Shown: positions 1 to 64,000 of the stretch, in pieces
Layout: the number at the start of each line of letters is the position of its first letter
Numbering within the stretch: the stretch's first letter is position 1
Assembly (NCBI GenBank): GCA_023627715.1
Contig: JAMAHW010000099.1
Coordinates: 1 to 64,000 of the forward strand
DNA: 64,000 bases
Direction of reading: 5' to 3'
Origin: Periconia sp. R9002
Lineage: Eukaryota; Ascomycota; Dothideomycetes; Pleosporales; Periconiaceae
Program-made: the position numbers and the translations under genes
Notes under the pieces: generated by a model
Told to the model about the DNA's origin: nothing
What the model saw: only the letters and a program-made list of their open reading frames with translations
The model's database searches: none

Positions 1-135
1 CCCCCAAATCCAAAACCTGGCCATACCGAACACCGATCGGATGTTGTTGATATGTACATAGTATGTATGTCAGCGATCCATCTTCCCTTCTCATCAAAGA
101 AAAATAAGAAGGAGAATACACCACAGCTAAAGCAG

Positions 136-188
136 TATAATTGTTTTCTGTATATCTCTAATTCAATGATATACAGAAAACAATTATA
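136..188. repeat. Perfect 21-bp inverted repeat (hairpin)
   Basis: Arms at 136-156 and 168-188 are exact reverse complements with an 11-nt loop between them. The arms are AT-rich. It lies about 400 nt past the stop codon of the SFT1-like gene, so it could be a transcript hairpin or the trace of a small inverted-repeat element. No coding potential is associated with it. Confidence 0.85.
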
Positions 189-457
189 TTGCCTCGCGAT
201 GATGGATCCCTCTTCTTGGTTTTCTTTGATGAGGGGGATGGATGGATGCTTGAGAGGAGTGAGTCCTTTCCTTCCTTACTTCCTTACTGGCCTGACCGCT
301 TTCCCCCGCGTATAAGTGAAGACTAAGCACTGTAACTTTGATGACGCAATGAAAAGGTTGGAATGGACAGTGTACAAACTCGGCTGTGGATATTCAAGAG
401 AGAAAAAAAAAAAACAGACGCAGATATCCGCGGGTTGGAAAGGGTAACAAACAATGA

Positions 458-462
<5 letters not shown>

Positions 463-490
<28 letters not shown>
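463..490. repeat. (AG)14 microsatellite
   Basis: Fourteen uninterrupted AG units, 100 nt downstream of the SFT1-like stop codon. It is probably in or near the 3' UTR of that gene. Confidence 0.95.
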
Positions 491-498
<8 letters not shown>

Positions 499-589
499 TC
501 GCAAAAACGCCATTCCGTCCCGAAAAAACGCCAGGCAAAGACCGTTCAGCAAGTGCAAAACCCGAAATGAAGAGTAGAAACCAAGCTTT

Positions 590-941
590 TTAGATAATAA
601 GGTGCCAGATCCAGTACAGCACCAGTATGATGCCGACGAGGATGCCCGCGAGCTTCAAGACGGCGACCTTGTTCCCGCTCTGCGCCATCCGTGTCAAACG
701 CGTGGCGCTGCCTTTAAGCGATGTGGAGAAGGAGGAGAAGGTTTCGCTCTGTATTAATTCGAATCAGTATCTAGAGAAGCGATGGGGTAAGATAGGAGCG
801 ACGTACCGTTTGATCAATCAGCTCGTGATCCCGCGCATTGTCGTAGATGTCGATGGTCACGCCCCGCAGCGCCGACACTTTGGACGCCAACTCTTCCAGT
901 CGGGAATCGTTTTGGCGTTCGCGCTCATATGCCTCTGCCAT
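590..941 (-). CDS. sft1: SFT1/BET1-like Qc-SNARE, Golgi transport
   Basis: Two exons, 941-807 and 748-590, with a 58-nt intron (GTACGT...ATACAG), give 97 residues, the same length as yeast Sft1. The start MAEAYERERQND leads into an acidic heptad-like segment (residues 8-75) typical of a SNARE helix. It ends with a single hydrophobic anchor at about residues 77-96 (VLKLAGILVGIILVLYWIWH) and almost no lumenal tail. Known of the family: Qc-SNAREs of the Bet1/Sft1 group drive vesicle fusion within and to the Golgi. Size, a SNARE motif ending next to a C-terminal anchor, and the absence of a regulatory N-terminal domain favour Sft1/Bet1 over larger SNAREs. Sft1 versus Bet1 cannot be settled here. 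Confidence 0.82.
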
Positions 942-2789
942 TGCTTACTTCCGCCTGCCCGGACCGTTTACTTCGGAAGCGAGTGTAAAGAGCGTGGACG
1001 GAGGAAGGAAGTCTGGGACTGCTTCTCCCTCTTCCGTAAACGAGGGTGGGTTTGGACTCGGTGTCGACTTGCGAAAAGAAGTTGGCGTGGAGGTAGTTAT
1101 AGGGTATGCAGGCTCCTCGCACTAGCCACGTAGATAGCGGGTGATGATGTGATTATGATCAGAAGTCGAGGCGGTGTGGGAGGGGGCGGCTGTCGCGGAG
1201 ATGTCTCTTTCAGGTCGGCGGGACGCTTACAATGCTAGTCCGTAACGAGCGAGGAATATTTGAGTGTTGGAGAGAATAGGTAGAGGTGTTGTGTGCTGTG
1301 GTTGTGGGAAGAGGAGTCTCGGCGGATATGAACGGATTGAATCGACGAGAAGAAGTCCGAGTTGAAGCGAGGCTTGAACGGATGAGTGCAGACGGGGGTG
1401 GCGCTGCCATGTGATTGGCGTTCGCACGTGTGGCCGTGCGTGGCTGGTGTATCTAGTTAGTCAGCATCCATCTCTTTTCTTATCAATCCCCACGACACAT
1501 GCTTGTCATTCTCAAAACGATATTTTGAAATAGAATTAAGCTAAGTGAATGAAAATCTCCTTTTCCATATCGTGTGGCGCTGGGCTTGCAATCTATCTCA
1601 GACCCTATCTACGATGGGCTCTCCAACGAGCTGAAGTGCTCAAGCTACGCCTTCACCCTGCATGCGTACTGTTTGATATCCAAGAATGTCTCCCGACGCA
1701 TGTTATCCCCTACGACTACCCCACGAACTTACGATAAGCATACAAGCGCTTAGAGAGATACAAGCGATCTCGATTGGTCGTAAGGAGGAACATGTGGGCG
1801 GCGTAATCGTTGGTGAGTACAATACTGCAAGCCTTGCAGCATCTCGAAACGTTGTCCGTTCTGTCTGTCTGAGAAGCCTGTTGCGATTAGCCTTGGAGCT
1901 TAGAGTCTCAACAGAAGCGACAGCAAAACCAATGAGCTCAATTGTACAGACGACTAAGAGGTGTCAGCCTCGTCACTCGGCGTTGAAGCTTACAGCAAAT
2001 CCTCACATATCTATTCACATACATCCTCCTCGAGTCTCAAAGGTGGCTTGGAGCTGTCTAGCACCTAAGATGCAGGGTTTGTGACTTGAAACACCAATCA
2101 TTCTCATTATTGAATTTATACCTTCCCATCACGACTGCGTGGCGATCAATCACTTCCGCTGTCTTACTTCACTTACACGTAACAAGCGAGTAGAACACCC
2201 TGTAGCAAATTGACTGACTCAATTCTTCAGCTCTCTAACAAAGCTTAGTGAACATGCTTTTCCTTGAATTATTTTTAGCCTGCTGATTATTAATTCCATC
2301 GAACTTTGCATCTCGTAGCAGCTTGCCTGACACCTTATAGTTGCTTGACGATGAAGAAAAGGATGCTGGGCGGTCGCGTATTTTCCACATGTGTACAATG
2401 ATGCTCTAATATTGTGCAAAAAGATTCCCTTAGCCACAGCAAAATGCGGCAGTGCAGGCAGTCGTAAATATGTACCCGTCTGATGCTACGCTCTAGTGCT
2501 TATGTCTCGGGATGAGCTTTTACCGTCCACAATTGAGTGCTCACTGTGGTTGAGTACCCCACGTTTATGCTTAAGTTCAGTTATTGATGACTTGAACAAA
2601 CATCTCTAACTCCCCGCGCCATTAGTCACGTGGTTTTCGACATTCAATGTATTTTACAGACATGCGTTAGCTGAGAGACTGAAAATTGTGGCATTTGAGC
2701 TCAAGAGCTATCACAGTGGTTTTGTCCTGCACTATTATCGCCTTGTTTGGAGATATCTGAGGACTTTGACTATTCTGGGACTATTGATT

Positions 2790-2852
2790 ACATATGTACA
2801 TATATCATGGAATTATTAGCAATGCATCACCTTACATACATATGTACATATA
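2790..2852. repeat. Two direct copies of a palindromic 16-mer
   Basis: TACATATGTACATATA occurs at 2790-2805 and again at 2837-2852. Each copy contains the palindromes TACATATGTA and ATATGTACATAT. The function is unknown; low-complexity AT sequence is an adequate explanation. Confidence 0.8.
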
Positions 2853-3770
2853 CGATTATCAGCGCTGATACATTTCACAACGTCGATAACTCCAGTTGAT
2901 CACTAATTCCCGCTTTCTTGACGACCTCAGAGGTTACACTTGCCATCATGTAGAACCTACCCCGTCAGACTAAAATAATCATACACAAAGTTTCAAACCC
3001 CAACACGATATCGGGAAGTCATACGTAGGGAATACGAATGGGGGTTCAAGAGAGCTTGACTGATAAGGTGTTTAGCTTACACCTCGTATCACCCCGCTCC
3101 TTTCTACAAGACATTGGACGTTTGCGTCTGCAGTAAGGAGGACTGCAACACTGCAAATCGCCCAATTTAGCAGCAGCCGACCCCAGCCACCTCTTGCAGT
3201 TTAATGTGCACGGAGCGTCTCGAGCCCACTGCTGCGATGACATTTTGAGTTCGAACTCCTTGGGGGCCTGAAGACTTCCGCACTTGGTATGGTGCCCCTC
3301 CGAAAATGCTTCTAGCGGCATATCTACCGCGCGCACGGTTAGTGTCGAAGTCCGAAGGTTTGACCTGCTCGTGCGATGCTTTAGGCGTTTTGGACAACGG
3401 CAGATCATTGAGTTGAGATTGTAACACTGTTTTTGCTTTCTGGGGCAATATCAACTCTATACTTGGGATGAAGATGTAGGCAACTGCCGGTGAATGAATT
3501 GCGCTTCGATTTCGTATGATATTGCATTGCTTCCTGCCCTCGCCCTGTACACTTTTTCGGATGGGAAAAAGCATTATGTGCTATAGATACTAAGTGAGGG
3601 TCCTCTGCCGCACAAGGCTGAGGATTCTGGTATCCCCGCGCTCATGAAGCACACATGCCGCACCGCCCCCAGGAGTCCAATCACATCCCAGGGCCCCCAA
3701 ACGAATACCTCCGAGTCTGCGCCGCACCGAATTCGAACGGAAGGTGACTGCGATGTGTCGCTACGGAGAA

Positions 3771-3777
3771 TATAAGA
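3771..3777 (+). promoter_or_regulatory. TATA-like element upstream of the surface-protein gene
   Basis: TATAAGA lies 155 nt upstream of the ATG at 3932. It is followed by a pyrimidine-rich stretch (about 3840-3905), as is common before fungal start sites. Confidence 0.45.
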
Positions 3778-3931
3778 ACGCGGGTGATTTCCCGCTCTAA
3801 GTCCGTTATTGAGCTACAAACCTATAATTCTGCTGCAAGCCAGCTTCCTATCCTCTACTTTTCGGCCAACTATCTTTCTCTACCCTACAGGATCTTGCTG
3901 AAATCCCTTCGGGCCAAAACAGACTTTCATA

Positions 3932-5995
3932 ATGGCAACTTCATTTGCTAAATGGCTACTTGTAGTCTCGAGCCTTGCCCGCTTCGATGTCATGGCTAGA
4001 CCAGATGTTACCGTGCGAGCATACAATGCTCCTGGCTATTCGGAGGTGGACACACACATGGCTATTCGGAGAGACCTTGAAGCTGCTAAACTGCAGCCAA
4101 GAGCAGAATTGAAAGGGAATGTCACGTTGGATAGAAGCTGGGACGGTGCGGCACTATTGAAACTGTAAGTTTGATGCCGCTCATATGCTATAGAAAAGAC
4201 ATATCCACTCCATATTCAACTTTTCCATTTGTTCAACTGCCCCTTCACACATTGCGATTACTGACGAAGATCAATAGGGGTGCATCCCAAAGCATAGATA
4301 CTAAGAACAGCAAAAACTCCTCCTCTGCATCTGCTTCGCAGAGTGTCGACATTGTCTGCACGACATGCTATATCAAAGGCCTTGCAACGGCCGAGCTTGA
4401 CATTCCTAAGGATTTCAACGCAACGACGGCTCTGAACAAAACAGTCTCCACTGTCAAAAACAAGGTTGAAAATTTCACTGAAACGATTGAAAACTACCTC
4501 GACGATTACTTCAAAGGCGTCGTTCAGAAACTCCATGGTGGGATTGACCTCGAGGACTTTGCATTCCCGCCGCTGAACTACTCGTTTGCCATGGAAGTCC
4601 CTACTATCCCCGAAGTCAATCTCGCTTTCGGCTTCAACGACCTGGAGCTCTATCTGCAAACCAACACCATACTAGGTGGAGCGCTATCTTACGAGCTCAA
4701 TATTTTCACTAGCCAAACACCTCTAGGTGTCGGAATTGGCAAAGACTCGCAGCTGGGCGTCACCTTCAAAGTAGACCTTCTTCTCAATTCCAAAGGCGCC
4801 ATCGACATCAGCAGCGGACTCCACATGAAGCTCGACGACGTCAAGCTCTCGCTCCCCCTCTTCAGCGACAAAGTCTCCGACCTCGCCCTCAAGGGTGCAC
4901 AGTTCGAATTCCTCCCTGTCACCGTTCAGTCCGCCAACGTCCTTCTCACAGCCAAACTCCGCATCGGCATCCACGCCGGTATCGCCGTCAAGCTCCCTTC
5001 GACACCAGAATTCACCGCCTTCAACACGACCGTTGGCATCCCAGAGCTCAAAGGCGGCATCGAAGCCGCCGTATACGCCACTCTCGCTGAATTCAACACA
5101 AACATCACTGCCACCCCATCTGACAAGGACTGCAAACTCCACGCCATCCAAGACTACCAACTCGCGGTCGGCGGTATTGTCGGCGCCAGCGTCGCCCTGG
5201 GCACCAAAACATGGGGCCCTGTCGCTGAAACCAGCACGCCCCTCTTTAGCACCGAACTTGCCAGCGTCTGCGCCTTTGAGCCCAAAACCACGCCCGCGTC
5301 GGCAACTGCCACCCCAACCAAGGCGAATAAGCGACAACAGGCAATGACAACCTCGACAACTGAGACGAAGATTGTGCACACGGGCGTTCAGTGCGTGTCG
5401 TCGGCCGCGGCCCTCGGGGGAGACTGTCCCATGTCCCTTCAAAAGACCACCCAATCGACCGAAACGCTAACGCTAACGGCATCCGCGCCCAAGGGGCAGA
5501 CACCTACCTTCGCGGCTAGTGTGCGTGACACGGTGACAAGCACGGCGACATTCGGTAAGAATGCGTTCAGTATCCAGAAGATGTCTGGCAGTCCGACCAG
5601 TTACACCCCCCCACCATCTGCCTCTGCCACAAACAAGGGTGGTGCTGCCGCCAAGTTGGATGAGAAAGTGGGCGGTGTGCCGCTCAAGACTATCTTGGGG
5701 ATTAGTTTGGGGGTTGGTATACCCGTTTTGTTGTTGATTGTTGGTGGTGCTTTGTAAGTCGTCTTCTCTTCTTTTCTTCTCCCACTTTCATCACACCTTT
5801 GAATCCATTGAATGAAGGCTGACTTGGATATTTTATAGCTTCCTCTACAAGAAACGCCAGCAGAAGAAATACAACAGCGTCCCTGGAGCCGAGGCCTTCG
5901 CCCCAGGCCATCGCTCTGGTTCCGACACAGGCTACGAATCGTACCGAAACGGGGAGAAGAAACATACTGGTGTCACCGTCTCTGAATTTCGGTGA
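3932..5995 (+). CDS. Secreted, single-pass membrane cell-surface protein, unknown function
   Basis: Exons 3932-4164, 4278-5753 and 5839-5995 (introns of 113 and 85 nt, both GTAAGT donors) encode 621 residues. The N-terminus has a weak hydrophobic leader (ATSFAKWLLVVSSLARFDVMA). A beta-rich ectodomain of about 400 residues follows, with repeated amphipathic strands, many N-glycosylation sequons and few cysteines (one CTTC motif near residue 105). A Ser/Thr-rich stalk precedes a hydrophobic segment (ILGISLGVGIPVLLLIVGGA) crossing the last intron, then a short basic cytoplasmic tail (FLYKKRQQKK...). This is the layout of fungal wall sensors or adhesin-like proteins. I do not recognise a named domain. 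The exon phases close exactly (phase 2 at both junctions), so the model is solid even though the function is not known. Confidence 0.85.
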
Positions 5996-6362
5996 TAGGT
6001 CGACGGTTCATGTGCCCCTTATTCCTTAAATGTGTTCGATCATGATGACGGTTCTTGTAACGTTTTATCCCAATTTTGTACATCAACGACTCGGTTTGTA
6101 AAATCAAGGCGCTAAAGGATACGAGAGGAGAACGTTTATGTTTTTTGCTTTTTTGTCTTTAAATTTTATACCCCATTCACGGTACCTGCTAAGCACAATT
6201 CGATTCATCATTCAACATAATTGTTAGAATTCATCGGATGGGTTCTGGAGTTGAGAGTTCTGCAACCACTTATGAACAAGGAAAAAAGAAATTGTAGAAA
6301 CTCAATTGTTTAGCATTTCATATGCCACCAAAATACCCCTACGGAAATACTAGATTGCTCAA
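5996..6362. other. Convergent intergenic region
   Basis: 3' UTR space shared by the surface-protein gene (+) and the REI1-like gene (-). AT-rich, with nothing recognisable. Confidence 0.6.
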
Positions 6363-7497
6363 CTACCGAGGCATTAGCCGATGATCCTGCTTCCCCCTCT
6401 TCCCGACCTTCGTATTGTCCAACTGATCAAATTTCTGCGTATTAGCCCCCTTAGCAGATGCCCATTCCCTCGCACGACGCGCCACATCTTCGCTTCTCTG
6501 CGCTTTCTTCTCTGCCAGGACGAGGGCGTGGCGTTGGTGAGAAGAAAGACCCTGAATGCTCAATTCTTCCCTGCGTGCGAGCTGGCGACTGTTTTGCGGT
6601 CGTACAGGTGGTGGCGGAGGAGCTTCTGCAGATGACTCTGCGTCTTCAGATGTGGAGAGTAGAGCTTTCGTTGATGATGCGAGTGGCCGTCTCTTTGACG
6701 AGGTTGGCTTTTTGAAACTCGGGGTGTTGGAGTTGTGGCGAGAGGTGATTCGCTTTCCTTCTCCGACGCGCCTCTCTGTGTCCGAAGAACTTGTTGGCTG
6801 TTCGACTCCATGGTCTATTGTTCCTTGTGGCGGGATCTCCCAGAAATCGAGAAGCTCTGGCTCACGCTCCAAGTTCAAGGTGCAATGCTGCTTGTCTCTC
6901 ATGTGACTCTGCACGCTGAACGTCGACGGTTTCGTAGCACCACAATACAGGCATTCATGCCATATTCGGACCTCAGTGGCGAGATAGCCCAAGAAGGTTT
7001 GCAGGTCGGTTATCGTTTCAGGCGACGGAATAAATGTTCCATGGGATTTTTGCATATGGGCTAAGTTCTGAAGAAGACCATCGTCGTCGGCAGGGAAATT
7101 TTGGGGGCAGAATAGGCAATCAAAAGGAGAAGCCGCTTCTGGGCTGGGAGGCTCCAAGTCGTCTTCGTCGCTGCTGCTACTCTCGCTTTTAGGGGATGTT
7201 GCCCCGTTCGGGTCCTTCTTCTGGATTTCTCTCTGAAATATTTCGAGACTAATTGGGGGGAGCGAGGCGATGCGTCTTTTTACATTGTACACACTGCTTT
7301 GATGTTATTTTTCAGAGTTGGTGTCAAGGTTGATTATGAACATACTGCCATGGCCCTTTGCTGTGCGTGCGATATTCATCTCCATCCTCAAAAACGACTT
7401 GGCATGAAGTACACTTGAGGTTCGATGTATGGACCAAGGACTGCTCGGTTGTGTTGCCGCCGCCGGCACCCAAGTTGGTGTTGGTTGCGCCTATCAT
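6363..7497 (-). CDS. REI1/REH1-like C2H2 zinc-finger protein (60S biogenesis family)
   Basis: Exons 7497-7346 and 7293-6363 (51-nt intron, GTATGT...AAAGCAG) encode 360 residues. The N-terminal finger CTSCQVVFEDGDEYRTH continues across the intron into WHVYNVKRRIASLPP, the family hallmark. The central region has two more Cys/His units, FDCLFCPQNF...HMQKSH and CLYCGATKP...SHMRDKQH. The basic C-terminus contains NSRQLARREELSIQGLSSHQ, like the Rei1 C-terminal tail. Rei1 and Reh1 act on cytoplasmic pre-60S particles (Arx1/Alb1 recycling, exit-tunnel probing). The protein appears to lack the family's usual second finger between the LPP motif and the central CxxC; a Ser/Asp-rich linker replaces it. 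It may therefore be a Reh1-type or divergent paralogue rather than Rei1 itself. Confidence 0.82.
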
Positions 7498-8381
7498 TAC
7501 TTTGGTGGAAGGTAGAGGTTGAAGAGAAAAAGTTTGTTCGCTTTGGCGGAAAGTGTTGCTGTAGAGTAAGGTGTTGAGTGAAAATGTGTGGAAGGGAAAG
7601 TCAACTATTGAATGACTGGGAGTTCTTATAAAATTGCATATGCATGTCAGTATTGAAGGTAAGGGTGTGCCAAGGACGTCGCTAATAAGCTACAGCGCTC
7701 AGTGGATCGCGAAAGCATGCTTCCGATTTCACTCATCCTGAATGAAGTGTGTTGTATTACGAGGAAAGATGCCTCAAAAGAGTATAGTCGGAGATGGAGA
7801 TGGTATCAAGGTAGTGGCTTTGAGGTTGTTCTCAGAATGAGTCATTTACGCTAATGCACACAGCCGAAAGGGTACACCCACAAATCACTCGGTTGAGTAA
7901 AGCGCAACGAATAAGCGAGCAGTTGTACGGTATTGAATCTAGACCTTTAGGAGCAGGAATCTCGAAGAGCGAGGTCGTATGAAGGAAGATTTCATCAGAA
8001 GAATTGTCGCGCAAGTAGTAAATTCAATTTGAATTTTCAATGCTGTATCGCCTTTTTTAGGCGAAAAAGGCGATGTGGCGCGAGTATCTATTTCCATCCT
8101 GGACCGCTTTAGACTTCGCTCATTACGTTGTCCTAAATTTGTGGACGCGTACCAAAGTATTATAATATAAGAAGATCAATCTGCGAATCTCGTGCGCCTT
8201 GGATGGGAAGTACATAACCATTGAAATAAGATCGGTAATTGAATTGACAGACTTTCTCGAAAATGAAGAGGGGAATCCTAAATAAACCCTATATAAAGCA
8301 CTACTCCAGTCAACGCCGGCACTTCTCCGCATATATTCGATTTCGATCAACATTCATCCCCGTGCAATTACCAAAAAAAAA
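7498..8381. other. Intergenic
   Basis: Upstream region of the REI1-like gene. Short open frames only. A local palindrome at about 8056-8073 (CGCCTTTTTTAGGCGAAAAAGGCG region) is visible, but nothing can be assigned to it. Confidence 0.5.
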
Positions 8382-8687
8382 TCAGTAGAAGAGCCAAAGT
8401 GCATGCCAAACCCCACCGAAAGAATCATTATGTGCAGGGTCAAAGCCGTCATGGTAAACAAAGCGAGGATCAAGAAGACTCCGGCGACGAGGAGACTCTG
8501 GTTTTCTGTCTAGATGCGTATTAGCCGAGCGCGAAGAGGCGGAAACATTATCGCTTTGAGAGTTTGATTGTTTGGAGGAGATGGGTCGACTTTGACTCCC
8601 GGGGCCTGGCGACTCGTAGTCGTCGAAATGAGACCCGGTCTCTGCATCGAAGGGGTTGGACCAGGAATGGTATCGGCGATCAGACAT
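8382..8687 (-). CDS. Small hypothetical protein, 101 aa
   Basis: Open frame from ATG (8687) to TGA. It is Ser/Arg/Asp-rich and polar (MSDRRYHSWSNPFDAETG...) with a Ser-rich middle, a basic RKPESPRRRSL patch and a hydrophobic-aromatic end (VWHALWLFY). No domain is recognised. Codon use looks ordinary for the window and no intron is needed. It could be a real small gene or chance. Confidence 0.35.
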   Translation of the reverse strand: MSDRRYHSWSNPFDAETGSHFDDYESPGPGSQSRPISSKQSNSQSDNVSASSRSANTHLDRKPESPRRRSLLDPRFVYHDGFDPAHNDSFGGVWHALWLFY

Positions 8688-9203
8688 AGCCGTATGGAGG
8701 ACAGTGGACTATTTATGAAACCTTTGCTCTATCTTTTGCTTAGTCGACAAGGTATTAGGGAGAATATGAGGTTGAAAAACGATAACGCGCGGCTTTTTAT
8801 ATCTACTTCGTGCAGATCTGAATAGACCCTTCTGATCATGGAATTCTATGCCACACGTAACCCGGAGTGAAGGCACTTATTCAAGCTTGTACAGAGTCAC
8901 GTAACGTCTCCAATCACATATCCTTTTGCAATGTGTATAGACAGCTGATCCGTACACCGGTAATTGAATATGTGGTCCTCACGGTTAAAATTACGTGCAT
9001 TCATTCAATTCAGCCGCTTCACAACTCTCTTCAAGGCTATCACGTTAGTATGGAATTTCTAGTGTCGGGTCGCATACGTCTTGCTAGGGAATTGCAAATC
9101 ACCCAGCGGGTGCAAACTGCTGATATCAATATGCATGTTGGTAGTGATAAATAATTTTATGTCTTTCAAGGCGAATTGAGTGACCATGCTGCACTTCAGC
9201 TGT
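8688..9203. other. Intergenic
   Basis: No gene supported between the small hypothetical gene and the 3' end of the MFS gene. Confidence 0.5.
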
Positions 9204-11048
9204 CTATTCGCCGTTTCTAAATTCCACCATAATTTGTGATGTATTCGCCGAGTTGCGCTCTTTCAGCTTCAGCAGCTCTTCACAGTAAGGGCTATGCATT
9301 CTAAGCCAAGTGCCATATCTGAGAAAGACAAACGGTATGATTGTCATAGCTAGACTGAGGAATCCTAGAAGACTGCACGCCCATGGAATTCCTAGTTCCT
9401 CATACATCGGACTAGCGGCTAATGGAAGCATAACAGCAAAAACGCTACGACTAAACGCTGAAGATACCAAAGCCGATGCCACAAAGATGTTGTATGCGTC
9501 CGCGAGATAGTTTAGCATGGATATGAAAACCAATTCGAGACCCATGCCAAATGGAACTCCGGCAAGCATGGGGACAATCCAGTGGATGTCTGGTTGGGCA
9601 GTCCAACCCTGAATATATCTGAACTAGCTCAAGATTCCCGTGGGGTCGTGGATGTCTTGCCAGCCAGAATAATGATGATACATTTAATGGCCCGCTGATA
9701 CACGCTAAAGGAAGTCGACGATATTCCTCATTTTTTGGCCACGAAGCATTGCGCTTTTTCGCATTTTCAAGAATTATATCGTACCAGATGGCTATGCCAC
9801 AAGCGATCACCCCGCCAACCCCAACTAGAATCTCAGTACACAAGTCAGTCACCTTGGGAGATGTAACTTACCTGGAACCAGGGCAACACCGGCAAGTCCA
9901 TCGTTAAAAATGTAGATGCCTAACATCAGTCAAAATACAAGTAGAGCCTGCGAAAACTGGGAGTTACCTTGGAACGCAATGGGGTAGACTTGAAAGAAAA
10001 TGTAAAATATCCCGAATTGAAGAGCCAAGTACATACAAGTACAGATAACGATAGGTTCTTTGAACATCACCACCTACATAGTCAGCTAAAGTTTATGGTA
10101 ATGGAATATCACGAACTGGTCTTGCGAGCTTCACCGTCACGGTGTGTTTCCATCCGTTGTCCTCGAGTTCGATGAGCGCATAGATATTTTGGGTATGATC
10201 TGGTGATGCTGCTCTCATTCGTTTTGCACGACGTAAAAGGATGACTGGGGGATATGCCTCTGAAGCACACGTTAGATAGATCTCATAAAAATCGACCTAA
10301 AATTCGTACCCGGGAGAACAAGAACAAGTGGCCAAATTGCACCGGCAATTATCAACCCGGCCCAAAACGTCCATCTCCAAGAGACCGGTGATACGAAACC
10401 CGAGATAATAGGTCCAATGATTGGACCCAAGGAAGTCAACTGTATCCCGTTAGCATTTCGAAAATTTCACTCGTAATATACTTACTCCTATCAGGGCAAT
10501 TGCTTGACCTCTTCTCACAGGATTATCATAGATATCGGCAAAAATGCCGCCCACAACCGTTATTGGCGCCGATGCGAAGGCACCTGAGAGAAAGCGAAAA
10601 ATCAAAAGACCTGGCCATGTTGGTGCTAAAGCGCATGCCATAGTGAAGACCGTATAGCCAAAGAATGTCGAAAGCATCACACTCCTTCTGCCATGCATCT
10701 CGCTCAGTGGACCGAATAATGGGGGCCCAAAGACATATCCGATGAGGTAGACGGAGTTGGGCAATGCCAATTGTTCGTCGCTTGATACATTGAATTCTTT
10801 GGATAGATAGTTAGAAGCGCCGCTTGGTAGTGAGGAACCGAGTGTGCTGTTAGATGCGAGTGCAACCCCGATGGTCAGAACAAGAATCTTCCTGCTCTGT
10901 TGAAAGTGAGAAGCTTCGTTTCACGATGAAAGCATGGCTTTCCACGTACTGTACTCCAATTGGCAGCGCGTTCAGGATCGCTATCAGAGAAGGCAACTAA
11001 TTTCACATTCTCCCTATCATCATTGACCTGCACTTGGACAGACGCCAT
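9204..11048 (-). CDS. MFS multidrug exporter, DHA1 type (12 TM)
   Basis: Eight exons read right to left: 11048-10950, 10896-10486, 10439-10310, 10259-10117, 10073-9968, 9919-9872, 9824-9661 and 9608-9204. Total 1,506 nt, 501 residues, with every phase closing. The cytoplasmic N-terminus ends in NWSTSRKILVL. Motif A is GPLSEMHGRRSVML between TM2 and TM3. LRRAKRMR and ARPVVMFKEPIV mark the central loop, as in fungal Flr1/Mdr1/Tpo-like drug:H+ antiporters. TM7-TM12 follow, with LFWLGWTAQPDIHWIVP and MLAGVPFGMGLE. Family role: plasma-membrane efflux of small molecules by proton antiport; the substrate is unknown. The last intron (9660-9609) begins with GC rather than GT. The neighbours do not form an obvious cluster with it. 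Confidence 0.9.
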
Positions 11049-12094
11049 CGTGGTAATGTGTTGTGATTTGACAGCCTGGTGAGTGCTTAGTAAAAAGATA
11101 CCGTGGGTGAATGTGATAATGTTCAAAAATCAAACGTGTAATTACGTCAATTAGGAATGAAAAAATACCTCGGTAGGATTGAGGTCATTAGTCAGGTTCT
11201 GAGTCATAAGGGCTTGGTAGTGATGCACTGATCAGTTGGATGGTTAGATTTAGCATATGGTCAGCCTAGTCCCGGTGATGTAGACATTCAAAGAGGAGAT
11301 TGGATGATGAATATTGTTTAATAATCCGTTCAGAGCAGAAAGTGCATAACAGAAATAAGTAATATATGGAAATAATTTCAGAGCTGACTGCTTTAACAGA
11401 CAAGGTGTTGGGGTAGACATATCATTACTGTTATCAATGGATGTGTATATTTGTTGATAAGTACACGCGTATTAAGCAAGGTACATAAACCATATTCGGC
11501 AATTCGGCGTTGCTGGAATTCCCCGATGGCGTTCTGCCTCATCAGGCTTGTGGGATTATATCGACCTACTACCCTTGCCTGCACCCGCGAATGCTCTTTG
11601 ACAAGTGCGCATTTCTCGCCCTAGCCGCAAACCGACACCAAGCAGCGAGCAAGCACAAGTTGCTAGTTTCAATACGGCTATCAAATGGATATTAGGTGAA
11701 TGTCGGACACACTACAGAAATTGTGGCACAGGAAGAATGCCCGAAGTAACAAGACTGATTCAGAAGGGAATGCAAATATGATGCCGCTACGAGCCATGGA
11801 TGGTGTTAGATCGTGAGACCCTTGAATGGCGTCGCGGCACTAGCGACCGATCATAGCAATGACAAGCAGTTTCTAGTGTCTGGACTGAAGCTTCAACAAC
11901 GAGCACCAACTTGTTACAGCAAATTGAGGGTCTCGCCATCGGTTAAAGCTTCTGTTGATAAAGCTTCTCTAAATGATCGCCGCGTTTCAGGTGCGGCAGG
12001 GGATGGGGATGAAACACGAGACGCTGCAGAACCGTTCTTGGCGTAGCGACAACAACGACGACCTCACGGTGTTCTCAACCACTTCATCTCTACC
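11049..12094. other. Intergenic between divergent MFS (-) and membrane-anchored protein (+)
   Basis: Upstream sequence of both genes. A short open frame at 11813-12046 has no support. AT-rich around 11300-11500. Confidence 0.5.
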
Positions 12095-12946
12095 ATGGAT
12101 TTTCTCGTTCGTTGTGCCCTTTCGTTGCGAAGCGCCATGACAATTCCAAGGCGCTATATTGTGATAGCATCGTCCGTCACACTCATTCTACTCATCGCCA
12201 TATCCCTCGGAGTCTCCATTGAAGCCCGCACGCCACCCCAGAAACTGGTCCAAATATCCATCGCGCAGGCAGCAAAAGCTGGACCGGCCGAGATACAGGC
12301 GCAAAAGGCGGGAGTCAAGATAAACGGGACCGATTTTGATCGCGCAGATGTCCTGAACGGGACCAGCACAGTTGGATTACAGCAACATGGGTCTACAGTG
12401 TCTATCACCCAGCCCACAGCCGTGCCCACGGCATCGGATGAAGGAATGATCGGAGCGACACCCACACCTCAACCCACACAATCAGAAGAGGACGAGTACA
12501 TTGGCCCTAAAGAATCTGCTACTCCGACGCCAATCCCTGCTCCGCCGCCGGTATCTCAGACTCCAATACTTGCCTTCTCCTATGCTGGTTCAGGTGGACC
12601 CAAGCACTGCCGCGGAGAGCTTCTTCAAAAACTAGAAATTCCACAGCCTGCGAGTAATTGGATCAACGGTACCTGTGTCGATTTGCCGGGGGATGCACAA
12701 TGCGGTGTGTTCTTCGGTGGGAAAGAAGCTGGGTGTGAAGCACAATTATTCAACATGCCAGCCTGCTTAAATACCACCAGGACCTATGTAAACACCGTCG
12801 TGTTCATGCCTGAGGAGCGTCCAATCGGTGCGCGTTGGAGAAGCATGTTCGTCAGGTGTGGAGTTGATGCACCTGAGGCTGGTTTGATCGATCCAGCAGT
12901 TCTAGGGGGGTTGATAAAGACGAAACCCAAGCCTGGAGGAGGATGA
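12095..12946 (+). CDS. Type II membrane-anchored, Cys-containing extracellular protein, unknown
   Basis: Intronless, 283 residues. A short basic cytoplasmic N-terminus (…SAMTIPRR) precedes one hydrophobic segment at about residues 21-42 (YIVIASSVTLILLIAISLGV). A Pro/Thr/Ser-rich stalk (TPTPQPTQSEEDE..., PTPIPAPPPVSQTP) follows. The compact C-terminal domain has six cysteines (HCRG, TCVD, QCGV, GCEA, ACLN, RCGV) that could make three disulfides. Several N-glycosylation sequons are present. The layout suggests a membrane-tethered or shed ectodomain at the cell surface. No named domain is recognised. An alternative start at residue 15 (MTIPRR) would give a shorter cytoplasmic tail without changing the topology. 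Confidence 0.72.
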   Translation: MDFLVRCALSLRSAMTIPRRYIVIASSVTLILLIAISLGVSIEARTPPQKLVQISIAQAAKAGPAEIQAQKAGVKINGTDFDRADVLNGTSTVGLQQHGSTVSITQPTAVPTASDEGMIGATPTPQPTQSEEDEYIGPKESATPTPIPAPPPVSQTPILAFSYAGSGGPKHCRGELLQKLEIPQPASNWINGTCVDLPGDAQCGVFFGGKEAGCEAQLFNMPACLNTTRTYVNTVVFMPEERPIGARWRSMFVRCGVDAPEAGLIDPAVLGGLIKTKPKPGGG

Positions 12947-14033
12947 AAGGAAAAATCATACAGAATAAATTGCAGCAAAAATATACAATCGCCGAAAGAG
13001 TGCGATTCGAGCCTTAGAAAGTTAGCTGAGATTCACGATGATCGATTCGGGTGAATTGACATCACAACGATGCGTCGTACGTGTGGATGTGTTATCCGGA
13101 TGATACATATACGCAGGCATAGCTCTGGGTTTCATTTTTCAGGGATGAAGGAATTCGATGCAGCAAGGACAGTCAGAAGCAATGATGTACCTAGGTTAAG
13201 CTTAAATTATACCCCAATAGCAAATTCATAGAAGTAGTATTACATAACCTGCTACAATAGCACCTGATATTATCATACATTATGTATGCTATATACGACG
13301 GGCTACAACCCCATAGTCCATCTCATCTTACTTATTATCCACTCTCCCTCGAGAACACGTGTGCTCTTAACACGATCAGGAGTGAAAAAGCGTTCGATTT
13401 TGAGAACAACAAATGCTACAGAGGGACACTGTCATACATTCAATACAATTATATAGTTGGATATGAATCTATGTAGACCCTTCGTAGATATGCTTGATCT
13501 AATACGTGTCCTAACAGGGGAACCAAAAGACAGTTACTACGTGCATTTACAGATACTGTTTGGTTAGTCTTGGTATTCTGAATATACTAGTGTAGAACTT
13601 TATTGATAGTTTCAATGATGATCTTCTAGTACTGTGATGGGGTAAGCGTGTAAGGTTGGCCGTAACATGTCATCACGTGATGAGAGACATTCACTCACGT
13701 ACATAACATTCTATGCGCACTGAATATTCACAATGTGCTGTGCAATTCTATACAAAATCTCTAGAACTTTAGAATGCAATGTGAAATAACAATAATCTAT
13801 GCTGCTATGTACTAAGTAGGAATTGAAGTGAATATAAAAGTCGTAATAGCATCCACAACCTCACCTCAAATCTCGACAATAACAAGGCAGAATAGTCAAA
13901 CGCACGCAGTCACCTAATTCGGAAAATTGCAGGATAAATACTACCTGCATCTCCCACAACCACACCGTTTCTACCCATTCCCTGCCCATACCCTTTAGAT
14001 CCTCCTCAACCACTACCTGTTTTCTCTCGCGCA
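12947..14033. other. Intergenic, with promoter at right
   Basis: AT-rich and without a supported gene. The last 200 nt are the promoter and pyrimidine-rich leader of the downstream nuclease-like gene. Confidence 0.55.
13833..13840 (+). promoter_or_regulatory. TATA box
   Basis: TATAAAAG, 194 nt upstream of the ATG at 14034. It is followed by a CT-rich leader (about 13945-14025). Confidence 0.55.
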
Positions 14034-15005
14034 ATGTCTAAGCAACAGCTTACCGCCCTGAAAACCGAACTGCGAACGATCCCGCAAGCGGAGATCCTCC
14101 GACGGTACTTCCGGGGAGAGCAGATTGGGCGGGCTAGGTCCAGCTCCTCTCCCGCACAGAACGCGGTCTTTGTGACCCTCCGGCGGTGTTGGAACCAAAA
14201 CCCGCCGTACAACATGATGGAAATCGGCATTACCGTCCACAACAGCAAGCAGCAGTATCAGCAACCAGCCGGCCCGCACGGCGAGAACATCCTTAATGAT
14301 GTCGACTTCTTCCACCTGCGGTTCCGGAAGGATGCTAGCTTGCGGATCCGGGACGGATTGGGTGTTGACCCCGAGAAGTTCCACTTCGGCACAACAGACT
14401 TTGTGGAACATGACGAGGCACTCGAACTGCTCAAGGCGATCTGGCACCAGCCGATTGACGAGACTAACCCCGCCGCTGGCTTCCGCCCCGTCATCTGCAT
14501 GATGGCCGCGAACGACCGACCCGTCCCTCCGTTCGCCCACGTTGACTTCAACTTTTTCCCAAACCAATACCACACCACCGTCGCCGTTCTCGACCCAGAG
14601 ATCGTGGCATCGCAAAATTCTCTGGCCTGTTTAACTTTTGTTCCACCAGTTGATCATATCCTGGCCCAACACTTTGGCATTACCGCTTTCGATCCTTGGA
14701 ACACCGGAAACCAAGCAGCATATATGACTATCTTCGCAGTTATGGCATCCCTTCGAACCGATCTCAACTCTTTTTCTTGCACAAAGACCGCTCAAGAAGT
14801 CGTTCAGTACTTAGTGGGTCACAAGACACCTCACGGTCCGGTTGGAACTGCTTTGTACTGTTCCAAGTGCGCTAGCTTCACCCACGTCTCCACGGATTGC
14901 CCTGAGCCGTTGCCCACGTGCAGCTTGTGTCGAAATGCTCCCGAGTATTGGCGTCAATTGGCTGCATTGAGCCACACGGACAGCGCCTGTAGCTACCGAT
15001 ATTAA
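14034..15005 (+). CDS. Gfd2/YDR514C-like RNase-H-fold protein with C-terminal CCHC knuckle
   Basis: Intronless, 323 residues. The core from about residue 45 (NAVFVTLRRCW...MMEIGITVHNSK, then DVDFFHLRF and a late HVDFNFF) resembles the beta-strand order of the fungal Gfd2/YDR514C group of DEDDh-exonuclease-like proteins. The expected first-strand acidic pair (D-x-E) is not evident: that strand reads VFVTLRR, so catalytic activity is doubtful. Residues 276-289 form CSKCASFTHVSTDC, an exact CX2CX4HX4C zinc knuckle, followed by a second CX2C (TCSLC). The knuckle points to RNA or single-stranded DNA binding. Assignment of the core fold is inference from motif resemblance. The coding region is clearly more GC-rich than its flanks. 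Confidence 0.68.
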   Translation: MSKQQLTALKTELRTIPQAEILRRYFRGEQIGRARSSSSPAQNAVFVTLRRCWNQNPPYNMMEIGITVHNSKQQYQQPAGPHGENILNDVDFFHLRFRKDASLRIRDGLGVDPEKFHFGTTDFVEHDEALELLKAIWHQPIDETNPAAGFRPVICMMAANDRPVPPFAHVDFNFFPNQYHTTVAVLDPEIVASQNSLACLTFVPPVDHILAQHFGITAFDPWNTGNQAAYMTIFAVMASLRTDLNSFSCTKTAQEVVQYLVGHKTPHGPVGTALYCSKCASFTHVSTDCPEPLPTCSLCRNAPEYWRQLAALSHTDSACSYRY

Positions 15006-15365
15006 GAATCGTAGCGTTATTGGTATGGACTGAGTGGGATGCTGTTCACAGCACAGAAACGAGCCCTCCGCCCAGTGAGTTTTGATCACATATCATTCCG
15101 ACATTCCTATTCACAGCTGTTAGATTATCTAGAGATCTATCACTAGCGGGATCAATTTGAAAAGGCTTATCACCAATGGTGTCATTATCGAGCGTTCAAC
15201 ATAAAGGCGTTATCTTCATGAAGCTTACCCAGAGCGCCGTTGAATACAGCTTCTCGATTTCATTCCGCATAGTGTAAAGTTTTCAATCCAGACTCGATCA
15301 GTAGATACAATCAGATTCTTCATCCAAAAAGTATATTTTTCTTGTGACTTCAAAACCAATCAATT
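15006..15365. other. Convergent intergenic region
   Basis: 3' ends of the nuclease-like (+) and UPF0303 (-) genes. Nothing else seen. Confidence 0.55.
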
Positions 15366-15950
15366 TCACTTTGACTCTCTCTCGCATTCCTTAATCAAAC
15401 TCTGCAACCCTTCAACAACAACCATATGATCCTCGTCCTGCTTCAAGCCGCTAACAATGACCACAGCAACGGTGCCCTCCACGCCTTTGATCTTCACAGG
15501 AACCCCGCCGCCATGAATCGCATAGTCCCCGGCACGCTCACCAAGAGCGTACTTCTTCGCAAAAGCCTCCTCGTCGCCTCCAAATTTGCGTCCCATGAAA
15601 TAGCTACTTGTCCCCCAGCGCTTCACGGTGCGTCGCTTCCTCGCAACCCAGATGTCGTTGTCAGGCTGGATGCCTGACCCTGTCGCGCAGTGGAAGAGGA
15701 GGTTGTCGGTGTTGGCGTGCGTGATGTTGATTATGGCGGCGGCATTGGGGTAGAGCGATTGAATGCGAGTGCGGAGCGCGCAGCCTAGGCTGAAGGCATC
15801 GTTGGCGGTGAAACGTGGAAGGACGAGCGCATCAGTCTGCGATTTGATGGCTTCAAGCTGAGTAGAGTATGAGCGCGTGTGGGGATGTTTTTGAGCGGAG
15901 ACTTAAAATGCACGTACGTCTTGAGGTGCGGCGGCGAGTTTTTCGGTCAT
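15366..15950 (-). CDS. UPF0303 protein, YBR137W homologue (HbpS/GlcG-like fold)
   Basis: Exons 15950-15918 (33 nt) and 15857-15366 with a 60-nt intron (GTACGT...CTCAG) encode 174 residues, close to yeast YBR137W (179). Typical segments are the FSLGCALRTRIQSLYP helix, an AAAIINITHANTDNLLFHC strand pair, PDNDIWVARKRRTVKRWGTSS, then FMGRKFGGDEEAFAKKY and YAIHGGGVPVKIKG. The family has the Gly-rich HbpS/GlcG fold and forms cytosolic oligomers. YBR137W has been linked to the Get/Sgt2 tail-anchored protein pathway; enzymatic activity is not established. Start chosen because the 11-codon first exon splices in phase 0 and no other in-frame ATG lies upstream of the conserved region. Confidence 0.85.
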
Positions 15951-17909
15951 GTTGGAAACGTGGCGTTGTGCGTTGGTGTTCGTGATTGGGGTTAATGTGT
16001 AGAGAAAAAGTGTGGATTGAGTTTGATGTTCGTCGTTGGGGTCGGGTATGCAAATCTAGTACCTGGTTTTGTGGGTCTACAGTTGACCATTCGAATCATG
16101 TACGCCCTAGTCATTATGATCTCATATCGAACTAAAGATAGCTAAGCTTGCAGTGGGCGTTTGGTGGAGCTTGGATTTTGTACGGCATGCATGTAAAGGT
16201 TTGTCGTCGTGACCATCTCAGTCAGCATTTGAGCTACTTGGCTACTTTTCGCGAGCTACTTTCGCACCAATCATGAATGCAGTCAAGACAAATATTATTT
16301 TACACCGCACGTATTGATCCACGCATTTCAATCCCAGGCTTGCACCCTAGCCTCGCGTTTGTAAAATCGCTTATTCACACAACCCCGCACCAACGATGTT
16401 CCGTTGTCATGGCAGCACTCGAAGAAGCATTGTGAATTAGTATCATGCGAATCAATTTCGACCATTTTTGCTCCTTCCACACCTTTGGATGATCTTGAAC
16501 AACGGCTCCGCCATTCCGCCTGTGATTCATCTAATCTCTGCGAAATATCAGGATCGGATCGTGTCTTCACATTGCGCGGCGTCTCCGGTCTGCATGGTGG
16601 TTATATTGATACCCTCGTTCTGCTTGGTCTAAAGAACTCGACCAACTACTACAACTTTGCCGCCTAGGGGGACGGCGTCATAGCCAGGTGTTGCGAGTTA
16701 TGTACTAACGGCGGACTGCTGAATAACAATTACCCATTGTGCATGAACAATGCTGTAGTCGAAGGATTATTCTCACAGGCATGCCTGCATTTGCCATGGT
16801 AATCATACGTGTAGACTTGAGCCGAATGTCGAACCAAATTTTTCGGCATGAGTAGCGGCATTACCTTCCATTTATGCACAGGAAGATAATCGTTTTCGGA
16901 ACAGCTCACGTTGCAACTGATTTTATCTACATAATATATCTTTAAATTCTATGGTGGAGAACGGTCTATGAACAAGTCACATTTGTAAAGTCTTATCAAT
17001 GTAATGAACCATATTTAAGAGTCTACTTTAGACTGGACTGTATCTATAGTCAACATTGGAGCAAAAGCTTTGCTAAGTGAAATAGATTTCTTAACCATAC
17101 AAGTGCCTGCTCGGAATGATGTCATTGCTGCGTCGGTGAAAGTTCACGCCGGGCCAGGGAACGGCGAATCTTTTTGCTTGTTTGTCTGTTTGCTGTTGAC
17201 TAGTAGCACAAAGTGAGAGAACCGTGTCAGCGAAAGTAATAATGAGACGCTAGACGCTACCAGACAGTAACACGGCCTAGACAGGGTGACACAGAGACAA
17301 GGTCCCAAGGACGAGAGAGTGTAAGAAACTATCAATCCGACAATGGCGCAGTCGTGCTCATTGGAGATGGGCTTAAGCTGCACAATACCACTCATAGCGA
17401 TAATATAATCTATTGTGAGCATGGCAGTGCAAATTGGATTTATACTGGGATTGGATAGGGCAAGCTGTTATACCTGCTCCTTAGAACTACATTGCTTGAC
17501 GTTCTATTCTGTTGTCCAACCTGCGCTTGATTGTGGACAAGACGTTGTTATTTTCTCTCACTTACTTCGTGGGATCTGATAGGCTGGCTAGCAGAAAGTC
17601 GTGGTCACCAACGATTAGACCTGACTCTACCATTTCCTAATCGGGAAATGGAGCATAGCTTGCAAGACATCACTCAACTCACCTCGTTGACACGTGACCC
17701 GAGCGTCTACCTTGAAGTACAACCAACCCCCCTTCAAACATTTTCCACCCTCTTTCTCGCACCCTCCGCCATACACATAACCCTTTGCTTTCAAAAATAG
17801 TGTCTTCGTACCTTGCGATCCGTAGCTTTGCGTTTTGTCATATCGACAATCTTGTACACTGTACACTACGTTTAACAGCATTTCCGTTTCAAAGGATCAG
17901 AGGGGAGAC
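15951..17909. other. Intergenic, about 2 kb, no supported gene
   Basis: Contains the upstream regions of the UPF0303 gene (left) and the J-domain gene (right). Open frames at 16328-16667 and 17144-17422 look like chance. AT-rich at 16900-17100. Confidence 0.55.
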
Positions 17910-18894
17910 ATGGAAGCCAATTCCACCGATTCCCAGCCTCCAGGTTTGTCTCGTCATCATTCACCGGTTTTTGTTGCTCACAGCTAATTGTACAGGCTCC
18001 GTCCCGTTTGAAGCTAGCGATGTCGATACAACCCAACAAGCAGATGTGTCTGCACAAGTCAACGAGACCGAAATGATGGCGCAGACGGAAGTCTCTTCTG
18101 AGGCCGATTATGGCAGTCAAGACGCTGGAGATTCTTCCCTCCTCCCTGCCGCTCCGCAAGTTCTCCCTGAGGTCCGTCCTTGGAATCGAGCCAACCGGGG
18201 TTTCGAGATCTTTGTCGACAATGACGCTGCTTCCGGCGCCCCTGCTGCTACGACCCCTAGGCACGACGGTCGTAGGATTCTTGGTCTCTTGAAACCCAAC
18301 GCACTTCACCGTACTGGACCTCGTCTTCGCAGCCCCAGCACTCCGTTCACCTTCAACATTTTCGACGCCAACTGGGAGGATTTGGAGAACTACTCGATCA
18401 CGTCCCCTTCTGACTCTGACCCTTCTTTCAATTCCTCTCCCGCCCCGGGCACACCCCTTACGCCTGCTACACCCGCTACGCCCGTCACGCCCGTCACGCC
18501 CGTCACACCAGCCCATCCAACCTTAGCTCCAGGAGCCGCTGGGCACTCGCATCCTTCGAAAAATACTAGGGGTCGGCCAAAAACCCAGTTTGTCCGCTCT
18601 CCTCTCCGTCTCCGCCAGCGCAATCTTGCCCCAGTCGGTTCCCCCATTCAGGTTCCCAGGAATATGGAACTGTACACGCTGCTCGACATCAAGGACTGGA
18701 CTGCTAGCATCTCGGAGATCAAAGCAGCATACAAGATGGCTGCGGTCAAGTACCATCCAGACAAGTTCGACGAGGAGAACCGTGAGATGGCTCACGTTCG
18801 CATGTCTAGAATCAACGCAGCTCGTGACGTCCTCGTCAACGACGCTGCTAGGAAACAGTATCATGAGCACGGCAAAGTCCCCTGGATGACCTAA
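17910..18894 (+). CDS. J-domain (DnaJ/Hsp40) protein, C-terminal J domain
   Basis: Exons 17910-17943 and 17996-18894 (52-nt intron, GTTTGT...TACAG) encode 310 residues. The first 220 residues are low-complexity and acidic/Ser/Pro-rich, with a Thr-Pro repeat (TPATPATPVTPVTPVTP) at about residues 167-183. The J domain occupies the C-terminus: ELYTLLDIKDW, helix II with KYHPDKF (the HPD loop needed to stimulate Hsp70 ATPase), and ARDVLVNDAARKQYHEHGK. There is no G/F region, zinc finger or substrate domain, so it is a class C Hsp40. A J domain at the C-terminus is less usual than at the N-terminus. Partner and compartment are unknown; no targeting signal is seen. Confidence 0.88.
18459..18508 (+). 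repeat. Thr-Pro coding tandem repeat
   Basis: Imperfect 9-nt units (acgcccgtc and variants) inside the J-protein gene encode alternating TP[A/V] triplets. Length variation between strains would stay in frame. Confidence 0.85.
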
Positions 18895-20456
18895 TCTCTT
18901 CGCACTGAGAATGGGTACCCTGGGTACAAAACTTGAACTTTACTAACTGTAAAAGAGGTGTTTTTTTTCTGATTTCGTATGGTCAACGTTCCAGTCATTC
19001 TGTACAGACAATAATCTACTGGTCTCAAAGGTAGTCCTTTCAAACCTCTCCGCCTAAGCATGTGCAATTTAACCGATTGTCAATTGTGATCTCGATTTTA
19101 TGGAATGGGACTAGGGAAAGGCGATTGGAGGACGTCACCTGCTCTGAATCAGGATAAAATTGTTGTCTGTGTCTTTGGTCGAGACACTCCACTGTATTCT
19201 GGCTACCGTCGTTTGCGGACTTTCGAATTGCTCCTGCTTACGCTATTTGGGGCATCTCATACGGTGGAACTTCACGTAGCTTTGTGGTTATACAATGGGC
19301 ACTGAATGCGAACGCGCAGTTGAAGATCAGTGGAGGGTTCAAAACGATTGTGGGTTTTATTTGTTTGTTCAGCTTATTTGTTTGATTATTTGAACCCTCG
19401 GTTGGCCAAATTTGACTGTCGGCATGGGCGAGTGTACCAGTGATAGTAAATTTTCGAAAGGAGTTCCCATTGGGTTTACGCTTTGAATCTTCGTTACCGA
19501 ATACTACAATCAAAAGGAACCGTTTTCAAAATTCTTGCTTCCTCCCAGTCCTCAAGCAAATGATTAAACTTCCGAAAGCCAATGCCCGGGCTTGATATGT
19601 CGGAATGGCAAGTAAGAAGACTGTGTTTAGCTGTAAGTCCCAACAAACAGTACACAGTAAGCCAGTATTACTAGTCGCCTGCCGCTGCAGAAAACACATG
19701 TTTGATTCAACATTTCGATTCGATGAAATTCAAATTACTCCCAAGAAGGTCTCGATCTGAAAAAAGTTTATTGTACACTGCAGGGAACAATTCTCACATC
19801 TCCGTTCAACCCAAACACAACGGTCTCCGTCAAAGCGAAAACACTCTCCAGCCCAATCTCACCTTCCCAAGAAAAACAAACCCATTCAAAGCATATCCAC
19901 ATCCCTTCATCCCACCCATGCAACACTGCAACGCAACCGTCGCAAAGCAAAAGACCCCCCTTTAAACAACCACCCTGCTTCAAGTAGGCAATGATGTTCA
20001 TTACCCAATAACCAAGTACGAGATCCCTTAGTCCCGGTAGAATGCGGCAGATCCCAAATACCCAGGGACGCCACGTCAGCCTAATTATATTCCAGCTGCA
20101 CAGAGTATGGACCAAGATGCTCGATATTAAAGAGTGGTTTGTGGGTATATACATGCGCGTGGACAGGGTTGTGGCCTATTACCGGCTTTCGCGAACGGTT
20201 CCGAATGGGGCAGGGTAGCCGCCGATCTGGGAGGTAATCTATCTATTGGGGTTGTTGGGGAGGGAGTGTGCGGGTGATGAGTGGCAGAAATAGAAATGCA
20301 AATTGGAAATTCATTATAAAGGGTGTTTGTGTTCTTCTGCTTCTACCAGCGGTTGCTGAGAAGTTGTCAACAAGACGCTGTTAACTATAGGCCAAAGAAC
20401 TCCGCGAGCAGGCAAAACTCATCAAAGCCGCGCAAAAGACTTCAACCTTGAGCAAA
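18895..20456. other. Intergenic, no supported gene
   Basis: The left part is the 3' region of the J-protein gene, with a T-tract at 18961-18968. Open frames on both strands at 19702-20154 overlap each other and have no motif. The right end is the GH114 promoter. Confidence 0.55.
20315..20320 (+). promoter_or_regulatory. TATA box of the GH114 gene
   Basis: TATAAA, 137 nt before the GH114 start codon. Confidence 0.5.
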
Positions 20457-21645
20457 ATGAAGCTCAAACCCATCCTCGCGCTCCCATTCCTTTTCGGCGC
20501 CCTGGTACATGCTTTCCCAGCCGGCGACCTCCCCCTCTCGGCCCCTGTCGAGGCGAAACGCATCGCAAACTACTGGAAACCACCGATCAAATCCAGCATC
20601 CAGTTCATCCTGACGGGCATCCCGGATATCGACGACGGCTACATCAAGCCCAACACGGGCATCTACGAACTCGACATGTTCTGGACTCCGACAGAGACCA
20701 TGAAGGGCCTCACCGAGTTGGGGCAGCGCACGGTGTGCTATTTCTCCGCGGCGACGGCGGAGGAGTGGCGGGATGACTACAAGGAGTTTACAAAGCAAGA
20801 TTTGGGGTTGGAGCTTCCGGATTGGAAGGGGGAGCGGTATTTGGATATTAGGCGGGATAATGTGTTGAAGGTTATGAAGAAGAGGATTGATCTTGCGAAG
20901 CAGAAAGGGTGCGATTCTATTGAACCTGATAACGTGGGTGAGTCGCTAGTTTTATTCTACAATAATTTCTCATCTTTTAGTATAAGGAGCGTGGGTTGCT
21001 GCTGACGAGCGATCGATATCAGATGTGTACTCCAACGACAACGGCTTCAAACCCGAGATCACACCCAACGACACAGTAGTATACCTCCACAAACTCTCCG
21101 AATACGCCCGCAGCAAAGGCATGTCCGTCGGCATCAAGAACTGCATCGAAATCCTCGGCGACATTTTCGACGACGTCGACTTTGCCATTTCCGAAGAGTG
21201 CGTGCAGTGGCTCAACTGCACCGTCTACTCCAACTTCACAACCGCGCCTCGCCCGGGCACAGAAGGAAAAGCCGTCTTCGAAGTCGAATACGTAAACTAC
21301 ACGTACAGCGGCGGCTGGTCGGACGATGGTGTCGCGCTCGATCCATCCAAATTTAAGACGAAGAACGTGAATTTCCCGGGACTGACGAATGAGAAGTTGA
21401 GGAGGAAGTTGTGTAACTTGGATGAGCCGGGGGCTAGTCTCGACAATCCCTATTTGAAGATTAACACGATTATCAAGACGCTGGATTTGGATGGGTTTGT
21501 TATGTTCTGCGATGGAAGTGCGGAGAAAACGAAGACAAAGGACGTGAATAAGCAGAGGGGCAAGAACGATCCCAGGTTGAACAGGAGGAGTTGGGCGCGC
21601 GAACAACAATGGAGGAAAATGGGTGGGCAGGCCTACGACGTGTAG
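20457..21645 (+). CDS. Secreted GH114 endo-alpha-1,4-polygalactosaminidase
   Basis: Exons 20457-20937 and 21023-21645 (85-nt intron, GTGAGT...TATCAG) encode 367 residues. Signal peptide MKLKPILALPFLFGALVHA with cleavage before FPAG. The (beta/alpha)8 GH114 core shows CYFSAATAEEWR (about 94), GERYLDIR (126), CDSIEPDNVDVYSNDNGF (152-169, with the conserved acidic pair), GMSVGIKN, ISEECVQW and KAVFEVEYVNY. Family enzymes hydrolyse alpha-1,4-galactosaminan such as the fungal exopolysaccharide galactosaminogalactan, so self-remodelling of matrix or attack on other microbes are plausible roles. Odd feature: a strongly basic C-terminal tail (KTKTKDVNKQRGK...RRSWAREQQWRK). The gene converges on a cellobiose dehydrogenase gene 150 bp away. 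Confidence 0.9.
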
Positions 21646-21794
21646 TACTAGGTAAACATGTGATAGTTTGATAAAAAAAGTGGAAGTGAAATTTATTCTA
21701 TGGGTATGGCAACACAGAGAGTCGCTATGAAGGGTTTATATACAGAAGAAAAAAAAGGTTTTGAAGTGATTACATGAAAATATGCATGCAAGGC

Positions 21795-24485
21795 TTAGTT
21801 GTCGGCGGAGTTGGGTCGGACGGGACCTTTAGTGTAGGCACGTTTGTGTGGGCGCCTGTGAGCAAGCCGAGGCCTGTTCTTGGGATTCCACCAGGAGTTA
21901 TCCGGGCTCGAATTCCAGTAAGGATTTGGCTTTGGGTTGAAGCCGTTTGCGGGAGGAGCCTGCGTTGGCCGAGACGGAGAAACTGTTTGAGATGCTTTCG
22001 ACGGCTGAGATGATTGCGAGGGTTGGGCAGCTGGAGTAGACTGGGCAGGAACAGTGGCTTGCGCAGGGGCAGAGCTAGCAGGAACTGTAGGTACTGCCGA
22101 AGATGATGCAGCTGCCACAGCCGATGAAGCAGTGCTGCCCTTGGTAGGTCGGGGGTTGGCAGCGCCTCCAGGGGTGGATGCAGAGGGGACTTTGCCGCCC
22201 TTGAGAGCCATGATGCGTTCCACGGCCTTCTCAGCAGCAATCATGACTATGGCCTGAGTGTTTCCTGTAGGGAGATCCGGGTGGAAGGATGCATCTACGA
22301 CAAACAAGTTATCAGTGCCGTAGACCTTCGTATCGGTGTCGACAACAACGCCAGCATCTCCCTTCTTTCCCATCTTTGCCGTGCCTACCCAGTGAGAGCC
22401 AGTGACGTGATCCTTGATCAGATCAGCAGCAGTGACGTTGCCGCCGGTTGAAGACTGAATGGAGAGACCGGAGCCGGGAGTGCGTGTCATCTTGAGAAGG
22501 CGATCCATGAAAGCAGTGATGGCTTCTTTGTCTTCGTCAGTTCGCAGCCATGGCTCGCTAGTGAGTTGAGTAGCGCCGTCGGCGGTGATTCCTAAGCTTC
22601 CGACGGAAGTGAGACCATGAGTAAGATAGACCTTCATCTGGACGGTGTTGTTGGCAGGTCCGTTGCAGGTACCCTGGATGAAGACTTCTTTACCTGCGGT
22701 GGTGTTGACGGAAGTCCAGAAACTGAGACGTTGACCAGACTGTGCGAGAAGACCATCGCCCTTGGCAAAGAGATCGACAGTGGTTTGATTTGGGGTAGTG
22801 AAGTCAGTAGTTGGAAGAGCGGGCAAAGTGCTGTTGGTGTTGAATTTGATGGTGAAGATGGTGTGGTCCTTGATTTCGGCGCCAACGGGAAGATCAATCC
22901 ATTCAGACTCAGCGGGCAACTTGACACCGCTCGTGCCAGAAGCCACGGTCTGGAGTTGCTTAGCAGGACCAATACCAGAGTTGAATAGCAGGCGGGGAGT
23001 AGACATGGCACCAGAGGCGAGGATAACGCTTCCACCGGCCTTCACGTTGTAGATGACACGCGCACCGGCCTCGGTCTCCATCTCAACACCGGAAATGGTT
23101 GAGCCATTGCGAACAGCGCGGATCACGTTTGTGTTCAGCATAAGCTTGAAGTTCTTCTGCTGCTTGGCGATAGGGAGGTAGGAGCGTACTGGACCGTTGC
23201 GAAGCCCATTAGCAAGATCCCATGGAGGGTAGCCGTAGACATCCTTTCGTGCATTGTGGTCGCCTTTGATGAAATCGGTCTGCTTCCAGCCCTGACCTTT
23301 GAAGAACTTGGAAAGAACATCGAATGCTGCATTGTTGTAGCGAACATTATCGCTGGAGCCATAGTTCTGTCCTGGATTGCGCTCGTACAATCGGTCAGCT
23401 GATTTGGCGACATCATTCCACTTCCAACCCGTTGGCCACTTATCATCGAAATCGCGAGCCTGAGGTTTGACAAACATGAGGGCATTGACCATGGTGCCAC
23501 CACCGAGGAGACATCCGGCCATGTCTGCGGTATCGGTGCAGTAGGCGGGCTTGCCGACCTGGCTAAGGTAGTAGGCGAATCCGGGAACTTCGTACATGGT
23601 TCTGGTGTTGTTCCAGGATAACGTATCCTTGTTACCAGTCTCTGCATAAGAGGGGCCTCCACGCTCGACCAAGAGGACAGAAGCACCGCTTTCCGCAAGA
23701 CGGCTGGCGGAGATGATACCTGCGGGACCCGCACCACAGATGATGTAGTCATAGGTTGCATTGGCAATGCTGGCTGTGAGGTTGGTAGGAGTTGTTCCGC
23801 TGCCGGGGGTACCAGAGATGGGTGCGGTGGAGTTCCCGCTGCCCGTGCCGTTGCCCGTACCGCTGGAAGCATCGCCAGTGGCAAGAGCGGCCCATTTGGC
23901 ATAATCGGCACTCTTCGCGCCGTCGAGGGGGAGTCCAAACGCTCCAAAACCAGCGCCGTGGTAGTTCAAAGCGCCACTGGCCGACGCAGGCGTCTTGAGA
24001 GCATCCGTAGAGAAAGCATAGCCCAAAACGTTGGTTGCGGTCTCCGAGAGAGTGAGCGCGCCCTCGCCGATACAATTTGAGCACAAGAAAGTGTAAGCGA
24101 ATGCCGTGTCGTTGACATATGTGCCGTCAGGGATGGTAGTCATCTTGAAATCACCCGTGACGACTCCTGGGTTTGTATAACCAGTGGCCTTCCTGAAGGA
24201 TGAGACGATTTTGTTCTCATGAGGCCATGCCACCACCATGAGCGAGTCGACCATACCGGAGCTCATGGTGAGAGCTCCGTAACCTCCATCGTTGGTGATT
24301 GGAACAACGAGCTGCCCAATGAAATCGGTGGTGGGTTTCTCGGGCACAGCAATACCCAGGGTAAAGCCAGAGTTTGTGACACCACTGAATTTGATACCAC
24401 TTTTGGCATCCGTGTACGGAGCTGCCTGCTGTGCAGCTGCTTGCAGCGCCAAGAAGGCGGAAGAAAGAAAAAACGATCGTGTCAT
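21795..24485 (-). CDS. cdh: Cellobiose dehydrogenase (AA8 cytochrome + AA3_1 flavodehydrogenase)
   Basis: Intronless, 896 residues. Signal peptide MTRSFFLSSAFLALQAAAQQA. The N-terminal haem b domain (about 20-190) has probable ligands Met78 (SSGMVDSL) and His176 (LNYHGAGFGAFG). A Gly/Ser/Thr linker at about 205-240 leads into the GMC dehydrogenase: FAD fold YDYIICGAGPAG (about 245-256), VERGG, then GGGTMVNALMF. Catalytic His/Asn are in GSHWVGTAKMG and LPTGNTQAIV. It oxidises cellobiose and related sugars and passes electrons through the haem to lytic polysaccharide monooxygenases (AA9); none is in this window. After a Ser/Ala/Pro linker there is no Cys-containing CBM1. Instead the protein ends in a Trp/Tyr/Asn-rich then basic segment (PYWNSSPDNSWWNPK, RRPHKR). 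Confidence 0.93.
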   Translation of the reverse strand: MTRSFFLSSAFLALQAAAQQAAPYTDAKSGIKFSGVTNSGFTLGIAVPEKPTTDFIGQLVVPITNDGGYGALTMSSGMVDSLMVVAWPHENKIVSSFRKATGYTNPGVVTGDFKMTTIPDGTYVNDTAFAYTFLCSNCIGEGALTLSETATNVLGYAFSTDALKTPASASGALNYHGAGFGAFGLPLDGAKSADYAKWAALATGDASSGTGNGTGSGNSTAPISGTPGSGTTPTNLTASIANATYDYIICGAGPAGIISASRLAESGASVLLVERGGPSYAETGNKDTLSWNNTRTMYEVPGFAYYLSQVGKPAYCTDTADMAGCLLGGGTMVNALMFVKPQARDFDDKWPTGWKWNDVAKSADRLYERNPGQNYGSSDNVRYNNAAFDVLSKFFKGQGWKQTDFIKGDHNARKDVYGYPPWDLANGLRNGPVRSYLPIAKQQKNFKLMLNTNVIRAVRNGSTISGVEMETEAGARVIYNVKAGGSVILASGAMSTPRLLFNSGIGPAKQLQTVASGTSGVKLPAESEWIDLPVGAEIKDHTIFTIKFNTNSTLPALPTTDFTTPNQTTVDLFAKGDGLLAQSGQRLSFWTSVNTTAGKEVFIQGTCNGPANNTVQMKVYLTHGLTSVGSLGITADGATQLTSEPWLRTDEDKEAITAFMDRLLKMTRTPGSGLSIQSSTGGNVTAADLIKDHVTGSHWVGTAKMGKKGDAGVVVDTDTKVYGTDNLFVVDASFHPDLPTGNTQAIVMIAAEKAVERIMALKGGKVPSASTPGGAANPRPTKGSTASSAVAAASSSAVPTVPASSAPAQATVPAQSTPAAQPSQSSQPSKASQTVSPSRPTQAPPANGFNPKPNPYWNSSPDNSWWNPKNRPRLAHRRPHKRAYTKGPVRPNSADN

Positions 24486-25958
24486 GTTGATGATAATGAG
24501 TGTGTATATGGCACGGCCAAATGAAAGAAATCGCCTTCAAGGCGTAAAGAATGAATTTGTAAGGAGGGATTGGAGGATCGATCCGTGAACCATGAGAAGC
24601 TGGTAGGGACGAAGGCGGGCATTATGTACTCACCTGGTAGGTGTGATGGAAGTGGGCCTGCTTTCGCCGCGCACAGCTGTGGATACCGCAACGCACTCTA
24701 CTAAACATGTTCTTCTTTTCAGAGATGATGCATGCCGAATTATCCTTGACAGTTGGCGGCTGAGCTCTGCGATCCAGGCGCGTGCGATGCGGTAAGGCTT
24801 GACCATTGCGGCTTAGCACACGGTAGTAGAGCCGTCGGCGTGGGAAATTGATGAAGAAACAATGCACTTTAATGCACTTGTGGGCCAAAGGTACCCATGT
24901 CCCTGGATAAGGAACATCACTAGAAATGTTTCATAGGCCCCCTAGCTGGTTGTCGTAACCGTTTTGAAACAGAAGCGAGATGTTGCCAGCCTCAGTAACT
25001 ATGCCGGATTGCCGTGTTGATAACGTTCGCATCGATTTTCTCAGAAACGTTCCTGGGGAAGTTGTGTGGTAGCGCAGTTGCATTTCCGTAGATTGTAATC
25101 GTAAATGACCTTTGTCATATCGACCGGTTCGAGCGCAATAGGTAGATGGCCCAACCAGGCTGAAAGTACCGTCTCTCAATGGCAACGCTAAGAATCCAAG
25201 ATGCGATGGGGCGTTTTGTTTCATGGGTGGCGGACCCACTCCACTCCTCAGATTGTTTTGTCCATGCCAGGGCTGTCATTGGAGACTGCCCAAATTTCGG
25301 GTTATCATGTCAAAATTTTCGTTCATGCAAAGCAGCCGGCCGCGTAGTCAACTCGGTCGCTAGTCTACACGAACAGTCCACATAGCGCCGAGCGGCGACG
25401 ACGTAGCACCGGGGGCTACAGTACTTGTGGGTTCTGGGTTCTGGAAACATTGTTCCGAGATGCGGGCCCCAACGGGGCTGGAGATTTGACGTCAACATTG
25501 TTCCTCGAATCGGTCCATTGGAAAACGTCTTGCGCGACTCATTCATCATTACCGGAAGGATGAGAGGTTCCATAGATTGATTTCCTGTGCCGGTGCCCGT
25601 GCCGATTTGACGAACTGCGACCTTGGCAACATTGCATTTTTATATACATACGTAAGCTAGCACGCACCTGCGCTGGAGCTTTGTCGAGTCGCGCAAGGCA
25701 CAGGCAGTTGGGAGCAAGAGAGAGTGATGGATGGATGATCGGTTATGGATGCAGGAACATTAAAATCGAGTCGCAAATGCGGAGCAGGCACAGGCGGGGT
25801 GGGTGGGGTAAACCTCGGTCCAGATGTCCATCTCAACGTCACATGATTCACATCAGCCACCCATCTACATACATGTATCGATCCATTTGATATGTACTTT
25901 GCTGCTAACAACAACATCACATATGAGTTGTACCTAGTTTCACCCAAATTCTACGGTT
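24486..25958. other. Divergent promoter region, CDH (-) / thiolase (+)
   Basis: About 1.5 kb without a supported gene; short open frames only. It should contain the control elements of both flanking genes. I could not identify specific factor sites with confidence. Confidence 0.55.
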
Positions 25959-27338
25959 ATGGCTCCCGGAAATCCTATCCCCGCCTACGTTCTGGGCGTT
26001 GGTCTCACCAAATTTATCAAGCCGCGGGCCCAGCGCGCATACCCAGAGATGGGATATGAAGCAGGCGTCAAGGCCATGCTCGATGCCCAAATCAACTACG
26101 ATGACGTCGAAACCGGCGTCGCTTGTTACTGCTATGGAGACACGACATCTGGTCAACGCATCTTCTATCAGTTCGGCATGAGCTCTATCCCCATATACAA
26201 CACCAACAATGCATGCGCCACAGGATCGACTGGTCTTCACCTGGCTCGCACCCTCATCAAGAACGGTGCCGTGGATTGTGCCCTCGTTATTGGTTTTGAG
26301 CAGATGCAGCCCGGTTCCATTAAGTCAACCTGGAGTGACAGACCATCGCCAATGGGGCTGTCCATGCGAATGATGGCCGAAACCCGTGGAATTGAAAAGA
26401 CGCCACCCAACGCGCAATATTTCGCAAATGCCGGGAAAGAATATATGGAGAAGTACGGTGCTGAGGCACGCGATTTTGCCGAGATCGCAAGGATCAGTCA
26501 TGAGCATAGCCAGAGAAATCCCTATGCTCAGTTTCGAGACGTCTACACCTTAGAGCAGATTGAAAAAGCCCCTATGATACATTGGCCGTTGACGAAGCTC
26601 CAGTGCTCGCCCACGTCGGATGGTGCTGGCGCTGCAGTGATCGTGTCGCAAAAGTTCTTGGATGCGAGGCCACATCTGAAATCGCAGGCGGTGTTGATGG
26701 CAGGCCAAACGTTACTTACAGACTCTCCCCAGCTATACTCCAAATCTTCCATGGATCTCGTAGGGTACGACATGACACGCCGCGCCGCTCAGGCTGCTTT
26801 CAAAGAGGCAGGCGTTTCGCCCAAGGACATCAAAGTGTGCGAACTTCACGACTGTTTCTCCGCCAACGAGCTGATTCTGCTTGAAGGTCTGGGATTCAGC
26901 GAGCCGGGCAAGGCCCATGAGATGGTACGCAACGGCGACATTACATACGGTGGAAAGGGTCCCATTGTGAATCCGTCCGGGGGTCTGATCAGCAAAGGGC
27001 ATCCATTAGGTGCGACTGGCCTCGCTCAATGCGCAGAATTGACCTGGCAGCTCAGAGGCTGGGCCAATAACAGACTCGCTGAAGGCGCTGATGTTGCCCT
27101 TCAGCACAATCTCGGACTCGGCGGAGCAGTAGTGGTGACTGTCTATAAACGAGCTGACGGAGCGAAGAATGCAACAGTTAGCGACGAGCAGGTGAAGCAG
27201 AGCAGCCAATTCGACTACAACCCGGCGGTGGAGGCGCGCTACGTGACCAAAGAGGATGGCGACAAGGTCAGGTCGAAGACGGTACGGAACGAGTATGCAC
27301 TCGGTGATACTTTGGAGAAGCTGCAAAGTAGATTGTAG
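25959..27338 (+). CDS. Peroxisomal SCPx-type thiolase (sterol carrier protein x thiolase domain)
   Basis: Intronless, 459 residues. Acyl-accepting Cys86 lies in NNACATGSTGLHLA. Later motifs are CELHDCFSANE (catalytic His) and NPSGGLISKGHPLGATGLAQ (His/Gly signature). These match SCP2-type thiolases rather than mitochondrial thiolase. The C-terminus is -SRL, a canonical PTS1, so it should be imported into peroxisomes and cleave 3-oxoacyl-CoA, including branched or odd substrates. The SCP2 sterol-carrier domain of animal SCPx is absent; a charged tail (KEDGDKVRSKTVRNEY...) follows the thiolase fold. There is no second beta-oxidation gene next to it. Confidence 0.9.
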   Translation: MAPGNPIPAYVLGVGLTKFIKPRAQRAYPEMGYEAGVKAMLDAQINYDDVETGVACYCYGDTTSGQRIFYQFGMSSIPIYNTNNACATGSTGLHLARTLIKNGAVDCALVIGFEQMQPGSIKSTWSDRPSPMGLSMRMMAETRGIEKTPPNAQYFANAGKEYMEKYGAEARDFAEIARISHEHSQRNPYAQFRDVYTLEQIEKAPMIHWPLTKLQCSPTSDGAGAAVIVSQKFLDARPHLKSQAVLMAGQTLLTDSPQLYSKSSMDLVGYDMTRRAAQAAFKEAGVSPKDIKVCELHDCFSANELILLEGLGFSEPGKAHEMVRNGDITYGGKGPIVNPSGGLISKGHPLGATGLAQCAELTWQLRGWANNRLAEGADVALQHNLGLGGAVVVTVYKRADGAKNATVSDEQVKQSSQFDYNPAVEARYVTKEDGDKVRSKTVRNEYALGDTLEKLQSRL

Positions 27339-27748
27339 ACATTCGTTGTTTTCATGATTATGTATTATGTAAATAGCCATATATTTTCATAAGCACTTGA
27401 AATGTATGTCATACGTTACAATAGTACTGTACCAATGAACTCTCTACTGTTTGATTATGTATAGTTCTTATTCTTCTCAATTTGTGTTGTTTAATATTCT
27501 GCAACAACAAAGCAGAAAATTAGGAACGCTGGGTTTTTATGCTGTAACTAGCATCATATCAAAAGATGGAAAATCGTCCAAGGCTAGTCAGGACTACATA
27601 TACATTGTAAAAAGACCGACAAGCCAATAGAGCTCGCTGCTTAGCAACCCCTGGCAGGCCCCGCGTGGGGGCATCATCAACCTGGTCATCTCACAGTGCT
27701 ATCTTGCAATCGACTTGTCCAACACCAAAGAATCACCAAGGAACAAAG
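27339..27748. other. Intergenic
   Basis: AT-rich spacer between two + strand genes. The frame of the HET gene stays open upstream of its first ATG but contains no earlier ATG. Confidence 0.5.
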
Positions 27749-29590
27749 ATGCAGCGGCAGAACCCCCAAACCACCTGGGCCTCCTATTATCAGCCTTTAG
27801 ATCCCGCTAGTCACGAAATACGTATGCTAACTCTTCATGGGGGTACTTTGTCCGACGCTATAAGCTGTACCATGAGGAATGTCAGTTTGGAAGAGCCAAT
27901 AGGTCAATACCACGCGCTGTCGTACAGATGGGGAGACGAAACCGATCGCAAGCAAATCCTCGTGAATCAGAAACCGCTGAGCGTGACTGCGAATCTGTAT
28001 ACCGCTCTTCAACATCTCCGCTTCGTTGGTGAAGATCGCGACTTGTGGATTGATCAGATATGCATCAACCAAGGTGACATGGACGAGAAAATGCATCAGA
28101 TCAGCCTCATGAAACCGATTTATGCGGAATCGATACAGGTAATTATTTGGTTGGGGGAATCGGATAGGTACGTGGAGAGATTGGCGAATGTGCTGTCGGA
28201 TGAAGGCCTTTCTTCCAGCTTGACGAGGGCGTCAGAAGAGCTAGATGTTGAAGATGGGTTTAGCCGAAGGATCACGACTATCTATCACCTTATTCTCCAC
28301 ATGTGCCACAGGGAATGGTGGACGCGTGTATGGGTTGTACAGGAGTGTGTTACGTCGGTTAATCCTCCATTGTTCCAGTGTGGAGACTGTTCCTTCAACT
28401 TCACTCAGCTCGAAACCGCTTTCGAGGCATGCATGAACGAACCCAGTTATCTGACGTATTCGGGCGGAGACGACGCAGAACTACAGAGAGCCTTGGAAAC
28501 CTCGCAAACAGCATCGACGGACCTCCTCCGACCCCTCCAGAACATGCTTGACTTGCGTCTGATGCTAGCTTCCACGCCACAGAGAACCATATCGCTTATC
28601 GACTGCCTGCAACTCACCGTCTGTCGTTCGGCAACCAATGCGCATGACTACGTCTACGGATTTCTCGGCCTTATGCCGCCGGCAGAAAGCCAGGAGCTCA
28701 TCTTAGGCACTGCTAACCCAGCTCAACAACTTTTCCACAAGTTCATGGTGCTGGCGCTTCGGTCGGGGGTGGAGAGCGACGTACTTGGTTGCTATCAAGC
28801 GCTGCAAGTTCTTTCTTTCGAAAAAGAGGAATCTGAAGGTCCGTCATGGGTCCCTGATTTCACCGCGCAGAGCTTCAGCAACAGAAACAACAGCATGTAC
28901 CTCATTCCTACCGTTCCAGCAAAGACACGATTCACTCCAAGAATATGTTTCAAAAAGAATGATACAGCGATGAATATAGCGGGATACTACCTAGATACCG
29001 TCGCCCACACCCAATTTCTCACATCGGGGCAGGATGTGCTATCTAAAGCCATTGCAAAATGCCACAATCTAGCTATTCAACCCACACATTTCTCATACGA
29101 GGGTACCTTCAACAATCCAGAAGACAAAATCCGGTCTAGATTCAGATCACTCTTCACCTGCAACTTCCCATTACACTGTTCCACCAACCAGCCAGAGCTG
29201 CTCAACGACCTCTGGGATCTATGGATACACTCCGAAACAGAACACACGGCATCGTCCCAACAAAAACTCCAAAGCAAACAACAAGACCTAGGTATTGACA
29301 CTATCCAAACCGCATTCGATGAATTCCATGTGCGCTCAGTCGCTGCTTGCGAAGGGAGGTCCTGGTTCAAAACCACGAACGATTACTTTGGAATAGCAGT
29401 TCCGGGCATCCGTGTGGGGGACGTGGTGATGTTGCCACGCGGTTTCGTCATGCCTTTGATTCTGCGTCCGGGCGCTGGGGGTTATAAACTTGTAGGTGGT
29501 GCGTATGTTGATTGGTTGGTGGAGGACGGTGCGGTTGATGTGCTTGTGGATAGGGGCGAGATTGTAGAAACGGGTTGGGATATAGAATAG
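27749..29590 (+). CDS. HET-domain (heterokaryon incompatibility) protein
   Basis: Intronless, 613 residues. The HET domain spans about residues 50-225 with its three usual blocks: YHALSYRWGDETDRKQILVN, DLWIDQICINQGDMDEKMHQ and IYAESIQVIIWLGE, plus RVWVVQECV. The C-terminal 380 residues carry the conserved but uncharacterised fungal region (LTVCRSATNAHDYVYGFLGL, WVPDF, GVRVGDVV-type end). HET proteins trigger programmed cell death after non-self contact between hyphae, and the HET domain has a TIR-like fold. No NACHT or STAND domain is fused. There is no plausible partner gene adjacent. Start is the first in-frame ATG. Confidence 0.92.
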   Translation: MQRQNPQTTWASYYQPLDPASHEIRMLTLHGGTLSDAISCTMRNVSLEEPIGQYHALSYRWGDETDRKQILVNQKPLSVTANLYTALQHLRFVGEDRDLWIDQICINQGDMDEKMHQISLMKPIYAESIQVIIWLGESDRYVERLANVLSDEGLSSSLTRASEELDVEDGFSRRITTIYHLILHMCHREWWTRVWVVQECVTSVNPPLFQCGDCSFNFTQLETAFEACMNEPSYLTYSGGDDAELQRALETSQTASTDLLRPLQNMLDLRLMLASTPQRTISLIDCLQLTVCRSATNAHDYVYGFLGLMPPAESQELILGTANPAQQLFHKFMVLALRSGVESDVLGCYQALQVLSFEKEESEGPSWVPDFTAQSFSNRNNSMYLIPTVPAKTRFTPRICFKKNDTAMNIAGYYLDTVAHTQFLTSGQDVLSKAIAKCHNLAIQPTHFSYEGTFNNPEDKIRSRFRSLFTCNFPLHCSTNQPELLNDLWDLWIHSETEHTASSQQKLQSKQQDLGIDTIQTAFDEFHVRSVAACEGRSWFKTTNDYFGIAVPGIRVGDVVMLPRGFVMPLILRPGAGGYKLVGGAYVDWLVEDGAVDVLVDRGEIVETGWDIE

Positions 29591-29714
29591 AAGAAGTCTG
29601 GGTGCGCAGAAGTAAGTTTTTTTTATGAATGTGGTTTAGATTGTGGTGATACATGAGCATTAAAGGGTAGCACATGAATATACGACTCAAGGCGGGTCCC
29701 GCTTTATCACTGTC

Positions 29715-30488
29715 CTAGAACCCCCAAAAGACGGGAAAGAATAAAAGAGACCAAACCCATGTCCACAGGCTATGTGTTATGCCTCTTGTAGCTGCATTTG
29801 GTTGATTAGAGCTCCCACTCGGCGCCGATGAACCTGGCGCCGTTATCGACGCCGACGAAACCGGAGCCGTAATCGACGCTTGAGGCCTAATGCTACTCGG
29901 ACTTTGCGTCGCGCTCAAATCAGATCCCGAGGAAACGCTATTCACGGGAGTCGAGCTCGCAACCGACTGCACAGCAGACGGCGTCGACGGTGCAACCGAC
30001 CTCGAGCGCGAGACAGCACTCGCTGAAGGTCTCGCCGTCTCACCCTCCGAAACATTCGGCGGCGGCTCGTCGTTCGCCCTCACCGGAACAAACGAATCCG
30101 ACTCCGCCTCCGGGGTTCCGTCTGCAGAAACCCGGAACCCAATCTTGTACGCCGTGTTGGGTTGAAAGCTGAGTTGAGAAATTTGGATAGTGGCCGTGCC
30201 GCCGTCTCGAGGGTCGATAGTGACGTAATCCGGATCAATCGATACCCACGGGTTGTCTTTCTTGGTCAGTTTTCCGCCTCTGCTTGCCGGCGCGTAGGAG
30301 AAGTCGGTTGTTTTTACGGGGTCGGGTGCGCGGTTGGGTGGTTTGTAGATGACCACGTGCGTGGTGTGGACGGCGTCGAGTTTGAAGCGTTCTGGGTATG
30401 CACGTGCAATTTTACGTGTTGAATCGAGACGGTGGGAAGTGGCACTCACGGCTGTGAGGAGGAAGCCGAGAATACCCCAGTAATGCAT
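29715..30488 (-). CDS. Small secreted or GPI-anchored surface protein, unknown
   Basis: Intronless, 257 residues. Signal peptide MHYWGILGFLLTAVSA. The N-terminal 120 residues look like one small beta-sandwich (VHTTHVVIYKPP, TATIQISQLSFQPNTAYKIGF). The rest is a Ser/Thr/Pro/Ala-rich stalk. It ends in a hydrophobic aromatic segment (LWTWVWSLLFFPVFWGF), a candidate GPI-attachment signal or anchor. The fold assignment is a guess. A GTGAGT and CCCAG pair inside the start region would make a 58-nt intron, but removing it breaks the frame, so the unspliced frame is preferred. It converges with the HET gene 124 bp away. Confidence 0.65.
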   Translation of the reverse strand: MHYWGILGFLLTAVSATSHRLDSTRKIARAYPERFKLDAVHTTHVVIYKPPNRAPDPVKTTDFSYAPASRGGKLTKKDNPWVSIDPDYVTIDPRDGGTATIQISQLSFQPNTAYKIGFRVSADGTPEAESDSFVPVRANDEPPPNVSEGETARPSASAVSRSRSVAPSTPSAVQSVASSTPVNSVSSGSDLSATQSPSSIRPQASITAPVSSASITAPGSSAPSGSSNQPNAATRGITHSLWTWVWSLLFFPVFWGF

Positions 30489-31249
30489 TTTTGGGTGTAG
30501 GTGGAGCTGTATGATCGATTACCAAGGGACGAGAAAGCAACGACAGCGTCGAAGTTTGAGTAGAGTTACATACAGCGGAACACGAAGTCTTGTTTAAAAG
30601 CTTAATTTTACCCCTTCTTCCTGTATATACTCACATACGTTCCGCATAACGCAATGCTGAGAAATAAGATCTTCGTTTTGCTTTCCCCATGCCGGCAAAA
30701 TGGAGGTGGCGAATTGGGGGCCAATATACTCGTTATCTGATAACCTGCCGGATTGAGGGGTGTCCATATGTCTTTTAGGAACCAACCGTTGCGCCCCAAA
30801 GGCTCGTCGTCCAATAAACAACCCTCGCTACCCTGCCACGTACCTACTCGGCAAAGAATAAAGACCGAGATCGTGAATAGGCCAGCGCATGAATTTGTAT
30901 ACGAAGTCAAAATATTCTGAGAGGTCAATGTTTTGCAGATCTGTCAACGTTGTAGATACCCGATGAATTGAAAGGTCTGATTTTGGAATTCATTGCAATA
31001 TCAATACAAACAGCGACAGTGATGAAACATGAAATAGGGAGTCTTGACGTACTACCACAAGTGACTGTACTCATCTACAAGCAGTTCTCCCGACTTTCTT
31101 TCTCTTCTCATATCTCCTAGTATGTATGTGAGGGCTTGAATTTCTGGACTGGGGTGGAAGACTCAGTGGTCGAGTACAAGTTCATAAAAGCACCAAAGAA
31201 AGGAAAATCACCATCAAGAAGGGAAAGATACAACAAAGAAGAGAACCCT
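30489..31249. other. Intergenic
   Basis: Upstream of the surface-protein gene and downstream of the SGNH gene. No supported gene. Confidence 0.5.
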
Positions 31250-32443
31250 CTATAACTCTACCACCTCACCTTCCCCTCCGAAGCTCTCCCTCTCTTCCAA
31301 ATCCTCCACTACGAGCCTCGCCACAACCTCATGCCCCTCAGGCCTCAAATGAAAAACCCTCTTCCACATATCCGGCAACAACCAATGAACCGTATCTCCA
31401 ATCCCGCTCTCAACCCCCGCTCCGCTCCGCTCCTTCGTCTTATTCACAAACCCCATGTCGGGATGAAATTCCCAGTCGGGGTGCTCAGCCAGCGTCTTGT
31501 TGACCGCGTCGGCGATGCCGTCTTCGAAGGAACCCCGCGGTACATCGTTGCCTGTGCGGTCCCGCAGCTCGGTGCTGTTCTCGCCGGAATCGACCGTGTT
31601 CCACTCGTAGAAGACAAGGCCGGGGCGGTTGGGCGCGGGCTCCTTGACACCGGGCTCGCAATAGCGGCCGTGGTGCGTGGCTATTTGGGCGTCGTAGTCG
31701 ATGAATCGAGTGCGGGGGCCAGAGTGCTTGGCTGCGGCGCGCAAGACGTCGTTGACGGCGTGCACCATGTCGTTGAGAGCGGTGCGGAGCGAGAGTCGCA
31801 GGTACTGTTTTGAGGATTCTAGGGAGCGCCAGACGGCCCAGGTCACGTTGTCGCAGGTGGTGTCTTCGACGCCGAAGAAACTTGCGTAGCCCGTGATGTA
31901 AATGAGGCCGTGGGTCTGGTTCATCTTGGGTTTGACGGCGTCGAGGAGGCGGGTGATGTTGCGGTAGAGTTGTGATTTGTCGGCGATGCGGACGCGTGCT
32001 TCTTCGATGGACTTATGGCAGTCGTCTTCGCTGGCCATGTAGAATTGGTAGACGCAGTTGGTGAGGATCGGCGAGAGGCCAACGTCGTTGCCGCCGGCCG
32101 ATATGGTAAGGAGGTTGATGTTATCGCTCAGCGAGGGGACTTGAGTTTCCAGGATTTGGGTGCTGGTTTGACCGGAACATGAGAGAAATTGGTGTGTTTT
32201 CTTTTCGTTGGTATCTTGGAAATATGTTTGGAGGATATGGGGATATGACTTCGCGTAGCGTGAACAACCCCAGTCGATGCGGTCACCGGCTCCCAGGCCG
32301 GCTGAGTACGAGTCACCTATCGAGGCAAACGTTTGAATCCATGGTAATTTCGTCTGTGGTACCTCGAGAGGGACTTGTTCGGAACCGCTAACGCTGGCCA
32401 AAGCAGCAGACAGCACTAGCCAGATGATGCTCTGGGGTAGCAT
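31250..32443 (-). CDS. Secreted SGNH/GDSL hydrolase (esterase or lipase)
   Basis: Intronless, 397 residues from the preferred ATG at 32443. An ATG 13 codons upstream (32482) is also in frame, but the shorter start gives a clean signal peptide MLPQSIIWLVLSAALASVSG. Block I is ASIGDSYSAGLGAG (Ser45 nucleophile), block III ISAGGNDVG (Asn119), and the C-terminal His is in HLRPEGHE (His371). Cysteines in pairs and many N-glycosylation sequons fit a secreted enzyme. This is the large fungal SGNH branch annotated as lipase or esterase; the natural substrate is unknown. The gene is divergent from a copper amine oxidase with about 380 bp between start codons. Confidence 0.88.
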   Translation of the reverse strand: MLPQSIIWLVLSAALASVSGSEQVPLEVPQTKLPWIQTFASIGDSYSAGLGAGDRIDWGCSRYAKSYPHILQTYFQDTNEKKTHQFLSCSGQTSTQILETQVPSLSDNINLLTISAGGNDVGLSPILTNCVYQFYMASEDDCHKSIEEARVRIADKSQLYRNITRLLDAVKPKMNQTHGLIYITGYASFFGVEDTTCDNVTWAVWRSLESSKQYLRLSLRTALNDMVHAVNDVLRAAAKHSGPRTRFIDYDAQIATHHGRYCEPGVKEPAPNRPGLVFYEWNTVDSGENSTELRDRTGNDVPRGSFEDGIADAVNKTLAEHPDWEFHPDMGFVNKTKERSGAGVESGIGDTVHWLLPDMWKRVFHLRPEGHEVVARLVVEDLEERESFGGEGEVVEL

Positions 32444-32823
32444 GTCGAGAATATAGAGCTGGGTATCAAAGAGAAATATCAAGGACTAGATGATTAGAAA
32501 ATATATGCGATCAAATAAAAACAAGGGAGAAATCGAGTCGTATGATGGAGATTGAGATGGATACAACATGGTGTCTATCGTCGTTGCCTGTCAGCGACGA
32601 AGAGTGGGGGGCGTAGCGATTGGCGCGCCTAATGATACAGCAGGGAAGCTTCTGATTGGCCAAGAGACATGTACTAGATACTAGTCTACAAGTACTAAGA
32701 TAGAGCCCGTCGGAACATATATATGTATCTACAAACCGACGTCCAACCATCTCTCAAATTACAACACAAATAATCTATAGAATAATACCAATAGTTGTCT
32801 GCCTTTACCTTAGAAGCTACGCA
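32444..32823. promoter_or_regulatory. Bidirectional promoter, SGNH (-) / amine oxidase (+)
   Basis: 380 bp separates the two start codons, so control elements are likely shared. AT-rich runs flank a GC-richer centre at about 32575-32640. No specific site assigned. Confidence 0.5.
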
Positions 32824-34964
32824 ATGGCATTCCAACAGCACCCTTTTGACCCGCTCTCTGCGCACGAAATAAAAACAGTACGACATCTGAAGCCACTCGC
32901 CTCTTCACAACGAAAACCTGCTAACGGACAACAATAGATAGCGGCTTTGGTGAAATCAAACATGAATGAAAAAGCCATGTTTCGTGTCATAACTTTGGTT
33001 GAGCCGCCCAAGCGCGAGATGATGGCTTTCCTGGACGCCTCACAGACGGAGGGGTCACCAACACCTGACGTGACTCGAAAAGCGATGGTCCACGCATACA
33101 TTGATAAAGCATTCCACGAGATCTTCGTAAACGTTTCCGAAAACAGCATCACTTCGCATGAAATCCTCGAGGGCAAGCATTCCCATGTCGACGCAGCGTA
33201 TATGGCGCAAGTGGAGGAAGCGTGTATGCGGGACGTCAAAGTTCAGGCCGAGATCGAAACATTGAAACTTCCAAGCGATGCAACCGTCATCGTCGAACCT
33301 TGGACATATGCTACTGACGGAATGAATGACATGAAAGCGAGGATTACAATGGTATGTACGCGTACAATACCTTTTCCAGCGTCTAAAACCTAACACATCT
33401 TGATGGATAGTGTTGGTTCTACATGCGCCTTCGCGATCACAAAGATACGAATTACTACGCGTACCCTTTGGATATTGTAGCAGAAGTTTCAGATACTTTC
33501 CAGGTCATCAAGGTGTACCGTCTTCCATCGGATAAATGGCCGGACACGTCTACTACAGACGAAGCAAAACCATTCGACCGGCGGAAAATGCACTCCTCGA
33601 GCGAGTACCACCCCGATCTCTTCACCGAACACAGGTCCACCACCAAGCCCCTCCACATCTCCCAGCCCCAAGGCCCTTCATTTGAAATTTCGGGTAACCA
33701 TATCAGCTGGGAGAAGTGGACGATGCGTCTAGGCTTTAACTACCGTGAAGGCATGACACTTCATGACATTCGTTACGACCAGCGCAGCCTTTTCTATCGC
33801 CTTTCCCTATCGGAGATGTTTGTTCCTTACGGCGACCCCCGCGCGCCATATCCGCGCAAAGGCGCCTTCGATCTGGGCAATGATGGGGCGGGCGTCAATG
33901 CTAACAACTTGAAGCTTGGCTGCGACTGTCTAGGGCACATCAAGTATTTTGATTTCTGGCACACGACGTCCGGTGGAGAACCACTGAAGATGCCCAACGT
34001 GGTTTGTTGCCACGAGCAAGACGACGGCATCTTGTGGAAACATACGAATTTCCGCACGGGCAACGCGGTCGTTACTAGGTCAAGATTGTTGGTGTTGCAG
34101 ACCATCATTACAGTGAGCAACTACGAGTACGTGTTTATTTTCTACTTTGGTCAAGACGCGTCGATTCACTACGAGGTGCGAGCAACGGGTATACTTTCCA
34201 CGGCACCGATTGAGATTGGGGGCCAAGTGCCGTATGGAACTGTTGTGGCGCCGGGAGTGCTGGCCCCGTATCATCAGCACCTGTTTTGCCTGCGCATTGA
34301 TCCCGCGCTCGATGGACACGAGAACTCGCTCGTGGTGGACGAATCGGTGGCGATGCCATATCCTGATCCGCAGAATACATTCGGAATAGGATATACCACA
34401 AAAAGTGCACCCATCGAACACGAACAAGGGCTCGACCTCGATCATACCAAGAATCGCATCTTCAAAATCGTCAATGAGAACAAGATCAACAGCATCACAG
34501 GCACACCAGTAGGATATAAGCTGCTACCGTACTACAGCCAGCCCATCCTCGCGCACCCATCTTCTTTCCATGCCAGGCGCTCCGAGTTCGGTGCCCACGC
34601 TGTCTGGGTGACGCGGTATCGTGATTCAGAATTGTATGCGGCAGGTACACACACCCTGCAATCCATTGGTGGAGAAGGTATCGCGTCGTGGATCGCGTCA
34701 CGCAGTTCAAAGCCAGAGTCGGCAGTCCGAAACACAGACATTGTTCTTTGGCATACATTTGGGTCAACACACAACCCCCGAATCGAGGACTGGCCCGTGA
34801 TGCCGTGCGAGAAGATGGTGGTGGAGTTGAAGCCTCTAAACTTCTTTGAACGGAATCCGGGGTTGGACGTGAAGGTAAGTACACAGGCTGAGAATAAGAG
34901 CGTACTTGTTGGAGAGATGAATCCAGGGATGGTTAGCAAGGAGAAGATGAAGGCAAGGTTGTAG
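32824..34964 (+). CDS. Peroxisomal copper amine oxidase (TPQ enzyme)
   Basis: Exons 32824-32877, 32938-33351 and 33411-34964 (60- and 59-nt introns, both phase 0) encode 673 residues, normal for fungal AO-I. The topaquinone precursor is Tyr394 in TVSNYEY. The catalytic base is Asp310 in GAFDLGNDGAG. Copper ligands are His444 and His446 in PYHQHLF and the His of THNPRIEDWPVMP. It oxidises primary amines to aldehydes with release of NH3 and H2O2, for use of amines as nitrogen source. The C-terminus -ARL is an acceptable PTS1, in line with peroxisomal location where catalase removes H2O2. Another copper enzyme, a multicopper oxidase, is the next gene on the same strand. Confidence 0.94.
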
Positions 34965-37317
34965 CGATGACAACAGCGAGGTAACCGTCATAGGTGTACG
35001 TGGGTTTGAGGTTTAGGTCATCCGGACGTCCAAATGCTAAATCCCTTGTATAACCACTCTGATCTTCGCTCCTTTTTGCGCGTTGTCCCCTTGTCCTAGA
35101 CTGCTTCTGCCAGCTTTAGGTGCTTTCTACTCACTGAGAACGTATGATTCTCCTCGTGAACCATGTGTCGTAATCTCTGATTGGTCAGTAACCGTGGTAG
35201 TGGTTCTGTCCTAATATTCCACAGTACTGTCGCCGAAAACACTGGCATAAAAACCACCACTTAACGCCGAAGGGGTCATTCGACGTAGAACTCAGTTCTT
35301 CACACACCCGCCTCGACACTTAGTGCTAGTTCAGGCATCGTAGATAAGAGGTCAAGCCTTCGGTGGTCTACAAGCATAGTAATGTCCCACATGAATGATG
35401 CCCCCGTGGCGTTTCAAGGTCCAACCGCTGCTCTCCTCTTTCGACGTGATGTCAAGACGGTTACATGCCTGGTTAACATCTTTGCACCACCACGTGCCTC
35501 AAATAGAACCTGAAACCCCCAAATGGGGAGGAATGATGTTTCTTGCCGCACCCTCAACATCATTCGCGAGGATTGCCGAAAGCACCACATTTATTGTCAT
35601 ACCGATGGGAGCGCCAGGTAATAACCCTCACAGAACGAATGGGCATTCGCAGGCCACCATTCACTGGAAGATGGAGTTGCCCGAACTGAGTCGCAATGCA
35701 AAGGTGGATCAGATCGTCCAGATCGAGGTGATGGAGCTGGAGACTTGACTCTGTTGAAGTGTTTCTGGAAAAAGGGAGATGAACCCTGTGGGGTACCTTG
35801 CCAGTTTCTGGAACCCGTCTTGTCGTTCGGGGTAGGACTTCTTCCCTTATGGTAAACTAGTTGGCAAGGAGCAGCTGATGGTGGTTTTGTTGACAAAGAG
35901 GGGTAAAGATGGTGTGTCTTCCCAACAAGGACTGATTTTCCATGTGACTCAAGGTGAATCAGGCTTCCCCCAAAACCAGCCAAGAGCGAGCAGTGTTTGC
36001 AGATGCGGCGTGCAGATAGCGTGCAATGAGCATCTGACAGATGTTGGATGGGTGATGAGTCGGTAACACACTGGCGTGTTCGACTGTGCAGGGATTGGAT
36101 GTGTTTCTTTATGTAGCTGTTAAATAAGTGGATTAGAGTACATGCTACATATAGAAGACGCTCTGGATCATCTGATGCCGGATGTGAATCTGCGCGTGGC
36201 ATGTGTAGCACTTAAATTTGAATCATAGTGACGCAGTTTACTTTTTCCCCTGGCGTGGAACTTTTGGGTTCGATAGCGCGTGGAGAGTTGGCCTGGGCGA
36301 GAGGTGTGGTGTGGTTGTCGAGCTGTAACATTGGCTATGTCGCCTCATAAATAGGGCATGATGTGGGCTACGTAACGGAGTATTTCTCCGAAAGCGCACA
36401 ACATAGGCTCGATCGAACGTGCATATGATACCGGCAGGTCGCTGATGGATTTGGAGCCCAAGATCCACTACCATTGATCTGTGCCTTTGTACATTGATGA
36501 TACATACCTGGGTACGTATCGAGATGCATAGTCTACCCCGCGTGCGCGCGTGCAGCGCGAGTGAGTGCACACGGCATAGGCGCTGTATCTATATCTCTGG
36601 CGGGACGGATGCACGTTCACGCTTTGGGCGATTCTCGTGTGACGGACTGCAGGGTGTGGGGGTGTTGTGGTGAATCAAAGATTGTGAAGAAGCACAAGAA
36701 AAGGAGCCTGGGCGATGTCGGGATTCTCGTGGTGGTTGGGCGCTAGGCCCGATTGGGATGCGACCCCCCGGCGGATGGAAAACAAAACTCCGACCCGAAG
36801 GTTGGCCCATGGAGGAGGCTGTACATCAGGCCGTGGTACATGATGGCATTTGACATGGTCATTGATGTCAAGAGTTTGGCGTTTTTGCTTTCTTTTTAGA
36901 CCGTGTTCGATATGGGCTGCCCGGAGCTCTGCCTATGGCGCTATTGGGCGCACCCCTTCATCTGTAGATCTCAATTGTTTGGCGAGCAAAAGCGACACAC
37001 GCCCGGCGCCTCCTCCCATGGCATCGCAATGCCGAGCCGTATGCCTCGTCCACAGCAGAGCGCCAGCCGAAGTCGTGGAAGTTGGCCGGGCGTTTGAATG
37101 GAGCTCCCAATAATGTGTGTGACACCACACAGCATGGCAATAACCATCAATCCCCCATGGCCATGTACATATACCTATACATACCTACACCTGCATTCGA
37201 TCCGGCTTCTATAGATATCCTCTTCATTTGACTCTCCTTCTTCTGCGTCAAAAATAGTCAGGTCATCTTTTAGGATTTGCTCGTTTGTGAGCTGCCACTC
37301 GTTTCCAACCGACCGCC
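34965..37317. other. Intergenic, about 2.4 kb, no supported gene
   Basis: Several overlapping frames on both strands (for example 35395-35748 +, 36238-36570 -) have no domain or splice support. The right end (about 37130-37317) is the promoter of the multicopper oxidase, with repeated ACATACCTA-like steps. Confidence 0.5.
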
Positions 37318-39422
37318 ATGCTTCCGCTCTTTTTCTTAGCTACCCTCGCTACCCTTTCATTGGCCAAAACAGTTAAATTTGATTTTGATATAGGCTGGGT
37401 AACTGTATGTTTTGCCCATATCTCGAAGCCCAGAGCAACTTGATGGTTAATACATAGTCAGGCGGCTCCGGACGGATTTGCTAGGCCGGTCCAAGGCATA
37501 AATGGGCAATGGCCGTACGTATGGGTCCTTTGTTTGTTGGCATGAATCCATTGCTTTCACTGACCATCTTTTCTTCAACAGACTTCCAATTATTGAAGCA
37601 AATGCCAATGATACCGTCATCGTCAAGATTCATAACTCCCTTGGGAACGAGAGCACCTCTTTGCATTTCCATGCGCAGTACCAGTATGGCACGGGGACTG
37701 CCGATGGCCCAATTGGTGTAACACAGTGCCCTGTTTATCCCGGCCAGTCGTACACATACAAATTCAGGGCGTGGCCACCCGGAACACATTGGTATCATAG
37801 CCACGCCGTATGTTACTCCGCCCACGCGACGAGGAGAAAAACGTGGGAACCTCGTGCTGATTCAAGTACAGGAAGGAGCGTACCCTGACGGACTCAGAGG
37901 CAAAATGATAATACACGATCCTGACTGGGAAGCGAGTCTCAAGGTCGATAAACAGATCCCGCTCAGCATGTCCGATTGGTATGTGACCAATAACCATGCC
38001 AACAAACTCAACAACATCTGCTGATTGCCTCAGGTACCATCGGCAAATGCCTTTTCTTTTAGACGAGTACCTGGGCGTTGAGAACAGGAATGGAAACATC
38101 CCTATACCGGACGCGTTTCTTTTCAACGATACAACCAAAGCCCCAGACTTCGTCTTCGAGCCGCTAAAACGGTACTTGCTGCGTATCGTCAACATGGCAG
38201 CGCTTACATGCGGCACTTTCCATCTTGAAAATCACAACCTTACCGTCGTGGCTATTGATGGTGTACCAGTTGTGCCGAAAAATGCAAGCTCGATCCTCGT
38301 GTGTGCGGGTCAACGATATGATGCCATTGTAGTCGGACAAAATGCCCCCAACACCAGCGCTCAGTACATCGCGAAGATGGCGAAAGACATGTTAACAAAC
38401 AGCACGGCGCCTCCGGATGATAAACTATCAGTGATCGGCGGGGTTTCCTACAGACGGAACGGCACCAGTATACCCATTGATACTCGATTTACAGGGCTCC
38501 TAGGACCCTCGTGGAATCCCACTCAGGTGTTGGACGACGCCACTCTCATTCCTCTAGACAGAGAACCTCTACTAAAAGGCGTCACCAAGCGCATCAGTTG
38601 GAGCACGAAGCAGGTTTACTACGAGGGCATTGGGACCAGGATCGCGGTCGGTCAACAACCGTGGGTTGAACCCAGAGTACCGAGTCTGCTGACGGCTCTA
38701 TCCACGGGCAAATATGCTCTCGAGCTTTCGACGTACGGTAAAGGAGTGGCGCCCGAGATGACGAGACTGAACGACATTGTTGAGATATACATGGAGAACT
38801 CTCAACCTTGGCCGCACCCCATGCACTTGCACGTGAGTCGGCAATTCCCCATGATAGCTTAAGTAGTCATGTTCACTAATCATTGCAGGGACACTCTGTC
38901 CAAATCGCCGGACGAGGCAACGGAACATGGAATGGCGATGAATCCCTTTTGCACCCCGTTCCTGCCAAGCGCGACACTGGTGGTTTTCCCCTTTTCCTCT
39001 TTCTCTCTCCCCGCTTTGTTTCTACTGCAAGCTTCCGGAGGCTGACTGACCCTGCATTAGTTGTTATTCCGCCTAGAGGCTATCTCGTACTCCGTTACCG
39101 AGCGGACAACCCGGGTGTCTGGTTTTTCCACTGCCACATTGAGTTCCACATCGCCGGCGGCATGGCCGCTGTCATTATCGAAGCGCCAGATGTGCTCCAG
39201 AAGCAGCAATCGCTGTCGGCGCAGACCATTTCGACCTGCAAGACCAGCCAGTGGTGTCCTCTGGGTAACTGTGCGTGCCGTACGGGAGGAATCTCCGCCG
39301 AAGATTCCGATCGCGAATGCAATACGGTTTTTAACACGGCTGGGATGACACATGGATCGTTGGTCTCCTGGGGCAATAACGGCCACAACAGCAGCAGCAA
39401 CAACAACACATCTTCATCATAA
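37318..39422 (+). CDS. Secreted multicopper oxidase (laccase / Fet3-like)
   Basis: Seven exons: 37318-37404, 37462-37514, 37582-37807, 37872-37978, 38034-38832, 38889-38979 and 39061-39422. Total 574 residues, all phases closing. Signal peptide MLPLFFLATLATLSLA. Copper motifs: SLHFHAQYQ (His75, His77), GTHWYHSHA, HPMHLHGHSVQI and FFHCHIEFHIAGGM, together supplying the type 1 and type 2/3 centres. DGFARPVQGINGQWP at the N-terminus resembles the ferroxidase group. Unlike yeast Fet3 there is no C-terminal membrane anchor; the tail is Cys-containing then Ser/Asn-rich, so the enzyme is probably secreted. No FTR1 permease is adjacent, which argues against the classical iron-uptake pair. The first type 2/3 block reads HFHAQYQ where HxHGxxQ is usual. 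Confidence 0.92.
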
Positions 39423-40469
39423 ATATCACCACACATGACGAGGGTATGGCAGTACATTGATTTGTACATAACATTTCGTAGACTGATAGATGGTTAGAGG
39501 GGGAGTTTTCTCTTGGCTTTTGTTTCATTCGTATACTGCATACATTAATCGACAGCAGCTGTAGGTTGAAGAGGATACATGTACCTATATCAATAACGCC
39601 GCAAATTATTCTATTGTTACTTGTAACTAGAAATGCATCCGTAGCCATTGTTGATGGGTAAATCTGTACGCATGGTGCGGGTATTGGAAGTCAAACATTT
39701 GAATGCATACATTGATATTTGATGTACATAAATATGAACTGAACCATCGAACTGCACAAGAAAGTCGCGCGGGGGAAATCAAGAAACAAATGCGGTGGAA
39801 TCTACTCTGGTGTGGGCGGCTTGTCAGACTCGGACGGCGTCGACGCGCTGATTCTGGGGGTTGTTTGAAACATCCAAATCTGAGACGGGCTAGTTGTACG
39901 CCAATCCACGCGAACCGCCCCCCTCTCCACCTCCGCCTTCCCCGAACCCCAAATCCAACCACCAGCATGCACCATGCATGCAACAGAAGAATTTCACCAT
40001 GGACAAAGTTTACTCTAGATCGACGATTCCGCTGAACGAACCCACGTTGTACATGCAGTGCTAATGCGGCCACCTGTCAGCGTTATGCTACATGCATTTG
40101 ATACCTTCACCTCGCATCAATCTAGCAATCAACATTATCCCCAACATATGGGCATGAACCCACTATTGCATCTGCTTCATCTCGAATCATCGTATCCCGA
40201 GAAGCTCTTGCTTCCGTCTGACCACCTGTAATGTCATGCATGGGTCAGGCTCTTGTTGGTTTCTGCTGGCGTTTCATCCCTAGCTCCAACTCTGCGCGTT
40301 TCAAGCATTCCGCCCCTTTCCTCCCTTGAATCCCGCACCCAAGACCACGACCAGCGTTTTCACCGTTATTTATTGATACAGGATCCCAAATCTTTCAGTC
40401 CCAGATGCAATCTGAGATTCATTCCACCACCTACTTTTTAATTATACCCTTCACTAATATCCCCTCACC
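39423..40469. other. Intergenic
   Basis: No supported gene. A poly-pyrimidine leader precedes the SET gene at about 40300-40465. Confidence 0.5.
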
Positions 40470-41819
40470 ATGAAGAGCGCCGTCGGTTTTAGCCTGCTGA
40501 GCAGTGCATTGGCCTCCACACACCACAACAACATCAACCACATCCCCCAGCAGCAAGCTTTCCTGCAAAACGCATGCCCTTCGCATTCAATCCTTCATGA
40601 AGGAGAATGTCTGCCCTCGAGCTTTGCCATCCCTTCGTCCGTGGAAAGTGTCTCCTTCCAAGAAAATGGCACCCTATCGCTTGAAGAATCACGAGCCCTG
40701 GCCGCCAAAGCCGACGATTTCCACTGGACCTTTTGGCCCGAGTGTTACTCGAGCGACACCACCCCAGAACCCGTCTGTGTCTTCACTGACCAGAACTTCG
40801 CAAATGGCCGTGGTATCTTCATCGTCTCCACCAGCAAACTTGCCCACCAAATGCTTAAAAAGCCCGCCTTTGCCGATCCTAAAAACGCACTAAACCGCAT
40901 CAACAAACACGACAACCCTCCTTTCATCCAATACGAGTTCCCTGGCAAGGGACGTGGTCTCGTCGCCAACAAAACCCTCAACCGCGGCGACCAAATTTTC
41001 GCCTCCACCCCTCTCCTCATCACCAATCCCATCTCCTACGAAATCCTCGAAACCGAGCGTCTGCGCCTAGCCCACCGAGGCGTCGACACGCTTCCTCCTG
41101 CCTCTAAGACCTCCTTCTGGGCGCTACTGGACCACTTCAAAGGCGATCCTGTCGACGACCGCATCAACACCAATGCCTTTGAAATCGAGGTCGACGGCGT
41201 GGGCCTGTACGCCGTCCTCCCGGAAATCGCCATGCTGAATCACGACTGCCGACCCAACGCCGCCTACTTCTGGGACGAAGAGACCCTATCTCACTACGTC
41301 CACGCGACGGAAACCATCCTCCCCGGCCAAGAAATCACCATCACGTACATCAACAACGAGCGCGTTCGCGAGAAGCGCGTCAAAAACCTCAAGACCAACT
41401 GGGGATTTGAATGCTCCTGCTCTTCCTGCTCCGCCCATCCATTCTTCGTAGCCGAGTCTGATGCTCGCGTTGAGCAGATGACGGAGTTGGCTGGCTACCT
41501 CGATGATTGGACCCCGGCATCCAAAGCTACCCCCGAGATGGCGGAAGCGCTTGTATCGTTGTACATCCAGGAGCGATTACATGCTAGCATGGGCGTTGCG
41601 TACAAGCATGCTGCCGAGGCGTATAGCAGCTTCGGTGAGAGGGACATGGCAATCAAATACGCACGCTTGGCAATCGAGTATATCGTGCTCGACAAGGGAT
41701 TTAGGGATCGCGATGTCAGGGAGATGCAATCTATGGCCAAGGATCCGTCCATGACGTGGTGTTGGAAGAAGAGGGTTGGGCACAAAAGGGCGAATGCCTC
41801 GTGCGGACATGCTCACTAA
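40470..41819 (+). CDS. SET-domain protein with predicted signal peptide
   Basis: Intronless, 449 residues. It starts with MKSAVGFSLLSSALAS, a good signal peptide, followed by a Cys-containing region (residues 36-103) likely to be lumenal or extracellular. The SET domain runs from about 153 to 297: GKGRGLVANKTLNRGD, then MLNHDCRPNAAYFW (257-268) and ITITYIN (289-294). A post-SET-like Cys cluster GFECSCSSC follows (312-320). The C-terminal 130 residues look helical (TPR-like YKHAAEAYSSFGERDMAIKYARLAIEY) and end in a Cys/His tail. SET domains transfer methyl groups from AdoMet to lysine, usually in nucleus or cytosol. A secreted one would need a different substrate or be a non-catalytic descendant. 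Confidence 0.88.
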   Translation: MKSAVGFSLLSSALASTHHNNINHIPQQQAFLQNACPSHSILHEGECLPSSFAIPSSVESVSFQENGTLSLEESRALAAKADDFHWTFWPECYSSDTTPEPVCVFTDQNFANGRGIFIVSTSKLAHQMLKKPAFADPKNALNRINKHDNPPFIQYEFPGKGRGLVANKTLNRGDQIFASTPLLITNPISYEILETERLRLAHRGVDTLPPASKTSFWALLDHFKGDPVDDRINTNAFEIEVDGVGLYAVLPEIAMLNHDCRPNAAYFWDEETLSHYVHATETILPGQEITITYINNERVREKRVKNLKTNWGFECSCSSCSAHPFFVAESDARVEQMTELAGYLDDWTPASKATPEMAEALVSLYIQERLHASMGVAYKHAAEAYSSFGERDMAIKYARLAIEYIVLDKGFRDRDVREMQSMAKDPSMTWCWKKRVGHKRANASCGHAH

Positions 41820-42376
41820 TGCATCTAGCACAATTGGTTTTGTAACATAGCCGGGATGTTTTTCGGTGGATACGCTCTCCACAGCTTTCCCTCTTTGCGG
41901 TTTCGCCATGGCTTTCTTGGAGTTTTCGGGGTAAAAAGGGTCATTTGAATGACGAGAGCGATGCTACGCTCTCTTTCTTTCTTATTTGTTTGGTCGGGGG
42001 TTCGTTCTCATACCCAAGTATCAGTACGCTATACACGTTAAAAGCATATACATTATTGTCTAAGATCTTAAAACTTGTTGTTCCTTGCATACCGCCGTAT
42101 ATTGTTGCCTGAAGCGCATATCATCGAAAAGCATAGGACGTGAGGTATACGTAACACAATATCCCTTGGTTAATGCTGATAAAAAGGATTATGGATTTTA
42201 CACTGTCTTTTTGGTACTGATATCCCTGTGCTTGAATGCCCCTTGCTCTTGCATAACTGCTCCCATTTTCAGCGTTTAAATAAGTTGTAATACGAAGAAA
42301 TGCGGTGTAAGCATAGCTTATATCCAAAGTAGATTAAATAGCAAGAATAGTACAAATCGCTAATTCTATCGCTAGC
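41820..42376. other. Convergent intergenic region
   Basis: 3' regions of the SET (+) and ATP-grasp-like (-) genes. AT-rich from 42000. No gene seen. Confidence 0.5.
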
Positions 42377-44132
42377 CTAAAGATCCGTTACAGCCGCAAA
42401 CCAATTCCCACCACGTAGTACTGCACAGATCGGGTCCGTATTGGCTCGCCATACACTGGTTCCAATATATCTACCAGCAGCCATCATCATTGTCCCAACG
42501 AGAAACATAGATCGTTTTCTGGCAAGATGAGAACTGTCCGTACCACCTTGCGCCACTAGTAGGTCGTATCTCGGCTGGCGAACATATCGTTGAAGCACAC
42601 ATAAGCTAGTTTCAAGATTCGCCGCGCTCTGCCTCGTTACGCTCTGGTTCCGTTCTACTAGTAACAGCCACTCAGCTTCTGACCCGACCATATGACCGAA
42701 GATGATACCATCTCCCTTGCCGCCTCCCACGGGTTTCAAGATCCAATCGTCCTTGGAATACCCGCCTTTGCGAAACTTCTCGAGCATGTGTTTCATCTGG
42801 GAAGTTCCGGGTGAGATGGTCGGTAAAAGCGTTTGATGTAGTAGATTTGCTTGGGACGGGGTTATGATATTCTCGACTGTGACCAGGCGAGGTAATTCCT
42901 GGAGAATGATTCCTAGCATTCTTTTGTCATGTGCTAGAAAGATGGTTCGCATATCGTTTGTTGCAACAAGCGCCAAAGCTTTTAATACATCCAGTGAAAG
43001 AGAAAGAAGCTCCTCTTGCGCAATCTCTAGTACAGCTTGTTCTACGATTTCTAGTGTCGTACAGCGAGAGCCTCCGCAATGCCTGCAATCCGTGTCGGGG
43101 ACGGATACTTTTAAGACACACTTTTCCTGGTCTTGGCTAGTGTAATGTAGAGCGAGATCGCTCGGCTCAACGAATTGAGCTGCACACACGTCATGGTATT
43201 GTAGGTAGGGTTCCAACATGTTGATATCTAATCCCTTCACGTTACCTCGGATGATGAACAACTTGTTGATGCGGCTGAAGGTGTCCCTGTATACATCTTG
43301 AAGCTATTCGAGGAATTAGTATAGTCGATTTCATTCATGGGAATTCAAGGTTGTATACCTTGGGGGTGTACGCAGATACGCAACCGACTCTTAAATTCCG
43401 TCTAGTAAACCTGTCAAGATGGGCGCCCATGATGAATCCATTACAGGGGTATCGAGCATTGATCTCGCAAATTCGAATCCGCCAGTCAGGTTCGTCCTGC
43501 GGGTTTGATGACTCTTGGTGGGTATCCTCCATGACAAAATCCGGCCTCCAAAATCCTAGGTTTTGATGATAAGGTCGTATCGCTCTTTGTTGCGGGTCGT
43601 CTAACCAGCGTAGAAGCTCGGTCGCTTTTGGAGCGAGGGGGATGATTTCTTGTAGCTCGGAACCGGATTCCGTCCACCACCTGTCGACGATGTTGGAGAT
43701 TGAATCAGAGAGAGCTTCGGCGACATCTTGCAGTTTGGCGACGGTCGATCTGGATATGAAGATGGGGAATGGAGAGCAGTGGAAGTGGGATTGGTCGGGC
43801 CAAGTACACTCGCGCTCGAGCTCTTTGTAGAGGTTTTGGAGTATTACTTGGTTGTTGCTTGCGCTATGATATGTATCTTCATCGTATCCGATATCCGTAT
43901 AAATGCTCGGTACCACCTGGCTGAATTCTTCGAAACCCCCGGAGGTGCTCATCTCTGCAGTTTGCCCTCTATCTTTAATTCCGCTCGGAATAGTAGGCCG
44001 GAGAAAAGTACCGGCTAGCTCCTGGATTCCACCTTCAGTGCGTGGCAAGGCTTTGTCAAGACCTGATTTCCAAAGATACCGAACAAATATGAAGGATTGA
44101 AGGAACCCACGATGAAAAGGACGACCTAGCAA
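42377..44132 (-). CDS. ATP-grasp-like ligase, putative biosynthetic enzyme (5' end uncertain)
   Basis: Exons 44132-43359 and 43303-42377 (55-nt intron, phase 0) encode about 566 residues. Motifs suggest an ATP-grasp ligase: RICEINARYPCNGF (about 222-235, pre-ATP-grasp/substrate region) and WILKPVGGGKGDGIIFG (about 445-461, nucleotide-binding loop and strand). DCRHCGGSRC at 331-340 may bind metal. ATP-grasp enzymes join a carboxylate to an amine through an acyl phosphate. The coding-like N-terminus (DLLGRPFHRGFLQSF...) has no in-frame ATG; the first is at 43952, sixty codons in, and an in-frame stop lies just upstream. A missed first exon, a non-AUG start or a 5' frameshift are all possible. 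Divergent from the reductase gene at 44892; taken as one cluster with the next three genes. Confidence 0.68.
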
Positions 44133-44891
44133 ATCGTACGCTGATACACTATCCTTGCTACTCTCTCGTCATAATCGCTGATCAGACAGGGGAAAGACTT
44201 GAATGCCCACTGTGGAGTCTGGACTGACAGAGGTGACGAACCCCTCCCCCCGTGCTTAGCCCGCCTTGCTCTACATGGGAGTTGACTGATATTGAATGTG
44301 GGGTACTTTGTGTGAGAGCATAATGTTTCGCACTAGATGATCCAACCATACACCCTTGATGAAGCTCGTTTTCAGCAAGAAAAGGGCCAAGGAAAGGAGC
44401 TCCGTGATTTCTGTCGGTTCATAGTAGATAAGCGGAAGATGTAAACTTAAACGAGGAACGAGGATTGTATACTAAAAGATTACTTGCATTAATCAGTACA
44501 CGCAGTACAAAGATTTTTCCTTGATAGGATAATAATATCAAAGAACATGTCAGCTATGCATTGGGATCAAATATCGCGATCGTTGACTGTACCGTACTGC
44601 GACTAATGAAAGCGTCGATTAAGCAAACGGTGACGCGGCATTTCCTAGAAGAGTGTAAAGATTGCCAAGAGCGTAAAGATTGCCTTGGCATTGATGAGGC
44701 AAGCGATCTCTTCCCATAAGCACAGACCGTAAGCTTGACCGATAGTCCAAGCTCAGATGTGTTCTTTTGGGTAGGAATACCTCGAAAATAATAGCGGGTA
44801 TTTTTTTTTCTATTTAAAGCTATCGGAAATGCTGGAGGAAGAAGTTTACACTATCTGAATAAGGTCAACCGAACAATACTACAAAGTTAAC
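44133..44891. promoter_or_regulatory. Bidirectional promoter, ATP-grasp (-) / reductase (+)
   Basis: About 760 bp between divergent cluster genes. It contains a duplicated short motif (GTAAAGATTGCC) at about 44656-44685 and AT-rich sequence near 44805-44818 with a T-tract. Co-regulation is inferred from layout only. Confidence 0.45.
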
Positions 44892-45878
44892 ATGGCAACC
44901 AACGATGAAACCGAGAATAGCATTACCCCTACCAGCAACAAGAGAACTATAACAGTTCTCGGATGTGGTATGTGTCATGATTTGTCATTTCTGTAGGATG
45001 AAGCAGCTAACCATTGATCAGGTGAACTTGGGACTGCCATTCTATCGGGCATGCTTGCTTCACTGGCAGACGTCACAGCTCACAATTCGGAAAACTTCTT
45101 TGACCATTTTGTGGCCTGTGTGCGCCGGCAGGATGCCGCCACTCTCGTCAGTGATAGACTCGGGTCTTTCACAAACACGGCTCATGTCGAGATACTCAAC
45201 GATCAAAACGTACGCGGTGTCCAAAAAGCCGACACTATCCTCTTGGCCTGTCAGCCACATCTGTATACGGCTATACTAGATGAGCCAGGGATGTGCGAGG
45301 CACTCAAAGGAAAGCTGATCATCAGCGTACTCGCTGGCGTTACGTCAATGCAAATCGAATCTGCGCTCGGTGACGGTGGGGATCACTTTGTACTACGAGC
45401 AATGCCCAACATAGCATGTTTTGTGCGAGACTCTGCCACCGTTATTGAAAAACCCAAGCGAGCATTTCCTAATGCATTGCTCCAGGCTGCGGACAGTATA
45501 TTTGGATGCGTGGGCCGTGTGTTCTACATTCAATCATCTGTCTTTGACATATGCACTGCTCTCTGTGGTTCGTCGCCAGCATTCCTTGCTGTCATCATTG
45601 AATCTATGGTGGATGGATCTGTGGCAATGGGGTTAGGTCATGAGGATGCTATTGTCATGGCAGCACATACGATGAGAGGAGCGGCAAATTTGTTGCTACA
45701 AAGTCGGAATCCTTGGACAATACGACATCAGGTAGCATCACCTGGCGGCTCAACAATTCAAGGTCTCTTGATACTAGAACAAGGAAATGTTAGATCAAGC
45801 ATCTCTGATGCAATTATAGTTGCCGCGAAGGAAGCCAAAGAGTTGGGCGAGAAGGACAGAGAGGCGAGTGGTAATTGA
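44892..45878 (+). CDS. Pyrroline-5-carboxylate reductase-like enzyme
   Basis: Exons 44892-44967 and 45022-45878 (54-nt intron, GTATGT...GATCAG) encode 310 residues. The Rossmann start ITVLGCGELGTAILSG binds NAD(P)H. Later conserved pieces are SVLAGVTSMQIESAL, RAMPNIACFVRDSATV, LCGSSPAFLAVIIESMVDG and the signature ASPGGSTIQGLLILEQG. Family reaction: reduction of delta1-pyrroline-5-carboxylate to proline. Sitting between an ATP-grasp-like and a TauD-like gene, it more probably works as a dedicated imine reductase in secondary metabolism than as the housekeeping proline enzyme; that is inference. A 20-residue N-terminal extension (ATNDETENSITPTSNKR) precedes the fold. No targeting signal. Confidence 0.87.
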
Positions 45879-46095
45879 GGATCAGTTATCTTAAATACAG
45901 GGATCGCTAAGTTTGGTAATCATTTGTCACCATCACTATGTTAATGAATTTGTTGTTCCAAAGCTTGTGTTAATATCGCCGGCAACCTAACTGTCTGTGT
46001 ACATTTGGACTTTCCCGTATGCGGTTTTCCGTGATCGAGGTCAGGATTGTGAAGTCGCTCACTCTACGCGTGTTTTGCTCTCCCAGCGATCCACA

Positions 46096-47223
46096 TCACA
46101 TTGGCGTGATGGGAGACCATCTAATCCGGCGGAAGTGCCGACCAGGATCTGCGACGTGACTCCTTGAATGCAGCCATCTGCTATTGTCGACTAATATGAC
46201 GCTGCCGTTTCTCAAAAAATCAGGTGTTAGTGTCAAAATTTTGCCCCGTACTTGACCATTTTGTAACTCTGGATAGGAACGACATGGGTGTTGCAGAGCC
46301 GCCTCGAGTTCTGCTAGCGCCTGCGACGCGCGTGCGGTAATCGGTTGAACTGTATCTGATCGATAACGCATTCGCCAGTGCCGATCGTGCCATAGAACGC
46401 ACCCATCAACTTTGTTTTTTCCGAATTTCTCCTGAAACTCGCTGGGAATATAGAATTGAAATTCCGGGCGACATAGCGCATCGACCGTCTCGGGGGTACA
46501 CAGCTCTATCAGGTCCTCAACGAAAAATAAAGACGTATTTCCACCACCGCATCTATCGGCCTGGAGGACATGAAGCCCAAAATACTGTGGAGGGTCCCAG
46601 GAACAGTCGGTATGCCATGGAAATTGTTGCATTGTTTCAGACCGGGCCGGCTTCAAGTCGCGATTTTGCATTTTGGAGGAAACCCCACTCGTTGGTTCTG
46701 TCTGATGTGCCCTGCTGTTTCGAACTTCCGGTCTTACGTCCCAAAGCCATCCTTGAGAGGAATTGTGAGCTGTTGGTGGACCATGCTGAAACAGTCTACC
46801 TAGATTCACAACTATCTCTCTCATATAGTCGCTATTGTCGTCTTTAAAATTGAGTCTCCGTATAGCTAGCCCGCTCAATGCGAGCTGCTCGTTAATCGAC
46901 GTTAGGTGACCATGATCTGATGCTTGGTCTAGACGGTGAACAACCGACGGGGTCAAAGCAATTGAAGACGGCGATGAAGCACCTTTAGTCGAATCTAAGC
47001 AAGATATTAACACCAAAAGCAACTGTAAATGAACATGGGAGCTAAACGTACTAACAGAACGTATGATCTTGTTCTCATATGGCACAGTGTGATGATAGAG
47101 ATGGAGAGCAACACGCCTACAATTAAATGGCTTATGCTGTGCACAGCGGCCCCAGAGGAGACGACGAACACCACGTCCTGGCAGTAAGAAAGATGCGGAA
47201 AGTAGAGGCATGATTGCTGACAT
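46096..47223 (-). CDS. TauD/TfdA-family Fe(II)/2-oxoglutarate dioxygenase
   Basis: Read as one exon, 375 residues. The iron triad is His204 and Asp206 in QFPWHTDCSWD and His352 in VDNSRWLHSR; the 2-oxoglutarate-binding Arg is in GRHFRRIRW (about 362-369). Family reaction: hydroxylation, desaturation or related oxidation of small carboxylates with 2-oxoglutarate, O2 and Fe(II). The first 80 residues are Arg- and hydrophobic-rich without acidic residues until residue 50, so a mitochondrial leader is possible. Part of this stretch could also be an unrecognised intron, but no GT-AG pair of normal length keeps the frame. Convergent with the reductase gene and divergent from the adenylating-enzyme gene. 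Confidence 0.85.
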   Translation of the reverse strand: MSAIMPLLSASFLLPGRGVRRLLWGRCAQHKPFNCRRVALHLYHHTVPYENKIIRSVSTFSSHVHLQLLLVLISCLDSTKGASSPSSIALTPSVVHRLDQASDHGHLTSINEQLALSGLAIRRLNFKDDNSDYMREIVVNLGRLFQHGPPTAHNSSQGWLWDVRPEVRNSRAHQTEPTSGVSSKMQNRDLKPARSETMQQFPWHTDCSWDPPQYFGLHVLQADRCGGGNTSLFFVEDLIELCTPETVDALCRPEFQFYIPSEFQEKFGKNKVDGCVLWHDRHWRMRYRSDTVQPITARASQALAELEAALQHPCRSYPELQNGQVRGKILTLTPDFLRNGSVILVDNSRWLHSRSHVADPGRHFRRIRWSPITPM

Positions 47224-48465
47224 CTTTCGCAGAAGTGCGTTCGTCTTCTTCGCTTTAACGATGGATCCCGAGGGCCTTGGCGTAGACCATGACTTGACGT
47301 CAAACGTCAGTGCGAAATATTTCCTGGCCCATCAGAGTCACACGTGAGGTAATAAACAATTGATTACAGACAATCTCGTCTTACTCTTTTCGGATATATA
47401 GTTTGAGTCTCCAGGGTAAGTCGTGAGCAGTAGGGGTACCCTTGAAACGGCTATGACCAGGTTGATAACTAACCATCGTAGGTTTTACAACCTGAAATCA
47501 CAATGTTACATCATTGATGGTAGGACCTACCAAACTGCTTATGATGTAGAAAATAGTACTGAAATTCTTGTGTCTTCAAGAGATCGTGCATTGGCTCAAT
47601 ACCTAGATATATTAACAGCACCTGCCATCAACCGCAAGGAACGACCAAAAGCATAGAACAATCATCCTAGAGTATTGTGTTACTCGCAGTATTGACACAG
47701 TCAAGCAAGGACGATATTGGGACATCGCCAGACCGCCACTTTACTTTTCCATGAGTGCTTTTGATCCTGTCAGCTGCTCGCTTTAATGCCTTGAATAGGT
47801 AAACATAATGAGACGGCGCTAGACAAGGGTTCATATTACGTATTCTTTTATCAATGTCAGCATTCACTGTGGAAAAGCAAGTAGAATATCCAGGGAACAG
47901 AATGTCTAAGGTCTCAACACGTATGTTTCAAATGTCAGACGTCGCAATGTAAGTAATAGAGGTTATACATTCAGTAATTACTATTGCCTTAAGCTAGGTT
48001 AGGATCACAATGTTCAACAGCGTCGCATACAAAGCTTCTTTAAGTTGCATATCCATTCGAATTTCATTTAACAATGGTTCTAGTAGACAAGAAATCATAG
48101 GTTCCCGAATGACGTAATGGCTGCTTATCTTTCCATTGAAATTTGGTATCATCTACATCCTTGTCACTATTGACGTGGAGTTGCTGCGATGAATGCTTGT
48201 TATACGCACCTCGCATGTGCATTCTTTTCCCTCTTCTTGAATTGAAACTAGATCTTCCGCTTATCTAGTTAGACCATTGCCCTGACTGGCTAGTTGCTGT
48301 TATGGTCATAGTATATATAGGACGTTGAGTAACTAGTCTTTGTTACTTTCTGCCCTCTTTTCATGAAGCAATCGTTACAATTTGCGCCGGGCTTGAAATT
48401 TTATATGCATATCATTCTCTTGTGAATTTCTTTTAGTTGACAAGAGCATCATACTAGAAGCCAAA
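47224..48465. other. Divergent promoter region within the cluster
   Basis: 1.24 kb between the dioxygenase (-) and PaaK-like (+) start codons. AT-rich, with two unconvincing short frames (47423-47656 + without ATG, 47667-47867 -). A TATA-rich run TAGTATATATAGG occurs near 48308-48320, about 150 nt before the PaaK-like start codon. Confidence 0.5.
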
Positions 48466-49965
48466 ATGCCTCAGCCACGCAACAGACCAGACAGGTATCT
48501 CTTGGAAGATGTCCTTGCTGTTGCACGCGAGCATCCATTTTATAATCCCAACATCCGATTTCCTCCAACCCCAGAAGAGATTATATCCTTAACGGGCAAT
48601 TCTTCAGGTATGCCATCGAAGCTTGAACTGCAGTCATTCCCTGTCATTACCAAAGCTGGCTTGAACCCCATCATTCAACGGCTATGCGAAAGTAACGAGA
48701 GAGAAAACACTTTCAAACACGCGACCTACTTTAGTATGACCGGAGGCGGAAGTGGCGGGGGTATGGCTATGCCCTTCGTAACTGATTCCCGGGAGAACCG
48801 CACTCAAAGGCGAATATATGGCGAGCTGCTTAGCCAACTTCGAGTAGTGAAGAATGGGGATGTTACAATCTGTTTAAACAAATGTGGCTTCATCTATCGG
48901 TATGAAATCTCCCGATTTTGACCTAAGGCAATTTTAATGTTATGGTACAGACCTCTTGATCTCATGTGTGAGATTATTGAATATGCGGGCGGCTCTCCTT
49001 TGCCCGCAGGCAACGTCATGCCCCACGATAAAGTGGCAAAGGCTTGCAAAGCTTTTGTGCCAAACATTCTTGTCGGAGGTCCTGCCGAACTCATGCAATT
49101 TTCCAAAGACATTGCATCTGGAGCCTTACTAGACCGACCAAAAAATAGTAAACCCTCACAAAGTTCCGATCCCCGAGACGTCGTCTTCGACAAAATTATC
49201 TTCTCTTCGGAAAAATTGACTGCAACACAAGAAACATTCTTGAGCCATGTGTTTGCAAAGCCGGGAAAGCATCTAGAATTCTGCTCAATATATGGCAGCG
49301 CGGAGACGGGGCTCTGGGCGGCGAGCAATCCTGAGATTGTGCGCTCTCCCATCAAGGATTGTCGAGACTTCATTTTCGACACTCGCAATATGATTGTGGA
49401 ACTTCACTACGCAGATGGCCGCATCATACAGATGGACGACGCACTGGACTTCGAAGAAGCAGGAGTACCGGGACGCCTTATTGTAACGTCTCTTCAGAAG
49501 CTGCGCCACCCCCTAGTGCGCTACGATACAGGGGACAAGGGTTCAATTCACCGGCTTCCCACCTTGGCCTGCGATTTGCTCGGGGGTCATGTTCCCAGTT
49601 TACGCATATTGCGACTGCAAGGCCGCGACATGGAAAAGTCTTTCGAGTGGCAAGGCCACTATTATGACCTAAGTGAGACGCAGCAGGTTTTTGAGGATCC
49701 TCAACTGGGAGTCTTAAAATGGCAGATCGTTTTGGCAGAGCATGAAGAAAAGATCGGAACCCAGTCTCTTGAGGTTCGGGTCTTACTTGCCAGTGAAGGA
49801 GTAGACCAGACAAGCCTCATTCGTCGACTGAAGGACTTTTTTCACGTTCAGACGGAGTTAGAATACCTCTTCTGTGTGAATAGGGTCGATATCAATGCCT
49901 TCGAGAAGAGTGAGACTGGGGGGAAAGTGATAAAGGTTGTTGATCTCCGAAAGACAGATAGCTAA
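48466..49965 (+). CDS. PaaK-like (phenylacetate-CoA-ligase family) adenylate-forming enzyme
   Basis: Exons 48466-48899 and 48951-49965 (51-nt intron, phase 2) encode 482 residues. ANL-superfamily motifs in order: Gly/Ser-rich ATP loop TYFSMTGGGSGGGMAMPF (about 87-104), SIYGSAETGLWA, and RYDTGDKG (Asp that holds ribose). The C-terminal lid domain is short, as in phenylacetate-CoA ligases. These enzymes activate aryl or amino acids as adenylates and then usually form a thioester. Some PaaK homologues in natural-product pathways act without CoA. No carrier-protein domain is fused and no NRPS is nearby, so the acyl acceptor is unknown; the ATP-grasp-like enzyme in the same cluster may act on the same intermediate. 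Confidence 0.85.
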
Positions 49966-50648
49966 TGATTAGCTGCCCATGAAATCGATTAATTTAGATT
50001 GAACAAATTTGCGCGCCATTCACTAAAAATTGCGGTTGACTTAGTATAAGCCTTGGCACTACGGTTTTAAATATTTTAACGAAGTAATGTAAACCCACGA
50101 CTTTCTATTAAATGTATACTATGTTAGTGTCTTGTTACTAACGAAAATTTGTGCGATTTTACTAGTATTGCAGGTGGTTAGCGCATTTTTGACAGGACCC
50201 CTTATTTTTTGGAGACCACATTCCCTCGAGAGGCTTGATTAGACTACATGTAATTGCGCTTCGGCTAACCCCAACGAATATTTTTTTACCCGCGATGGAG
50301 CTCTAATGAAGCTCCTTGGGGCAACGTCTCATAGGATAAACGATTACACGCGAGATAGAATTAAGACTACATTCACGTGATATTGGCTCTCTAACAGACT
50401 CTCGATTGCCTGTCGTGACATTTACTCACTAATGGTGCGCTGCTTGTGACGAATCACGTAAGCTTTGTTGCCAAGCTCAAGTGCTCGTATTCAGTGTTGC
50501 TACTTTACCTCATCTCAGTGTTCATCCTCAGCTAGGGTGAGCGACTGTTCCTCTCAATGCCGCAGGACATCGAAGCCACCCAGGCGCAATGTATCTCTGC
50601 ATGTCCTAGATACATTCTTCTCTGCCATGGAGTAAACACCGGACGACA
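49966..50648. other. Intergenic
   Basis: AT-rich spacer between the PaaK-like gene and the kinase. No supported gene. Confidence 0.5.
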
Positions 50649-52358
50649 ATGACCTCTCCCTTTGCAGCACCATCAGACCGGCTCTCGACCTTCTTCGACC
50701 ACTCACAGCCTCGCGCGGCTGCCTTCGAAGATGCAGAAATCGATGAGATAGCCAAACTTTTAGAGCATTGCGGACATATTGGGAGTAAATACCCTCGAAC
50801 ATACATCGTCCTACGCAATATTGGAGAGCTTGACTCCCTCGAACGGCTGCTTGATGAGGGGTTTACTGATCAATGGTTTCCCGTCGAGCTTCGAGGCCTG
50901 CCGAACTTTTTAAGGCCAACGATCAAGTCGAAAATCGTCCAAACACAGAACATTATCCTTACAAAGACTCTTGACTTGGAAAATGGAAAGCATAGGCACT
51001 TCGCTCCCGGGGAAGTCTTGCCTTTTGATATACTCGGGCGGCTTGGTAGTGGTGGGTATGGACAGGTGGACAAGATCGTGAGCAAAACAAGTTTTCGCCA
51101 ATATGCTCTGAAACGAATAAGGAGGCGCGCAGTATTTGGAAACGATTCCAAAGAAGGGATGAGGAGGTTCAAAAGCGAAATCCAGATCGTCAAGAGCCTT
51201 CAACACCGGCACATGATTCAGTACATTGGGTCGTATACGGACAAAACCTACGTAGGGTTAGTTATGGCCCCGGTGGCTGACCTCGATTTGGCCGCATTCA
51301 TGGCAAAAATTTGCGCGTGCATCCAATCTGTTTCAACGGATAGTTCTAAATCCTCGGTTCTCCAATCGCGCACTCAGGCTCTTGCAGCTGAATTATGTTC
51401 TACCCTGCGAACGTTTTTTGGTTGTCTGGCAGCTGGGCTTGCGTATCTCCATGATAGACCCATTCGGCATTAGGACATCAAACCGCAGAATATACTTGTC
51501 CACCAAGGGAGTCCTTTTTTGACCGATTTTGGCCTTTCCAGGGACTTTGCGGATGACGTCGGCAGTACTACGTCTGGATTGACACCAGCTTTTCCGCGAT
51601 ACAGCCCTCCAGAGATAGCTATATATGAGGCTCGAAACACATCGGCCGATATCTGGTCTCTTGGTTGTGTGTATTTTGAAATGGCTGCCGCACTTCATGG
51701 CCATACTGTTGAATGGATAAAACAATATTTTCAGGCCCATCATACCCAGTCCTCTCATTTCTACGCCAATCCGGAAGCTAGCTCGCAACTTCTTAATGAG
51801 TGGGAGCTAGCCTGGACGTCTCAAGACCGACAACCATTGAGATGGGTCAGAGATATGTGCCGGGTTGAGCGGCATTCTAGGCCAACTGCTGCACGGATCG
51901 TAGAGCTTATCACCTCCCCGAACGAGCCGGACGTGAGCGCAACTACCTTTTGTGGCATATGTTGTGTGTTTGAGGATGAGACAGATTCCTGTGACAGTCT
52001 GGTTGATGAGCCAACCATAGTCCCGGTTGAGACCCAACATTCGACCCATTCTTCGGATATTTCCCAGACAGTGAGCAGTGCTTTCGAGAGTCATATTGTG
52101 CACCAGGGGCCTGGGCTAACCGACTCTTCCTCAACCCCTTCGGCAAGTTTAACAACGGTACTAAGTGTAGAGGACCATGGAAATGCTGACGTTACGAGCA
52201 TCCTGGGACCACAGGGTCAGCCGCCCGTAGGCACAATGCCCCCCAGCCCTCTGCCTCGCAACCAGTCTCTGGATCCTCGCCACGCCGGTAAACACCAACG
52301 AACAAAATCCTTTCCTTCATGGTCTCCAAGACATCAGCGTCCCCGCCGTTGTAGCTAG
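50649..52358 (+). CDS. Ser/Thr protein kinase with in-frame TAG in the catalytic loop (pseudogene or recoded)
   Basis: One frame of 570 codons, interrupted only by TAG at 51471-51473. Before it: Gly-rich loop GRLGSGGYGQV (about 130-140), ATP-binding Lys155 (YALKRI) and alpha-C Glu177 (KSEIQIV). The stop falls between His and Asp of PIRH-stop-DIKPQNIL, the position of Arg in the HRD motif. After it: DFG (LTDFGLSRD), substrate loop YSPPE, and DIWSLGCVYFEM, then about 190 residues of Ser/Thr-rich tail. All other kinase residues are intact and the 3' frame has no further lesion. One A-to-T change from AAG explains the stop. Options: recent nonsense allele, stop readthrough, or A-to-I mRNA editing of UAG to UGG (Trp), known in some ascomycetes during sexual development. 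No frame-preserving intron removes the stop. Confidence 0.8.
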
Positions 52359-53640
52359 CTTTCTCCCGCTTTTTTTCAACGTCGTGATTGCGGTGTGCAC
52401 AGAGGTAGTTGGGTACGTGCATGCAACGGCGCTGCGATGGGCTCTGGTACAGGAAGGCCGATTGGTGTGGAACTCGAATCTGCGGCTATTTACTTGTTCG
52501 CGGCGCTCTTGGGCGAATGGCTTGGTGTTGAATGGTCTGGCAGCCGTGTTGCTGGTTGTTTGTTATACGGCAAGTGGGCAGTTAGTGCCGTTGGGCTGGA
52601 GTGGCGATTCCGTTAGAATGCCAGAAACTGGGTCTTTGGTGGTCAACGGTGTTGCAATGCTCATGCTTAGCTTTGGACTATTGGGCTTGTGCTGTATAGC
52701 GGCGCTCTGCCTGTTATTTGGTCGAAAGTCTATCCTGACCTGGAGCCCGAATCCACTGAATGCTGCGCTGGCTTGTAGGCACGCTGGAAAATTTACCCAT
52801 CGGCCCGGGCGTGGATTGATGGGTGTTGACGTTATATCTCAGCCGGCTCAACCTACAGTTGCGGTCTCCAAACAAGCTCCCGTCCGCAAGGTATACGAAG
52901 CAACTCGCACGGTGGTCAAGATTCTATGGTTCGCCCTCTTTCTCAATTGCCTTCTCGCCGGGCTAGTGTGCTACTTCACGTTCAAATTAACCGAAGGAGA
53001 TGCTTATCTCAGTTTCAACCTGTGGGGGATTCATGACTATGATGTCACATGGAGTAAGATTGGCAGAAGCAGCTGGTCCGCATTTTTGCAGCTTTTTTGC
53101 GCATTTCTCATCAACCTCGCGCTGCAGAGCATTGTGACAATGACGCTACATTGCGTGGAACTGATCGTTAATGTGGTTCGTGATGAAGCGGTTTGGCGAC
53201 AAGCAAGCACCTTCCGAGGTACCAGTATAGAATCATCAGCTCTTGGAAGCGCCCTGAAAAGTTGGCAGTGGTGGATCCTCTTTGCCACCAAACCCGTTGT
53301 TCAGTGGCTCTTTGGATCAGCAGGCGTCTCTTTCCACATCCGGAATGCTGTGGAGATTCAGTTCAATGCTGCCCCATTGTTTCTCTTGATAGGCATCACT
53401 TTCGGTCTTGTAGTCTTCTGCGAATATATGATCAGAAGTCAAGTCAAGGGTCCACAACCGGCCGCATTTGGGCATCTACAGACACTGGTAGACCTGATCG
53501 ACGAGTGGCAAGCGGACGAGCAGGGCCGTTTGTTCTGGGGTTGCAAAAAACCGTGCGATACAGACTCTTCAGGTCGTGTTGGGACGAGCAGCGACAGAAC
53601 AACAATTGGGCCTGTAGAGATTGGTGGTGTATATTTATAG
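52324..53640 (+). CDS. Multi-TM fungal membrane protein, 5' end missing or spliced
   Basis: The frame is open from 52231 to the TAG at 53638, but has no ATG until about codon 100. Convincing coding starts near 52324-52336 with DISVPAVVASFLPLFFNVV, then GYVHATALRWALVQEGRL and SNLRLFTCSRRSWANG. These are recurrent in a fungal family of large multi-TM proteins of unknown function. About five further TM segments follow, including VLNGLAAVLLVVCYTAS, GVAMLMLSFGLLGLCCIAAL, ILWFALFLNCLLAGLVCYF and APLFLLIGITFGLVVFC. The 5' end overlaps the kinase 3' end in another frame. A kinase-frame donor GTAAAC at 52288 with acceptor TTGTAG ending at 52354 would join the two into one kinase-membrane protein. Otherwise the gene is 5'-truncated. 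Confidence 0.55.
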   Translation, partial: LQDISVPAVVASFLPLFFNVVIAVCTEVVGYVHATALRWALVQEGRLVWNSNLRLFTCSRRSWANGLVLNGLAAVLLVVCYTASGQLVPLGWSGDSVRMPETGSLVVNGVAMLMLSFGLLGLCCIAALCLLFGRKSILTWSPNPLNAALACRHAGKFTHRPGRGLMGVDVISQPAQPTVAVSKQAPVRKVYEATRTVVKILWFALFLNCLLAGLVCYFTFKLTEGDAYLSFNLWGIHDYDVTWSKIGRSSWSAFLQLFCAFLINLALQSIVTMTLHCVELIVNVVRDEAVWRQASTFRGTSIESSALGSALKSWQWWILFATKPVVQWLFGSAGVSFHIRNAVEIQFNAAPLFLLIGITFGLVVFCEYMIRSQVKGPQPAAFGHLQTLVDLIDEWQADEQGRLFWGCKKPCDTDSSGRVGTSSDRTTIGPVEIGGVYL

Positions 53641-54057
53641 ATGTATAGGCAACATATATGCTATTAGACTTATGTTTACAGTATTCCATCGTATGTCGTG
53701 AGCAGTAGATGTTTCCTCGAATCAGCCGAAAGTAGGTACGAATAATATAAGTAATTTTACTAAACTGCCAACTCTGTTCAGGAATAGCCAGGGTTCGCCC
53801 TAACTTCTACTAGAAATGCGACCAGTTCGAAGTTGTTGGCTCATATAGATCGTGAGAGCATAAGGGTGCCATCATAGCCTTTTATTTGGGAGTCCCCTGT
53901 CTCAAACATGTCACGAATAGTTAGGTAAGTCAGTTGTCGTAAGCATCCCTATAAGCGATCATACGGGGTGAATCACTGGTATCATTCTACTATGTTTGCC
54001 TAGAAGATGGGGAGTTCTTTGAACAGAGTATCGACTATTGACTTTTATCTGGAATAG

Positions 54058-54800
54058 CTATGCTAATGCCGTTTCTCCTTCCTTGTCTTTGGCATTGAGT
54101 TTGGTCTCGGGGCATTTCGATAGAAAGTCGATAATGTGGAGGTTGTTGTATCGAACCGCGTCGATCAAGGGGGTTTTCGATAATCGCTCCCGTTGGGTTC
54201 GTTTACGACTTCAGAATCATGTTCAACCATTGTTCTCTACATCCTCTTCCATGGCTCGTCCGTGGTTTGCAATTGATATGCTAAATCAGACATATCGTGA
54301 CTGAAGAAAGACTTCAGCGATTGAACAACTTGGCCAAGATGCAATCCTAATCGGCCGATTACTTGCCCTATAGCATACTTAGATTACTTGTCTGGCTACT
54401 GGATCAAGTCTTTATTTCTAAGCTTAGCGGTATAATGTATTAAAAGTACTCTATATCTACTATTAGTGTTCGCTACTACTACTTATAAATAGTTCTACTC
54501 TTGCTATTCTTTCATCTCATATATTACTTTATTAAAGTGAGGCGGCTATTTAGATTCATCTTTAAGTTTATATAGTTAGATGCTATATTTATTATTCTTA
54601 GCTATTATGTATTTAAATATAGCCTTAGTCATCCTTAAAGTGGCATAATGAAGAGGATCCCAACCAAAAATGTCTTTCTTAGATGCGAAACCATGTTGAT
54701 TATAGAACGTGGCGACGCGATTCAAATCTGAATTGACTTCTTTATTCAAAGGATACGATGGCAGCTCGGAGCAGAGATTGTGGTAGATTAAGAACTTCGT
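54058..54800 (-). pseudogene. Relic of an ankyrin-repeat gene, AT-degraded
   Basis: Two stretches on the minus strand still read as ankyrin-type protein. One is at about 54800-54630 (KKDIFGWDPLHYATLR), the other at about 54200-54058 (RKTPLIDAVRYNNLHIIDFL, ending at a TAG). Between them 54370-54630 is extremely AT-rich with TpA-rich sequence, as after repeat-induced point mutation; part of it (AIFKYIIAKN) may be the decayed ankyrin frame itself. There is no start codon or intact frame. It lies directly downstream of the AAA ATPase stop on the same strand, so it could be the decayed 3' part of a once longer gene or an independent remnant. 53641-54057 holds nothing recognisable. Confidence 0.6.
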
Positions 54801-54808
54801 AAGCTATT

Positions 54809-57341
54809 TCATCTGAGGATATCCGCTCGGAGTCCCTTCATTCTAGCTACATCTCGCGCATCGGCGCCAGAAATTTCCATCATATATGCCCCAAATTCTC
54901 TCATATTCGCCGCTATAACATTGAAGTGTTCCCTTTTCAGTTTAACCGTGGCAGTCACGTTATTCGTGCCACCGCTGTGACCTGTTCCCCTATCTCGTGC
55001 CTGATATGTAGCCATTGAAACGGCAGTTTGAAAAGCGTTTCGAATGGTTCTACCACTCCAGCGATCTCTCTGATTGTCTCCATAGTGATCCTTGGCAAAA
55101 TCCAAGATTTCGTCATAGTCAACGATAAGATGTTCATGGGTATTGTTCCAGAAGGCCTTACGTGCCTGTTCAATGTATATTTCCCAAATCCCGATCGTCT
55201 GCTTCAAAGTAAGAGGCGGGTAGTATAGCGAAAGACGAATTCGAGAATGAAGAGCTTCGTCGAAAGTACCGACGCGATTTGTTGTCAAAAATAGGAGCCC
55301 GCTGTAATACTCGATCATTCTAAGGAAAATCGACACGATGCCGTTGCGACGCAAGTCTTGAGTTGACCGAGCCTCCGCGAATACGTCTGCTTCATCAATT
55401 AGCATGATGCAATCCCATCGGCTAGCCAGAGCAAAATGTTTCGTTAGGTTCTTTTCCACGGCGCTAGCTGTTTCTCCAATATCTCCGTATGTGACTGAGT
55501 AGAGCGGCTTTTGAAGCATGTCTGCAACACATTCAACAGTGCAGGTTTTCCCGACCCCCGGGGGTCCATGAAGTAATATTATGAGTCCTTGTCCTTTGCC
55601 CCTGATCAAATCCAGGCTTTCCTCGATATCATTTGCTTGGAAAGACCTCTCTCGGAAGTGTTCTAGGACTTGTGACTTAATTATCTTCTTATGACCAGGA
55701 GGAATCTGAAGTTGTTTGAAGCTGGTGGCAGCATCATTATTTGTCCTATATTCAACAAAATCGAGATGAAACTGTCCCCAGACCTTCTCTTTAGTAGCGT
55801 ATCCAAGGATCCGGGGTGGGAGAAGGAGAAAATTCCTATCTCCGGGGTCAAGGTCCTTTTCAATATCTACTTGCGTAAGCGTGTCTTCAAAGTCGACAAG
55901 TTCATCTGAAGTATCTTCGAAGCCTTCCATGCCGGTTTCTTCGAAGCCAAGCCATTCTCCCATAGGAGGGATCGCGCGTCCTGTAGCCGTTAGATGGAAG
56001 CGCAGGGGCTGATCTTGCAACTCACCATGTTGAAGGAATTCCTGAGGATCACAAATGAAGTTCCCTTTGACCTATGCATTGCTCTCTTCAGGCTCCGTCT
56101 TTAATTGGCTTTATACTTTGAAGAACTTACTGGTATACGTTTCGGTGTGTCATCATTGCTTCGCCATGTGCTCTTGAGGCTAATATCCTAAATAAAAGTA
56201 GTGAGATTCGGTAAAGCCAAAACATCTAACAAACTCTTACCGATTTGGAATGAGTATCTACAGGAGCAGTATACGCGTATCCATTGTATCGCAGACTTTG
56301 GCAGCGGTCCTGGTTCTGCTTGACAGTTGCACCGAGAAATTTCAGAGAACGCCTGCATATTAGTTTGCAGAGTGCGTCCCTTTGATCGTGGTATAACAGT
56401 GGGTAGTATGGAAGCTCGTTAATTGCCTTCGTGCCTCTGAAGCGCTTGATCTTTAGCTCGTATGTAGCCTTGATGATTGAAGTTCCACTCCAATCCCATT
56501 GCCAAACACGAATGCAAAAGAATCGTCGGGGACTTTCGGCTGCATACGGAGTTTGGTCTGCGTGTATGACTTCTAGGATCTGAGGCTTATCAGGGAACGG
56601 CTTTGCGATAATCAAGGCTTTTGGTGGAAACAATGTCCATAGTGATCCAAAATCTATAATTTTAGATTTTGTGTATGCCTCGCGGGACCTAAAGAAACTC
56701 TCAAGTTCCGGAACAGCCTTGATAGTATCAAGAAGAGCTAAAAGATTTTGGCTGTTCTCATCCTCGGGGTTTTGGGTACATCGCTGATTGAGCCCATCCC
56801 AGTGCTGAATCTGTTCCTCGTTAATATTTGGCAAATATGAAATTATAATAAACTCACGATTGGAGCAAATGGCGCTGCAAATGATACGAAACTTGCATTC
56901 CAAACCACTCCGGGATATACGCCGATCTCATTTCTCAATAGGTTGATTATGCCATCATTTTCGACGTCCAAAACGGTCGTTTTTATATTTTCGGAATTGA
57001 GCGTTTTTCGAATGTTATAAGACGCCTGTGGGTCCGAGACAATCCCCTGGTCCTATAATACAAAGTCAATCTATACCCATCATCCAGGTGGACCACGGCA
57101 GTAGCACCCACTAATATTTTCAGATTTGTGTTCGTAGTCGGCGGCGGATGTATATCGCCTGCAAATTTCAGACCTTTCAGTAGTTCTTCAAGCTCGGCGA
57201 CGCGACGTTCGAGAGATGATATCCGGTTTTCGTAGAAATGGCTTTCCGCAGCCATGGCAGTCTGCAAAGATATTCATTAGAATCTCTATGAACCAGCGCT
57301 TGGGCACAGAATTAACCTACTTCAGAACCCTCTAGCGCCAT
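54809..57341 (-). CDS. AAA+ ATPase with N-terminal DUF7025-like domain
   Basis: Six exons right to left: 57341-57321, 57261-57112, 57052-56858, 56810-56241, 56187-56131 and 56071-54809. Total 751 residues; all introns are 47-59 nt and all in phase 0. A short coiled coil (SSLERRVAELEELLKGL) near residue 25 precedes the DUF7025-like region (about 60-370: PELESFFRSREAY, LWTLFPPKALI, WQWDWSGT, INELPYYPLLYH, RRSLKFLGA, YNGYAY, VKGNFICDPQEF). The AAA module has Walker A GPPGVGKT (500-507), Walker B CIMLIDEAD (about 552-560), FLTTNRVGTFDEALHSRI (sensor 1 and Arg region), then a C-terminal helical lid. Such proteins are abundant and expanded in filamentous fungi; the substrate is unknown. It appears complete. 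Confidence 0.87.
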
Positions 57342-58304
57342 CCTAGATGGCTTTTACTCCAGCCTCACAGAAACCTAAGGCGTGATTATAAGAGCGAACG
57401 AAGAATTTAAAAAACTGCTCTGGGAAGAATCAGGCTCGTTCCTTATTGAATTGTCTGGCGGCCCAATTTCTAAGGATATGCATATTGGGTGCAAAAACGA
57501 GAGCCTTGGCAGCCTGATGGCTCGCATGAGCGATTTTGGCGCTACCCAATGAGTTTATCACAGGGAACACAGTCGCCGTTCCTTCATGGCTAGCGTAGGC
57601 GAAGAATCGGCGATCTTCGCAATGTTCGCGCACAAAGACCCTTATAACATCCATAGTTTTATGGTGAGGTTAGATACTATGAACAATACCGGAGTACTAC
57701 CTAAGCTATCTAGAACCTTAATGTTATCGTACGTAGTGTTGCGGCAGTGCATTCTGTCCTCTCATGAACTTAAAGACTATGATGTTTCACCGCTATAGGT
57801 GGCTAGAAGGCCTAGTGAATCCATTAAGTTGATTGGATGATCAAAATTACTGCTGCCTGCAACACCATCAATGTACGCTTAGGGAAAACGAAGGTAAACA
57901 TTGAAGAAGGAAGTTTTCATCTCGAACATTGCGGGCACGATTACCCCAGCATCCGTACACACGATGGCGTAATAGAACCTCGCAAATATTAAGGTGAAGC
58001 CTGCTTCGATGGTCGGCGAAGCTTCAAGACTATACTTGATCCGGCGATTCATGTCGACCCCGGAGCCTGACGGCAGCTGGGCTGAAGGTAGGCTACAGCA
58101 GACACGTATGACCAGCGCGGGGCAGACAGTCCTTCGAGCTGATTGCCTCACGCTCAAGCGTTCTCTAGGCTTCTTGGCTTTATGAGCGTCTCCCGCTCTG
58201 TAGACCGCCGTTCTGCGTAGCTTGTCTTTGGATACTGTATTCCAACCTACTCACTCAGATGAGGAGTTCTTCGGCACGTTTTCCTCACGATCGATCGAGA
58301 CAAG
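57342..58304. other. Divergent promoter region, AAA ATPase (-) / ankyrin protein (+)
   Basis: Short frames at 57430-57654 (-, 74 codons with ATG, ordinary composition) and 57586-57798 (+) overlap each other and have no recognisable motif. No other feature seen. Confidence 0.45.
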
Positions 58305-61300
58305 ATGTTATTGACTCTAGGAGCAGCGCTAAGTATTGCGCTTTTTCTCATAACTGAAGCAGCCGCAAGTCTGGGCGACTTCTCCAATGATTTAGCTACG
58401 GACCTGGGACCCGTGGTTCAATTATTTGGAGAACCAATCACCCGACAATACCTCAGCGAGGCTACTAGCTTTCTCGATTATTTCATTTTTGCCATGGCCC
58501 CTATTGGAATCATAACGGCCGTTGTTTCTGTCATTCGAGTTTGTGGCGATTCTTCTCTTAGGGCCTTTGTCGGCCGAGCACAGGAAGGAGATGGCCAAAT
58601 AGAAGCAGAGCTCTGTACGTCGACTAGCCGTGACGTATGCGAGCTTTTCAACAAAGGTGGAATTACCCGAGTGCTTGGTCGGCCTAAGATTCTGGAGATA
58701 ATACACATCCCGCCAAACTCTGAAAACAAGGAAGGCGAATCAAGGGCAGTCGAAGACGTCAAGGACAGCGAGGGCACCATGAATATATTTCTCTTTCGTA
58801 ATCTCTTACAAGACCTCCCGGAAAATGGAGAGTGGGTAAAACCCAAGCCAAGCCATCTATCTGCCCTGTTTCGCTGGGCTCAAAAACATTATTATTTCCC
58901 ATATCTGGGTCGTATTAATAAAGAGGGTGGTGCGACCAGTGATTCCCTTACCCAAGACGATGTCAGCAGTGAATTTGCACCTAACCCGAACTTATCACTC
59001 AACGTTGGCATCGTGAAACTACCTCGTGGTATCTTCTACGCTGTTGCTCTCCTCGGCATTATTCTCCAAGTCGGGGTCATTGTAATGGCTAGTCTGGTTT
59101 CCTGGAAGTATGGGTGGACCAAGGAGGACGACACGGAAGCTTCGAAAACAACGCAGAATGTTCCATTAAAGACTGCTGCTAAAGAAAACTCCGCACTGAT
59201 CGCGTTTATATGTGGGTCGGTCCTAATGTGTTCGGGCATGTTTATGTGTGCTGCTCTAATCGGACAGAGTACACGAGAATACACTTACGAACGGCGCCAA
59301 AAGTCCAGTCCAAGCTCACGACTTTTCTGGTTACAGCCTGGAAATCAGGTCGTCGGAGACGAGACATTTGACGCATTTGCCTACGTGGAGGAGAAGGACA
59401 AGGAAAAAGATACATACTTGACGGAGTATACTTCTTCTCGAACGGACAAAAACGATAAAGCTGTGTTCTACACATGGATCGCGATTATCATCACACTTGG
59501 AGGTTATGTCTCTCAATTCATCGGACTGCGGGGTATGAGCGCCTATATTTCGATCGCTCAATTGGGATCTTCCCTGCTGATGAGCTTCTTGCGTGGGTGT
59601 CTGAGAATGCAACGTCTCAAGAAGGACGCGAATAAACTTGGTGGTGTCCCGGATAAAATACTTGGTCATGAGCTTGACTGGCTGGCATATGCTATCAACG
59701 ACTATGATCCGAGCCCAGACGATCATCAACAAAGCCAGCTTAAAGGTGCAGACTGGCTCTGGCATCCCACTGGCGCGGCACTATATACGGAGGCCGTGCT
59801 CGTACGGAACTCCATACCAAGCAAGCTGTTTCGATATCGATCTCGGCTTGCAGACCTGACTGGTCATCAAAATCATGACGCCAAGGTCGATACTCAGCTC
59901 TACCAGATATGGGACGACCAGCAGGTTCCAGTACGGAACATGGCCATCCAATTACAAATTGCAATAGAAAGAACCGCTAGTATTTTCGCCGCGAAGGCCG
60001 CTTCGAATTTGCAAGATCGAATAGAGCTGAAAATTCCGGTCACAATGGCCGATACGCAGACTTCCAGGTTCCGCGTCGGACATATCGATATCACGCTAGA
60101 ACGAAGTTCATCCGATCCTGAGGGCATATTGTGGAAAATGAATTCTGCAAACATTGAGGCTATCCTTGGACTCTGGTTGTGGTCTCTGAAAAAGGGCAAA
60201 CATCTAGAGATGGATAACGAATACCACAACAAAGTATCAATTGCGGAAAGAATCCCGAATTTTCGAATTATTGGCCTGGGGACAGACTATCGGCGCGAGG
60301 AATTGGGAATGTGGTTGGGAGATTCTCTTCGAATACCATCGCGATATATGATCTTAAAAGGACAGCTACCTCGTGACCTCCACAGCGCGACTCTGTGGCA
60401 AGCAGAGAACATTGAGAAACGGGAGACTTTCGTGCCAGTACATGCTAATTCAACCTCTCCAGGCAGCATCATGAGCAGGCCAACGAGGCGGATTTTTGGG
60501 TGGACTGCTTTGAACGCCTCGGAAAGTTTAACGGATGTGGAGGGATTTCGTTTTGCGCCTGAAATACAGATTCAATATGCCCTGACTAGCCTACCCCTAC
60601 TGCAGCAATGCGGACATGAACTGTTCACCTTATTTGTGGAGCTCTTACGCGAACACTTCAATCCTGAATTCGGCGAGATCGATATTGTTGAACAAGATGG
60701 CCGGCTCCGATGGCAGAATGCTCAGATATCAAGCGTGGTATCGGCTTTCGAAACTGCGGGATTAGGATTAGCGGATGATGCATTGACATGTTTGATTCCA
60801 ACATTATACCGAGACCTGCAACCACAGAGTGGAGAGCTTTTAATACAGCCTCTCATGGCACTGGCAGCAAGATACCGTAGGAGGAATGACTGGGAAGGGG
60901 CCGAAAAATTTCTTCGATGGGGTTGCGCTCACTATCATAAGCGGTGTAACGATGCGATACCCCCTCAAACTACAGAATTCGAGAGCTTCAAGAGTTTGCT
61001 TATCGTGACCGGAGAGTTCTATCGGTGGGCCATTGCCCAAAACGACATAGACAGAAGAGAGTTTGGGTATCACGGAATCGGATGGATGCTAGACAGTCTG
61101 AAAATACAGAATATAGCATTCCATGCCGCTGCGGAGGCCAGTAGTATTTTGAACAGGTATAAAGAGGTTGCCTGTCGAATAGCCGAAAAGCACAATGTAA
61201 TTCGGACCTTATCCTATTTTCGAAATTATCAAATGTATCCGGATTTGAATGAGAAGTTTCTAGGGAGAGAAACAGACTCCTTCGGCGAGCCGTACATTGC

Positions 61301-64000
61301 GAGACAGGAGGCAGAACAGAAGGTCGGCGAAGACGCTGCCCGAACCCGAATGCTCTTCTTGTTGAGCACATGGGACTTCCAGAGAACAGACCACCTTCTC
61401 TCACCAAACGTAACCCGAGCAGCTCGCATGGGTTGGATTGAGGTTGTTGGTGCTTTAGTAGAGCTGAAAGCAAATCTGAATTATCAGGACTCAGATGGCA
61501 GGACTGCAATACATTACGCAGCCATGATCGGAAAGTTTACAATCGCAAAGGCATTGCTTGCCTATGGCAGCGAGCCAGACCTTCCTGACAAAAACGGAAG
61601 AACTCCGCTCTTTTTGGCAGCGCAAGCTGATCATCGGGATATTGTGACGTTATTAGGTCGGCGAGCTTCACTACTGACTGCGGACTGCGATGGCTTCACA
61701 CCCCTCATAGTCGCATGCAGAGATGGGAATGTGAAAATGGTCAAACAACTTATTTCGATAGGGTCTCTGCATTGTGTCAACTACGAAGATAAGCTAGGGT
61801 GGACTGCCATTTGGCATGCCGCAAGGGGCAGCCACGAGGAAATCGTGAAGATACTTTTAGAGTATGACAACACTAAAACTGATGGATATGACAAGGATGG
61901 GATCTCCTTGCTTGCCATTTCGGCGCAGAGTCGTAATGAAAATATTATCCAGTCCGTCATGCTCAGATCATGGCGAGATTTCGACCCGAACACCAAGATC
62001 CTACTTCCTTCACGATGGCAATGCACCATGCTCTGTATCGCGATAGAGAGTAATCATCAACACATTTTCGAGATCCTTCTGAAAGACAAGAGGCTGAAGC
62101 TGGATTGGGAACAAATTCTTACGCCCGGCGCTTCGACTGAACCAGCTAGACATGAATACGATGACGATGAACTTCCGGTAACTGCCCTGGGTTTAGCAAT
62201 TCGATATAACCGTGAACATATGTTCAACGCACTCCTGGCCGACAGAAGACTGCATATCAGTGATCTTGCTGAGTTCCCTCTTGTGGTTGCCGCTCGCCAT
62301 GGCCGTATTTCCATGATTGAAAGACTTCTTCCCGCTTTGGGGGTAGACCCAAATAAAGGCGCGCCACTAGCACTCGCCGCATCGAAAGGCAACACCGAGG
62401 CCGTAAGAATTCTCCTGCGAGACGATAGGGTCAATGTTACTGAAGGCCAACCACTCTTGAAATCCATCTGTTTTGGTAGAGAAGAGGTCGTCAAAGTTCT
62501 ACTCCGTGCGCCCAAAATTACAGTAGACCAAGTTCATATTGAAGAAGCTATTCGATCATACCAATTTGGAATCGCTGGTCTGCTTTTGCAGCACGTAAAG
62601 AAGCCGAACATGAGGTTCACCCGTTTTCATGCTGGAACCGCTCTTCATATTGCTGCTATTTACGGACAACCAGATTTTGCAAAAGCAATTTTGGCACTTG
62701 GAAACACGGATCCGAATCTTGTTGATGACGAAGGGCAAACCCCTCTATCGAGGGCGTTTTCCACAAACTCAATGGAGGTTGCCACGGCGTTGCTAGGAGA
62801 CACGCGAACGACTCTGCATCATAACAACATCTGCGGCTGTACCTGGTCACCCTATGAAAGCCTTAAAGATTCTTCACACGGAACAATTCTCCATTTTGCC
62901 CTGACGCTGAAACCCCCTATCATGGAACAAGCCCTGAGAATGTTACTCGAAAATCCCCGGTTGAACCCCAACATGGTGGATCAGGAGGGGAAAACACCGT
63001 TAGCATTTCTATTGGAGCATGATGAGATCCGTCACGACATTTCAAATGCGCTCCAACTCCTTTTGGATGCTCCAAACCAGAAGATTTCGACCGATGTGGT
63101 AGCACCTAACGGACAGACGCCTTTGCATCTGGCGGCGAAGTCTGGGCGTGTGATTGAGAGCCTTCTAAACCTTGCAGGTACAAATCCAAATACACAGGAT
63201 GCATTTGGACAGACCCCCCTTCACATTGCAGCTCAGCATGGAGCGCACAATGCTATCAAAGCTTTGTTGAATTGCCCCAATATAAACCCTGAAATCTTGG
63301 ATTCAAATCGGAAAACTGCGTTCGAACTAGTTGATATCAATATTTATCCAAAAGCTGCTATCTCGTTTCTGGTTAAGGGTCGGGGTGACTATGGAGTGAC
63401 GCAGCGCGGGACTACAGCTCTCCACATCATCGTCAACGAGTGGAATTCTGACATGAAAGGGCTCCTGGAACTCCTTCTGGACACTGCAAAAGTTGATCCG
63501 AACCTGCAGAACATTCACGGACAGACTGCCCTTCATATTGCCGTTGCTGGTGGACATGGCGAAGCTCTTGAAATGCTCCTATCGAACCGTATTATTGACC
63601 CAAACGCACATGATTCATCGAATCAAACACCTCTACATCTTCTAGCAGCTTCACGGAAGCTCATGGCAAAGGACGCAGGATTGCTAGGTATGTTCTTTGC
63701 TAATCGGAAACTAGAACCGAACTGCCGCGACGGGTCCAGAAATACGGCACTACATGTGCATCTAAATCTCCCAGGAGCCTTTGATGAAGTTACAAAAAAA
63801 TTCAGCCAAATGTTCTTGGATGACTCACGCACAGACCCAAATGTGCAGGACTCAAAGGATCGGACGGCTCTCCATTTGGCGGCGACTCGAGGCTTTGATA
63901 TGTCTTCATCATTCAAAGATTCAAAATCTGCTCTTTCAACAGCGCAGATTATTGCATCATTTCTTAGGGACAAGAGATGTGACACGAATCTGAAAGACAT
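58305..64000 (+). CDS. Giant multi-TM ankyrin-repeat protein, 3' end outside window
   Basis: A single uninterrupted frame from ATG 58305 to the window edge, at least 1,898 codons, with no intron. N-terminal signal or TM segment MLLTLGAALSIALFLITEAA, then TM segments at about 57-79 (YFIFAMAPIGIITAVVSVI), 242-265 (VALLGIILQVGVIVMASLV), 297-320 (LIAFICGSVLMCSGMFMCAA) and 386-433 (two). The family-like start GDFSNDLATDLGPVVQLFGEP is shared by fungal ankyrin proteins of unknown role. A helical middle (about 450-1035) precedes many ankyrin repeats from about 1035 onward (DGRTAIHYAA, GRTPLFLAAQ, NGQTPLHLAAKSG, GQTPLHIAAQHG, GQTALHIAVAGG, TALHLAATRG). The repeats keep loop spacing DPN/NPN between units. 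Ankyrin repeats bind partner proteins; the TM block suggests a membrane scaffold or sensor. It looks intact as far as visible. Confidence 0.88.
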   Translation, partial: MLLTLGAALSIALFLITEAAASLGDFSNDLATDLGPVVQLFGEPITRQYLSEATSFLDYFIFAMAPIGIITAVVSVIRVCGDSSLRAFVGRAQEGDGQIEAELCTSTSRDVCELFNKGGITRVLGRPKILEIIHIPPNSENKEGESRAVEDVKDSEGTMNIFLFRNLLQDLPENGEWVKPKPSHLSALFRWAQKHYYFPYLGRINKEGGATSDSLTQDDVSSEFAPNPNLSLNVGIVKLPRGIFYAVALLGIILQVGVIVMASLVSWKYGWTKEDDTEASKTTQNVPLKTAAKENSALIAFICGSVLMCSGMFMCAALIGQSTREYTYERRQKSSPSSRLFWLQPGNQVVGDETFDAFAYVEEKDKEKDTYLTEYTSSRTDKNDKAVFYTWIAIIITLGGYVSQFIGLRGMSAYISIAQLGSSLLMSFLRGCLRMQRLKKDANKLGGVPDKILGHELDWLAYAINDYDPSPDDHQQSQLKGADWLWHPTGAALYTEAVLVRNSIPSKLFRYRSRLADLTGHQNHDAKVDTQLYQIWDDQQVPVRNMAIQLQIAIERTASIFAAKAASNLQDRIELKIPVTMADTQTSRFRVGHIDITLERSSSDPEGILWKMNSANIEAILGLWLWSLKKGKHLEMDNEYHNKVSIAERIPNFRIIGLGTDYRREELGMWLGDSLRIPSRYMILKGQLPRDLHSATLWQAENIEKRETFVPVHANSTSPGSIMSRPTRRIFGWTALNASESLTDVEGFRFAPEIQIQYALTSLPLLQQCGHELFTLFVELLREHFNPEFGEIDIVEQDGRLRWQNAQISSVVSAFETAGLGLADDALTCLIPTLYRDLQPQSGELLIQPLMALAARYRRRNDWEGAEKFLRWGCAHYHKRCNDAIPPQTTEFESFKSLLIVTGEFYRWAIAQNDIDRREFGYHGIGWMLDSLKIQNIAFHAAAEASSILNRYKEVACRIAEKHNVIRTLSYFRNYQMYPDLNEKFLGRETDSFGEPYIARQEAEQKVGEDAARTRMLFLLSTWDFQRTDHLLSPNVTRAARMGWIEVVGALVELKANLNYQDSDGRTAIHYAAMIGKFTIAKALLAYGSEPDLPDKNGRTPLFLAAQADHRDIVTLLGRRASLLTADCDGFTPLIVACRDGNVKMVKQLISIGSLHCVNYEDKLGWTAIWHAARGSHEEIVKILLEYDNTKTDGYDKDGISLLAISAQSRNENIIQSVMLRSWRDFDPNTKILLPSRWQCTMLCIAIESNHQHIFEILLKDKRLKLDWEQILTPGASTEPARHEYDDDELPVTALGLAIRYNREHMFNALLADRRLHISDLAEFPLVVAARHGRISMIERLLPALGVDPNKGAPLALAASKGNTEAVRILLRDDRVNVTEGQPLLKSICFGREEVVKVLLRAPKITVDQVHIEEAIRSYQFGIAGLLLQHVKKPNMRFTRFHAGTALHIAAIYGQPDFAKAILALGNTDPNLVDDEGQTPLSRAFSTNSMEVATALLGDTRTTLHHNNICGCTWSPYESLKDSSHGTILHFALTLKPPIMEQALRMLLENPRLNPNMVDQEGKTPLAFLLEHDEIRHDISNALQLLLDAPNQKISTDVVAPNGQTPLHLAAKSGRVIESLLNLAGTNPNTQDAFGQTPLHIAAQHGAHNAIKALLNCPNINPEILDSNRKTAFELVDINIYPKAAISFLVKGRGDYGVTQRGTTALHIIVNEWNSDMKGLLELLLDTAKVDPNLQNIHGQTALHIAVAGGHGEALEMLLSNRIIDPNAHDSSNQTPLHLLAASRKLMAKDAGLLGMFFANRKLEPNCRDGSRNTALHVHLNLPGAFDEVTKKFSQMFLDDSRTDPNVQDSKDRTALHLAATRGFDMSSSFKDSKSALSTAQIIASFLRDKRCDTNLKD

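What the first reader, a model, noticed from the sequence alone, without database searches (positions are those of the whole stretch)
51462..51490. In-frame TAG exactly at the HRD arginine position of an otherwise intact kinase
Seen: the reading frame gives PIRH, TAG, DIKPQNIL. Gly loop, VAIK-type Lys, alpha-C Glu, DFG and the APE-like loop are all intact and the frame continues 295 codons past the stop without another lesion. Known: Sordariomycetes such as Fusarium graminearum edit adenosines to inosine during sexual development with preference for UAG, and the kinase PUK1 needs editing of stop codons in its kinase domain. Here U precedes and G follows the A, the favoured context, and editing would give Trp. 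Inference: this kinase is a candidate stage-specific, editing-dependent gene; otherwise it is a very young pseudogene.
Basis: partly seen in the sequence, partly recalled or inferred. Interest (0 to 1): 0.85.

Follow-up and report, generated by a model that had tools for sequence, protein, structure and literature searches.

The report
Kinase gene with a recent stop
A fungal protein-kinase gene carries one premature stop codon in its catalytic loop; the evidence fits a recent ordinary loss of function better than rescue by RNA editing, because the fungus is not of the group known to edit and relatives have lysine or arginine, not tryptophan, at that position.

Summary
A single in-frame TAG (51471-51473) interrupts an otherwise open, intronless-looking kinase ORF (50649-52358, +) inside the HxD motif; 294 sense codons follow.

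The editing reading is not supported. (1) The genome looks Pleosporalean (Dothideomycetes), not Sordariomycete: a window gene is 91% identical to Periconia macrospinosa. (2) In 118 of the 120 listed homologues the position is Lys 78, Arg 38, Ser 1, Gly 1, never Trp, which editing would give; the 23 best-ranked all have Lys. (3) The cited U-A-G context is true of every UAG. (4) The A lies in a predicted hairpin loop in only 1 of 7 folding windows, a weak one. (5) Lone stops sampled elsewhere in this genome show no significant TAG excess (7 of 11, p 0.10).

Conserved residues are kept on both sides of the stop and the branch is not accelerated, so the lesion is young or the frame is still used. 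Best explanation: a recent nonsense allele (young pseudogene); an assembly error is next. No RNA, raw reads or strain data were available, so editing is unlikely but not excluded.

The parts
50649..51470 (+). 5' part of the kinase ORF: N-terminal region, N-lobe and up to the His of HxD (274 codons)
   Evidence: (Pkinase 54.8 bits)
51471..51473 (+). in-frame TAG at the second position of HxD (Lys/Arg column)
51474..52355 (+). 3' part of the same frame: catalytic loop DIKPQN, DFG, SPPE, C-lobe and a conserved post-kinase CGICC...DSCDSLVDEPT stretch (294 codons)
   Evidence: (Pkinase 57.5 bits)
52356..52358 (+). terminator (TAG) of the frame

Best explanation
The gene is a member of a fungal Ser/Thr-kinase subfamily, best represented in Pleosporales, that in this strain or species has recently acquired a nonsense mutation in the catalytic-loop lysine codon. 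Most likely one single-nucleotide transversion turned a Lys codon into TAG. Translation should end after 274 residues, leaving an N-terminal region and N-lobe without catalytic loop, DFG or C-lobe, so no active kinase is made. Shown: the stop, the intact flanking frame, Lys in the 23 best-ranked relatives, no acceleration, no convincing intron. Inferred: the exact ancestral codon, loss of function, and absence of recoding at the RNA level.
For: The stop is the only lesion of the frame. The column is K 78, R 38, S 1, G 1 in 118 aligned homologues (of 120 listed, of 1198 found), and K in the 23 best-ranked. Of 57 positions invariant in those 23 (42 before and 15 after the stop; the 15 is low partly because one relative, P0023, is gapped there) the window gene departs at 2, both 5' of the stop; left-one-out relatives depart at 0-5 of 57-62. 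LG+G4 trees: terminal branch 0.225 for the whole, 0.234 for the 5' kinase part, 0.293 for the 3' part; root-to-tip rank 24 of 29, 19 of 29 and 20 of 28, so no acceleration. The post-kinase CGICC (or CGVCC) motif, present in 23 of the 23, persists 3' of the stop. Under a simple neutral model with an assumed 0.1 indel per substitution, the chance of no second lesion falls to about 0.10 at 1% and 0.01 at 2% neutral divergence. The gene looks dispensable: no listed database hit exceeds 70% identity, although a gene about 26 kb away in the window is 91% identical to P. macrospinosa; paralogue C165 appears frameshifted; several relatives have short gene models ending at other places. RIP indices of the CDS are not RIP-like (composite -0.62 against -0.53 for the whole window).
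Against: No other strain, raw read or transcript was available, so fixation, sequencing accuracy and RNA-level recoding are untested. The intactness of the 3' part is also what a recoded, functional gene would show. The 3' part is slightly more diverged than the 5' part (67-70% against 73-75% identity to the four best-ranked relatives; branch 0.293 against 0.234), which may be the domain's own rate. No DNA of close relatives could be fetched, so dN/dS was not computed. The short models of relatives may be contig ends or gene-prediction errors, and the apparent absence of a Periconia orthologue may be a gap in the data.
Confidence: 0.8

Rival explanations
1. A single-base sequencing or assembly error: the genome really has a sense codon and an intact kinase.
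For: Everything else in the gene is intact and constrained; the genome is a 267-contig draft; the C165 paralogue's apparent frameshift lies in a homopolymer-rich stretch, also possible as an error.
Against: No positive evidence; a substitution error outside a homopolymer is uncommon in a consensus (recalled).
Confidence: 0.09
2. Stage-specific A-to-I mRNA editing turns UAG into UGG (Trp) and gives a full-length kinase during sexual development, as for PUK1 in Fusarium.
For: A lone TAG in an intact frame; the A is unpaired (0.91-0.98) in 5 of 7 folding windows, and in the shortest window lies in a 15-nt hairpin loop on a weak 3-bp stem (-0.4 kcal/mol). Ame1-family (DUF726) genes exist in this genome (3 loci). 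Lone TAGs are the commonest lone stop in my sample (7 of 11). Editing outside Sordariomycetes and some Pezizomycetes is stated as undetermined (PMC11156358).
Against: Pleosporales, not Sordariomycetes. Trp in 0 of 118 homologues. In 6 of 7 windows the A is in no hairpin loop, but exterior, in an interior loop or paired. Ame1 orthologues are widely distributed in ascomycetes and the ability to interact with Tad3 is reported to have evolved in Sordariomycetes (PMC11087585, passages), so DUF726 presence proves little. The TAG share among lone stops is not significant (p 0.10).
Confidence: 0.04
3. The 274-residue product is itself functional, as a truncated pseudokinase made of the N-terminal region and N-lobe.
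For: The N-terminal region and N-lobe are conserved, and some relatives have short gene models.
Against: The 3' part is nearly as well conserved as the 5' part, which a long-standing truncated function would not predict; the short models that were aligned end at different places.
Confidence: 0.04
4. Translational readthrough of the TAG gives some full-length kinase.
For: One isolated stop in an intact frame.
Against: The following sequence GAC does not resemble the leaky context UGA-CUA (recalled); no stop seen at this site in relatives.
Confidence: 0.02
5. The TAG lies in a small intron.
For: 54 of 156 tested GT/GC..AG pairs of 40-200 nt keep the frame open; a laxer motif scan finds one candidate with a branch-point-like motif, 99 nt starting GTATCT.
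Against: None of the printed GT pairs has a GTRNG donor, and all remove conserved residues of the catalytic region (at least YLHDRPIRH) that align without a gap to homologues. GC pairs were counted but not printed.
Confidence: 0.01

Closest known systems
PUK1 (Perithecium unique kinase 1) of Fusarium graminearum and orthologue NCU03242 of Neurospora crassa
   Same: In-frame UAG inside the kinase domain of an otherwise intact kinase gene.
   Different: PUK1 has tandem TAGTAG in the ninth kinase subdomain, is expressed almost only in perithecia with about 90% of transcripts edited at both sites, and the first site is a UAG in Neurospora too (PMC4817773, passages). Here one TAG at HxD, in a Pleosporalean fungus, at a Lys/Arg column where 0 of 118 homologues has Trp, and no relative was seen to share the stop.
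Ordinary young nonsense pseudogenes in expanded fungal gene families (general knowledge)
   Same: One point lesion, intact remainder, an apparently dispensable member of a family, other members with different lesions.
   Different: Nothing found that sets it apart.
Fungal HKD kinase subfamily (P0002-P0024; named members from Byssothecium circinans, Pyrenochaeta, Bimuria, Lojkania, Paraphoma)
   Same: 53-75% identity over each kinase half, a shared N-terminal region, and the post-kinase CGICC/CGVCC motif.
   Different: The 23 relatives have Lys at the stop position and are 613-966 aa long; the window frame would be 569 aa even if the stop were not there.

Membership tests
PUK1-like genes with editing-corrected premature stops | UAG in frame within an otherwise intact coding region | tested here: met
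PUK1-like genes with editing-corrected premature stops | host lineage with shown A-to-I mRNA editing (Sordariomycetes, Pyronema) | tested here: not met
   Pleosporales by best relatives; editing range from PMC11156358, (other classes undetermined)
PUK1-like genes with editing-corrected premature stops | Trp (from UGG) accepted at the site in homologues | tested here: not met
   0 of 118 aligned homologues
PUK1-like genes with editing-corrected premature stops | stop conserved at the same site in related species | tested here: not met
   0 of 118 homologues lacks a residue there; none of the 8 short models aligned, of 25 hits, ends at the site. No sister strain or close species was available
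PUK1-like genes with editing-corrected premature stops | edited A in a hairpin loop of the predicted mRNA (a preference, not absolute) | tested here: inconclusive
   unpaired 0.91-0.98 in 5 of 7 windows, 0.63 in one, 0.19 in one; in a hairpin loop in 1 of 7 only (31-nt window, weak stem)
PUK1-like genes with editing-corrected premature stops | A-to-G in sexual-stage RNA but not in DNA | not testable with these tools
   no RNA reads available
protein kinase (Pkinase, PF00069) | significant match over the domain with catalytic motifs | tested here: met
   but the product as encoded ends before the catalytic Asp
young nonsense pseudogene | single inactivating lesion, no clear relaxation of constraint yet | tested here: met
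young nonsense pseudogene | no functional full-length product | not testable with these tools
   needs RNA or protein data
RIP-mutated gene | RIP dinucleotide signature and C-to-T/G-to-A type stops | tested here: not met
   composite index -0.62 for the CDS; a Lys codon to TAG is not a C-to-T or G-to-A change (ancestral codon inferred); a relic in the same genome scores +1.23

The most novel reading that the evidence does not exclude
The stop is recoded at the RNA level in this Pleosporalean fungus (A-to-I editing or programmed readthrough). By editing it would be, as far as I know, the first PUK1-like switch outside Sordariomycetes and Pezizomycetes, and would place an unusual Trp in HxD, making an HWD kinase.
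Probability: 0.05. Interest if true: 0.8.

Novelty: new member of a known kind. Interest (0 to 1): 0.15.

Why it matters
As it stands it looks like an ordinary recent gene loss in a kinase family. It is a useful caution: a UAG inside an intact kinase is not evidence of editing unless the lineage edits, homologues accept Trp at the site and the stop is shared by relatives. If RNA data from ascomata did show recoding here, it would extend fungal mRNA editing to Dothideomycetes, a range the 2024 review leaves undetermined (PMC11156358).

Tried and rejected
Intron over the stop: 156 GT/GC..AG pairs tested, 54 keep the frame; the printed GT pairs have no GTRNG donor and all delete conserved catalytic residues (one weak candidate in the laxer scan); rejected.

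RIP as the cause: indices and mutation type do not fit; rejected.

Ame1 as a test for editing: 3 DUF726 loci found, but the paper says orthologues are widely distributed in ascomycetes; not diagnostic. The Ame1 residues tied to Tad3 binding were not compared, because no Ame1 sequence was at hand.

Lone-stop census in this genome: 720 family matches by the headers (136 kinase, 9 MFS, 98 p450, 152 HET, 147 Fungal_trans, 92 NPHP3_N, 65 APH, 21 FAD_binding_3). The HET list was cut, and for several families only part of the candidates was scored (MFS 9 of 552, FAD_binding_3 19 of 125, for example), so this is a sample. Of the listed matches with stops I read 23 of 25 kinase (the window included), 9 of 9 HET, 7 of 12 p450, 14 of 28 Fungal_trans, 6 of 9 NPHP3_N, 6 of 6 APH, 0 of 1 MFS and 0 of 2 FAD_binding_3. 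Intron versus lone stop was judged by eye, helped by a motif scan. Counted as lone: TAG 7 (window kinase; kinase C74; HET C211, C196, C179; APH C33:60953, C1), TGA 2 (HET C61 twice), TAA 2 (NPHP3_N C58; APH C12). HET C179 has two motif-scan intron candidates but was counted as lone, because the domain runs through without an insertion. Left out as ambiguous: HET C22 TGA, HET C21 TAG, Fungal_trans C34 TAG, Fungal_trans C70 TAA, APH C49 TAA, APH C33:258074 TAG, p450 C11 TGA, NPHP3_N C52 TGA. Matches with two or more lesions were not counted as lone. Against the 74/184 share of TAG among one-step nonsense neighbours of the kinase's codons: 7 of 11, p 0.10; without the window kinase, which was the starting point, 6 of 10, p 0.17; with all ambiguous ones 10 of 19, p 0.19. 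C52 was first counted as lone (7 of 12, p 0.16) and moved to ambiguous. TAG is thus somewhat more frequent than expected, not significantly. In HET genes stops at what look like conserved Trp positions (motif recalled) occur as both TAG and TGA.

dN/dS was not possible: no DNA of close relatives in the collections on hand, and the two closest paralogues are 42-48% identical over their longer matches. No structure prediction was run, since it would not bear on the question.

Paper searches: 'A-to-I' + 'RNA editing' + 'Dothideomycetes' gave 1 paper, about Fusarium; 'PUK1' + 'A-to-I' + 'Fusarium graminearum' 14; 'AME1' + 'A-to-I' + 'Sordariomycetes' 3; 'RNA editing' + 'Periconia' 0; 'A-to-I' + 'sexual' + 'Pleosporales' 0. 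Most subscription papers are not in that library. PMC11156358 was read in parts 1 and 2 of 3; PMC4817773, PMC11087585 and PMC7306014 as passages only; the others only as search listings with the start of the abstract.

Full report
Observation. The window holds a kinase frame, with no intron apparent, from ATG 50649 to TAG 52356-52358 on the + strand, interrupted once, by TAG at 51471-51473. The stop falls between the His and the Asp of the HxD catalytic motif. 274 codons precede and 294 follow. Gly loop, ALK lysine, alpha-C Glu, DFG and SPPE are present, and each half matches Pfam Pkinase alone. The two other forward frames hold 11-18 stops per half, so the open frame is not chance.

Organism. 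The window lies in a 42.9 Mb genome of 267 contigs. A cellobiose dehydrogenase at 21798-24485 (-) is 91% identical over its whole length to that of Periconia macrospinosa; the next row, unnamed, is at 73%, and the next named one, Byssothecium circinans, at 65%. Periconia is Pleosporales, Dothideomycetes. The named relatives among the first 30 kinase hits (Byssothecium, Pyrenochaeta, Bimuria, Lojkania, Paraphoma, Dothidotthia) are Pleosporales (their order recalled); further down come other Dothideomycetes, lichens and an Aspergillus. The premise of a Sordariomycete therefore fails. The species itself was not identified.

The site in relatives. Of 1198 homologues found, 120 were listed and 118 of these aligned over the domain: the column is Lys 78, Arg 38, Ser 1, Gly 1. 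A regular-expression count over the 121 proteins then on disk, the window's own included, gave 78, 37, 1 and 1, with 3 not matching. The 23 best-ranked all have Lys. None has Trp, the residue that UAG-to-UGG editing would give. A Lys codon is one substitution from TAG; that substitution is a transversion and not a RIP-type change.

Age of the lesion. Of 57 positions invariant in the 23 best-ranked relatives the window gene departs at 2, both 5' of the stop; only 15 of the 57 lie 3' of it, partly because one relative is gapped there. Terminal branches are 0.234 (5' kinase part) and 0.293 (3' part), and root-to-tip ranks are 24 of 29 (whole), 19 of 29 and 20 of 28. Identity to the four best-ranked relatives is 73-75% before and 67-70% after the stop, a small difference that may be the domain's own rate. 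The conserved post-kinase CGICC motif persists beyond the stop. With an assumed indel rate of 0.1 per substitution, a neutral frame of this length would rarely escape a second lesion beyond 1-2% divergence. So the stop is young, or the frame is still translated.

Dispensability. No listed hit exceeds 70% identity to the kinase, although a gene about 26 kb away has a 91% Periconia hit: either P. macrospinosa lacks the gene or it is not in the data. A search with the 5' piece alone, meant to catch short models that share the stop, gave 25 hits. Eight were aligned; none ends at the site, and several end elsewhere, some with tails that no longer align. In this genome paralogue C126 is intact with HKD over the kinase domain, while C165 changes frame near the APE segment. 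Motif-level intron candidates exist there (from 28775, 68-103 nt) but would remove the conserved segment that is open in the next frame, so a frameshift or an assembly error is likelier. The family seems to lose members independently, though draft gene models may exaggerate this.

Editing. Fungal A-to-I editing is reported from Sordariomycetes and Pyronema, was not identified in Aspergillus nidulans or Botrytis cinerea, and is undetermined in other classes (PMC11156358). It prefers U at -1 and hairpin loops. The U at -1 and G at +1 are given by any UAG, so they carry no weight. In local folds the A was unpaired (0.91-0.98) in 5 of 7 windows, 0.63 in one and 0.19 in one; it lay in a hairpin loop only in the shortest window, a 15-nt loop on a 3-bp stem of -0.4 kcal/mol. 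Across 1425 UAGs of both strands of the window the median unpaired probability is 0.76. DUF726 (Ame1-family) genes are present (3 loci), but such genes are widely distributed and the Tad3 interaction is reported to have evolved in Sordariomycetes (PMC11087585, passages). A sample of lone stops in other gene families of this genome gave TAG 7, TGA 2, TAA 2: more TAG than the 40% expected, but not significantly (p 0.10; 0.17 without the window gene; 0.19 with the ambiguous cases). One of the seven is a second kinase, C74:75981-76781, with TAG where 97 of 116 homologues that matched the motif have Leu.

Other mechanisms. No convincing intron covers the stop. RIP seems to have acted in this genome, as a relic with 14 stops and composite index +1.23 shows, but not on this gene (-0.62).

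Conclusion. The best-supported account is a recent nonsense allele of a dispensable kinase, with an assembly error as the next possibility and RNA recoding as a low-probability alternative that only reads could settle.

Noticed in passing
G000:C74:75981-76781 (L039): A second kinase of this genome with one in-frame TAG and no intron candidate in the motif scan, at a column where 97 of 116 motif-matching homologues have Leu.
   Followed up: partly
G000:C165, about 28740-28780 (L034): A close paralogue of the window kinase changes frame in a homopolymer-rich stretch near the APE segment: a frameshift, an assembly error or, less likely, an intron.
   Followed up: partly
G000:C100:814-1299 (L095): NPHP3_N relic with 7 TAG and 7 TAA in frame, GC 0.37 and RIP composite +1.23 over the fetched 1.3 kb: RIP seems to have acted in this genome.
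   Followed up: partly
G000:C211:698-1153, C196:6258-6701, C61:108893-109351, C61:237159-237650 (L061, L062, L066, L067): HET-domain genes with a lone stop at what look like conserved Trp positions, two TAG and two TGA (the Trp motif is recalled).
   Followed up: partly
window 48466-49965 (+): Upstream neighbour whose in-frame TGA (48919-48921) lies in what looks like a typical 51-nt intron (48900-48950, by eye), so not a lesion; no Pfam match for either piece.
   Followed up: partly
window 52231-53637 (+): Hydrophobic-looking ORF overlapping the kinase 3' end in another frame, no Pfam match; its start is unclear.
   Followed up: no
window 58263-63998 (+): A 1912-codon ankyrin-repeat ORF that is still open at the window edge.
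   Followed up: no
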